A stretch of 41,998 nucleotides of DNA from Acidaminococcales bacterium (GTDB lineage: Bacteria; Bacillota; Negativicutes; Acidaminococcales; JAISLQ01), in contig JAISLQ010000063.1 of assembly GCA_031290885.1 (NCBI GenBank), positions 1 to 41,998 on the forward strand, read 5' to 3'. Each line of letters begins with the position of its first letter. The first letter of the stretch is position 1. Positions 1 through 41,998 of the stretch are shown one piece after another. Below the pieces are notes generated by a model. The model saw only the letters and a list, made by a program, of their open reading frames with translations. It did no database searches and was not told the origin of the DNA. Made by a program: the position numbers and the translations under genes.

Positions 1-1246
1 AATGCTTATTCGCGCCGGCGCTCTTTCCGGCTGCGTACCCGGTGGAAAAAGCCGCCTGCAAATTAAAGCCGCCGGTATAGCCGTCAATGTCCAACACTTC
101 GCCGGCAAAATAGAGACTGTCGACGATCTTGGAACGCATGGTGGCCGGGTCTATCTCTTTGGTGGAAACCCCGCCTGCCGTAACGATCGCCTCCGCCCGC
201 GGCCGGGTATTTGTTACAGCAAACCGCAGATCCTTGAATGCGTTCAAAAGATCGCGCCTTTCTTTTTTCGTCAGTTGATTGGCGAATTTATCGGCATCAA
301 TCCCCGCTTCTTGCAAAAGAACCGGGGCAAGGGCGCCGGGCGTAAGTTCCGCCAGCGCGTTCCCCATCTTTTTCCTGCTGTGTTTGGCAAAATCCCTTTG
401 CAGCCGCGCGTCTAATATTTGTTCTTCCAGCGCGGGTTTTAAATCTATCGACAGTTCAACCCGCGCGCCTTTGTCAAGGTAATTTCGCGCAAGATTGCTC
501 ACAGTAAGGATTATCGGCCCGGACAACCCGAAATGCGTGAAGATTAGTTCGCCGAACTCTTTTTTGCCCTTTAGCCCGTTGGCTACAAGCGCCGCCGTGA
601 CGTTGCGCAGCGACAATCCTTGCAGCCTTTTTGCATAAGGAGAATCGGTTTCCAGGGGAACCAGCGAGGGACGGGGCGTTACTATGGTATGCCCGCAACT
701 TTCCGCCAGTTTGAACCCGCTGCCGTCAGAACCGGTAGAAGGATAGGACGCGCCGCCGGTGGAAACAATCACGCCGCGCCCGGCGATAAAAGTATTGTCG
801 CGAAGCCTGACGCCGGTTATCCGGCGATTTTCAACAACCAGGCCGCAAACTTTGCTGCCGAGAAAAATCCTGCCGCCATAGCCGGCAAAAACTTTCAGCA
901 AAACATCCCGCACGTCAGCGGCTTTATCGCTGGCGGGAAACACCCGTCCGCCCCGTTCGGCCTTGGTGCAAAGCCCATGCCCATGAAAAAAATCGATGAG
1001 CTTCCGATTGTCGAACGCCTGCAGGCAGCTATGCAGGAAAACGCCGTTGCCCGGTATGTTCTTTATCATTTCATTTATATCACAAGTATTGGTAATATTG
1101 CAACGCCCTTTGCCGCAAATAAGAAGTTTGCGCCCGGCTTCGGCCATGTGTTCAAGTATGAGTGCCGAACGCCCGGACGCGGCGGCGGTTATGCCCGCCA
1201 TCAGGCCGGCCGGGCCCGCTCCGGCAATGATAACGTCATAGATCAT
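1..1246 (-). CDS. NAD(P)/FAD-dependent oxidoreductase, HI0933/BaiN-like flavoprotein (3' end beyond window)
   Basis: The frame is open from an ATG at 1246 to the left edge without a stop, so the C-terminus is missing. The N-terminus carries a Rossmann FAD-binding motif (GAGPAGLMAG, about residues 9-18), followed by CGKGRCNITN, the typical second signature of the HI0933 flavoprotein family. A middle STGGASYPSTGSDG motif and a late AGEVLDIDGYTGGFN motif complete the family pattern. Members are soluble FAD enzymes; most have no proven substrate, and BaiN is linked to bile-acid reduction in gut clostridia, so I leave the substrate open. The ATG overlaps the last 11 bases of rluB, which suggests translational coupling and co-transcription. 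The family call is firm, the specific function is not. Confidence 0.88.
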   Translation of the reverse strand, partial: MIYDVIIAGAGPAGLMAGITAAASGRSALILEHMAEAGRKLLICGKGRCNITNTCDINEMIKNIPGNGVFLHSCLQAFDNRKLIDFFHGHGLCTKAERGGRVFPASDKAADVRDVLLKVFAGYGGRIFLGSKVCGLVVENRRITGVRLRDNTFIAGRGVIVSTGGASYPSTGSDGSGFKLAESCGHTIVTPRPSLVPLETDSPYAKRLQGLSLRNVTAALVANGLKGKKEFGELIFTHFGLSGPIILTVSNLARNYLDKGARVELSIDLKPALEEQILDARLQRDFAKHSRKKMGNALAELTPGALAPVLLQEAGIDADKFANQLTKKERRDLLNAFKDLRFAVTNTRPRAEAIVTAGGVSTKEIDPATMRSKIVDSLYFAGEVLDIDGYTGGFNLQAAFSTGYAAGKSAGANKH

Positions 1247-1973
1247 TTTTCCCTCTCGCCAATTCATAGAGCCGGGCAACTTCGCTTTCGTCAAGTTCCC
1301 GGACGCCGCCGCGTTTAAGCCCGGCGAGCGACAAACCGGCGAATTTTGTCCTTTTCAAGGCGCGCGCGCAATGCCCTATAGCGTCGCACATGCGCCGCAC
1401 TTGGCGATTGCGCCCTTCGTGGATGGTTATGTCAAAAACCGTCATGCCTTTTTCCGGCAGGTATTCCACCAGGGAAAGCGCGGCCGGGGCGGTCATTCCG
1501 TCTTCCAGCTCTATTCCGATGCGCAGCCTGTCAAGTATTTGCTCGGATATTATGCCCAGTGCCCCTACACGATAGGTCTTGCTGACTTTATGTTTGGGAT
1601 GGGTGAGCAGTTGCGACAATTCGCCGTCATTGGTCAAAAGCAGGGCGCCTTCCGTGTTGTAATCCAAACGGCCTACCGGGAAAACCCTCTCCGGCAAATC
1701 TTTGACATAATCGCCGATGGACGTGCGCCCTTCCGGGTCGGACAAGGTCGTTACAACCCCGCGCGGCTTATAGAACAAATAATAACGCTTTGCCCGCGCT
1801 TTCACCCTTTTGCCGTCAAGAAAAATTTCATCGGCCGCCGGGTCAACCTTGCTCCCCAATTGCGTAACCGGCCGGCCGTTGACCGCAACGCGCCCGGCGC
1901 TGATTATTTTCTCGGCTTCGCGCCTTGACGCTATGCCCGCCTTGGCCAAAAATTTCTGCAATCTTTCCCGCAT
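1236..1973 (-). CDS. rluB: 23S rRNA pseudouridine synthase, RluB/RsuA family
   Basis: 245 residues starting at an ATG with a GGGGA ribosome-binding site about seven bases upstream. An N-terminal S4 RNA-binding domain (about residues 2-60, with KAGIASRREAEKII) is followed by the pseudouridine synthase domain. The catalytic aspartate lies in PVGRLDYNTEGALLLTNDG (D104). The length and architecture fit RluB, which isomerises a uridine in the peptidyl-transferase region of 23S rRNA. RsuA and RluE/RluF share the fold, so the exact target base is inferred. It lies 32 bases after the carboxypeptidase gene and overlaps the next gene, as in other Firmicutes where rluB follows the dacB-scpBA cluster. 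Confidence 0.9.
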   Translation of the reverse strand: MRERLQKFLAKAGIASRREAEKIISAGRVAVNGRPVTQLGSKVDPAADEIFLDGKRVKARAKRYYLFYKPRGVVTTLSDPEGRTSIGDYVKDLPERVFPVGRLDYNTEGALLLTNDGELSQLLTHPKHKVSKTYRVGALGIISEQILDRLRIGIELEDGMTAPAALSLVEYLPEKGMTVFDITIHEGRNRQVRRMCDAIGHCARALKRTKFAGLSLAGLKRGGVRELDESEVARLYELARGKNDL

Positions 1974-2005
1974 TTGCTAAATCCCCATTGTTAACCGCTT
2001 ACGGC

Positions 2006-3124
2006 TTAATCGTTGCCCAAAGGCGCGTTTTGCACGCCAACCTCCGCTTTGGTAAAAAGCGGGATGGCCTTTATTTCTTCACCATCATACAAAATTCTGA
2101 GCGTACCGGCGTGTTGGCTGACGTTTACAGGCGCGAACAACATGCTTTCCGCCTTTATTTCCAGAGTATATTTGTCATAATCGCCAACGACCGGCAGCAC
2201 AACGTCTTCTTGGGCAACCAGTTCGGCGGCCGACTCGCCTTTATATACGTAAACGGCCTTAACTGGCGCGCCTTTTTTATAAACTACTTTCGGCGTTATC
2301 AGGGAAAAGCCGTAGTCCAGCAGTTTTTGCGCATCGTTCCAACAGAAAGGCTCCGAATAAAACAGCACGGCGATCAACTGCAGGCCGTTACGCTTGGCGG
2401 ACGCCACCAGGCAGTGTTTTGCCGAACGCGTGGAGCCCGTTTTTATGCCATTGGCGCCAAAATAGCTTCGCAAAAGCTCGTTGGTGTTCTTTAATACAAG
2501 CGGTTGATCACGGTTTTTTCGCGGCCACGCCTTTTTATCGGTAGCGACGATCTCGGCGAAAGCCGGATGACGGATGGCGTAACGGGCAATCATGGCCATG
2601 TCGCGGGCAGTGGTGTAATGGTCAGGATCAGGCAGGCCGGACGGGTTGTTAAAATGGCTGTTATAGGCGCCAATGTCTTGGGCGGTGCGGTTCATCATTT
2701 GCACAAAGCCCTTCACGCTGCCGCCGATATGCTCGGCAATGGCGATCGCCGCATCGTTTCCCGACTCCAGCATCATCGCGTAATAAATGTCCGCCAGAAA
2801 ATATTCCTCATCCGCCCTAAGATAACAGCTTGAACCTTCAGCGCCGGCCGCGTTGGCGCTTACGGTAACAATGTCTTTGCGCCCGCTGTTTTCAAGGGCG
2901 GTGATCAGGGTAAGTATTTTGGTCGTGCTGGCCGGATAGGCTTTGCTGTCGGCGTTTTTCTCATAAAAAACCTTGCCGGCGTAAGCGTCGATCAAAATAG
3001 CGAAACGCGCGTCGGTTTTCGGCGGTTCTGGATGCGCGGCCGATACGCCCGTCGCATTGAGGAAAAAAGCGGCAAGCAAAAGTGCCAGAAATCCTGTTGT
3101 TAAGCGCAAATTAAGTCTGTTCAT
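2006..3124 (-). CDS. D-alanyl-D-alanine carboxypeptidase (penicillin-binding protein, peptidase S11, DacF/DacB type)
   Basis: 372 residues from the ATG at 3124. A signal peptide (hydrophobic core LLALLLAAFFL region, cleavage near VSAA) exports it to the periplasm, where it removes the terminal D-Ala from peptidoglycan stem peptides. All three active-site motifs of the serine penicillin-binding fold are present: STTK at residues 66-69, SGN at 121-123 and KTG at 228-230. A C-terminal all-beta domain typical of PBP5-like enzymes follows (about residues 270-370). The gene overlaps the end of scpB by 14 bases, so it belongs to the scpA-scpB transcription unit. A TTG one codon earlier is possible but less likely. 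DacF and DacB cannot be separated from sequence alone. Confidence 0.93.
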   Translation of the reverse strand: MNRLNLRLTTGFLALLLAAFFLNATGVSAAHPEPPKTDARFAILIDAYAGKVFYEKNADSKAYPASTTKILTLITALENSGRKDIVTVSANAAGAEGSSCYLRADEEYFLADIYYAMMLESGNDAAIAIAEHIGGSVKGFVQMMNRTAQDIGAYNSHFNNPSGLPDPDHYTTARDMAMIARYAIRHPAFAEIVATDKKAWPRKNRDQPLVLKNTNELLRSYFGANGIKTGSTRSAKHCLVASAKRNGLQLIAVLFYSEPFCWNDAQKLLDYGFSLITPKVVYKKGAPVKAVYVYKGESAAELVAQEDVVLPVVGDYDKYTLEIKAESMLFAPVNVSQHAGTLRILYDGEEIKAIPLFTKAEVGVQNAPLGND

Positions 3125-3674
3125 CAAAAAATTTGTCCAATTCTTCCTCGGGAAATATTTTGTCAGGCAATTTCGGCAGATCCAGCAGCGAATTTAACCC
3201 GAAAGCAACCAGAAACTCCTTGGTCGTGGCGTAAAGAATCGGCCGGCCCGCAGCGTCTTTGCGCCCGGCTTCCTTGATCAAGCCGGAATCCAAAAGGTTG
3301 TTTAATATCCTATCCGACTTGACGCCCCTGATAAATTCTATCTCCTGCTTGGTTGCCGGCTGGCGGAAAGCAATTATGGCCAAGGCTTCCATGGCAGCCG
3401 GCGACAGATTGGCGTCGCGCGTCATGGACAGTTTCTCGACCGTTTCCGCCAATTCCTTCTTCGTGCACATCTGGTAGCCGCCGGCGACCTGCCTTATGGT
3501 TATGCCGTGATTGTCCCTGCCGAACTCCTCTTTAATGTCAAAAATAATATCTTCGATGTGCTCGGTGGGAATGTCAAGCATTTTGCCGATTCTCTCCGCC
3601 GCGATCGGCTCTCCGCTGGCAAACAGGATAGCTTCCACGTGGGCGCGGAATTTATCGTAAAACACTTTTATCAT
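3111..3674 (-). CDS. scpB: Segregation and condensation protein B
   Basis: ScpB is the kite subunit of the SMC-ScpA-ScpB condensin that compacts and segregates the chromosome. The sequence has paired winged-helix domains; the second is recognised by the block SPAAMEALAIIAFRQPATKQEIEFIRG and the GRPILYATTKEFL ending typical of the family. I place the start at the ATG at 3674 (MIKVFYDKF), giving 187 residues and a 23-base overlap with scpA. In-frame ATG codons at 3683 and 3701 would add 3 or 9 residues with no homology support. The neighbouring scpA and the tight overlap on both sides support a single operon. Confidence 0.93.
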   Translation of the reverse strand: MIKVFYDKFRAHVEAILFASGEPIAAERIGKMLDIPTEHIEDIIFDIKEEFGRDNHGITIRQVAGGYQMCTKKELAETVEKLSMTRDANLSPAAMEALAIIAFRQPATKQEIEFIRGVKSDRILNNLLDSGLIKEAGRKDAAGRPILYATTKEFLVAFGLNSLLDLPKLPDKIFPEEELDKFFDEQT

Positions 3675-4404
3675 CCCCGGCATAAAGGTAAATGGCGCCA
3701 AATTTTTCCGGCTGCGTTATTTTTATCAAGCCTGTGCGCAAAAGTTCCAGCGCCGCGAGAAAGGCGGCGACAAGTTCGCCGGCGCTTCCCGACCTGATAA
3801 GCGTTTCTTTCAGGGTAAGCGCCCCTCCCTTTATTTTCAGGAGGCTGAGGATATCGGCAATTTTGTCCTGGACATTAAACTCATCGGAATGTATATAAGC
3901 GTCTATGCCGCTTTTTTCTCCTAATAGCGAAATTATGGCGGCCAACAGCCGCTCCACAGGGAAACGCCCCGGCAGCATGGCGCCGGTGCCCACGACAAGC
4001 GGCTTGCGCGTGGCGAACAAAGAATTTTTTTTCAACAGCCCGGCCAATTTCTCACCCATAAACTTAAAGCGCCGGTAATTAACCAAGCGTTCGGTCAACG
4101 CCTGTTTGGGATCGCTTTCTTCCTCGCCGCCAAACGCTTCCTCTTGCGCAGCCGCCTGCTTAGGCAGCAGCAAGCGGGACTTTATCTGCAAAAGCATTGC
4201 CGCCATCACCAAAAATTCACTGGCAATGTCCATATCAAATTCCCGCATGGCAAAAATATAGGCAAGATATTGCTCCGTAACTGCGGCGACAGGTATGTCA
4301 TAAATATCGATCCGCTCTTTGTTTATAAGATGCAGCAGAAGGTCGAGCGGGCCTTCAAATTTTTCGGTTATTATTTTATACTTTTCCGCCGCCTCCGTTA
4401 CCAA
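3652..4404 (-). CDS. scpA: Segregation and condensation protein A
   Basis: 250 residues. ScpA is the kleisin that bridges the two SMC heads in the bacterial condensin. The N-terminal kleisin signature is clear: ITEKFEGPLDLLLHLINKE at about residues 11-29, followed by DIYDIPVAAVTEQYLAYI. The C-terminal winged helix ends in the usual region before scpB. No ATG exists in a suitable place. The start is a TTG at 4404 that overlaps the trpS stop by seven bases, with a GGGAAG upstream. The overlap with trpS and with scpB suggests translational coupling along the whole run. Confidence 0.93.
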   Translation of the reverse strand: MVTEAAEKYKIITEKFEGPLDLLLHLINKERIDIYDIPVAAVTEQYLAYIFAMREFDMDIASEFLVMAAMLLQIKSRLLLPKQAAAQEEAFGGEEESDPKQALTERLVNYRRFKFMGEKLAGLLKKNSLFATRKPLVVGTGAMLPGRFPVERLLAAIISLLGEKSGIDAYIHSDEFNVQDKIADILSLLKIKGGALTLKETLIRSGSAGELVAAFLAALELLRTGLIKITQPEKFGAIYLYAGDDKSVLR

Positions 4405-5387
4405 AGCCGCATCGCTTCCCTGACGGCCAGCATGGTCTCCCCCGCCGCTTGACGGGCGCGCCCGGCGCCGTCTTCCAGCACTTCCCTTATGTACTGCGGT
4501 TTGCGCAAAAGGTAGCTGCGCCGCTCATGGATCGGCGCGAGCGCTGCGATCATGTTGTCGGCCAGGAGCTTCTTGCAGGCCACGCAGCCGATTGCGCCGC
4601 TTTCACATTCTTTGCGCAAATTTTCGTATACGGAGCCGCCGAAATGCTTATGGAAAGCATATACTGTACACACATCCGGATGGCCTTTATCGGTTTTTCT
4701 GACCCGCGCCGGATCCGTTATCATCTGCCGCACTTTTTCCCGCAATTCTTCCGGCTCCGCGCCCATAGGTATGCAATTGTCATAAGATTTGCTCATCTTT
4801 CGCCCGTCAATGCCCGGCAGAATCTTGGCTTCGGTCAAAAGTGCCTCCGGTTCGGGGAAAACGCGCCCGTACAAATAATTGAAACGCCGCGCCATCTCCC
4901 TCGACAGTTCCACGTGCGGTATCTGATCTTCGCCCACCGGCACGTAATCGGCCTTATACAGCACGATGTCGGCGGTCATCAGGACAGGGTAGCCTAAAAA
5001 ACCGTAAGTATTTATGTCTTTGCCCTGCGCCCCCAACTGCTGCAATTTGTCTTTATAGGTAGGCACGCGCTCCAGCCAGGAAAGCGGCGTGTTCATCGAA
5101 AGATACAAATGAAGTTCGGCGTGTTCTTTTACCTGAGACTGAAGAAAAATAATGTTCTTTTGGGGATCCAGCCCAGCGCTCAGCCAATCGACCGCCATCT
5201 GGAAGATGTTTTCCTTGAGCTGGCCGGTGTCGCTGTAAGAAGACGTAAGGGCGTGTATGTCAACAATGGAAAAATAACATTCATAGTCATATTGCAAATC
5301 CACCCAATTCTTCAAGGCGCCCATATAATTGCCCAAATGAAAGCGCCCTGACGGCTGCATGCCGCTAAAAATACGTCTGTCAGGCAT
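4398..5387 (-). CDS. trpS: Tryptophanyl-tRNA synthetase
   Basis: 329 residues, the normal length for a bacterial class I TrpRS, which charges tRNA-Trp in the cytoplasm. The HIGH-like motif is HLGNY at residues 17-21 after FSGMQPSG, and the KMSKS loop is intact at 197-201 (GRKMSKSYDN). The ATG at 5387 has a good GGAG ribosome-binding site. No T-box leader is possible in the 16 bases between this gene and the upstream M50 protease gene, so any tryptophan control would have to act further upstream. It is co-directional with and overlaps scpA. Confidence 0.96.
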   Translation of the reverse strand: MPDRRIFSGMQPSGRFHLGNYMGALKNWVDLQYDYECYFSIVDIHALTSSYSDTGQLKENIFQMAVDWLSAGLDPQKNIIFLQSQVKEHAELHLYLSMNTPLSWLERVPTYKDKLQQLGAQGKDINTYGFLGYPVLMTADIVLYKADYVPVGEDQIPHVELSREMARRFNYLYGRVFPEPEALLTEAKILPGIDGRKMSKSYDNCIPMGAEPEELREKVRQMITDPARVRKTDKGHPDVCTVYAFHKHFGGSVYENLRKECESGAIGCVACKKLLADNMIAALAPIHERRSYLLRKPQYIREVLEDGAGRARQAAGETMLAVREAMRLW

Positions 5388-5403
5388 TTTTGTCTCCTTA
5401 GGA

Positions 5404-6024
5404 TTAAAATATCAGGCCCACAAACACGCGCATGGCCAAAAGCAGAGTTTGCGCCAGCGGCGACAAAAGCTTGCCCGCCAGGCCGGTAAACACTATCGCC
5501 AGAAGTATTATGTTGCTGTAGTCGCCCAGCCTCGCCAATTGCCACGCGTACCGCCCCGGCAGCGCCCCCATGAGTATTTTTGACCCGTCAAGCGGCGGCA
5601 GGGGGATAAGGTTAAAGAGGCCGAACCACACATTGTAAAGCTGTACCCAATAAAGAAAAGAATATACGCCGACGCTTAAAAACCCGGCAAAATTCAAAGC
5701 GCCGAGCAGAAAAGTCGCCAAGAAAGCCAAAAAGAAATTAGCGCCCGGCCCGGCAAAGGCCACCGCCATCAAAGATTTGGGCACATTGCGAAAATACCGC
5801 GAGTTTATCTGCACCGGTTTGGCCCAGCCAAACCCCGCCACCAGGAGCATAAGCGTGCCGATAGGGTCAAGATGCGCCAAGGGGTTCATCGTCAGCCGCC
5901 CCATATAACGCGGCGTCGGATCGCCTAACGAGTCGGCCACCGCAGCGTGGGCGTACTCATGTACCGTCAGCGCGATCAGCAGCGCGGGTATGCGATATAT
6001 AACATTAATGTCAAAATCCAGCAT
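5404..6024 (-). CDS. Site-2 protease family (peptidase M50) membrane metalloprotease
   Basis: 206 residues with about five to six hydrophobic segments. The first membrane helix carries the zinc motif HEYAH (H22, E23, H26), and the third ligand is supplied by NLIPLPPLDGSKIL (about residues 140-153). This short form without a PDZ domain is common in Firmicutes, where it lies next to scpA or trpS. Its substrate is unknown. It probably cleaves a transmembrane segment inside the membrane. The ATG at 6024 has a strong GGGGGAAAA ribosome-binding site. It is 16 bases ahead of trpS and likely co-transcribed with it. Confidence 0.9.
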   Translation of the reverse strand: MLDFDINVIYRIPALLIALTVHEYAHAAVADSLGDPTPRYMGRLTMNPLAHLDPIGTLMLLVAGFGWAKPVQINSRYFRNVPKSLMAVAFAGPGANFFLAFLATFLLGALNFAGFLSVGVYSFLYWVQLYNVWFGLFNLIPLPPLDGSKILMGALPGRYAWQLARLGDYSNIILLAIVFTGLAGKLLSPLAQTLLLAMRVFVGLIF

Positions 6025-6099
6025 GTGTTTTCCCCCAAAGCCATATCGAACGCTTTCATTATACTAAATTTTTGCCGGCGAGTAAAACATTGCACAATA

Positions 6100-6130
6100 A
6101 TAGGGCTGCGGGTTTGCTCCGCAACCCTAT
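6100..6130 (-). terminator. Imperfect hairpin after the enoyl-CoA hydratase gene
   Basis: ATAGGGCTGCGG (6100-6111) pairs with CCGCAACCCTAT (6119-6130) with one mismatch around a seven-base loop. It lies 15 bases past the stop codon of the minus-strand enoyl-CoA hydratase gene. The following T stretch on the minus strand is poor (TATTATTG), so termination may be partial. Confidence 0.45.
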
Positions 6131-6145
6131 GCCGCGCGGCTTAAT

Positions 6146-6928
6146 TCATTTGCCGGTAAAAACGGGCGCGCGTTTTTCCTTGAACGCCTTTATGCCTTCC
6201 GCAAAATCATCCGTGCCCAAAAGCATGCCGGTAGCAAAAGCCTCGAAATCCAAAGTTTCGCCCAGCGCCGCGTTGTAGGTATTGTTCAGCGCCCGTTTGG
6301 TCATTTCCATGGCCAGCGGCGCCGAAGACGCCATCGCGTCCGCAAAATCCATTACCTGCCCGTAAAGCTCCTCCGGCGGCAGCACGCGGTTTACGAGCCG
6401 CAACTGTAAACATTCCTGGGCGCAAAGCATGTCGGCCGCGAACATAATTTCCTTTGCTTTAAGCAAGCCAACGATCCGCGGCAAATGGTAAAACCCGCCG
6501 CAGTCAGGCGAAAGCCCGACCCGGGCGAAACTTTGCACAAATTTCGCCGTGTCGGCGGCGAACACAAGGTCGCAGGAAATCGCTATGTTAAAACCCGCCC
6601 CGGCCGCTACCCCGTTCACCATAGCGATGACCGGCTTGGGCATTTCGTAAATAGCCTTTATAATTTTGCCCGCTTTGGCGATGAACGCCCGGCGTTCGTC
6701 CGCCGTTGACAAGGTGGAGAGAAAATCAAGGTCGCCGCCGGCGCAAAAAGCCCTTCCCGCGCCGGTAACGACAACCGCACGTATGTCCTTGCCGTTTTCC
6801 GCCCGGGCAAGGCTTTCGGTTAATTCGTCCACCAAGCCGCCGGTAAGGGCATTTAATTGTTTGGGGCGGTTCAAGGTGATAAGGGCCGTTCTACCTTTAG
6901 TTTCATATAGTACCGCGTTTTCAGACAT
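6146..6928 (-). CDS. Enoyl-CoA hydratase/isomerase (crotonase) family protein
   Basis: 260 residues from the ATG at 6928, chosen because GGTGAT lies directly upstream; a GTG nine bases earlier has no such site. Crotonase-fold landmarks are present: the first oxyanion-hole block GRAFCAGGDL and the second, NGVAAGAGFNIAISCDLVFA. The catalytic-region motif reads GLSPDCGGFYHLPRIVG, with Asp where classical hydratases have Glu, a pattern closer to PaaG/isomerase members. It probably acts on a CoA thioester, but there is no fatty-acid or aromatic-degradation neighbour to fix the substrate. It is 13 bases after guaB and may be co-transcribed with it. Confidence 0.88.
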   Translation of the reverse strand: MSENAVLYETKGRTALITLNRPKQLNALTGGLVDELTESLARAENGKDIRAVVVTGAGRAFCAGGDLDFLSTLSTADERRAFIAKAGKIIKAIYEMPKPVIAMVNGVAAGAGFNIAISCDLVFAADTAKFVQSFARVGLSPDCGGFYHLPRIVGLLKAKEIMFAADMLCAQECLQLRLVNRVLPPEELYGQVMDFADAMASSAPLAMEMTKRALNNTYNAALGETLDFEAFATGMLLGTDDFAEGIKAFKEKRAPVFTGK

Positions 6929-6941
6929 ACCGATCACCCTC

Positions 6942-8441
<1,500 letters not shown>

Positions 8442-8689
8442 TTATTCCTTGCGGCGCACGCCGCCCCGCCCGATTCCACGGCCGGACTATTTTAAACATG
8501 ATAGCACAATCTTCCCCCGCAGTCTACACAAAATATTCGCCGCCCCCGGCAAGGATATTTGTCGAGCTTCGTATTGCAATATTTTTACATTTATTATATA
8601 TTAAGGATATGTTAAGGCAAAGTAAAAAATTCCCCTGTCAGTCATGCTGACCGCCGAAATAATTATTATTGGAAACGGCTGATGTCAAA

Positions 8690-11398
8690 ATGCTGAACGA
8701 GTGTACGCGCGATATGCAAAAACTAATGGCGGAACTGGAAGTTTGCCGCAGCCAATTAGCGCGGGCGCGACTGGTTGCTACGGAATTGGAACGGGAAAAC
8801 AAACTTTTGGCCGCCAAGTCCGGGCGGAATCCTTTCGCCGCCGCAGAAGAAAAAAGTCTGCATTGGCTGTATAACAAGCTCGTGCTGGAAAGCTGCCCAG
8901 AAATAATTGTGTTCTTTGACGAAAATCTCCGTTTTGTCATAGGGTCCCGTGCCTGTATAAACGAGCTCGGGCACTGCGAAAACACAAACATCGGCGGATT
9001 TGCCCTAAAGGATGTTTTTGCTCCGAAAGTCGCGGAGAGCTGGATTGCGAACATCGAAAGGCAGTGCGCGAAAGTATTGAGGACGCGCCTTTCCTGCCGG
9101 GACAGCGGCGTGATACCTTATATTGGCGGCACTTTCGGTTACGCGCAGACGAGCGTTTCCCCAGTTATGGACGAGTCCGGGGTTTGCCGCGGCGTCCTGC
9201 TGGTAATCAATGATATAACCGAACTTACCTTGACAAAGGAAAGAGCTGAAGCGGCGGCCTTGTCAAAGAGCAGTTTCCTCGCGAACATGAGCCATGAGAT
9301 CCGAACGCCGATGAGCGCGGTAAAAGGGCTTGCCGAGCTTTTGCTGCGGACGGGCCTTAACCATCTGCAAAAAGACTATGCCCGCAATATATTAAAATCA
9401 GCCGATATGCTTTTAAGCATTATAAATGACATATTGGATTTTTCCAAGATAGACGCCGGCAAGATGGATATAACTACAACCGCTTACAAATTTGCGGATT
9501 TTCTTGACGACATTGTTGTGCTCGTGAATTTGCGCGCAAAAGAAAAAGGGCTTTTGTTTTTTGTGGACATTGATCCGGCGTTGCCGTCCGTATTAAAGGG
9601 CGATGAAATAAGGATAAAACAAATAGCTTTAAATATTTTGTCCAACGCGGTTAAATATACCAAAACCGGCTGGTGCCGTTTTTCTGTGAAAGGCGAGCGT
9701 TTTGACGATAAGGTTAAGATGGTTTTTCAGGTCGCCGATACCGGCATCGGCATCAAAGAGGAGGATTTGCCGGGCATCTTTGACGCTTTCTTCCGTTCCG
9801 ACCTGCACACAACGCGCGGCATAATGGGCACCGGCCTCGGGCTGGCCATAGCCAAGCGGTTGCTTTTGGCAATGGACGGCGATATTTCCGTTAAAAGCAT
9901 ATATGGCCGGGGCACGGTTTTTACCTTCCAATTAGCGCAGGAAATTGCCGATCCTACGCCGTTGGCGGATACAGGCGCTAACGCCGGAAAATACGCGCTG
10001 GTTCTGGATGACGGACTGCGCGGCGCGCAGCTTAACGGCATAATCAAGTTGCTGGGGGTAAAGACCGCTTATTGCTCTGACATTGAAGATATCAGCGTAT
10101 TCAGTTCCGAGCGCTTTACCCATTGCGTTTATTCCGAGGAGTTAGTCGGCGGGTCGCTGTCTAAAATACAAAACATGTTCGCGGACTGTGAATTTGTCGC
10201 CATAAAGGATACGCGCTTTTCTTTGCGCGATACTGAAAACAGCGGCGAGACAGCAATATATGAGCCGTTTACCCTCACTAAAGTAAACGCGCTTTTCAAT
10301 AAGGATCGGCGCGATGCCGAACCGGCGGACGATTCCTTCGGCGGCAATGTCAAATTTACCGGCGCCAAGGCCCTGCTCGTTGACGACAATGATATAAACC
10401 TGATGATTGGCGGCGAAATGCTGCGCTCTTACGGGCTGAACGTGACAGAAGCCGAAAACGGGCAAAAGGCGGTTAATTTTTGCCGTGAAAAGAAATTTGA
10501 TATAATTTTCATGGATCATATGATGCCGACAATGGACGGCATAGAGGCCGCCGCCCGGATACGCGCCTTAGGAAGCGGCCTTAACGGGGACACCCCCATT
10601 GTTATGTTCACCGCCAATGTCGTGAGCGGCGTAGCCGATGAATACAAGGCGCTCGGGCTACAGGATTTTGTCGGCAAACCTGTCGAGATGAAGGAATTGT
10701 ACAGGGTACTATCCAAATGGCTGCCGCCGGAAACCCAGCACGGCGGGGCAAGCAAAGATAAGGCGGCGGATGCGCCGCCGCAGGCGGTTTTTGATTTGCT
10801 GGAAGCGATGGAGGGCTTTGGAGTGTACGCAACTGACGCGGTGAGGGAATTGGGCGGCGACTTGCGTGAATATATAACGCGGCTTGAAACAATTGCAAGC
10901 ATTTTGGCCGACGTGCCCAAACAGCTCAAAGCCTTGGCCGCTGCCGGCGATTTGGAAAATTTCTCCGAACAGATAGAACAGGTGCAGGATCTGCTCTATC
11001 AGATCGGCGCGCGCGATTTTGCCGGGCGGGCCAAGAGTTTGGCCGCCGCCGCCCGAAATGGCAATACTGCTTATATAAACATGGATTTTAATAATTTCCT
11101 GGACAGCTTGCATTTGCTGGAAAAAAAGTTGGAAGTCTTAGCGCCGCTGGCCAAGGGCAAAAGCATGCAAACATCCTTGCTCAACAACTCTTCATATATC
11201 AGGCTGTGCATAACCAAGGTGCAAAAAGCCTTGCAGGAAAAAAAGACCTACGAAGCGCTAGCCAACGTGGAAATACTTTTGGGCGTTTCGCTTGACAAGC
11301 GGCTTGACGCGCATTTTATCCAGATAATGAAAAGCATAGAAACGCACGACTACGACGGCGGGATAAAATTATGCGAAAACCTGCTGCAAAATTATTGA
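8690..11398 (+). CDS. Hybrid sensor histidine kinase (coiled coil, PAS-like, HisKA, HATPase, receiver, HPt-like)
   Basis: 902 residues from the ATG at 8690. A TTG at 8669 would add seven residues; neither has a convincing ribosome-binding site. No membrane segment is seen, so it should be cytoplasmic. In order: a coiled coil (about 5-50), a PAS-like sensor (about 70-175), a HisKA box with phospho-acceptor His202 in FLANMSHEIRTPM, and a HATPase domain with N box ILSNAVKYT and G boxes VADTGIGI and GTGLGLAIA. A region at about 400-525 looks like a receiver that has lost its acidic residues. A true receiver follows with Asp609 in MDHMMPTMDG. The last 150 residues resemble an HPt helical bundle. 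No response regulator is nearby, so the output is unknown. Confidence 0.92.
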   Translation: MLNECTRDMQKLMAELEVCRSQLARARLVATELERENKLLAAKSGRNPFAAAEEKSLHWLYNKLVLESCPEIIVFFDENLRFVIGSRACINELGHCENTNIGGFALKDVFAPKVAESWIANIERQCAKVLRTRLSCRDSGVIPYIGGTFGYAQTSVSPVMDESGVCRGVLLVINDITELTLTKERAEAAALSKSSFLANMSHEIRTPMSAVKGLAELLLRTGLNHLQKDYARNILKSADMLLSIINDILDFSKIDAGKMDITTTAYKFADFLDDIVVLVNLRAKEKGLLFFVDIDPALPSVLKGDEIRIKQIALNILSNAVKYTKTGWCRFSVKGERFDDKVKMVFQVADTGIGIKEEDLPGIFDAFFRSDLHTTRGIMGTGLGLAIAKRLLLAMDGDISVKSIYGRGTVFTFQLAQEIADPTPLADTGANAGKYALVLDDGLRGAQLNGIIKLLGVKTAYCSDIEDISVFSSERFTHCVYSEELVGGSLSKIQNMFADCEFVAIKDTRFSLRDTENSGETAIYEPFTLTKVNALFNKDRRDAEPADDSFGGNVKFTGAKALLVDDNDINLMIGGEMLRSYGLNVTEAENGQKAVNFCREKKFDIIFMDHMMPTMDGIEAAARIRALGSGLNGDTPIVMFTANVVSGVADEYKALGLQDFVGKPVEMKELYRVLSKWLPPETQHGGASKDKAADAPPQAVFDLLEAMEGFGVYATDAVRELGGDLREYITRLETIASILADVPKQLKALAAAGDLENFSEQIEQVQDLLYQIGARDFAGRAKSLAAAARNGNTAYINMDFNNFLDSLHLLEKKLEVLAPLAKGKSMQTSLLNNSSYIRLCITKVQKALQEKKTYEALANVEILLGVSLDKRLDAHFIQIMKSIETHDYDGGIKLCENLLQNY

Positions 11399-11474
11399 AC
11401 GCCGGAGTTGCCCAACATTCAGCGGCAAACACAATCTCCCGCCGGACAGTGCCCCGTTCAATGGAAAATCGCCT

Positions 11475-11696
11475 CTATTTGCCGCATTTCGCTTTATCGG
11501 TATTGCCCGCAAGGTAATCCAAGCTCACGGCAAAGTATTCTGCGAGCAAAATCGCTTTGGAAAACAATAAATCCGCCCCGCCCGATTCTATGTCACGGTA
11601 ATGCCGTTCGCTGCAATTTAAAAGATACGCCATATCCTTCAGAGTAAATTTGCTTTTTTCCCGCAATGTTTTTAAGCGATCGTGAAAAACAGCCAT
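11475..11696 (-). CDS. Small XRE-family helix-turn-helix regulator
   Basis: 73 residues. The pattern LKTLREKSKFTLKDMAYLLN followed by SERHYRDIESG is a complete Cro/C1-type helix-turn-helix covering most of the protein, ending LLAEYFAVSLDYLAGNTD as in many small Firmicute XRE proteins. I prefer the ATG at 11696 because GGGGG lies seven bases upstream. The ATG six bases earlier is too close to that site. It stands alone between the kinase and the FlgO/P/T-like cluster on the opposite strand. Its targets are not visible. Confidence 0.85.
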   Translation of the reverse strand: MAVFHDRLKTLREKSKFTLKDMAYLLNCSERHYRDIESGGADLLFSKAILLAEYFAVSLDYLAGNTDKAKCGK

Positions 11697-11702
11697 CGCC
11701 AT

Positions 11703-11977
11703 TCCCCCTTAATGCAGCTTAGCTTAATTTTAGCCCGATTTTGTGCTTTTCAATAGCAACTGCCAGTTTTTTTTACATTTTTTGCGATATTTTTACTTTG
11801 CGGCGCGCCGCGCTCTCCCGCTTGTGCAAATTGCGCGCGCAAAACAAAACGCAGCGGAAAAGCCGCCGTTAAACGGCGGCGGCGACACGCCTTGGCAAAG
11901 CTATGCTGCTCTAAGATTTAAGATTTGCGAGGTAATTTGCGCGCTGCGCGGCTCAAACGCAGGCGAACCCGTAGGTT
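11703..11977. other. Intergenic region between the XRE gene and the riboswitch-like leader
   Basis: No gene is seen here. The stretch holds a GC-rich hairpin, GCCGCCG (11862-11868) pairing with CGGCGGC (11874-11880) around a five-base loop, without a T tract. The promoter for the cluster that starts at 12103 should lie in this stretch. I could not single out a convincing pair of -35 and -10 boxes. Confidence 0.5.
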
Positions 11978-11978
11978 C

Positions 11979-12080
11979 GGCGATGCTTCAGGGCAAAGCA
12001 GGGCGATAAATCGGCCGCAAAGTCAGTATGCCTTTAACCTGACAACAGTATTAGTCGCATGATGGCCACAAGCATGAATA
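11979..12080 (+). promoter_or_regulatory. Candidate class I cyclic-di-GMP (GEMM-I-like) riboswitch
   Basis: This leader ends about 20 bases before the first gene of the FlgO/P/T-like cluster. It contains GGGCAAAGC (11991-11999), a small hairpin with loop TAAA (stem arms GGCGA and TCGGCC, 12002-12016) and CGCAAAGTC (12016-12024). GTCAG (12022-12026) pairs with CTGAC (12039-12043), enclosing GCCTTTAA. Outer arms ATGCTT (11983-11988) and AAGCAT (12070-12075) close the element. GGCAAA, then a tetraloop hairpin, then CGCAAAGYC, is the core of GEMM-I RNAs. The usual 3' AGCCGGG block is weak here, which keeps confidence moderate. C-di-GMP control would fit a surface or flagellar gene set. Confidence 0.45.
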
Positions 12081-12102
12081 ATTTTAAAAGGAGTGTTCGG
12101 TT

Positions 12103-12918
12103 ATGAAAAAGTTATTGCGAATTTTCTCGTTCGCGGCTATTTTTATGCTGCTGTCTCACGCGGCGGTTTTCGCGGCCAGCATTGACTGGAGCGATGCAAG
12201 CATCACCGCCGAAGGGATTGGCGTCTTTCCCGCGATTGACAATCCCGGCCAGGCGAGAGCGATGGCGCGCAGGGCGGCTATCGTGGACGCTTACCGAAAT
12301 CTGGGCGAATATGTCGAGAGCGTACGCGTTACCTCAGAAACTACTGTGAAAAATTCCATAGTGGAAAACGATGTTGTCAAAACAAAGATGTCCGCAGTCA
12401 TAAAAGAAGCTGTAGTCATCGCGGAGAAACCTGACGGCCACGGCAATTACCTGGTCGTGCTGAAAATGCCCATTTATGGCAAGAACAGCCTGGCCAGCGC
12501 GGTACTTCAGCCGCCGGCAACCGTTAAGCCCTTCCTGCCGCCGACGGCAAGCGAGCCGTCCCCGCCGCCTGCCATTGGCAAGCCGGCGAAAGGCGGCTAT
12601 ACCGGGCTGGTTGTCGATTGCCAGGGACTTGAATTGTCGCCGGTCATGTCGCCGATCATTTATGATGAACACAGGCGGCCGATATACGGCTACGACAATC
12701 TCGATTACCAGAAGGTGATCAGCCTTGGCATGGCGGACTATGAAAAAAGCGGCAAAAATTTCAGAAGGTCCGGCGACAATCCGCTGATCGTAAAAGCCAT
12801 CGCGCTTGACGGCCACGGCGGCAACCCGGTCATTTCGGAAGCCGACGCCAACTATATATTGGCGGAGAATACAAAGACTCATTTTCTGGACAATTTAGCC
12901 GTTGTGTTTATTTCGTAA
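12103..12918 (+). CDS. Secreted LPP20/FlgP-like protein
   Basis: 271 residues; the ATG follows AAAAGGAG at good spacing. A signal peptide (about residues 1-24, cleaved near VFAA) has no lipobox cysteine, so it should be a soluble or membrane-associated periplasmic protein. Residues 30-125 match the LPP20 fold seen in FlgP: ITAEGIG near the start, then ARAMARRAAIVDAYRNLGEYV. A proline-rich linker (about 137-165) precedes a C-terminal domain beginning TGLVVDCQGLELSPVMSP, which I recognise only as a region found after LPP20 in related proteins. It is first in a three-gene unit with the CsgG-like and FlgT_N-like proteins. A flagellar or other outer-membrane ring role is inferred. Confidence 0.8.
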   Translation: MKKLLRIFSFAAIFMLLSHAAVFAASIDWSDASITAEGIGVFPAIDNPGQARAMARRAAIVDAYRNLGEYVESVRVTSETTVKNSIVENDVVKTKMSAVIKEAVVIAEKPDGHGNYLVVLKMPIYGKNSLASAVLQPPATVKPFLPPTASEPSPPPAIGKPAKGGYTGLVVDCQGLELSPVMSPIIYDEHRRPIYGYDNLDYQKVISLGMADYEKSGKNFRRSGDNPLIVKAIALDGHGGNPVISEADANYILAENTKTHFLDNLAVVFIS

Positions 12919-12939
12919 ACAGAGAGCCGGTGAATTACA

Positions 12940-13815
12940 TTGAAAAAGCGTATCGTAAATATTATCCATAGCGCCGCGCTGATTGTAGTCGTGGCTGTTT
13001 GCGCGCTGGCTGTCCTCCCCTGCCCGCTTGCGGCGGCGAAAAAACGCATCGCCGTCCTTCCGTTTAAGAACGAGTCGCAGATGCATGATTCTTTTTTCGG
13101 CAATGGCTTGGACGATCATCTTAACGCAGGGCTGTTCCAGACCAAAACTTATGAAATCATAGACCGCAGCAATTTAGATGCCGTCCTTAAAGAACAGCGC
13201 CTTGGCGCCACGGGAATCATTGACCCGCAGACAGCGGTTAGGATCGGGAAAATACTGGGGGTCGACTACCTGGTAATCGGCAACATAATATACGCCGGAA
13301 TCGACGATTCCATTTTTTTAAATACCGGCGCGAAAGTTTCCATTGCGGTACGCATGATTGACGTCGCCACCGGCGAGATAATATTTGCGGAAAAAGCGGA
13401 TGGGCGAAAAAACGCGAGCAAACTTTTAGAAAAATATTCCAACAGGTACAACCTTAGTCTGCCGGACGCCAAATTTATTTTCGCGGAAGCCGCCCGGCGG
13501 GCGGTCGAAAAAATAGTGTCGGCCCTTTATGACATCAATCCGCTGGAGGGCTACGTGGTGGCGCTTGACGGGCGCAACGCGATGATCGATCTTGGCCGCG
13601 CACATGGGATAGCCAAGGGGCAGGCTTTTGTCGTCTATCGCGCGGGCGAGGTCATCCGACATCCAGCAACCGGCGCGGTGGTCGGCGTAAAAAGGTTGGA
13701 ACTGGCCAACATCAAAATCACGGAAGTTGACGCCGCCACCTCCATCGGCATCCTTTCCGGCGAGGACAAAGACTTGGTGCGGCCGGGCGACAAGGTAAGG
13801 AAAAAAGCACCCTGA
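12940..13815 (+). CDS. Secreted CsgG/FlgO-like protein with FlgT C-terminal-type domain
   Basis: 291 residues starting at a TTG at 12940, with GGTGA about eight bases upstream and no suitable ATG. A signal peptide occupies about residues 1-33. The CsgG/FlgO-like core runs from KKRIAVLPFKNES to about residue 190, with EIIDRSNLDAVLKEQ and GKILGVDYLVIGNI. The C-terminal 90 residues form a beta-rich module (GYVVALDGRNAMIDLGRAHG, then FVVYRAGEVIRHP and PGDKV) that resembles the FlgT C-terminal domain. CsgG itself is a lipoprotein pore; this protein lacks the lipobox, so secretion through it is not implied. It lies 21 bases after the LPP20-like gene and 19 bases before the next. Confidence 0.8.
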   Translation: MKKRIVNIIHSAALIVVVAVCALAVLPCPLAAAKKRIAVLPFKNESQMHDSFFGNGLDDHLNAGLFQTKTYEIIDRSNLDAVLKEQRLGATGIIDPQTAVRIGKILGVDYLVIGNIIYAGIDDSIFLNTGAKVSIAVRMIDVATGEIIFAEKADGRKNASKLLEKYSNRYNLSLPDAKFIFAEAARRAVEKIVSALYDINPLEGYVVALDGRNAMIDLGRAHGIAKGQAFVVYRAGEVIRHPATGAVVGVKRLELANIKITEVDAATSIGILSGEDKDLVRPGDKVRKKAP

Positions 13816-13834
13816 GCAAGGAGCGTAAATTGGC

Positions 13835-14944
13835 ATGGCTACAAAAATATCGGTTTTTTTGTTGCTTTTGTTTCTGTCTTTGGCCTCGCCGGCTTTGCCG
13901 GCGGACGCCAAAGAAGTGATCGCGCAAGGAAGCGGCGACACGCGCGACGCCGCCGTAAGCGATGCCTTGCGCAGCGCCATCGAGCAGACCGTCGGCACAT
14001 TTGTTTCTTCGGAAACATTAGTGCGGGAGCAAGTGCTGGTCAGCGATCAAATTTACGCCAATTCCAAAGGTTTTGTCAACGGGTTTTCCGTAATCTCCGA
14101 GCGGGTGGATGCCAACGGCCGCCATGTTGTTTCCGTCAGGGCCAATATTGATACCGCTCCTGATTCCGCGCTGATGCGGGAGTTGGAGAAACTAAATTTG
14201 ATCAAGCATTTGCTGCGCGACCCCCGTATTGCCGTTACCATACCCGAGTACCATATCGGCGCCCGCTTCCCGGATCCGGCGGGAGAGACCGAAGTGGTCA
14301 ACGCTTTGATCGAGGCGGGCTTTACCCGCATTGTGGACGTTGGCCATGTGGAAGCCGTAAAAAGCGGCAAGGCGGCCAGAGCCGCGCTTGGCGGCGACAG
14401 AGCCGGCGCGCGCGCGATCGCGGCGGGATATGGCGTTGATTACTTAATCGTTGGCGAGGCGTTCAGCGAATACGTAGGCAATATCGCCGGCAGCGGCATG
14501 TTTTCCTGCCGCGCCCGCATAGAAGCCAAACTGCTCAAAGCCGACACCGGCGAAATTATCGCCGCCAAAGGATTGCACGCCGGCGGCGCGGACATCAGTC
14601 CGGGCGCGGCCGCGAAGGCGGCCCTGCAAAATGCGGGCAAATTGCTCGGCGAGTATATGGTAGACAAACTGCTGCCGTACGCCGGAACCTTAGACAAAGG
14701 ATTGCAAATAACCATTACGAACGCCCATAACTTTTCCCGCCTTTCCATGCTGGAGTCCGAACTTAAAAAGACGAGCGGCGTTAAGGAAATTTATATCAGA
14801 GAGTATAACAACGGCGTGGCGATCATTGATATAAATTACAGCGGCAGCCCACAAAGCCTTGCCCGGATATTGGAACAGTCCCCCGTTTTGCCTTTGACGA
14901 TTACGGCGATCGCCGGCAATTCCATCGGCGCGTCGGCGCTTTGA
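13835..14944 (+). CDS. Secreted FlgT N-terminal-domain protein
   Basis: 369 residues, ATG with AAGGAG upstream. A signal peptide (about residues 1-23, LLLLFLSLASPALPA) targets the periplasm. Residues 24-115 match the FlgT N-terminal domain: VIAQGSGDTRDAAVSDALRS, then TFVSSETLVRE and IYANSKGFV. A middle region (about 125-285) with GYGVDYLIVGEA looks like a second CsgG/FlgT-M-type fold, followed by a C-terminal domain starting LQITITNAHNF. In Vibrio, FlgT builds the H ring around the flagellar basal body. Here its N-terminal-type and C-terminal-type domains lie in two adjacent proteins. The gene ends just before a strong terminator, which closes the unit. No flagellar structural gene is in the window. 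Confidence 0.8.
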   Translation: MATKISVFLLLLFLSLASPALPADAKEVIAQGSGDTRDAAVSDALRSAIEQTVGTFVSSETLVREQVLVSDQIYANSKGFVNGFSVISERVDANGRHVVSVRANIDTAPDSALMRELEKLNLIKHLLRDPRIAVTIPEYHIGARFPDPAGETEVVNALIEAGFTRIVDVGHVEAVKSGKAARAALGGDRAGARAIAAGYGVDYLIVGEAFSEYVGNIAGSGMFSCRARIEAKLLKADTGEIIAAKGLHAGGADISPGAAAKAALQNAGKLLGEYMVDKLLPYAGTLDKGLQITITNAHNFSRLSMLESELKKTSGVKEIYIREYNNGVAIIDINYSGSPQSLARILEQSPVLPLTITAIAGNSIGASAL

Positions 14945-14980
14945 CGGCTGCGGCGGCTGACTTAAACGCCAATACATAAT

Positions 14981-15030
14981 ACAAGCGCGGATGTTTTTTA
15001 CTTTGAGTAAAATATCCGCGCTTGTTTGTC
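14981..15030. terminator. Long hairpin terminator between converging units
   Basis: ACAAGCGCGGAT (14981-14992) pairs perfectly with ATCCGCGCTTGT (15014-15025), and the interior TTTTACT/AGTAAAA extends the stem around a three-base loop. It lies 37 bases after the FlgT_N-like gene and is followed by T-rich sequence. The symmetrical arms could also stop transcripts from the convergent transporter genes. Confidence 0.8.
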
Positions 15031-15140
15031 CGCCAAGCCGAAAGTGAAACGTTTTGAGGTTGCCGGGAAACAATACGGCGGCAAAGGATGTATAAGGGAT
15101 ATGCCTATATGCCGGCGGGCGGTTTGCGTCCCGGCGTCCG

Positions 15141-15905
15141 CTACGCGTGTATTATCGTTTGCAAAAAAGCCTGTGTGCGGCTTTCGCGCGGACAAGTGAA
15201 TATGTCCTCCGGCGCGCCTTCTTCGATTGTCAATCCATCGTCCATATACACTACCCTATCCGCGACTTCCCGCGCAAAGCCCATTTCATGGGTAACTATC
15301 AGCATGGTCATGTTCTCCTCCGCCAGATGGCGCATGGTTTTCAATACCTCGCCGGTCAGTTCCGGATCAAGCGCGGAAGTAGGCTCGTCAAACAGCATGA
15401 TGTCAGGCTGCATGGCAAGAGCCCGGGCGATAGCGACCCTTTGTTTCTGCCCACCGGAAAGCCGGCTGGGGTAGCTGTCTTTTTTGTCTGTCAGCCCAAC
15501 CTTGCGCAAGAGTTTTTCCGCTTCCGGCATTATGCTTTCCGCAGCAATTTTTTTCACCAGCATGGGCGGCTTAATTATGTTTTCCAGCACGGTAAAATGC
15601 GGAAAAAGATTAAAATGCTGAAATACCATGCCCATCTTGGCGCACAGGCGGCGCGCATCCGCATCCCGCGCGTATCTTGCCCTGCCGTCCGCCCCCGTGG
15701 CGGCCAGCGTCTCGCCCGCGATGTTTATTTCACCGCTGTCAATGTTTTCCAGACGGTTAAGGCAACGCAAAAAAGTGCTTTTGCCGGAACCGCTGGCGCC
15801 GATAATGGCGATTACTTCACCTTGCCGGACGCGAAGCGATACTCCCTTAAGCGCCATAGTTTCATGAAAGCTTTTGCGGATATCGACCGCGTTTATTATG
15901 TCCAT
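15141..15905 (-). CDS. Polar amino acid ABC transporter, ATP-binding protein (GlnQ family)
   Basis: 254 residues, typical for GlnQ/HisP-type ATPases that power amino acid import from the cytoplasmic face. Walker A is GASGSGKST (residues 36-44), the ABC signature is [14 protein letters not shown], and Walker B is [15 protein letters not shown] followed by the H-loop in VTHEMGFA. It is the last gene of a permease and binding-protein set transcribed on the minus strand, 27 bases after the permease. Glutamine, cystine or another polar amino acid are all possible substrates. Confidence 0.94.
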
Positions 15906-15932
15906 GACTGCTTTGCCGCCTGTTTTTTACGA

Positions 15933-16583
15933 TTATTTTTCATAGGCCGAGTAATGTTTTTCCAGACCTTTGAATATCCAAGTCAGGATAAGGGTCATGC
16001 CGAGGTAAAAGGCGGCGGCTACGCCGAAAGGGGCGGTATTGAAGTCCCTTTGCACAATGCTGCGGGTAACGCGCATGAGATCGCCCATGGCCAGAACGTA
16101 AATAAGCGAGGTGTCTTTGACCAAAGTTATTATTTCATTGCCGGCCGGCGGCAGGATATGCCGTATTACCTGCGGCAGGACGATATGGCGCATTGTTTGC
16201 GCGTAGGTCATGCCGAGTGTTTTAGCCGCCTCATACTGCCCGCGGTCTATCGCCTGTATGCCGGCGCGAAATATTTCCGCGAAATAAGCGGCGTAGTTGA
16301 GCGCGAAAGCCGCCAGCGCCGCAGGAAAATCCGCCAGCGTGATGCCAAAGCCCGGCAACGCGAAATAAAAAAACAAAAGTTGCAGCATGAGCGGCGTGCC
16401 GCGCAGCAGCCAAACATAAACCCCTATCAGCGTACGCAAAACCCGCCAGGGAGACAGACGGGCAAGCGCGAGAAAAAGACCCAGCGGCAAAGACAGGACA
16501 AGCGTCGCGAAGAACATTTTTAACGTTACGCCAAAGCCTTCCAGCAAGGGCGGCATTATGCCGATAAGATAGTCAAAGCGCAT
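15933..16583 (-). CDS. Polar amino acid ABC transporter, permease
   Basis: 216 residues with about five membrane helices. It has the HisMQ-type permease pattern: an N-terminal GFGVTLKMFFATLVLSLPLG segment, then RGTPLMLQLLFFYFALP, and the cytoplasmic coupling loop EAAKTLGMTYAQTMRHIVLPQ that contacts the ATPase. A single permease gene implies a homodimer. It is flanked by the matching ATPase and substrate-binding genes and transcribed with them. Confidence 0.93.
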   Translation of the reverse strand: MRFDYLIGIMPPLLEGFGVTLKMFFATLVLSLPLGLFLALARLSPWRVLRTLIGVYVWLLRGTPLMLQLLFFYFALPGFGITLADFPAALAAFALNYAAYFAEIFRAGIQAIDRGQYEAAKTLGMTYAQTMRHIVLPQVIRHILPPAGNEIITLVKDTSLIYVLAMGDLMRVTRSIVQRDFNTAPFGVAAAFYLGMTLILTWIFKGLEKHYSAYEK

Positions 16584-16607
16584 TTTGGGTCAAAATTTTA
16601 AAGCTTT

Positions 16608-17405
16608 TCATTTCAAGATGTCCGAGCCAAACCATTTTGTGGAGATTTTCGCGGACGTGCCGTCCTTTTTCATTTCATCCAACACTTTTTGCAGCGCCGC
16701 GAGCAACGCCCCCTCGCTTTTGCGCAATCCCACGCCGTATTCTTCCGTACCGAAATTGTCGGCTAAAACCCGGTACTGCCCGGGCTTCATAGCGGTGTAA
16801 TAGCGCCCGACAATTTCGTCAATGACAACGGCGTCCAGGCGCCCAAGGTCAAGATCCATCAAGGCCGCAATAAAATCGCCGTATTTTTTGAACTCTTTAA
16901 AAGATTTCAGCACGGCGGGTTCTTTCTCGACGGCGTCAACGCTGGTGCTGCCGTCCTGGGTGCCGATGGTTTTACCTTTCAGGCCGGCTTTGTCTTTGAT
17001 GGGCGATTTGTCTTTGACAACGATTATTTGCCTGTTTTCCATATAAGGTTTGGAAAACAGGATGTTTTCTTTGCGTTTTTCTGTTATGGTCAATCCGTTC
17101 CACAGCATGTCCACGCGCTTGCTGGTCAGTTCGGCTTCTTTGCTGTTCCAGTCAATAGGCTTGAATTCAACCGCCGTTTTTAGGCGTTTGGCGGCTTCCT
17201 GCGCCATTTCAATGTCAAAGCCCGTAAGTTTGCCATCTTTGTCGCGAAAACCCATCGGCGGGAAATTGTCGTCAAGCCCTATGATGATTTTAGGCGGAAT
17301 TTCGGGCGGCTTACCGGCCGGCGCCGCCGGCGAAGAACCGCAGCCGGCGCATAAAGCGGCCAGCAGCGCCACGGCAGCCGTTAGCATTAAAAGATTTTTC
17401 CTCAT
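16608..17405 (-). CDS. Polar amino acid ABC transporter, substrate-binding lipoprotein
   Basis: 265 residues from the ATG at 17405, chosen for the GGGAGGT ribosome-binding site about nine bases upstream. The N-terminus is a lipoprotein-type signal peptide ending ALCAGCGSS. The lipobox is slightly atypical because Cys, rather than Leu or Val, is at -3. The mature part is an SBP_bac_3 (cluster F) fold: IIIGLDDNFPPMGFRDKDGKLTG region, FDIEMAQEAAKR, then DMLWNGLTITEKRKE and GLKGKTIGTQDGST. It should capture an amino acid in the periplasm and pass it to the permease. It is first in the operon, so it sits closest to the promoter. Confidence 0.93.
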   Translation of the reverse strand: MRKNLLMLTAAVALLAALCAGCGSSPAAPAGKPPEIPPKIIIGLDDNFPPMGFRDKDGKLTGFDIEMAQEAAKRLKTAVEFKPIDWNSKEAELTSKRVDMLWNGLTITEKRKENILFSKPYMENRQIIVVKDKSPIKDKAGLKGKTIGTQDGSTSVDAVEKEPAVLKSFKEFKKYGDFIAALMDLDLGRLDAVVIDEIVGRYYTAMKPGQYRVLADNFGTEEYGVGLRKSEGALLAALQKVLDEMKKDGTSAKISTKWFGSDILK

Positions 17406-17465
17406 CAAGTAGCACCTCCCAAATATTGGCAGTTGTTTACGTTCCCTAGGCATCGCTTGCTACAC

Positions 17466-17492
17466 ATTATATTAAATTATGTGGCGCGGCAA
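17466..17492 (-). promoter_or_regulatory. Possible promoter of the amino acid transporter operon
   Basis: On the minus strand TTGCCG (17492-17487) and TATAAT (17471-17466) are separated by 15 bases, shorter than the ideal 17. The -10 is a perfect consensus, about 60 bases upstream of the binding-protein start. Confidence 0.4.
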
Positions 17493-17649
17493 GGGCAAAA
17501 GGAATATTGGGGCAAAAACGGAAGATTTCCGGCACAAAACTTGCTTGGCAATTAAAAATAGCGTATTTTGCCCTATTTTCCCGATAGTTGAAAACCCAGT
17601 ATGGTGATATAGTATTAGGTAGCGCAGAAAAATGGGCGGGGGGATTTAT

Positions 17650-18213
17650 TTGCAAAGGGAAAAAATATACGCTGTCCTTTTAAAACACGTACATTCCGAA
17701 CAGCTTTTAAGGCATGGGGCGGCGGTGGAAATAGCTTTGCGCGCCTATGCTGAAAAATTCGGCGCCGATCCTGATTATTGGGGAGCGGTGGGTCTTTTGC
17801 ACGATATTGATTTTGAAAAATATCCGAACGAACACCTCAAACATTCGCGTGAAATACTTCTGTCGGAGGGTTTTGCCGAACAATTTGTCATTGACGTCAT
17901 ATCGCATGATCGGGAATGGGAAAAAGAAAGATCACTTTTGCAAAAGGCGCTTTTAGCTTGCGATGAGATGACCGGTTTTGTGCTGGCCTGCGCTTTGGTT
18001 CGCCCCGACAAAAGCCTCGACGCGCTGGAAGTCAAGTCGGTTGTGAAAAAAATGAAGGACAAAGCCTTCGCCAGGGCGGTGAGCCGGGAACTTTTGGCGG
18101 AAAGCGCCGCCGATCTGGGCGTTGATTTGAAGGAGCATATAGATTTCGTGCGCGCGGCTTTGGCCGCGAAAGTAAAAGACGAGCCTTACGCCGGGCTGAA
18201 ATTTCTCGGGTAG
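17650..18213 (+). CDS. HD-domain (HDIG-type) phosphohydrolase-like protein
   Basis: 187 residues from a TTG at 17650, preferred because a GGGGGG ribosome-binding site lies about seven bases upstream; an ATG at 17632 would place that site inside the gene. The HD pattern is visible: HVHSEQLLRHGAAVEIALRAYA with the first His, then the HD pair in GLLHDIDFEKYP, then a further His in VISHDREW. Small proteins of this kind are widespread in Firmicutes and uncharacterised; a metal-dependent phosphohydrolase activity is inferred from the motif. It stands alone with its own upstream region and no partner gene. Confidence 0.85.
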   Translation: MQREKIYAVLLKHVHSEQLLRHGAAVEIALRAYAEKFGADPDYWGAVGLLHDIDFEKYPNEHLKHSREILLSEGFAEQFVIDVISHDREWEKERSLLQKALLACDEMTGFVLACALVRPDKSLDALEVKSVVKKMKDKAFARAVSRELLAESAADLGVDLKEHIDFVRAALAAKVKDEPYAGLKFLG

Positions 18214-18245
18214 GTGCTATTTCCCGGTGATTCAGGCATTTTGCG

Positions 18246-18274
18246 TTGAAGGACGCTATTACTTGTGGTATACT
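18246..18274 (+). promoter_or_regulatory. Candidate sigma-70-type promoter of the Vsr-like gene
   Basis: TTGAAG (18246-18251) and TATACT (18269-18274) are separated by an ideal 17 bases, about 85 bases upstream of the Vsr-like start. Because the small ORF and miaB follow on the same strand, this promoter could also feed miaB-mutS-mutL. Confidence 0.5.
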
Positions 18275-18358
18275 GTTCTAAAATATACTATGAGTAGTTA
18301 TTGAAGTCAAGGCGGCAAAATCAAATTTTTCCAACGGCCGCCCGAGGGAAGCGAAAAT

Positions 18359-18823
18359 ATGGGAAAATCACCGCCGCCCGCCGATAGCAAGCGCCATTAT
18401 ATTATGAGCCGGATAAAAAGCAAAAATACCTCCATTGAGCTCTCTTTGCGCAAAGCTCTCTGGCGCTCCGGCATAAAATACAGAAAAAACTATGCGAAAC
18501 TTCCCGGGACGCCGGACATAGCCATCACAAAATATCAAATAGCGATATTTTGTGATGGTGATTTTTGGCATGGTAAAGATTGGAAAACTAAAAAGCCAAG
18601 AATCAAAAGCAACCGGGAATATTGGTTCAAAAAAATTGAGCGCAATATAACCCGCGACAATGAAACTAATAGGTTGCTGCGCGGCATGGGTTGGACGGTC
18701 GTAAGGTTTTGGGGCACTGAAATATGCGGCAATCCGGGCAATTGCATCGACAATATAAAAGAAGCCATATTCCAAAACCAAGTGGATGCCGGCGATGTCT
18801 GGTTTGGCTCCGACGAGCCATGA
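18359..18823 (+). CDS. Vsr-like (very short patch repair) endonuclease family protein
   Basis: 154 residues; ATG at 18359 after GAAG. Vsr nicks next to T:G mismatches made by deamination of 5-methylcytosine. The alignment to E. coli Vsr is clear from MSRIKSKNTSIEL and LPGTPDIAI through FWHG to NITRDNETNRLLRGMGW and VVRFW. Catalytic Glu25, Asp51 and His69 correspond to E27, D53 and H71. In contrast the zinc ligands Cys66, His71 and Cys73 correspond to D68, K73 and W75, and His64 to D66. I read this as a zinc-less subfamily. No Dcm-type methylase is nearby, but miaB-mutS-mutL follow directly. Family membership is firm, T:G specificity is not. Confidence 0.85.
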   Translation: MGKSPPPADSKRHYIMSRIKSKNTSIELSLRKALWRSGIKYRKNYAKLPGTPDIAITKYQIAIFCDGDFWHGKDWKTKKPRIKSNREYWFKKIERNITRDNETNRLLRGMGWTVVRFWGTEICGNPGNCIDNIKEAIFQNQVDAGDVWFGSDEP

Positions 18824-18859
18824 CAAAGGGGCGCGCGCAGGGTGTAAAGGGGCACGGCC

Positions 18860-19033
18860 ATGAGTTTTGCGCAAACTGTTTTGTTGGATTTTGCGAAGGC
18901 GCTATGCGGCCAAGTTGAGACGGCCTTGCCGCAAATTACGAACGTGTCCACCGGCGTTTTACGCCTCGCGGCGCGGCAAATCAGCCCGCAAATCTTGCCT
19001 GTGTTTCAACCGGGGCGCATTATTAAGAGGTGA
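18860..19033 (+). CDS. Possible 57-residue protein upstream of miaB
   Basis: An ATG at 18860 opens a 57-codon frame ending seven bases before the miaB start. The peptide begins MSFAQTVLLDFAKALCGQ and ends QPGRIIKR; it shows no motif I recognise. AAGGGG lies about eight bases upstream. The last codons contain the AGAGGTGA that serves as the miaB ribosome-binding site, a layout typical of coupled genes. It could also be chance open frame, so I keep this tentative. Confidence 0.35.
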   Translation: MSFAQTVLLDFAKALCGQVETALPQITNVSTGVLRLAARQISPQILPVFQPGRIIKR

Positions 19034-19040
19034 GCGGTAA

Positions 19041-20351
19041 TTGCCTGGGTTTCACGTCATAAATTACGGCTGCCAAATGAACCAAAGCGATTCGGAGCAT
19101 TACGCCGGGCAGCTTGAAAGCCTCGGTTACGAGGAGACGGCCGACTATAAGAAGGCCGCCGTTGTCATTTTAAATACCTGTTGCGTCCGTGAGGGCGCGG
19201 AACAGAAGATCCGCGGCAAAATCGGCGAGTTCAAATTTTTCAAAAAAGAGCATCCGGACGCAGTGCTCGCCATCGCCGGCTGTATGGCGCAAAAAGGAGG
19301 GGAAGCGCTCCTTTCCGAATTCAAACAGATCGACCTGGTTTTGGGCACTTTTTATATAAGCAGTTTTACCGGCATACTGCAGGAATTTCTGCAAACGCGC
19401 CGGCGACAGGCTTTTGTCGATGAGAAAGCGGACAGGGAAGATTTTTCCGGCGGCATATTGCGCAAAAGCGCCTTTTCCGCCTGGATACCCGTGACGCATG
19501 GCTGCAACAATTACTGCTCTTATTGCATAGTCCCCTATGTCCGCGGCCGCGAACGCTCCCGGCCGTTTCAGGCGGTCATGGACGAGGTGGCGTCCGTCGC
19601 CGGACGGTACAAAGAGATCGTGCTTTTAGGCCAGAACGTCAATTCTTACGCCAGCGGCGGCACAAACTTTGCCGGTCTGCTCAGCGCGGTTGACCAAACG
19701 CCCGGCGTGGAACGGATACGTTTTATGACAAGCCATCCGCGCGATATGGGCGAAGATGTCATAAAGGCGGTGGCTGCCGGAGAGCGCATCTGTGAGCATT
19801 TCCATTTGCCGGTACAGGCGGGCGGCGATCGTGTCCTGAAAGCCATGAACAGGGGCTACAGCCGGGACGGTTATTTGCGCCTTATCGAGTCGGTGCGCCG
19901 CCATGTCCCCGCCGCGAGCGTTACCACCGATATTATTGTGGGATTTCCCGGCGAGACGGAAGAAGATTTCGCCGATACTTTATCTTTGGTGGAAAGCGCG
20001 CGTTATGACGCGGCCTATACCTTTATCTATTCGCCGCGTTCCGGAACGCCGGCCGCCGGCATGGACGGACAGGTGCCGGAACCGGTCAAAAAAGCCCGCC
20101 TGAAAGCCCTCATGGAGTTGCAAAACAAGATAAGCCTTGACATTAACGGCAAATTGGCAGGAAGCGTGCAAACGGTAATGGTGGAAGGCGCAAGCGCGAC
20201 AAACGAAAGCAATCTGTCGGGGCGCACGCGCGCCAACAAGATAGTCATATTTCCCCGGGACGGCCGTTCTATCGCGGCTGGCGAAACAGTGCCGGTAAAA
20301 ATAACTTCCGGTCAGACCTGGCTGCTGAAAGGGACGATCGCCAAGCGATGA
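19041..20351 (+). CDS. miaB: tRNA-2-methylthio-N6-dimethylallyladenosine synthase
   Basis: 436 residues. MiaB is a radical-SAM methylthiotransferase that converts i6A37 to ms2i6A37 in tRNAs reading UNN codons. The N-terminal UPF0004 domain holds the auxiliary-cluster cysteines C11, C47 and C81. The radical-SAM cluster is C156, C160 and C163 (CNNYCSYC), and a TRAM domain closes the protein. The start is a TTG at 19041 with AGAGGTGA seven bases upstream. MiaA, which makes its i6A substrate, is encoded about 5 kb downstream in the same gene run. Confidence 0.96.
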   Translation: MPGFHVINYGCQMNQSDSEHYAGQLESLGYEETADYKKAAVVILNTCCVREGAEQKIRGKIGEFKFFKKEHPDAVLAIAGCMAQKGGEALLSEFKQIDLVLGTFYISSFTGILQEFLQTRRRQAFVDEKADREDFSGGILRKSAFSAWIPVTHGCNNYCSYCIVPYVRGRERSRPFQAVMDEVASVAGRYKEIVLLGQNVNSYASGGTNFAGLLSAVDQTPGVERIRFMTSHPRDMGEDVIKAVAAGERICEHFHLPVQAGGDRVLKAMNRGYSRDGYLRLIESVRRHVPAASVTTDIIVGFPGETEEDFADTLSLVESARYDAAYTFIYSPRSGTPAAGMDGQVPEPVKKARLKALMELQNKISLDINGKLAGSVQTVMVEGASATNESNLSGRTRANKIVIFPRDGRSIAAGETVPVKITSGQTWLLKGTIAKR

Positions 20352-20376
20352 TTTTGATCGACAGAGAGGCTTGAGG

Positions 20377-22959
20377 ATGGACAATCAAAACTATACTCCC
20401 ATGATAATTCAATACCAGGAAATTAAAAGCCGACATCCGGGCGAAATACTTTTTTTCCGTTTAGGCGATTTTTATGAGATGTTTTTTGACGACGCCCATC
20501 TGGCGTCGCGCGAGCTTGACATTACGCTCACTTCGCGCGACGGCGGCGCCGATGAGCGCATCCCCATGTGCGGCGTGCCGTATCATTCCGCCGACGGCTA
20601 TATCGCCAAGCTTATCAAAAAAGGTTACAAGATAGCTATCTGCGAACAGGTGGAAGACCCCAGAGACGCCAAAGGACTGGTAAAACGCGAGGTAATAAAA
20701 ATAATTACGCCGGGCACGGCGATGAACGACCAACTGCTGGATGAGAAAACCAATCAATATCTTGCCTTGCTCTATGAAGAAGCCGGCTGTTTAGCTTTTG
20801 CCGCTGCGGACGTATCCACCGGCGAATGTCTGTGGGCGGCCTGCCGGGGCGTCGCCCGCAGGGAAAAGGCACTGGATCTTATTTTTCAAATAGCGCCGGC
20901 GGAAATGGTAACTGTGGGAAAGGTCGAGAACTGGTCGGATTTGGAAAGTTTTTGCCGGCAAAAACTGCCGGGGTGCTCATTCAGCCTTTATTGCCCGGAG
21001 GATTTGGATGGCGCGGAGGCGTTGACTTTCAAGCACTTCCCCGGGCACAAATTGCCCGCAGAGGCAAAGACGGCCGTCGGCTGTCTGCTGTCTTATCTTT
21101 ATACGCTTTTAAAGTCCGATTTGTCGCATATTGGCAATTTGAGCGAATTAAATTATGAAACGGCCATGCTGCTTGACGCCGCCGCCGCGCGCAATCTCGA
21201 GCTTCTGCGAAACTTGCGCGACGGCTCGCGCAAGGGCACTCTGCTGGATATTATTGATTTTACGCAGACCGCCATGGGCGGGCGCCAGCTTAAACGCTGG
21301 ATAGAGGCGCCGCTTCTGAATCCGGCCGCGATAATAGCACGCCAGCAAGTGATTGCCGAACTGCTGGGGGAATTTCATTTGCGGGAACTGCTGAAAACGC
21401 AATTGGCTATGATCAGCGACATGGAACGCATACTTTCGCGGATAGAGGTCGGCAACGCCAACGCCCGCGACTTGGCGGCGCTGTCCGCCTCATTGGCGGC
21501 GCTGCCCGATATAAGGCTCGCCCTTAAAAATGCGCAAGGCGGCAAATTGCATGAGCTTGGCGATTCTTTGGAACTGCACTCTTCCTTGCGCACTCTCTTA
21601 TTCAACGCCTTGGTTGACGATCCGCCTTTTTCCGTGCGCGAAGGCGGCATGATCCGGGAGGGGTATGACCTGGAATTGGATGCCCTGCGGCGCACCTCCC
21701 GCGACAGCCGGGAATGGATGAACGATTTTGAGGCGAAGCAGCGCGCCCTTACCGGCATTAAAAATCTTAAAGTAGGCTATAACAAGGTATTCGGGTATTA
21801 TATTGAAATTACCCGCTCAAACCTCGGCGCCGTACCTGACAATTTCGTCCGCAAACAGACGCTGGCCAATGCGGAAAGATATATCGTGCCTGAACTTAAA
21901 GAGTTTGAAAACAGAATCCTCGGCGCGCAGGAACGTATCGAGCAGTTGGAATACTATATTTTCAACTGTCTGCGCGAAAAAGTGCGGGAACACACGGCGG
22001 AGCTGCAAAATACCGCCAGGGCTCTGGCGTCCGTAGACGTTTTTCTGTCGCTGGCCACCGCTGCGGACAAATATAAATATATACGCCCGGAATTAAACAG
22101 CCGCCAGGAAATAACAATCAAGGACGGACGGCATCCGGTGGTAGAGCGGCTGTTGCGGCAAGAACTGTTTGTGCCAAACGACGTGTCCCTCAACATGGGC
22201 GATCGCCGCATGTTGATAATAACCGGTCCCAACATGGCCGGCAAGTCAACTTATATGCGCCAGATCGCCTTGCTTACGCTGATGGCGCAGATCGGATGTT
22301 TCATCCCGGCCAGGCAGGCTTGCATTTGTCCGGTCGACCGCATATTTACCCGCGTAGGCGCCAGCGACGACCTGGCCAGCGGGCAAAGCACCTTCATGCT
22401 GGAAATGACCGAAGTCGCGCAGATTTTAAACCGCGCGACCGAACGCAGCCTGATCATCCTTGACGAAGTGGGGCGCGGTACCAGCACTTATGACGGCATG
22501 AGCATAGCGCAGGCGGTCATTGAATATATAAACTCCAAAATAGGCGCCAAAACGCTTTTCGCCACCCATTACCACGAACTCATGCAGCTGGAGAGCCAGC
22601 TTGACGGATTGCGCAATTGTTCGGTCGCGGTCAAAGAAAAGGGGGGCGAGGTAGTTTTTCTGCGGCGCATCGTGCCCGGAGGGGCGGACAAAAGTTACGG
22701 CATACACGTGGCGCAATTGGCCGGCCTGCCTAAAAGTCTTTTGGCAAGAGCGCAGCGCCTGCTCAATGAATATTCGGGCGAGACGCCCACCGGCGAAACG
22801 CAAAAGAAGGAAACTTCCCCCCGGCAGGAAACGCTCTTCGCCGGCGCGCTCAACAGGGAACTCCTGGAACTCGACGTAGCCGCCATGACGCCGATTGAAG
22901 CTATGAACAAACTGTATGACCTGCAAAAGGAAGCGAAAAAGGAAGCGGGTATTCCCTGA
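20377..22959 (+). CDS. mutS: DNA mismatch repair protein MutS
   Basis: 860 residues from the ATG at 20377, with GAGAGG upstream; a TTG two codons earlier is less likely. MutS binds mismatches and loops as a dimeric clamp. The mismatch-reading motif FYEMFF is near residue 32, and the connector, lever and clamp domains follow. The ATPase domain has Walker A GPNMAGKST (about residue 616), Walker B with IILDEVGRGTSTYDG, and ends with the helix-turn-helix and C-terminal EAMNKLYDLQKEA segment. It is followed without a gap by mutL. Confidence 0.97.
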   Translation: MDNQNYTPMIIQYQEIKSRHPGEILFFRLGDFYEMFFDDAHLASRELDITLTSRDGGADERIPMCGVPYHSADGYIAKLIKKGYKIAICEQVEDPRDAKGLVKREVIKIITPGTAMNDQLLDEKTNQYLALLYEEAGCLAFAAADVSTGECLWAACRGVARREKALDLIFQIAPAEMVTVGKVENWSDLESFCRQKLPGCSFSLYCPEDLDGAEALTFKHFPGHKLPAEAKTAVGCLLSYLYTLLKSDLSHIGNLSELNYETAMLLDAAAARNLELLRNLRDGSRKGTLLDIIDFTQTAMGGRQLKRWIEAPLLNPAAIIARQQVIAELLGEFHLRELLKTQLAMISDMERILSRIEVGNANARDLAALSASLAALPDIRLALKNAQGGKLHELGDSLELHSSLRTLLFNALVDDPPFSVREGGMIREGYDLELDALRRTSRDSREWMNDFEAKQRALTGIKNLKVGYNKVFGYYIEITRSNLGAVPDNFVRKQTLANAERYIVPELKEFENRILGAQERIEQLEYYIFNCLREKVREHTAELQNTARALASVDVFLSLATAADKYKYIRPELNSRQEITIKDGRHPVVERLLRQELFVPNDVSLNMGDRRMLIITGPNMAGKSTYMRQIALLTLMAQIGCFIPARQACICPVDRIFTRVGASDDLASGQSTFMLEMTEVAQILNRATERSLIILDEVGRGTSTYDGMSIAQAVIEYINSKIGAKTLFATHYHELMQLESQLDGLRNCSVAVKEKGGEVVFLRRIVPGGADKSYGIHVAQLAGLPKSLLARAQRLLNEYSGETPTGETQKKETSPRQETLFAGALNRELLELDVAAMTPIEAMNKLYDLQKEAKKEAGIP

Positions 22960-24782
22960 TGGACAACAGGATAATATTGCTTGACGCCAACACGGCCAAT
23001 AAAATCGCCGCCGGCGAAGTGGTGGAAAAACCGGCTTCGGCCGTTAAAGAACTGATCGAAAATTCTTTGGACGCCGGAGCGCGCGCGATCGAAATTGAAA
23101 TCGCCGGCGGCGGCGTAAAATACATCCGCGTTACCGATGACGGCGTAGGCATGTCGGAAGGCGATGCCCGTCTGTCCGTATTGCGCCACGCCACCAGCAA
23201 AATCAAGACGGAAAGCGACCTTATGTCCATTAAGACAATGGGGTTTCGCGGCGAGGCTTTGCCCAGCATCGCGTCCGTATCAAGGTTCTCCCTGCTGACC
23301 CGTCCGCCGGATGCCGAGTTTGCCGTTAAAGTTACGCTCGTGGGCGGGGAAGGCCTCGATGTAACAAAAACCGGCGCCGGAGTCGGCACAAGCGTGATCG
23401 TCGAAGACCTATTCTTTAACATTCCCGCCCGGCGCAAATTTTTGCGCACCGAAAGCACGGAAAGCCGCTACGTAAGCGAAGTTGTGGAAAAGCTCGCCTT
23501 GTCGAGGCCCGATGTCCGCTTTTCCCTGGTCAGCGGCGGCAGGCAGGTTTTAGCTACCCCGGGCGGCGGAGAACTGGCCGACGCCATAGAAAGCATCTTT
23601 GGCGCGAAAACCAGGGAAGAACTGCTGCCGGTAAATTACGAAAAAGACGGGTTTAAAATCACCGGGTATGCCGGAAATCCTTCCCTGCTCAAAAGCTCCC
23701 GCCAGTGGCAGACCATGATCGCGAACGGGCGCGTCATAACCAGCCGGTTCATTGCCCGCGCGCTTGACCACGCCTATCAATCGCAACTGCCCAAAAACGG
23801 CTATCCTTTCGCGGTCGTGGTGCTGGAACTTGACATGGAGCAGACAGACGTTAACGTACATCCGCAAAAAAGCGAGATAAAGTTCAGCGACGAGCAGGGC
23901 GTGTACCGTGCGGTGTACCGGGCGTTTTCCGACGCTTTGGCGCGGCCGCTTCGGGACGGAACAGCCCCCATCGAGGCGCGGACGGAAAGCGGCGCTTTGG
24001 CGCGGCCGGCAAAGCAGGAAACAAAGCGCGCCGCGCCTTCGTCCTACCAGATGGATATATGGAAACAGTCGCCTTTTACCGTCAGGGAAGAAGTTACGGT
24101 TTACGGCAAACAGGCGGTACGTGATTTCTTTGCCGAGCGCGCGGCGCTGCTCGCCGAAAAAGAATTGCCGCCAAGCAGTGCCGCGCCGGAACGGAAAGCG
24201 GATTCCGACGAAACTCATTCGATCTGGCCGCTAGGTCAAATCGCGCGCACGTACATAGTGGCGCAATCCGCAGACGGCCTTTATATCATAGATCAGCACG
24301 CCGCCCATGAACGGATCGTTTTTGACCGGCTGACCGCAAACAAAGGCGATATGCCGGTGCAGGAGCTGCTTTTGCCCGTATATATACAGTTGCCTGCAGA
24401 CGAAGCCGATCTGGCGCTTGCCCATAGCCAAACCTTCAAGTCCCTGGGCTTTGATTTGGAAGCCGCCGGGCCTGACGCGCTCAAACTGACTGCCGTGCCG
24501 GCCGATCTGTCGGCTGATGAGTTGGAAAGCTTTGTCAGGCAGTCGCTGGTTTTTATTGCCGGAATGAAAACCCCCGATCCGGGTGAGATGCGCAGCCGCC
24601 TGGTGTCCTTGGCCTCCTGCCGGGCGGCGATCAAAGGCGGGCAAACTCTTAACATAAGGCAGATGCGCGAACTCATCGCCCAACTGATGGACACCCGGCA
24701 TCCTTTTACTTGCCCGCACGGGCGTCCGGTCATAATTAAATATTCCGAACAGGAGCTTGGCCGGATGTTCAAAAGGACTTAG
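22959..24782 (+). CDS. mutL: DNA mismatch repair protein MutL (endonuclease-type)
   Basis: 607 residues; the ATG at 22959 shares one base with the mutS stop, indicating coupling. The GHKL ATPase has IAAGEVVEKPASAVKELIEN and TDDGVGM, then TMGFRGEAL. After a linker (about residues 330-425) the C-terminal endonuclease domain starts with DQHAAHERIVFD. This matches the DQHA(X)2E(X)4E motif of nicking MutL proteins except that Asp replaces the last Glu. The other metal motifs, SCRAAIKGG and CPHGRP, are present. Nicking MutL proteins supply strand incision in bacteria that lack MutH, and none is visible here. Confidence 0.96.
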   Translation: MDNRIILLDANTANKIAAGEVVEKPASAVKELIENSLDAGARAIEIEIAGGGVKYIRVTDDGVGMSEGDARLSVLRHATSKIKTESDLMSIKTMGFRGEALPSIASVSRFSLLTRPPDAEFAVKVTLVGGEGLDVTKTGAGVGTSVIVEDLFFNIPARRKFLRTESTESRYVSEVVEKLALSRPDVRFSLVSGGRQVLATPGGGELADAIESIFGAKTREELLPVNYEKDGFKITGYAGNPSLLKSSRQWQTMIANGRVITSRFIARALDHAYQSQLPKNGYPFAVVVLELDMEQTDVNVHPQKSEIKFSDEQGVYRAVYRAFSDALARPLRDGTAPIEARTESGALARPAKQETKRAAPSSYQMDIWKQSPFTVREEVTVYGKQAVRDFFAERAALLAEKELPPSSAAPERKADSDETHSIWPLGQIARTYIVAQSADGLYIIDQHAAHERIVFDRLTANKGDMPVQELLLPVYIQLPADEADLALAHSQTFKSLGFDLEAAGPDALKLTAVPADLSADELESFVRQSLVFIAGMKTPDPGEMRSRLVSLASCRAAIKGGQTLNIRQMRELIAQLMDTRHPFTCPHGRPVIIKYSEQELGRMFKRT

Positions 24783-25568
24783 ATGAATTTCGCGGTTACC
24801 GTAGGCAAAAACGGCGCGCCCGGCTTAACGGGCAAAGCGCGGGCATGGAGCGAAGAACTGGGCCTGCCGTTTATCGGGCGGGACAAAGGGACGCTTGACG
24901 AATTTATAACGCGCGGCGGCTTTGATGGCGCCTTAGTCGCTACCGCCAAAGGGCCGGAGCTTTATTCGGCCGGCGGCCGGCTGTTTTTTCATCCGGGCAT
25001 GAGCGTGCGGCGCATAGGGAATCTTTGCGCGGGCGCCGGCGACAGGATGGTCAGGGCCATGGGTCTAAAAAGGGGCATGAGCGTATTGGATTGTACGCTG
25101 GGGCTGGCCGCCGATGCCTGCGTCGCTTCTTGGGCGGTTGGGCGCGAAGGGCTCGTGGTAGGAGTTGAGGCGGTTAAACCCGTGGCTTTTGTGATAAGGG
25201 AAGGGCTGTCAAATTACCGGGCCGACAACGAAGAACTGACCGCGGCCATGCGCCGGATACGGGTAGTGTTTTCCGATGCCCTGGCTTATCTCAAAAAAGC
25301 GGCGGACAACTCTTTCGATATAGTTTATTTTGATCCGATGTTTGAGCGCATTTTGGAAAAATCACACAACATGGAACCGCTGCGGCCGGTAGCCCATGCC
25401 CTGAAACTGGACGGCGCGCTGCTGGCCGAAGCGCAAAGAGTCGCCGCCGGCAAGGTAGTAATAAAAACCATTGAACCCGGGAAGCATTTTCCTTGGCTTT
25501 TGGCGCGCCTTACCGGCGATGGCCGCTACAGCAAACTAAAATACGCAGTGCTGGAGGCTGGCGGGTGA
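24783..25568 (+). CDS. Class I SAM-dependent methyltransferase, RsmJ-like
   Basis: 261 residues; its ATG immediately follows the mutL stop. The SAM-binding motif I is MSVLDCTLGLAADACVASWAVG, motif II ends GLVVGVEAV, and the catalytic-type motif IV reads DIVYFDPMFE. Together with the FFHPGMSVRRI block this resembles the RsmJ (16S rRNA guanine-N2) family. The gene sits between mutL and miaA in a run rich in RNA-modification genes. Activity on 16S rRNA is inferred; it is shorter and divergent from the E. coli enzyme at the N-terminus. Confidence 0.75.
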   Translation: MNFAVTVGKNGAPGLTGKARAWSEELGLPFIGRDKGTLDEFITRGGFDGALVATAKGPELYSAGGRLFFHPGMSVRRIGNLCAGAGDRMVRAMGLKRGMSVLDCTLGLAADACVASWAVGREGLVVGVEAVKPVAFVIREGLSNYRADNEELTAAMRRIRVVFSDALAYLKKAADNSFDIVYFDPMFERILEKSHNMEPLRPVAHALKLDGALLAEAQRVAAGKVVIKTIEPGKHFPWLLARLTGDGRYSKLKYAVLEAGG

Positions 25569-26488
25569 AGGACAAATTGATCGTCATTCTCGGCCCGACC
25601 GCCACCGGCAAGAGCAAACTCGGAATTTCCCTCGCGCAAGAGCTGGGTACGCAAATAATCTCAGGCGACTCCATGCTGGTCTACCGGGGAATGGACATCG
25701 GCACGGCCAAACCGGCAGCGGACGAATTAAAGCGGGTGCGGCACCACCTTGTCGATATTCTTCGGCCGTGTGAAATTTTCAGCGCGGCGCTGTTTCAAAA
25801 AGAGGCCGCGCGCCTTATAGCAGAACTCAACGGCAAGGGGATGCTTCCGCTGCTGGTGGGCGGGACAGGCCTTTATATCCGTTCGCTGCTCGAAGGATAT
25901 GATTTTTCGGCGCCGGAAGCGGATCCGGCATTGCGCGCGCAACTGGAAGCTTTCGCGGACGAATTCGGCGACGCGGCGCTGTTTGCCCGCTTGCGCGCTT
26001 TGTCGGCCAAAGCCGCCTCCGGCATACATCCCAACAACCGGCGGCGGGTTATAAGGGCGATAGAAGCCGCTACGCTTGGCCAAGGAATATCGCGCGAAAA
26101 ACAGCGGGAATTGGTTTATGACGCGCGGGTATTCGGGCTTTACGCGGACAGGGATTTTTTATATGAGAAAATAAATCAACGGGTAAAGAACATGTTTGAC
26201 GCCGGGCTGATCGAAGAAGTGCGAGGCCTAATGGGCGCGGGCGTGGACAAGCGGGCGCCGGCCATGCGCGGCATCGGCTACAAAGAAGTAATTGAATATA
26301 TGGACGGCGCTTGCACGCTGCCCGAATGTATGCGGCTTGTCGCCAGAAATACCAGGCGCTTCGCCAAACGCCAGTTTACCTGGTACAGAAAAATGCCTTA
26401 TATAAAATGGCTGAAAGTGGAAGAAGGCCCAAGCGTCAAAAGGCTTGCGAATATTATCCGCGAAAACTTGTGGAATGAGCGAAACTAA
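25565..26488 (+). CDS. miaA: tRNA dimethylallyltransferase
   Basis: 307 residues from a GTG at 25565 that overlaps the previous stop (GTGA), with GGAGG about seven bases upstream. MiaA transfers dimethylallyl to A37 of UNN-reading tRNAs, producing the substrate of MiaB. The P-loop is GPTATGKSK, followed by ISGDSMLVYRGMDIGTAKP and the DILRPCEIFSAALFQ block. VGGTGLYIRSLLEG and the C-terminal RRFAKRQFTWYRKM motif complete the family signature. The following hfq gene is separated by a 238-base structured leader. Confidence 0.96.
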   Translation: MKDKLIVILGPTATGKSKLGISLAQELGTQIISGDSMLVYRGMDIGTAKPAADELKRVRHHLVDILRPCEIFSAALFQKEAARLIAELNGKGMLPLLVGGTGLYIRSLLEGYDFSAPEADPALRAQLEAFADEFGDAALFARLRALSAKAASGIHPNNRRRVIRAIEAATLGQGISREKQRELVYDARVFGLYADRDFLYEKINQRVKNMFDAGLIEEVRGLMGAGVDKRAPAMRGIGYKEVIEYMDGACTLPECMRLVARNTRRFAKRQFTWYRKMPYIKWLKVEEGPSVKRLANIIRENLWNERN

Positions 26489-26726
26489 GGTAAAATAAAT
26501 TACAATCGATAAAGATCAGCGGCAATTCCTCTCTTTATTTATGGGCGCAAAGTCCCGCCGCAAATTTTCTGCGGCAACCGGTCGGACGCGGCTTCATTAT
26601 AGCGGACAGGTTCAACTTTTCGTTGAGCGGCCATGCCGGGGACTTAGCCGCCCTTTGTACCCAGTTGCCCCAAAACCGGGGATGCTTGGGGCGGATCAGT
26701 CCAGCGTTCAAATTGGAGGGATAGAT
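26489..26726 (+). promoter_or_regulatory. Structured leader of hfq, class unassigned
   Basis: 238 bases with several nested helices: GCCGCA (26557-26562)/TGCGGC (26570-26575), TCAAC (26612)/GTTGA (26622), GCGGC (26627)/GCCGC (26647), and GCCCCA (26667)/TGGGGC (26687). GGCAA (26521-26525) and CGCAAAGTC (26546-26554) occur in the order found in c-di-GMP class I RNAs, but the tetraloop hairpin between them is missing. The frame of hfq stays open upstream to 26541, yet a strong GGAGGG at 26715-26720 marks the true start, so this part should be untranslated. I see no recognised riboswitch. Confidence 0.5.
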
Positions 26727-27002
26727 ATGGTTGCAACAAGCAAAAGCATCAACTTGCAGGACAGCTTTCTCAACCAAGTAAGAAAAGAAAATGTCGTGGT
26801 GATTGTTTATCTTGTCAACGGTTTTCAGCTTAAAGGTTTGGTAAGGGGCTTCGACAATTTTACGGTCATTTTGGAAAATGACGGCAGGCAGCAACTTATT
26901 TACAAACACGCTATATCGACCGTCACGCCTTTGCAGGCCATGCAAATAATGTCGCCGGAAAAGGCGCATTGCTGCAAAGTGCCGGGGGAACGGCAGGAAT
27001 AA
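26727..27002 (+). CDS. hfq: RNA chaperone Hfq
   Basis: 91 residues; ATG at 26727 with GGAGGG. Hfq forms a hexameric ring that pairs small RNAs with mRNAs. The Sm1 motif region [23 protein letters not shown] is followed by [18 protein letters not shown], and the Sm2 motif is YKHAIST. After Sm2 there is a tail of about 30 residues containing a CC pair, unlike the acidic tail of E. coli. Location after miaA is the classical arrangement, although separated here by the long leader. Confidence 0.96.
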
Positions 27003-27023
27003 CAGCGTAACGGGGCGGGAAAT

Positions 27024-27911
27024 TTGGAAAAGTCGTTAAAAGTTTTTTTGCAGTATTTGGCAGTGGAAGAAGGGTTTTCCGCAAACACGATTGCGGCTTA
27101 TGCTTCCGACATAAGAAAGTTTATGCTTTTTGCCGGCGAGCATGCCGTAAACTCCGTTAAAGAGGTTACGCACGATCTTATCAAAGCGTTTTTGCAGCAA
27201 GAGCGCAAAAACGCTTTGTCTTCCGCTACCGTAACCCGCCGGGTAGCGGCTTTAAAGTCTTTTTTCTCCTTTTTGCGGGAAGAGAAGCTGATCGGCGCCA
27301 ACCCGGCGGAGACAATATCATCCTCGCGCAACTCCCTGCATCTGCCCAAAGTGCTCTCCGCCGCAGAAATTGACGCGCTTTTGCGTCAGCCGGAAGCGAC
27401 GAGCGCCGAAGGGATACGCGATCGCGCCATGTTGGAGACGCTTTACGCGACAGGCATGAGAGTTTCCGAACTGACAGGGATAAATTATGAAAACATCAAC
27501 CCGGACGCCAATTATATAATCTGCTTTGGCAAAAGGGCGAAAGAGCGCCTTGTTCCCATAGGAAACGCGGCGCGCGCCTGTTTGCGCGATTATTTGGAAA
27601 ACGCCCGTCCGCTTCTCGCCAAGGGCAAAAACGATGCGGCGCTTTTTTTGAACGCTGACGGCCAGCGGCTGACCCGGCAGGGGCTTTGGTTTATCCTGAA
27701 AAAACACGCCAAGCGCGCCGGCATAACAAAAGCAATCACCCCCCATACCCTGCGCCATTCTTTTGCCACTCACCTTTTGGAAAACGGCGCCGATTTAAGG
27801 GTTGTGCAGGAAATGCTTGGACACGCGGACATTTCGACAACCCAGATCTACACCCACCTGACCAAAAAACATTTGCGCGACATATATGACCGGACGCACC
27901 CGCGGGCTTGA
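27024..27911 (+). CDS. Tyrosine recombinase XerC/XerD family
   Basis: 295 residues from a TTG at 27024 after GGGCGGGA. The N-terminal SAM-like core-binding domain (LKVFLQYLAVEEGFSANTIAAY region) precedes the catalytic domain. Catalytic residues are visible: Arg in ATGMRVSELTG, the HTLRHSFATHLL motif, GHADISTTQIYTH with the nucleophilic Tyr. Length and pattern fit chromosomal dimer resolution enzymes rather than phage integrases, and the position in a housekeeping run agrees. XerC and XerD cannot be separated without an alignment; XerD is slightly favoured. Confidence 0.92.
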   Translation: MEKSLKVFLQYLAVEEGFSANTIAAYASDIRKFMLFAGEHAVNSVKEVTHDLIKAFLQQERKNALSSATVTRRVAALKSFFSFLREEKLIGANPAETISSSRNSLHLPKVLSAAEIDALLRQPEATSAEGIRDRAMLETLYATGMRVSELTGINYENINPDANYIICFGKRAKERLVPIGNAARACLRDYLENARPLLAKGKNDAALFLNADGQRLTRQGLWFILKKHAKRAGITKAITPHTLRHSFATHLLENGADLRVVQEMLGHADISTTQIYTHLTKKHLRDIYDRTHPRA

Positions 27912-27972
27912 CGGCCGTTTTATTTAGCGGCGGCGGACGGCAGTTGTGGCGGCGGAAAGGCTGAAAAATCAG

Positions 27973-29166
27973 ATGAAAAAAAGGAAAATCAGGATCGCGC
28001 GGCTTTTGTCCATGTTTCTGATCGCCTGCGCCGCAGCCGTGGGGGCTTATTATTATTTCAAGACGGGACCCGCGCCCACGGCACCGCCGGCAACGGACGG
28101 CCGCGATGCGCAGACGCGCGGACGCGGCCTGGATTATAAAGAACCGTCGCTGGCCTTGCAAGCCGAGGTAAATGGCGTGCTAAAGGCAAATAAAGCGCAG
28201 GTAAAAGAAACCAAGCATCTTGAGAAAAGCGCCGGCGGCAAACAAAACACGAAGATTGACTGGCTGGAGCGTTCGCAATTGGTAACCATTGACGCTTCCG
28301 CCAGCATCGAAGAAATAAAAGATGATTTAAACAAACGGCTCAAAAGCAAAAGCGGCGCGGTTGCGAGGCAGGAGCAAGACAAATGGGAAGGCCAGAACGT
28401 CGAAAGGATTGATATCGCCCTCATCACCGATGACGGCGATATATCCGAACTCATTGTTGACAGGATTTACTTCGCGCCGCCGGCCAAAGCGAAAAAGGCC
28501 GGCCACGGCAGGCTTGCCGTTATAGTCGACGACTGCGGTTATGATGCCGACATTGTCCGCAAGATAACCGGCCTGAAACAGAAACTGTCTTTTGCCGTCA
28601 TACCCTACCGTAATTTTTCCGCCGAAGCGCTCGCCATAATTAAAAAAAGCGGCAAAGAGGCCTTGCTGCATCTGCCGATGGAACCGCTTGACCGCAGCCA
28701 GCAGTCAGAGAAAATAACCATAGCCGTAAACATGTCCGATGACGAAGCAAAACAAATAACGCGAAAAGCCATAGAGCAATTGCCGGGCATAGTGGGCGTC
28801 AACAACCACCAAGGCTCGCGGGCGACGGCCGACGAACGGATCATGAGGGCAGTCTTGTCGGTCATAAAAGAAAAACGTTTGTTTTTTGTCGATAGTTTCA
28901 CCCAACCTAAAACCCTCGCCTACAAGGTCGCCGGGCAGATGGGCGTAAGAACTGCGATCAACCGGGCGTTCATGGACGGCGAAGCAGACGTCGGTTACAT
29001 TAAAGGCCGTCTGCGCCAAGCCGGGGAACAGGCCCTGAAAGAAGGATCCTACATTGCCATTTGCCATGCCCGACCCCAAACCGCCATCGCTTTGTCGGAA
29101 ACGCTGAACGAACTGGAAGCCATAGGGGTGGAGTTTGTTTTCGTCTCCTCGCTCGTGTCGCGTTAA
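27973..29166 (+). CDS. Divergent polysaccharide deacetylase family protein
   Basis: 397 residues from the ATG at 27973; a GTG at 27946 would add nine residues and neither ribosome-binding site is decisive. One membrane anchor lies near the N-terminus (LLSMFLIACAAAVGAYYYF), followed by a low-complexity linker and a region rich in charged residues (about 60-170). The C-terminal domain (about 175-397) is the divergent polysaccharide deacetylase fold (YibQ-like): LAVIVDDCGYD, AVIPYRNFSAEAL, LLHLPMEP, GVNNHQGSRAT and the C-terminal ICHARPQT. It should act in the periplasm on an unknown glycan. Several diderm bacteria carry it near cell-envelope or peptidase genes. Confidence 0.88.
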   Translation: MKKRKIRIARLLSMFLIACAAAVGAYYYFKTGPAPTAPPATDGRDAQTRGRGLDYKEPSLALQAEVNGVLKANKAQVKETKHLEKSAGGKQNTKIDWLERSQLVTIDASASIEEIKDDLNKRLKSKSGAVARQEQDKWEGQNVERIDIALITDDGDISELIVDRIYFAPPAKAKKAGHGRLAVIVDDCGYDADIVRKITGLKQKLSFAVIPYRNFSAEALAIIKKSGKEALLHLPMEPLDRSQQSEKITIAVNMSDDEAKQITRKAIEQLPGIVGVNNHQGSRATADERIMRAVLSVIKEKRLFFVDSFTQPKTLAYKVAGQMGVRTAINRAFMDGEADVGYIKGRLRQAGEQALKEGSYIAICHARPQTAIALSETLNELEAIGVEFVFVSSLVSR

Positions 29167-29219
29167 AAGCCGCCGCAGGGCAAGGCGAAACATGGGCGAA
29201 AGAAAAGGGATGCTGAAAC

Positions 29220-29813
29220 ATGCGCGATTTTAACATTGTTTTGTTTGAACAGTTTGAAACGCTCGATGCCTTCGGCCCGGCCGAAATAATCGGCAAATTG
29301 CCGGAGATGTATAATTTGGGCTATTTTTCGCCAAAAGGCGGCGCGGTAACCAGCAGCCAAAATTTAAAGGCGTTGACCAGGCCGCTAAAAGAAATCAACG
29401 GCGGGGGCATTTTGCTCATACCCGGCGGCATGGGCACGCGGAACTTGGTGCGCGACGAAGCTTTCATAGAGGCGCTGTCTTGTCTTGCGCGCGCGGCCGA
29501 ATATGTCCTGACCGTATGCACAGGTTCGGCGCTTTTAGCAAAGACCGGCCTGCTTGACGGGAAAAAAGCCACCTCGAACAAAAAAGCCTTTGACTGGGTT
29601 TGCGCGCAAAACGCGCGGGTCAACTGGCAAAGGCGCGCGCGCTGGACGGTTGACGGGCGTATCTATACGGCTTCCGGCATATCCGCCGGCATGGATATGG
29701 CGCTGGGCTTTATAGCGCAAATGCACGGCGGGGAACTGGCCGGCGATATAGCGGGGCGCATTGAGTATGTTTGGAACGCCGACAAGGAAAACGACCCGTT
29801 TGCCTTGTCCTGA
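29220..29813 (+). CDS. DJ-1/PfpI family protein
   Basis: 197 residues, ATG at 29220. The DJ-1/PfpI fold is shown by FNIVLFEQFETLDAFGPAE at the N-terminus, ILLIPGG, and the nucleophile elbow VCTGSALLAKTG with Cys100. A second glycine-rich segment, ASGISAGMDMALGF, is typical of members resembling isonitrile hydratase or AraC-like transcription factors without the DNA-binding part. Function is not predictable: relatives are glyoxalases, hydratases or stress proteins. Confidence 0.88.
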   Translation: MRDFNIVLFEQFETLDAFGPAEIIGKLPEMYNLGYFSPKGGAVTSSQNLKALTRPLKEINGGGILLIPGGMGTRNLVRDEAFIEALSCLARAAEYVLTVCTGSALLAKTGLLDGKKATSNKKAFDWVCAQNARVNWQRRARWTVDGRIYTASGISAGMDMALGFIAQMHGGELAGDIAGRIEYVWNADKENDPFALS

Positions 29814-29852
29814 ATGTGCGCCGGGCGTTTGCCCCTGACCGGGTTGAAATTT

Positions 29853-29870
29853 GATATTATGCATAATATC
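29853..29870. promoter_or_regulatory. Perfect 18-bp palindrome upstream of htpX (candidate operator)
   Basis: GATATTATG followed by its exact reverse complement CATAATATC. It covers the position of the -35 element for the -10 box at 29887-29892. That placement is typical for a repressor or activator dimer site. Confidence 0.55.
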
Positions 29871-29884
29871 TACAAAATATTTAT

Positions 29885-29892
29885 GCTATAAT
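29885..29892 (+). promoter_or_regulatory. Extended -10 promoter element of htpX
   Basis: TATAAT at 29887-29892 is preceded by TG one base further upstream (extended -10). No recognisable -35 is present, because the palindrome occupies that place. The start codon lies 43 bases downstream. Confidence 0.55.
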
Positions 29893-29934
29893 TATAGGCA
29901 AAGGCAGAAAACATTCTGTTGGAGGGCTATAAAA

Positions 29935-30801
29935 ATGAACAATTTCAAAACAGCCGTTTTGCTTTCGTTGATGATGATACTTTTGATGCTGGCAGGACGC
30001 GCCTTTGGCGGGCAAAGCGGCATGATCATGATGTTTGGCTTTTCCCTTTTGCTCAATTTCGTCAGTTACTGGTATAGTGACAAAATCGTCCTGAAAATGT
30101 ACAAAGCCCGGGAAGTGGACGCGCAAAGCGCCCCCGAGCTGTTCAGGATGGTTTCCGCTCTGGCGCGCCGCGCACGGTTGCCCATGCCCAAAGTATATGT
30201 AATTAATACCGACGTCCCGAATGCCTTTGCCACAGGCCGCAACCCCGAACACGCGGCCGTTGCCGCCACCAGCGGCATTATGCGCGCCCTAAGCTATGAG
30301 GAGCTGGAGGGCGTGCTATCCCACGAACTGGCGCATGTCAAAAACCGCGATACGCTCATCTGCACTGTTGCCGCCACCATGGCGGGCGCGATTACAATGC
30401 TTGCCGATATGCTCCGCTGGGGCATGATACTCGGCGGCGGCCGCCGGGACAGCAATGACAATAATTCCGCCGGCGCAATCGCCACCATAGCCATGGTCAT
30501 TTTGGCGCCCCTTGCCGCCATGCTCATACAAATGGCCATATCGCGCTCGCGCGAATTTGTGGCCGACGAGACCGGCGGCAGGATCAGCGGCAAACCGCTC
30601 GCTTTGGCCAGCGCGCTGCGCAAGATTGAAAACTACGCCCAGCGCAAAGTGCTGCCGGACGCTACGCCCGCCACCTCAAACATGTTTATCATAAATCCGC
30701 TGGGCGGCGTCCGCAGCCTTTTCGGCAATCTTTTCAGCACGCACCCGGCGACCTCCAAACGGATCGCGAAATTAGAGGAACTCGCGCGCAATTTGCGCTA
30801 A
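29935..30801 (+). CDS. htpX: Membrane zinc metalloprotease HtpX (peptidase M48B)
   Basis: 288 residues from the ATG at 29935, which has a GGAGGG site; an upstream extension in the same frame covers the promoter and is not coding. HtpX degrades misfolded membrane proteins. Two N-terminal membrane helices are followed by the zinc motif HELAH (residues 130-134), then two further hydrophobic segments and the glutamate ligand in SREFVADETGG. The final THPATSKRI block is typical. It has its own promoter with a palindrome overlapping the -35 position, suggesting stress control. Confidence 0.95.
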   Translation: MNNFKTAVLLSLMMILLMLAGRAFGGQSGMIMMFGFSLLLNFVSYWYSDKIVLKMYKAREVDAQSAPELFRMVSALARRARLPMPKVYVINTDVPNAFATGRNPEHAAVAATSGIMRALSYEELEGVLSHELAHVKNRDTLICTVAATMAGAITMLADMLRWGMILGGGRRDSNDNNSAGAIATIAMVILAPLAAMLIQMAISRSREFVADETGGRISGKPLALASALRKIENYAQRKVLPDATPATSNMFIINPLGGVRSLFGNLFSTHPATSKRIAKLEELARNLR

Positions 30802-30845
30802 AAATACCCGTCAGGATTCGCCGCGCAGTTTACCCGGCAAGTATA

Positions 30846-30944
30846 TTATTTGTCAGGGAAGAACACATCCCAACCGGCGTATAAAAGCACGAGGATGCTT
30901 GCGACAATCAACCCAAAATCGCCGATATATTCATATTCAGGCAT
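30846..30944 (-). CDS. 32-residue single-span membrane peptide
   Basis: An ATG at 30944 with GAGGTG six bases upstream opens a 32-codon frame. The peptide starts MPEYEYIGDFG, has one hydrophobic span (LIVASILVLLYAGW) and ends VFFPDK. The good ribosome-binding site and the clean acidic N-terminus, span and short tail suggest a real small protein. I do not recognise the family. It lies convergent to htpX and just past a hairpin, so it could be expressed from its own promoter. Confidence 0.5.
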   Translation of the reverse strand: MPEYEYIGDFGLIVASILVLLYAGWDVFFPDK

Positions 30945-30963
30945 GATCGGCACCTCTGCGAAA

Positions 30964-30992
30964 GGCCTGTTTTCATACGGTGAAAACAGGCC
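30964..30992. terminator. Perfect 11-bp hairpin, terminator-like
   Basis: GGCCTGTTTTC (30964-30974) pairs with GAAAACAGGCC (30982-30992) around a seven-base loop. T-rich sequence follows on the plus strand a few bases later (TTGGTTTTT). It could stop readthrough from htpX, or transcripts leaving the pseudogene region on the other strand. Confidence 0.5.
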
Positions 30993-31079
30993 CTTGGTTT
31001 TTGTCCGACTGACGGGCAACCGCGCGCGGCAAACTGCGTTTTGACAGCAAAAGCCCGGCGCGCGGCACCCTTTTGTTCC

Positions 31080-31551
31080 AAAACTTTGCCCCACCGCTCA
31101 ATATAAATCATCGCGGCTTTGTCTTTGCTGTTTACGGCAAACCCGATGGCGGAATTGTCGGCGGATGCCGGGCTCTGCTTTTTCATGGCGTAAATGTAGT
31201 GGATATAGTCCTTGTCCCTTCTCCTTTTGAAAACGCGCCCGTATTTTTCCGTAACACCCCGCAAAGACATGCCCGCGGCAACCCCGCTGCCGCTGTGTCC
31301 GGTCATTTTCTGCGCGAAGTTGCCCCGGCGGTCTTTGCTGCTCGGATGGGTGGAAGCGACAAGCACAAAGCGCAGGCGTTTCCGGTTCTCCTTCATCTGC
31401 GCGCTGTCCGTGATGTCCTGCCAGATTGCCGCCGGCGCCGGTATTGCAGCCGGCCTCGGCCAGAAAATGACAGGTTGTCGGCCTCCCATTCGTTAGGCTT
31501 GGTGATGCCGGCGCTCCTTATATTGGCGGTAGCCAGATCAAGAAAGAAAAC
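31080..31551 (-). pseudogene. Remnant of an M48-like metallopeptidase, frameshifted
   Basis: Three minus-strand frames together give a continuous peptidase-like stretch: ITKPNEWEADNLSF, then LAEAGCNTGAG, then AAIWQDITDSAQMKENRK, and later VASTHPSSKDRRGNFAQKM. The EWEADN segment, the AGxNTGAG turn and the THPSSxDRR block are the second half of M48 peptidases of the type found in Negativicutes. At least two frameshifts (near 31455 and 31435) break it, and the N-terminal half with the HExxH zinc motif is missing. It begins directly after panD. The end is approximate, as similarity fades after the THPSS block. Confidence 0.6.
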
Positions 31552-31597
31552 CTACCGTAAGATCCTATCTCAGACAACCCCGCGCGCCTTTGCCCTC

Positions 31598-31981
31598 TCA
31601 GGCCTTTTGCCCGTATTCTTCCCGGCCGCGCGCGCCGGTTATTCTGTTTTGCCCGTCCACCAGCACGGTGGTGGGAACAAAAGTTTCCGCTTCTTCTTTG
31701 CTCATCTGCGCGTAAGCGATGATGATGACCTTGTCGCCGACGGCAACTTTCCTGGCGGCCGCGCCGTTTAAACAAATGACGCCGGAAGCGGGCGGGCCGG
31801 GAATGGCGTAAGTTTCAAAGCGGCTGCCATTGTCAATGTCGACAACCTGCACAATTTCATAGGCAAGAATGCCGGCCGCCGCCAAAAGCTCCCGGTCAAT
31901 GGTTATGCTGCCGGCGTACATGAGATTTGCCTCAGTAACGGTTGCCCTGTGGATCTTTCCATGAAACATCGTGTATTGCAT
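31598..31981 (-). CDS. panD: Aspartate 1-decarboxylase proenzyme
   Basis: 127 residues; the ATG at 31981 has a perfect GGAGG site. PanD makes beta-alanine for pantothenate from aspartate. It cleaves itself at Gly24-Ser25 (YAGSITID) to form the pyruvoyl cofactor, and the cleavage site is intact. Other conserved blocks are [18 protein letters not shown] and the [19 protein letters not shown] region. panB and panC are not nearby. It is isolated between a peptidase remnant and a transposase remnant. Confidence 0.95.
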
Positions 31982-32169
31982 TTTGTCCTCCTTGTTTTAG
32001 CGTCAGGCGCTTACCCGGGACAAAAAATATACCGTTAAAACGGAAAGGGCACAAAACAACAAATCCTACCCGTCTCGGTCATATAAACGATCCAAGCGGC
32101 GAACGCCGGCGCGTCGGTTACGTCATGTATTTTAGCATATAAAAGGCGAAGGTACAAGCCTGGTTACTT
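31982..32169. other. Non-coding stretch between panD and the transposase remnant
   Basis: AT-richer sequence with no frame, hairpin or repeat that I can support. It must contain the panD promoter on the minus strand; I could not identify it with confidence. Confidence 0.5.
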
Positions 32170-32610
32170 TTGAATCACGGAAATCAATTTTCAAAAGAAT
32201 ACGAGCCGTATTTTTGCGGCACGGAGGATGCAATCACTATCGTAATCGTAGGGACGTTCTGCGGATTCCGCAATTTGCAACAAATATACGAATGGGCAAG
32301 CCGCAAAAAAACATCCGCATGTCCGCGCCGGAAACTCTCCGTTGGCCACGTGCCCGGCTGCTATTGGTTAACGTGCTTGCCGAAGATGTTGGAGCCAAAA
32401 TCCCTGAGCGAATGTTTTACGAGAAGGGTTATGCCGCTTTTGCCGGAGAAAGCGGAAGGGTGCGCCGTTTCCTTCGATGGCAAGACCACATGTTCCACGG
32501 CAAATGCGCAGATTGAAACTGCTTCCCGCTTGGCAGTTACGCGAAATTTGAAAATTGATTTCCGCGCAACCGCGGCGAAACATCTTGCCAAGCGGACGGC
32601 GGCGTGTTAG
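32170..32610 (+). pseudogene. Degenerate ISAs1-type transposase fragment
   Basis: The translated frame contains EDAITIVIVGTFCGFRNLQQIYEWA, then GHVPGCYWLTCLPKMLEPKSL, then LPEKAEGCAVSFDGKTTCST, the N-terminal order of ISAs1 (H-repeat) DDE transposases. The first catalytic Asp would be in SFDGKT. After CST the similarity stops; inserting one base in the run near 32500 would restore GKM, the expected next residues, so a frameshift is likely. The remaining two thirds of the transposase are absent. No terminal inverted repeats were found. Confidence 0.6.
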
Positions 32611-32715
32611 AATATCAGCAATATTAACAATAAAATTATTGTTTCGGTCATTGAACGATGCTCCGTTTCGCGAGAGATTTCGTTTTGCCAAAGGCTTGTT
32701 CGTTGGATGCATTGC

Positions 32716-32749
32716 GCCAGGTAACATTTTGTAAAGAATGTTACCTGGC
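32716..32749. repeat. Perfect 13-bp palindromic hairpin, copy 1
   Basis: GCCAGGTAACATT (32716-32728) and AATGTTACCTGGC (32737-32749) pair perfectly around an eight-base loop. The reverse complement of 32720-32745 is related to the second copy at 32870-32895. No gene is near. Confidence 0.7.
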
Positions 32750-32824
32750 AAAGAGGCAATTCCCGCTTGGAGAGCCGCTTTTTGTTTTGCGCAAAAAAAT
32801 ATTTACAAAAATCGCAAAATTAAA

Positions 32825-32846
32825 AAGCGCGGAAATCCCCGCGCTT
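32825..32846 (-). terminator. Terminator-like hairpin read on the minus strand
   Basis: AAGCGCGG (32825-32832) pairs with CCGCGCTT (32839-32846) with a six-base loop. Read on the minus strand the hairpin is followed by TTTTTAATTTT. No minus-strand gene is seen upstream, so its role is unclear; it lies between the two palindromic repeats. Confidence 0.45.
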
Positions 32847-32869
32847 GCTGGATAAATTAAAAAACGCCG

Positions 32870-32895
32870 GGCAACATTCTTTACATTGTGTTGCA
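32870..32895. repeat. Palindromic hairpin, copy 2 (inverted relative to copy 1)
   Basis: This stretch shares 15 of 16 bases (32870-32885) with the reverse complement of 32730-32745. It also forms a hairpin, GCAACA/TGTTGC. The one difference in the arm (C instead of T) is matched by a G instead of A on the other side, so pairing is conserved. Confidence 0.6.
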
Positions 32896-33065
32896 TGGGC
32901 CGCCAAATAAATTTTAAAAACAGATTGTTGTAATTTTACATACATTCCGCGCCGTTGTCAACCAGATTGTTCGTTCGCCGTTTTGCGTCAAGTTAATGTT
33001 CCAAATCAAAGGTTAAACCAAAGATCTTCAATAGATTTGGCAAAAAAACATAAGGGGCGATATTT

Positions 33066-36000
33066 ATGCGTAATGTAGCTAAATTCAAGAAGAAATCGCG
33101 GCACCTGCCCTTTGGTTTCCCGAGCGGCGAAACTGCGTTCCCCTGGCCGGGAGCGCGGCGGGCGGCGGTTTTTTTGTGCGCGGCCGGCCTTTTGGCTCTG
33201 TCCGCGCCGGCGTACGCGGGAACGGTAACCCAATCTGCCGAAACCAGTACGTCCACTCCGGGCGATTTAAGAGATGCCGCATCCTACGGCAGCGCCGTAA
33301 CTTTCTCCGTCCCCGGCGTTATGTTCGCCCATGACGCTGCCGCCGTTTCAGTTAACGCCGGCATAACAGTCATCCGCGGCGGCTTGATCAGCGGCTTCAT
33401 GACAAGGATCTCTTCCCTCAACGCCGACATCCTGCGGCAGGCCGACCTGCGGACGGACACGGCGTTAAGCAGCCTTACGCTAAACAGCGATGTTTTACCG
33501 TTTGCCCAGCCTGCCCTGACCGCCGGCATGACCTATATCAGAGGCGACGAAACTCCTAGAACATTGGGCTTACCTCCTTTTAATAACGCCAGATGGCTGA
33601 CCATCGACAATAAGCTGAATTTAGAAAACCTGCATTTTGATGCGGTAAAAATCACAAACGAATTTGACTCCGTTTCCGCCGGCGGCATGACCAACGGGCT
33701 GATTGGCAATACAAGCAGCCACACGAATGATATAAAATTCGGCGATCTTACCGGTAACGCCTTTACCGGCATAGACATTACTTTTATTGGGCACGAAGAT
33801 ACGCACTATCTGGCCGGCGGCGGGTTGATCGGCTTTCGGGCGACCGGCGAGTCAAGTCCGCCAAGTGCCTCGGTTGATGTCGGCGACATAACCGGCAATG
33901 TTTTTCGCGGCATAAAAGTAACTACCACCTTTTCAATCTCAAACCCTACCGAAAGCGCCTATCTTGAGGGCGGCGGGCTGATCGGCTTGGACGCCGTGTC
34001 TTCGCCGTCCAATGTACCGGGGCACGCCCTGCTGCAATCACTCAATTACAACCTTTTCACCGGTATAGCAATAGATTCCGGCGACATCATCCTCGGCGGC
34101 GGCTTGGTGGGCGTCAACAACAACAGCCGAGATATTGGCGGCAAAGATGTTACCTATGCCCGGATAGTTGACGTCAGGGGCAATGTCTTCGGCAACAACA
34201 ACCTGGGCGACATCACGGTCAAGGCCGGCTATTCCCTGCGCGGCGGCGGCGTGCTCGGTATCAACGGCCTCTCTAACGCGGCCGTTAAGCTGGACTACCT
34301 CGCCGACAACATCTTCGCCGGCGTGGCGGTGGATGTGGGCAGCTACCTGCGGGGCGGCGGCCTCGTCGGCCTCAACACTAATTACAATGACGGGAAAAGC
34401 CCTGATCCCGGCCCCGACCCTGATTATCCCATCAATGCGTCCACTGGTTCGGTTTACGGCAACCTTTTCATCAACAGCAGCGTCGCTGTCGGTACCCGCG
34501 ACAATGGTTCCGGCGGCTTTTTGGGGGGAAACTTGGAGGGCGGCGGGGTTGTTGGCCTGCGTTCCAACGCCGGTTATACGGAAATGCTCTCTTTGCGGAA
34601 CAATATTTTTTACAACTTGGATGTAACGACACACGCGGAAACCTCACCTACAGCCTCACTATCCAATAAGGGCGACTTGCTGGGCGGCGGCGTGGTCGGC
34701 CTGTCATCCAAACAATATGTTACCTTGGACACTGCGGACAACAACTGGTTTAGCGGCATCAACGTCGATATCGGCCGCAATCTGTTCGGCGGCGGCCTGA
34801 TAGGTACTTATGCGGAGAAGCAGGCGATTAAAGGCGGCGCCGACTCAATTATCGGCGCCCTGGAAAACAACACTTTCCGTGCTTCTCGTGTCAGCGCGGC
34901 GGAGAGTCTGCGCGGCGGCGGCGTAGCCGGCGTTTATGCCACCGATACTGTTAGCGCGGGAAACGTGCTCGCCGGAATCGGATTCTTTTCGGGCAATCTT
35001 TTTTATGACGGCATAGAAGTCAAAGCCCGCGACCTCACCGGCGGCGGCGTGGTCGGCGTCTACTCCAATGACGGCGGTGCCGCGATCTTGAGCGTGCAAA
35101 ACAACGTGTTTGGGGACAAAGACTCGTTTGGCGCCCTGAAGGTAACAACGGAGCGGTACATCGCTGGTGGCGGCGTATTGGGCGTTTATTCCGGCAATAA
35201 TATCGCCTATATCAATGAAATCGCCGGCAACGGCTTCTTTGGCGCGCAAATTACCGCCGGTACCTACATCGATGGCGGCGGCCTTATCGGGGCGACCGGC
35301 TTAACCGGCAGTGCCGCCGGGCATGGCCTCGGCCTTTTGAACCGCAATGCTTTCGTCGACAATGAGGTTACGGCGGAAAACGGGCAAATCATGGGCGGGG
35401 CAGTCTACAGCTACGGGTTGGCCGCTCCCTTGGAAATCAGGGACAGCGAGTTCAGAAACAATACTTTTACATCGGTCGTGAATGACACCTCCCTCAAATA
35501 CGACACAATTCCCTCCGCCAAAGTTTACGGCACGGTTACCGTGGATACCGGCCTTGATTTAGGTGCGCCACATACCAATGCCCTGACCCTGTCCGCCACC
35601 GCCGGCAAAATGACGTCCTTTGTGAACAATGGAATCGTTGAACACAACGGGCCAGGCCCCATCCCCACTGTTCCGACGCGTTACAACTCCCTGTATTTCG
35701 GCGTTGTTGACGGCTATACCACCGACGACAGTACCGGCAATATCGCAACAGTCCCCGATGCCGCCGATTCCGACGCGGCGCTCATCGTCCAAGCCGAAGC
35801 CGGCGGCGTGGTGCTCCTTTTTGACCCCATCGCGGTAAATCAGAACAATGGCAAAACCTTTAGCATGCGGGTTACAGGCAATGGTGTGTTTCTATGGGGC
35901 GGGGACAACACCTTCGCGTTAGATGGCGCGAACGGTACCGTCGCCCTCGAAGGAGGCAGCAACACCGTCTTTATTAACAACGAGCTGTCCGGCAATCGGG

Positions 36001-37469
36001 CGTTCACGCTCGATGGCGGCGGCGGCAAAGCCCCCTTCGCCTTTACGCTCAACTCCGGCGCGGCGCTCCTGGTCATGGGTTACAACAAAATGAATGTTAG
36101 CAGCGCAAATTTCGCGGGCAATGTTACTTTCAACATTGATAACGGCGATGGCTTCGGCAAGCTTTCCGCGCTCGGCGACGATAGCGGCGCAGCATCGGCC
36201 AGCGGCGGCGCCCTCCTCGCCTTTACCGATCCTCTGGCAAACAATGTCGATGTAACCGGAGCCAAGGTGTCTTTGAGCAACTTCCGGGCCGGCGACCCGC
36301 TCACGATGGGCGATGTCTTCTACCTGATGGACACCGGGGCAGGCAATGCGCAGGTAGCCGGCGCGGACGCGCTGACGAACGACCAAAACCAAAGCGGCCA
36401 GTACACGGCCTACGCCCGGCAGGGCATGACCCGCGGCTACAACTTTATCATCGACGACAAACCGGACGGCACGAACCGCAGCCCATACCTCGTCGCCCGC
36501 CTTTATAGCAGCGGACCCGCGCCGGGGGCGCGCATTATCAACGAAGGGCGGATCGCCGGCCTGGCCTTCGTCAGCAACAGCGCCGGCTGGCTGGCCGACC
36601 ACAGTTACGAGTCGGCCGACCTTAACATCCGGGAAAAAGAGGGCGGCTGGGAATACGCCAGCTTCGGCGGCGCGGATGCCGGCTGGCAGCGCATTGAGAC
36701 TGGTTCCCACCTCGATCTCGCTTCCAGCCACCTCATGTTGGGACGGACGGCCAAACGCGTCCGGGAGGACGGCTCGCTTCTTTACGGCGGCTTTGTGGAC
36801 GCCGGGTTCGGGCATTACAGCGCCCGGGGCAACTTCGGCGACGATGGGCGAGTCAGCGGCCGGGGGAACCTGCGGGCGGTCGGCCTGGGCTTTATGACCC
36901 GCCGCGTGCGCCCCGACGGGCTGCGGCTGGAAGCGTCCCTGCGCGGCGGGCTGCTCGAGAACCGTTTCCGGTCCTACGAACTGACCGACGTGGACGGCAA
37001 CATCGCCCGCTATGATGTCCGCGTCCCGTATTTTGGAGCGCATATCGGTATCGGCAAGGAGAAGAAGCTCAACGAGAAGGATACTTTCGACCTTCTCCTT
37101 CGTTACTACTACGCGCGGCAAAACGGCAAGTCCATCACGCTTCACACCGACGAAAGGGTGGACTTTGCCGCAGACGATTCGCACCGGCTGCGGCTGGGGA
37201 CGCGTTTCACCCGCAAAAAAAACGATTATCGTTACTGGTATGTGGGCGCGGCGCTCGAATATGAGTTTGCCGGCAAGTCGCGCGGGGTCGCCGATGGGCA
37301 GTACCGACTGGGCGAGCCGGACATGGGCGGCTTAACGGGCATCGTTGAGGTGGGCGGCATCGCCAAGCCAAAACCTGACAGCCGTTTCTCGGCCGAATAC
37401 GGCGTACAGTTCTACGCCGGCAAACGCGGCGGCTTGTCCGGTGGGATAAGGCTGTCTTGGGCGTTTTGA
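33066..37469 (+). CDS. Autotransporter (type V secretion) with GGG-repeat passenger
   Basis: 1467 residues; ATG at 33066 with AAGGGG. The signal sequence is unusually long: about 32 polar residues precede the hydrophobic core AAVFLCAAGLLALSAPAYA, with cleavage near residue 51. The passenger holds twelve clear and one degenerate copy of a unit centred on GGG(L/V)(I/V)G between about residues 248 and 775. Units average 44 residues and often end NxFxGI. This suggests a beta-helix. Residues 1190-1467 form an autotransporter beta-barrel (GGWEYASFGG to the end), finishing LSWAF with the terminal Phe required for barrel assembly. Ligand or host target cannot be read from sequence. It lies beside decayed mobile DNA and may have been acquired. 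Confidence 0.92.
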   Translation: MRNVAKFKKKSRHLPFGFPSGETAFPWPGARRAAVFLCAAGLLALSAPAYAGTVTQSAETSTSTPGDLRDAASYGSAVTFSVPGVMFAHDAAAVSVNAGITVIRGGLISGFMTRISSLNADILRQADLRTDTALSSLTLNSDVLPFAQPALTAGMTYIRGDETPRTLGLPPFNNARWLTIDNKLNLENLHFDAVKITNEFDSVSAGGMTNGLIGNTSSHTNDIKFGDLTGNAFTGIDITFIGHEDTHYLAGGGLIGFRATGESSPPSASVDVGDITGNVFRGIKVTTTFSISNPTESAYLEGGGLIGLDAVSSPSNVPGHALLQSLNYNLFTGIAIDSGDIILGGGLVGVNNNSRDIGGKDVTYARIVDVRGNVFGNNNLGDITVKAGYSLRGGGVLGINGLSNAAVKLDYLADNIFAGVAVDVGSYLRGGGLVGLNTNYNDGKSPDPGPDPDYPINASTGSVYGNLFINSSVAVGTRDNGSGGFLGGNLEGGGVVGLRSNAGYTEMLSLRNNIFYNLDVTTHAETSPTASLSNKGDLLGGGVVGLSSKQYVTLDTADNNWFSGINVDIGRNLFGGGLIGTYAEKQAIKGGADSIIGALENNTFRASRVSAAESLRGGGVAGVYATDTVSAGNVLAGIGFFSGNLFYDGIEVKARDLTGGGVVGVYSNDGGAAILSVQNNVFGDKDSFGALKVTTERYIAGGGVLGVYSGNNIAYINEIAGNGFFGAQITAGTYIDGGGLIGATGLTGSAAGHGLGLLNRNAFVDNEVTAENGQIMGGAVYSYGLAAPLEIRDSEFRNNTFTSVVNDTSLKYDTIPSAKVYGTVTVDTGLDLGAPHTNALTLSATAGKMTSFVNNGIVEHNGPGPIPTVPTRYNSLYFGVVDGYTTDDSTGNIATVPDAADSDAALIVQAEAGGVVLLFDPIAVNQNNGKTFSMRVTGNGVFLWGGDNTFALDGANGTVALEGGSNTVFINNELSGNRAFTLDGGGGKAPFAFTLNSGAALLVMGYNKMNVSSANFAGNVTFNIDNGDGFGKLSALGDDSGAASASGGALLAFTDPLANNVDVTGAKVSLSNFRAGDPLTMGDVFYLMDTGAGNAQVAGADALTNDQNQSGQYTAYARQGMTRGYNFIIDDKPDGTNRSPYLVARLYSSGPAPGARIINEGRIAGLAFVSNSAGWLADHSYESADLNIREKEGGWEYASFGGADAGWQRIETGSHLDLASSHLMLGRTAKRVREDGSLLYGGFVDAGFGHYSARGNFGDDGRVSGRGNLRAVGLGFMTRRVRPDGLRLEASLRGGLLENRFRSYELTDVDGNIARYDVRVPYFGAHIGIGKEKKLNEKDTFDLLLRYYYARQNGKSITLHTDERVDFAADDSHRLRLGTRFTRKKNDYRYWYVGAALEYEFAGKSRGVADGQYRLGEPDMGGLTGIVEVGGIAKPKPDSRFSAEYGVQFYAGKRGGLSGGIRLSWAF

Positions 37470-37991
37470 GCTTCGCCCGGCCAGGGCGCGTTGCCATAAT
37501 AAAAACGGCGTGAGAGAGAGCATGCGCGCCCTCGCTTTGTTTTGTCCCCCGGCGGCCACAGCCGGCGCGCAAAAATGCGCATATATCCAGTATGACAAGG
37601 GGTTTTGGCCTGTCGCCCATTGCGCTGAATTTATTTTTGACTGCATTGCCATGATTATGTTAAAATTAAACGAGTATATCGTCCACGGCGTGTTTTGCCA
37701 TAATTCAGCGTGGAGCGACTTCGGCGTTTTTAGTGCCGGGAAAAAATCGGTTTTGCGTGAACCTCGCCGGTTTATATGGCGGGATGAGGCCGCTTGGATG
37801 CTTGCCGCTAAGTAAGCTTAAAGACGCGGACAGCTTTAATGGACGGCCTGTTTCCGCAGGGGAAATAAACCGGCAATGCGCATCCCAGCCGCACCTTAAT
37901 TTGGACGAGATAAGAGGCGGTTACAGAGAACTTGAAGGGCTTGGCGTTTTTTCGGGAACCAATTGCCGCCTATCCGCAATCAACAAAACAT
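37470..37991. other. Intergenic region between the autotransporter and tRNA-Arg
   Basis: Two frames are open here (37510-37815 and 37733-38020) but neither has a ribosome-binding site, a recognisable domain or a coding-like pattern I trust. The second would overlap the tRNA promoter. A weak GCCC/GGGC hairpin follows the autotransporter stop. I see nothing else. Confidence 0.5.
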
Positions 37992-38021
37992 TTGACAAAA
38001 CACCGCCAAATTTATTATAAT
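37992..38021 (+). promoter_or_regulatory. Consensus sigma-70-type promoter of tRNA-Arg
   Basis: TTGACA (37992-37997) and TATAAT (38016-38021) are both perfect consensus hexamers, separated by 18 bases. The tRNA starts 13 bases after the -10 box. Confidence 0.85.
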
Positions 38022-38034
38022 AATCTTCGTTGAT

Positions 38035-38111
38035 GACTCCGTAGCTCAGTTGGATAGAGCGTTTGACTACGAATCAAAAGGCCGCAGGTTCGAGTCCTGC
38101 CGGGGTCGCCA
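38035..38111 (+). tRNA. tRNA-Arg (anticodon ACG)
   Basis: A complete cloverleaf of 77 bases including an encoded CCA. The acceptor stem pairs GACTCCG with CGGGGTC, the D arm contains AGCTCAGTTGGATAGAGC, and the anticodon loop is CTACGAA, giving ACG. The T arm is GCAGGTTCGAGTCCTGC. The discriminator base is G. ACG is expected to be deaminated to ICG and read CGU, CGC and CGA. Confidence 0.97.
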
Positions 38112-38130
38112 AAAAAATACAAGTTGTGAA

Positions 38131-38165
38131 GCGGGTTTTGGCGGTTTTGCCGGAACCCGTTTTTG
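38131..38165 (+). terminator. Terminator downstream of tRNA-Arg
   Basis: CGGGTT (38132) and GGC (38140) pair with GCC (38149) and AACCCG (38154) with small internal loops, followed by TTTTTG. It ends the tRNA transcript about 50 bases after the CCA and faces the converging amidoligase operon. Confidence 0.65.
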
Positions 38166-38230
38166 TTGTGAAAATTGCTTGCACCACAAAATACCCGCAA
38201 AATATTTTTTGTGGATACTATCGAAAGCAA

Positions 38231-39148
38231 TTAATATTCGCTCTTGCATGCTTTATCTGCGCATCTTTCCAGCCGGTTTCTCGTGTCCTTGTCCAGCGCG
38301 TCTGTCCACCTTTGGGGGATTGTCCGCGCTCCATACAACGCGCCCGCGAGTCCGCCTGTAATTGCCCCTATGGTGTCGGCGTCGCCGCCGAGGTTCACCG
38401 CCTGTATCAGCGCGCCCTCGAAACTGGACGTGTCCCGTATGGCGTTTATGGCGCATACGAGGCTGTTCAGGACGTACCCGTCCGGGCGCGGGCGCTCGTT
38501 GTCCGGCGCCAGTTCCCGTACACGCCTCATGCGGTACTCTATACGCTCTTTGCTCCAGCCAATCCCAGCGTCCGGGATTTTATCCGCTCCGATAATGTCC
38601 GCAACTGCTTCGGTGTATGCTATGACCGAAAGCGTGCTGTCATCATGCCAATGCGTCATGCGCCCAATAGCCGCCGCCGCTATCCGGGCGCTCTTGCGTC
38701 CGTACCAAAGCGCGGGGTAAATGGTTCGCATCAACGCGCCGTTGCCTGCCGTCATGCCGTTGGTGTCCGCGTGGACGCGCCGCGCGGCTTCGTGCCAGCC
38801 GTTCTCGTCCTGCGCGCCGTTTGCTTTCGCGTAGGCAATGGCGCTGCGGCAAGTAACGCCGATATCCTTGGGCCGGCTGTCATACCATTCGACAAACCGC
38901 CGCCCGATTCCGGGTATCGGGTCTTGCGGGTTTTCAACTATTCCTTCCGCGACGGACAGCGTCATCTGCGTGTCGTCGGTTATCTCGCCGGGCATGACGT
39001 TCAGCCAGCCGCCGCCAATCATTTCGCGCACGGTACCATGCTTTGCCCGTATCTCCTCCGCGCTCATGAATTCAAGCGGCGCGCCCAGCGCGTCTCCCAC
39101 CGCTACGCCCAGCAAAGCGCCAAGTATCTTATCCGGGCTTTTTTTCAT
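38231..39148 (-). CDS. ADP-ribosylglycohydrolase (DraG) family protein
   Basis: 305 residues from the ATG at 39148, chosen because AGGTG lies eight bases upstream; earlier in-frame ATG codons at 39154 and 39166 lack a proper site. The all-helical binuclear-metal fold is shown by LGVAVGDALGAPLEF, the metal motif ITDDTQM (residues 56-62), NGALMR and the C-terminal GGDADTIGAITGGLAGALYG. Family members remove ADP-ribose from Arg or other acceptors on proteins or nucleic acids, or hydrolyse related compounds. The start lies inside the preceding small gene, so the two are translationally coupled in the amidoligase operon. No ADP-ribosyltransferase is visible. Confidence 0.92.
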   Translation of the reverse strand: MKKSPDKILGALLGVAVGDALGAPLEFMSAEEIRAKHGTVREMIGGGWLNVMPGEITDDTQMTLSVAEGIVENPQDPIPGIGRRFVEWYDSRPKDIGVTCRSAIAYAKANGAQDENGWHEAARRVHADTNGMTAGNGALMRTIYPALWYGRKSARIAAAAIGRMTHWHDDSTLSVIAYTEAVADIIGADKIPDAGIGWSKERIEYRMRRVRELAPDNERPRPDGYVLNSLVCAINAIRDTSSFEGALIQAVNLGGDADTIGAITGGLAGALYGARTIPQRWTDALDKDTRNRLERCADKACKSEY

Positions 39149-39371
39149 CGCCATCACCTGCCTCATCTTGTAGCAGCCCAAGGTCGCGCATATGCTTTTC
39201 CAGCGCCTCGTTGAAAAAATCCGAGCGGCTGTATCCTTTGTTTTTTCGCTGCCTTTCTGCTACGTATTCATCCATCGCGTCCAGCAAACTTCCGGCGATA
39301 TAGCAGTTTATGCCTATGCGTCGGTCTTTGCTTTTTTTGGGCCTGCCGAGCGATTTGGGATCGGTCTTCAC
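39129..39371 (-). CDS. Small ribbon-helix-helix-like protein
   Basis: 80 residues from a GTG at 39371 in a GTGA overlap with the stop of the preceding gene; GGGGACTTGGAAA lies upstream. The basic N-terminus (SLGRPKKSKDRR) is followed by IGINCYIAGSLLDAMDEYV and GYSRSDFFNEALEKHM, the strand-helix-helix pattern of Arc/MetJ-type DNA-binding proteins. It probably represses its own operon. The tail after residue 68 is acidic and overlaps the next gene by 20 bases. An antitoxin role is possible, but no toxin is recognisable among the neighbours. Confidence 0.65.
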   Translation of the reverse strand: MKTDPKSLGRPKKSKDRRIGINCYIAGSLLDAMDEYVAERQRKNKGYSRSDFFNEALEKHMRDLGLLQDEAGDGDEKKPG

Positions 39372-39859
39372 TTTCCAAGTCCCCCCATCATTTTGCTATA
39401 GGTTTCTTCAAGCGCGGCTTTTAGCGGCGCGCTGGGAATGCGGTTTTGCCGGAAGCCCTCCATAATCCCTTGGTAATACAGTTTCGAGGGAAGCGCTGGT
39501 TTGCTGTGCGCGGCGGTCATGACGTAAGCCATCGCCCTGTACGGCGTTCCATCCTCGGCATAAACCGTGACCTTGCGCTTTTCATACAAATGCGGGTAGC
39601 CCTCATATCTGTCGAGGCTTTGTTCACATTCTGGCGTAATCGTCCATAAGAGGCCGTTAACAACCTTGCCGCGCTTATGTCGAATGTTCGCCACCCCCCA
39701 GTTGCTTGTCTTTCCGTTGAGTTCAAGCGCGTAGTTCAGTAATATGGCCGCGCCGACAACTGCCGCCCTGGGGCAGCGAACTGCCATCTGATCCAGATGG
39801 CAGTTGCTCCCGTATGCGAAATAGTAACGCTTTGTTTTTGCTCTTGTTGTGTTATTTAT
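39368..39859 (-). CDS. AIG2/gamma-glutamylcyclotransferase-like protein with apparent ATA start
   Basis: Protein similarity begins at RYYFAYGSN, the defining N-terminal motif of the GGCT/AIG2 fold. It continues with LLWTITPECEQSLDRYEGYPHLY, where the Glu in DRYEGYP (E86 here) is the expected catalytic base. The first ATG, at 39787, lies after YGSN and would destroy the fold. Upstream of the motif the frame has no ATG, GTG, TTG or CTG before a stop. An ATA at 39859 lies six bases after AGGGAGGG, a near-perfect ribosome-binding site, giving 163 residues. It may be a true rare start, or a lost ATG. Such enzymes cyclise gamma-glutamyl amines. It lies next to an amidoligase gene, a pairing known in bacteria. 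Confidence 0.8.
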   Translation of the reverse strand: MNNTTRAKTKRYYFAYGSNCHLDQMAVRCPRAAVVGAAILLNYALELNGKTSNWGVANIRHKRGKVVNGLLWTITPECEQSLDRYEGYPHLYEKRKVTVYAEDGTPYRAMAYVMTAAHSKPALPSKLYYQGIMEGFRQNRIPSAPLKAALEETYSKMMGGLGK

Positions 39860-39861
39860 GC

Positions 39862-40116
39862 TTAGCCCTCCCTGTCAAAATGCCATGCGCCGATTTCCGA
39901 TATCGCCTCAAACATCGCTATCGCCCGCGCCTCGATGTCGCCTTTGGGTAATTTCAGTTTCTTGCCAATCATGCGTTTGTAAGTGTCCTCTTGGATTGCG
40001 ATATAGCCCTCTGCGTCGGTGTCGGGCTTCACGCCCCAGTTCATGTCTTTGATTTAATCAATCAATGCGACCGCCGTCGCGCCGTAATGCTCCCGGTCGT
40101 CAATAATTACTTTCAT
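39862..40116 (-). pseudogene. 84-codon small gene interrupted by in-frame TAA (or two ORFs)
   Basis: An ATG at 40116, with GGGGG eight bases upstream, starts MKVIIDDREHYGATAVALID and reaches an in-frame TAA at 40056-40054. The same frame then continues for 63 more codons to 39862, including ATG at 40044 and ending EIGAWHFDREG. The second part has only a poor ribosome-binding site of its own. I recall small proteins beginning MKV(I/V)(I/V)DD next to amidoligase genes in Firmicutes, which favours one original gene split by a nonsense change. The function is unknown. The alternative is that the 60-residue downstream frame is translated separately. Confidence 0.55.
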
Positions 40117-40151
40117 GGCATTGCCCCCTTTGTTGTTTACCTTGGCCGCCC

Positions 40152-41114
40152 TCAAGCGAGGGCGGCTGTCATATTGTTGCTTGCTATGGTAGCGGGGTGC
40201 GTCGGGTAACGCTCCGGCGCAAACCTCCACGCCGCGTTGCCGTCAAGGCGCTTCAACAAATGCTCGCGGGTGTTGGCAAACTCGTCGCCTATCAGCCCAA
40301 GCCGCAAAAGCCAAGTGCGGAAAGTGAATTTTTCGTTGTCGCTTGCCGTTTTGGTTAACTGCGTCGACTTCTGCCGCATTGCCTGTGCGCTTATGGCAAG
40401 CGCCAGATGTACGTAGGCTTTTACTTCCCCGGCGTGCAAGGTGCTGTTGAAAAGCCTGAACTCTACGGTCTTTTTGCTGGATGTCGCGTGCAGGTTCAGC
40501 GCATGGTAGCGGCTCGGCGCGTAGTGTTCGCCGGGATTGTCGCGATAGTCGTTTTTATCGTACCATATCGCCTTTAGGCTATCCAGAGTGAGATTCTTGT
40601 CTTTTCGCGCTGCCAGCAAAACGCTTTCGCGGGTCTTTTTGCAGTATCTGACACGGTCGTCGCTTACCCGCAAGGCTTTGAAAAGCAAATCTTCTTTGCC
40701 GTACATAATGCCGAGCAGGTTTCGCAGGCTCTTGGCGGTGTGGTTCGTTGCGTCAACATGGATGTGTATGCCGCAACTTCTGTTCACTTTTGCTCCCGCG
40801 TGGCGTACTTGCCGCACTATCTCCTGCACCGTAGGCAGTTCGTCGTAGTGCAGTATCGGGCTTACGACTTCGACGCTGTAGCACTTATCGGTGATCGGAC
40901 GATATTGCTTTTTATCGTATTTGCACTCCTTATCAATGCTTGCGTCACTCATCACCTTCCACTTTCTGCCCTGCCAGTCACACACTTCGTATGCGTTGTA
41001 CGCGCCGCCGATGTATGTTTCCGTTGCGCCAAAGTGCTTTGCTATCGTCTTTGCTGCTTCCTCGCGGGTTACCCCGGTCATTTCAATCTCAATGCCAAAA
41101 TTCTGTTGCTTCAT
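40152..41114 (-). CDS. Amidoligase family protein (glutamine-synthetase-like COOH-NH2 ligase)
   Basis: 320 residues from the ATG at 41114, which has GGAGG upstream. An in-frame ATG at 41162 lies before the expected transcription start and is rejected. The N-terminal FGIEIEMTG (G7, E9, E11) is the first metal/ATP motif of the amidoligase family. VEVVSPIL and the SCGIHIHVDA motif (residues 113-122) follow, as does the C-terminal VEFRLFNSTL block. These enzymes are predicted to form amide or isopeptide bonds between a carboxylate and an amine. Substrates are unknown for this type. It is the first gene of a five-gene operon with a GGCT-like partner that could cleave or cyclise its product. Confidence 0.88.
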   Translation of the reverse strand: MKQQNFGIEIEMTGVTREEAAKTIAKHFGATETYIGGAYNAYEVCDWQGRKWKVMSDASIDKECKYDKKQYRPITDKCYSVEVVSPILHYDELPTVQEIVRQVRHAGAKVNRSCGIHIHVDATNHTAKSLRNLLGIMYGKEDLLFKALRVSDDRVRYCKKTRESVLLAARKDKNLTLDSLKAIWYDKNDYRDNPGEHYAPSRYHALNLHATSSKKTVEFRLFNSTLHAGEVKAYVHLALAISAQAMRQKSTQLTKTASDNEKFTFRTWLLRLGLIGDEFANTREHLLKRLDGNAAWRFAPERYPTHPATIASNNMTAALA

Positions 41115-41162
41115 CCTTGTTCGCCTCCGTAGTTTTTTGCCTTGGCTGCTTTCGTTACCCAT

Positions 41163-41191
41163 ATTATAATTAGGCGCAATTATAAAGTCAA
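41163..41191 (-). promoter_or_regulatory. Near-consensus promoter of the amidoligase operon
   Basis: On the minus strand TTGACT (41191-41186) and TATAAT (41168-41163) are 17 bases apart. Transcription would start near 41156, leaving about 42 bases before the ATG at 41114. Confidence 0.8.
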
Positions 41192-41242
41192 TGGCTTTTG
41201 GTTAAAAATTCATATTTTTGCCAAAAATATTAGCGCACAAAA

Positions 41243-41290
41243 AAAGAAAAAACCTCTTGCGATTGGCTTAGGCAAGAGGGTTTTCTTTTT
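41243..41290. terminator. Bidirectional rho-independent terminator
   Basis: CCTCTTGC (41253-41260) pairs with GCAAGAGG (41272-41279) around an eleven-base loop. It is preceded by an A-rich run and followed by TTTTCTTTTT, so it works in both directions. It closes the small-protein unit that ends at 41296. Confidence 0.85.
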
Positions 41291-41295
41291 AAATT

Positions 41296-41541
41296 TTACG
41301 GATTTTCATACTTTTTAATAAAAACTTCCGCTGCCGCCCGGTCGCCTTTTTTCACTATGCGCTCAAAGGCTTTGATAAGTGCCCATTCGTCCTCGAAGGC
41401 TCTCATCTGGGGGCGCTGCGGGCGCGTGGGGCGCGGTTCTTTTTTCGGCCCCCTTGTCCGCGGTGAACTATCCTTAGAACCCGATTTCCTGCCCGCTCCC
41501 GCTCTTGCGCCTCCCCATCCGTCTTTAGTACCGTCTTTCAT
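41296..41541 (-). CDS. 81-residue basic protein with GGARAGAGRK motif
   Basis: ATG at 41541; the start overlaps the end of the upstream membrane peptide gene by 17 bases. The N-terminus, WGGARAGAGRKSGSKDS, is the glycine/arginine pattern seen at the start of many small phage and plasmid proteins. A basic, proline-rich stretch follows, then a helical C-terminus (FEDEWALIKAFERIVKKGDRAAAEVFIKKY). The last part could be an interaction helix. I do not recognise a specific function. It ends just before the bidirectional terminator. Confidence 0.65.
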   Translation of the reverse strand: MKDGTKDGWGGARAGAGRKSGSKDSSPRTRGPKKEPRPTRPQRPQMRAFEDEWALIKAFERIVKKGDRAAAEVFIKKYENP

Positions 41542-41692
41542 ATACGGCTAACCCCACGATAATCAACTCACCTGCTGCCAACAGCCCTATAAATGCCGCT
41601 TTTGCCGCATTTATGTCCCAATCGATTTTGCTGGCCAAAAAAGATATTACAATTAAATTAAGTATAGTGGATATCGCTTGCCTTTTTGACAT
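41525..41692 (-). CDS. 55-residue two-span membrane protein
   Basis: An ATG at 41692 has a perfect AGGAGGT ribosome-binding site. The peptide begins MSKRQAISTILNLIVISFLA, has a second hydrophobic segment (AAFIGLLAAGELIIVGLAV) and ends YERRY. Two spans and positive ends resemble small holin-like or plasmid membrane proteins, but no family is recognised. It is translationally coupled to the basic protein at 41541. Confidence 0.7.
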   Translation of the reverse strand: MSKRQAISTILNLIVISFLASKIDWDINAAKAAFIGLLAAGELIIVGLAVYERRY

Positions 41693-41717
41693 TTTTCGCA
41701 CCTCCTGCTATAATGTA

Positions 41718-41744
41718 GGCAGCGGGGGCTTTCGCCCCCCTGCC
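41718..41744. promoter_or_regulatory. Strong GC hairpin upstream of the small membrane protein
   Basis: GGCAG and GGGGGC pair with GCCCCC, C and TGCC around a TTTC loop (GAAA on the minus strand), with one bulged C at 41723. No U tract follows on the minus strand. It lies 26 bases upstream of the ATG at 41692 and could protect the transcript or separate two genes. Confidence 0.5.
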
Positions 41745-41754
41745 TTGCCCTCGG

Positions 41755-41889
41755 TTACCGCTTGTGCTTTGGTCGGCTTCGGCGGTTGCCGGGGCTTTTG
41801 GTTTTGCGGCGGCTTTTCAGCTTGTCCAGCCTGTCCCAAATCTGGAGCAGGAGTGTCGCTGTCGCGACCGCTGCAGCATATATAGTCAA
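41755..41889 (-). CDS. Possible 44-residue membrane-anchored basic peptide, maybe truncated by an IS
   Basis: A TTG at 41889 opens a 44-codon frame: a short hydrophobic segment (LTIYAAVATATLLLQIW) followed by DRLDKLKSRRKTKSPGNRRS and a basic end. A span followed by a strongly basic cytoplasmic tail looks protein-like. The transposase gene starts 45 bases beyond on the other strand, so its 5' part may have been lost to insertion. An alternative frame in the same place (41708-41896) is proline-rich and looks less plausible. Confidence 0.35.
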   Translation of the reverse strand: MTIYAAAVATATLLLQIWDRLDKLKSRRKTKSPGNRRSRPKHKR

Positions 41890-41933
41890 ATAGCATTGAA
41901 AATGTGACAGTAAATTGATAATATAAAATTGCT

Positions 41934-41998
41934 ATGAGCTATGATAAAAAATATAGAAAACGGACAATTGAATATCTGAACGCTGGACACACATACAG
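41934..41998 (+). CDS. Start of an IS630-like transposase (continues past the window)
   Basis: The frame from the ATG at 41934 encodes MSYDKKYRKRTIEYLNAGHTY and then leaves the window. The pattern MSY...YR.R...YL..GHT is the N-terminus of IS630-family transposases, whose helix-turn-helix follows. Only 21 residues are visible, so the family call rests on this short block. AT-rich sequence upstream (41890-41933) probably contains the left terminal repeat. Confidence 0.55.
   Translation, partial: MSYDKKYRKRTIEYLNAGHTY

Follow-up and report, generated by a model that had tools for sequence, protein, structure and literature searches.

A phage-type amidoligase–cyclotransferase pair and a DraG-type hydrolase in one conserved operon, which looks like a junction of two prophage cargo modules

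Does an operon that places an amidoligase, a gamma-glutamyl cyclotransferase (GGCT)-like enzyme and a DraG-type ADP-ribosylglycohydrolase under one promoter encode a single pathway, or does it bring together two sets of genes that otherwise occur apart? The initial annotation of this locus favoured a complete cycle, in which a gamma-linked amide is made and trimmed and ADP-ribose or a similar group is then removed. The DNA analysed, referred to below as the window, is a contig of 41,998 nucleotides (C63) from an Acidaminococcales genome of 2.13 Mb in 85 contigs; the contig ends 836 bases past the amidoligase.

The five linked minus-strand genes form one operon and follow each other with tight spacing in the order amidoligase (40152–41114), small ORF (39862–40116), GGCT (39368–39859), ribbon-helix-helix (RHH)-like protein (39129–39371) and DraG (38231–39154). 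Genes, order and spacing were as initially annotated, whereas the amidoligase start, the split of the small ORF and the GGCT start required correction, as detailed below. The annotated overlaps were also confirmed, with 4 bp (GTGA, 39371–39368) shared by the GGCT and RHH genes and about 20 bp by the RHH and DraG genes. The predicted sigma-70 type promoter (TTGACT-17-TATAAT, 41163–41191, minus strand) agrees with the consensus at 11 of 12 positions, as had been noted, and occupies the corresponding place in three relatives of the operon, L105 (position 5202), L002 (5966) and L098 (175). On sequence comparison, its conservation amid diverged surroundings is much better evidence than the 11/12 match alone. 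A predicted intrinsic terminator (41238–41290, minus strand; hairpin and T run, −18.2 kcal/mol, z = −4.7) lies directly upstream of the promoter. Strong hairpin terminators precede the promoter in L105 (z = −4.1) and L002 (z = −6.2) as well, and in L098 a terminator follows DraG, on the downstream side. It is proposed that the upstream terminator insulates the operon from the preceding phage-like genes. An element TACCGAAAGCAA after the −10 box is perfect in L105 and L098 and imperfect in the window, and was not found in L002 at the stringency used; it was considered as a candidate operator for the RHH-like protein, which may regulate its own operon.

The amidoligase (320 aa) was assigned to Amidoligase_2 of the COOH-NH2 ligase superfamily (PF12224, E = 2.6e-68, 231 bits) and to phrog_2443 (E = 2.7e-92). 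A start at ATG 41162 was ruled out because this codon overlaps the −10 box and is therefore outside the normal 5′ part of the transcript; the start at 41114 is preceded by GGAGG and matches the start in the relatives. The motifs GIEIEMTG, D-x-S, EVVSPIL, GIHIHVD and EFRLFN are all kept and are invariant over 22 relatives. The AF2 model (pLDDT 91) matches GshF, glutamine synthetase, YbdK, gamma-glutamylmethylamide synthetase and the Pup deamidase Dop (E = 8e-5 to 6e-3, with low TM-scores), which places the predicted fold in the carboxylate-amine ligase (GS/GCS) superfamily. Loss of the active-site residues, which the initial annotation had named as a possible objection, is thus not seen. Enzymes with this fold typically make gamma-glutamyl amides.

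What had been described as a small split ORF is indeed present, but its two ORFs are one conserved gene of 84 codons, broken in the window by an in-frame TAA (40056–40054) where the relatives carry Glu or Asn. The intact product (84 aa in L105 and in L098, 97 aa in L002) aligns across both window ORFs; the gene is also intact in L177, and distant copies occur in L140, L147, L160 and L205. The AF2 model of the L105 protein (pLDDT 93) had no match in a PDB structure search. The GGCT (PF06094, GGACT/AIG2 type, E = 5.9e-15) has the motifs YFAYGSN and DRYEG, with the catalytic loop and Glu kept, and matches human GGCT structures in a profile search. Its start must be near 39859 for YFAYGSN to be retained; the codon there is ATA in the window and ATG in the three relatives. 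The ATG at 39787, given as the start in a mechanical ORF listing, was rejected, as it would delete the catalytic YGSN loop. Enzymes of the GGCT type release gamma-glutamyl groups as 5-oxoproline. The TAA and the ATA could be genuine lesions, variants within the population or errors of sequencing and, given the interrupted small ORF and the ATA start, the full pathway may not be expressed in this genome.

The fourth gene encodes an 80-aa partner of DraG that had been called ribbon-helix-helix-like. A resemblance does exist but is weak (Pfam 0.18–0.19, below the cut-off; MazE6 antitoxin 0.015 in a PDB profile search), and no homologue was present in the named phage collection. The assignment of DraG is firm (PF03747, E = 8.1e-64), and its alignment with the structure of Rhodospirillum rubrum DraG (2woc, E = 9.6e-43) brings the metal-site motifs into register (E27, T58–T61, T166–H167, D257, D259 and T260); the TDDT and GGDxDT motifs, the Glu metal ligands and the TH motif are kept. 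It is 71% identical to the L105 copy. Its scores are below the cut-offs of two equivalog families, namely TIGR02662 for ADP-ribosyl-dinitrogenase-reductase hydrolase (201 bits versus 337) and NF041672 for the Tri1 ADP-ribosylarginine hydrolase (135 bits versus 490). A domain search detected no ADP-ribosyltransferase in the operon, and none of the five proteins matched a PADLOC defence model.

The combination is not peculiar to this genome. A genome-wide scan based on a DraG alignment recovered the same five-gene order in L098 (Clostridiales Mx356_bin60) and L105 (Clostridium sp. Iy174_bin59), and a viral scan recovered it in the viral contig L002, where DraG is cut to 56 codons. The co-occurrence of amidoligase, GGCT and DraG in this order, which had been put forward as a check, therefore recurs, and DraG does not neighbour the amidoligase in the window's genome only. 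Identities between the window and these three loci are 54–78%, with dN of 0.14–0.36 and dS of about 1 or saturated; since dN is far below dS, all genes of the operon are under purifying selection. Judged by the retention of one order in four divergent loci, the window included, the association exceeds chance. L105 carries one more gene, encoding a Fic-domain protein, between GGCT and RHH, which shows that other enzymes modifying proteins can join the cassette. Two looser arrangements were also seen: in L225 about 3 kb separate the RHH–DraG pair from an amidoligase–GGCT pair on the other strand, and in L243 a more distant DraG comes immediately after GGCT. A termite-gut origin of the metagenome-assembled genomes is suspected from isolate names only, and no paper on them was found.

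The two halves of the operon are, on the other hand, usually found apart. Among the 79 other loci that are the best viral relatives of the amidoligase (L140–L218; neighbours scored within the stretch examined), a GGCT-like gene is present in 78 and DraG in none, which together with published prophage cases bears out the annotated view of amidoligase–GGCT as a known pairing. Conversely, 17 contigs have DraG with a homologue of the RHH-like protein nearby and no amidoligase in the stretch examined, mostly in reversed order (DraG, then RHH). In L007, L009, L100, L102, L236 and L237 the RHH–DraG pair has endolysin/holin genes on one side and an integrase or host genes on the other; the integrase domain was confirmed in L102. 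Of 63 genomes from the same order, 12 have relatives of the amidoligase, and in those 12 the matches to DraG are remote (E about 1e-7 to 1e-12) and located elsewhere. Because each half occurs alone far more often than together with the other, the operon looks like a junction of two cargo modules, amidoligase–GGCT and RHH–DraG, under one promoter; for the same reason, the proposed complete cycle with DraG acting on the ligase product is not upheld.

The location of the operon was examined for signs of mobility. The initial annotation had set it beside a tRNA-Arg and insertion sequences. The tRNA gene is there (ACG anticodon, 38035–38111, plus strand) as the neighbouring chromosomal gene, but no insertion sequence adjoins the operon, the only transposon remains in the window being a single degenerate transposase fragment (32170–32610) about 6 kb away. 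The tRNA gene and 63 bp beyond it are homologous to a genome of the same genus; integration into the 3′ end of the tRNA is therefore unsupported, and the boundary of the element is probably at about 38175–38230 rather than within the tRNA. A search of the host genome for the tRNA 3′ end as an attachment repeat gave other tRNA genes only. On the other side of the operon, upstream and outside it, are a small phage-like ORF with a WGGARAGAGRKS motif (41296–41541, minus strand) and a small hydrophobic ORF (41525–41701, minus strand) that is holin-like on reading its sequence; neither has a family match in Pfam or PHROGs domain searches. The window contains neither an integrase nor an attachment repeat, and it ends before any gene for phage structure. 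A search of the host genome's contigs did not recover the remainder of the element, and the baseplate protein of L002 has no match there. Contig C42 was considered as the sequence adjoining the window and rejected, as its endolysin match was false and it holds housekeeping genes; C58 was rejected as the remainder of the prophage, as it represents a prophage of its own, in which a shortened amidoligase-like gene lies next to the terminase. The relatives are more informative: in L002 an endolysin gene precedes the cassette, whose other end is beside the host gene guaA, and in L105 the cassette follows an amidase-type endolysin. That the operon is a mobile module, as first annotated, is thus supported by relatives lying among prophage genes, and the element is most likely a prophage.

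From the terminator–promoter–genes layout and the placement of the L002 cassette between endolysin and guaA, we consider that the operon is probably a prophage moron joining two lysogen-protecting modules, with its own promoter and insulated by a terminator. Promoter and upstream terminator are features of the window, L105 and L002, and location among prophage genes is a feature of L002 and L105 only; the PHROGs class for GGCT of this kind is moron/auxiliary gene. The moron would be at the end of a prophage cut by the contig end and would be transcribed from its own promoter in the lysogen. In the first module, the amidoligase, the GGCT and the accessory small protein would make, and then trim or reverse, an amide linkage of the gamma-glutamyl type on a macromolecule of the host or the phage, most plausibly the cell surface or a protein, and this would serve to exclude other phages or to change the host. 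In the second, the RHH-like regulator and the DraG/ARH hydrolase would remove from macromolecules ADP-ribose placed by outside enzymes, such as competitor toxins or anti-phage ADP-ribosyltransferases.

The damage in the window allows a different emphasis, namely that the cassette is a decaying remnant in which the small ORF is dead, GGCT is translated poorly or not at all, and only the amidoligase, RHH and DraG are useful, if any are. The in-frame TAA and the ATA start, set against intact relatives, and the failure to find the remainder of the prophage in the genome are in agreement with this, but the amidoligase, RHH and DraG genes are intact and downstream of the TAA the frame retains 78% identity to L105 (dN 0.14), so the damage either arose recently or represents a variant in the population or an error of sequencing. 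We regard decay as possible though rather doubtful; it is compatible with the prophage-cargo explanation. A single integrated pathway, with ligase, GGCT and DraG acting one after another on a single protein or small molecule, would account for the overlapping genes and for the one operon order in the window, L098, L105 and L002. It can also draw on R2K ATP-grasp ligases that sandwich an ADP-ribosylglycohydrolase and have been read as protein-targeting (PMC4431377), and on the Fic protein, another protein-modifying enzyme, added in L105. However, each half occurs alone far more often than jointly, and the mutual order of RHH and DraG is reversed in most other phages, which makes such a pathway unlikely. 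A target common to both modules is possible but less likely than two separate modules. In its most specific form, which we rate as distinctly improbable, a GS-fold ligase with the small protein as adaptor would couple a host protein to an amino acid or peptide, and DraG (in L105 also the Fic AMPylase) would edit other modifications of that same target; if true, the shared target would let the phage determine, during lysogeny, how a key protein of the host is modified.

Two other readings concern DraG. It might be an auxiliary metabolic gene whose product restores the activity of host nitrogenase by taking ADP-ribose off NifH: the closest solved structure is the nitrogenase-reactivating DraG, the hosts of the window and of L105 have NifH-like proteins, and the host NifH retains the GCAGRG arginine motif. 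The score of 201 against the DraG equivalog cut-off of 337, the absence of a strong NifH in the L098 host and the failure to find DraT in any of the three hosts (by a search run without a positive control) make this very improbable. Still fainter is the case for RHH–DraG as a toxin–antitoxin-like addiction pair, to which the adjoining small DNA-binding-like partner in prophages and its resemblance to MazE6 might point; in the systems that have been characterised, hydrolases of the DraG type serve as antitoxins or reversers rather than as toxins (PMC9503650), and there is no PADLOC match.

The explanation as prophage cargo with two lysogen-protecting modules combines two published ideas. Two reports (PMC11253131, PMC11318856, citing Iyer 2009) describe phage amidoligase–GGCT as prophage-borne and predicted to alter the cell surface for superinfection exclusion, and an ADP-ribosylglycohydrolase without a linked ADP-ribosyltransferase has been read as removing extrinsic ADP-ribosylation (PMC9503650). 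The phage cassette of phrog_2443 and phrog_2520, exemplified by Terrisporobacter phage TPDSL_ph1, Clostridium clostridioforme prophages and Ca. Heliusvirales phages, has the same two families, order and prophage setting as the relatives of the present operon. In Heliusvirales it is beside terminase genes, whereas here it is at a cargo end with its own promoter, and it is followed by RHH and DraG, neither of which occurs in the other 79 best viral relatives. The phage amidoligase–GGCT pair is widespread and was predicted in 2009; to our knowledge, no substrate has been established since. In butirosin synthesis, the ligase BtrJ adds and the GGCT-like enzyme BtrG removes a gamma-glutamyl group; the logic is similar, but the ligase fold differs and no biosynthetic cluster is present here. 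The window DraG has the domain and metal-site motifs of R. rubrum DraG and Tri1 but, unlike them, falls below both equivalog cut-offs and lacks a partner ADP-ribosyltransferase. The R2K.2/ARG/R2K.3 gene set (Burroughs 2015, PMC4431377) likewise has an ADP-ribosylglycohydrolase among peptide ligases in a Firmicutes/phage context, and protein targets were suggested for it; its ligases are ATP-grasp enzymes, whereas the ligase of the window has the glutamine-synthetase/GCS fold and is accompanied by GGCT. A limited search of the open-access literature found no report of amidoligase–GGCT and DraG in one operon. Phage amidoligase–GGCT and phage DraG are each already known; their joining in one operon appears, on that search, to be new.

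The operon thus offers a lead on what phage amidoligases act on, but does not establish a new pathway. L105 and L098 provide a compact set of intact homologous operons open to cloning and assay. After the unrelated R2K ATP-grasp ligases, this is a second, independent phage peptide-ligase operon with an ADP-ribosylglycohydrolase, and this second case strengthens the idea that such ligases serve protein-level conflict rather than small-molecule metabolism.

The interval between the amidoligase and GGCT genes holds, in a subset of phages, a small conserved protein family (39862-40116 in the window; 6284-6538 in L105, the locus of Clostridium sp. Iy174_bin59 with the same gene order). A confident fold was predicted for this family, with no relative in the PDB, and no significant match was obtained in Pfam and PHROG searches. 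The Clostridium sp. operon differs by an insertion between GGCT and the RHH-like protein, which codes for a Fic-domain protein (PF02661, 3.3e-20; L105 7054-7800).

The element TACCGAAAGCAA was found directly 3' of the -10 box in L105 (5236) and in the Clostridiales locus L098 (210). Its counterpart in the window (41146) is imperfect, and a near copy lies on the other strand at 38219, directly downstream of DraG. A perfect promoter match (12/12, extended TG) is present at 41686-41714 (+), antisense to the upstream phage-like ORFs. The window also contains a degenerate transposase fragment (32170-32610; DDE_Tnp_1_assoc, 1.1e-05, below the cut-off) and an autotransporter-like repeat protein of 1467 amino acids (33066-37469) without Pfam match.

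Elsewhere in the same genome, contig C72 codes for a NifH-like protein (L276 3154-4011; PF00142 at 423 bits) which carries the arginine target motif GCAGRG and whose gene is adjoined by a nitrogenase-component-like gene. Contig C58 holds a second prophage, where a divergent amidoligase-like gene (L091 2715-3779; 22% identity) lies close to terminase, portal and capsid genes; in many phages, such a divergent copy is found in tandem with a full-length one. The L002 prophage, which has the same cassette, likely encodes a diversity-generating retroelement (830-3403), as judged from the ORFs alone: a large candidate target gene, then a reverse transcriptase.
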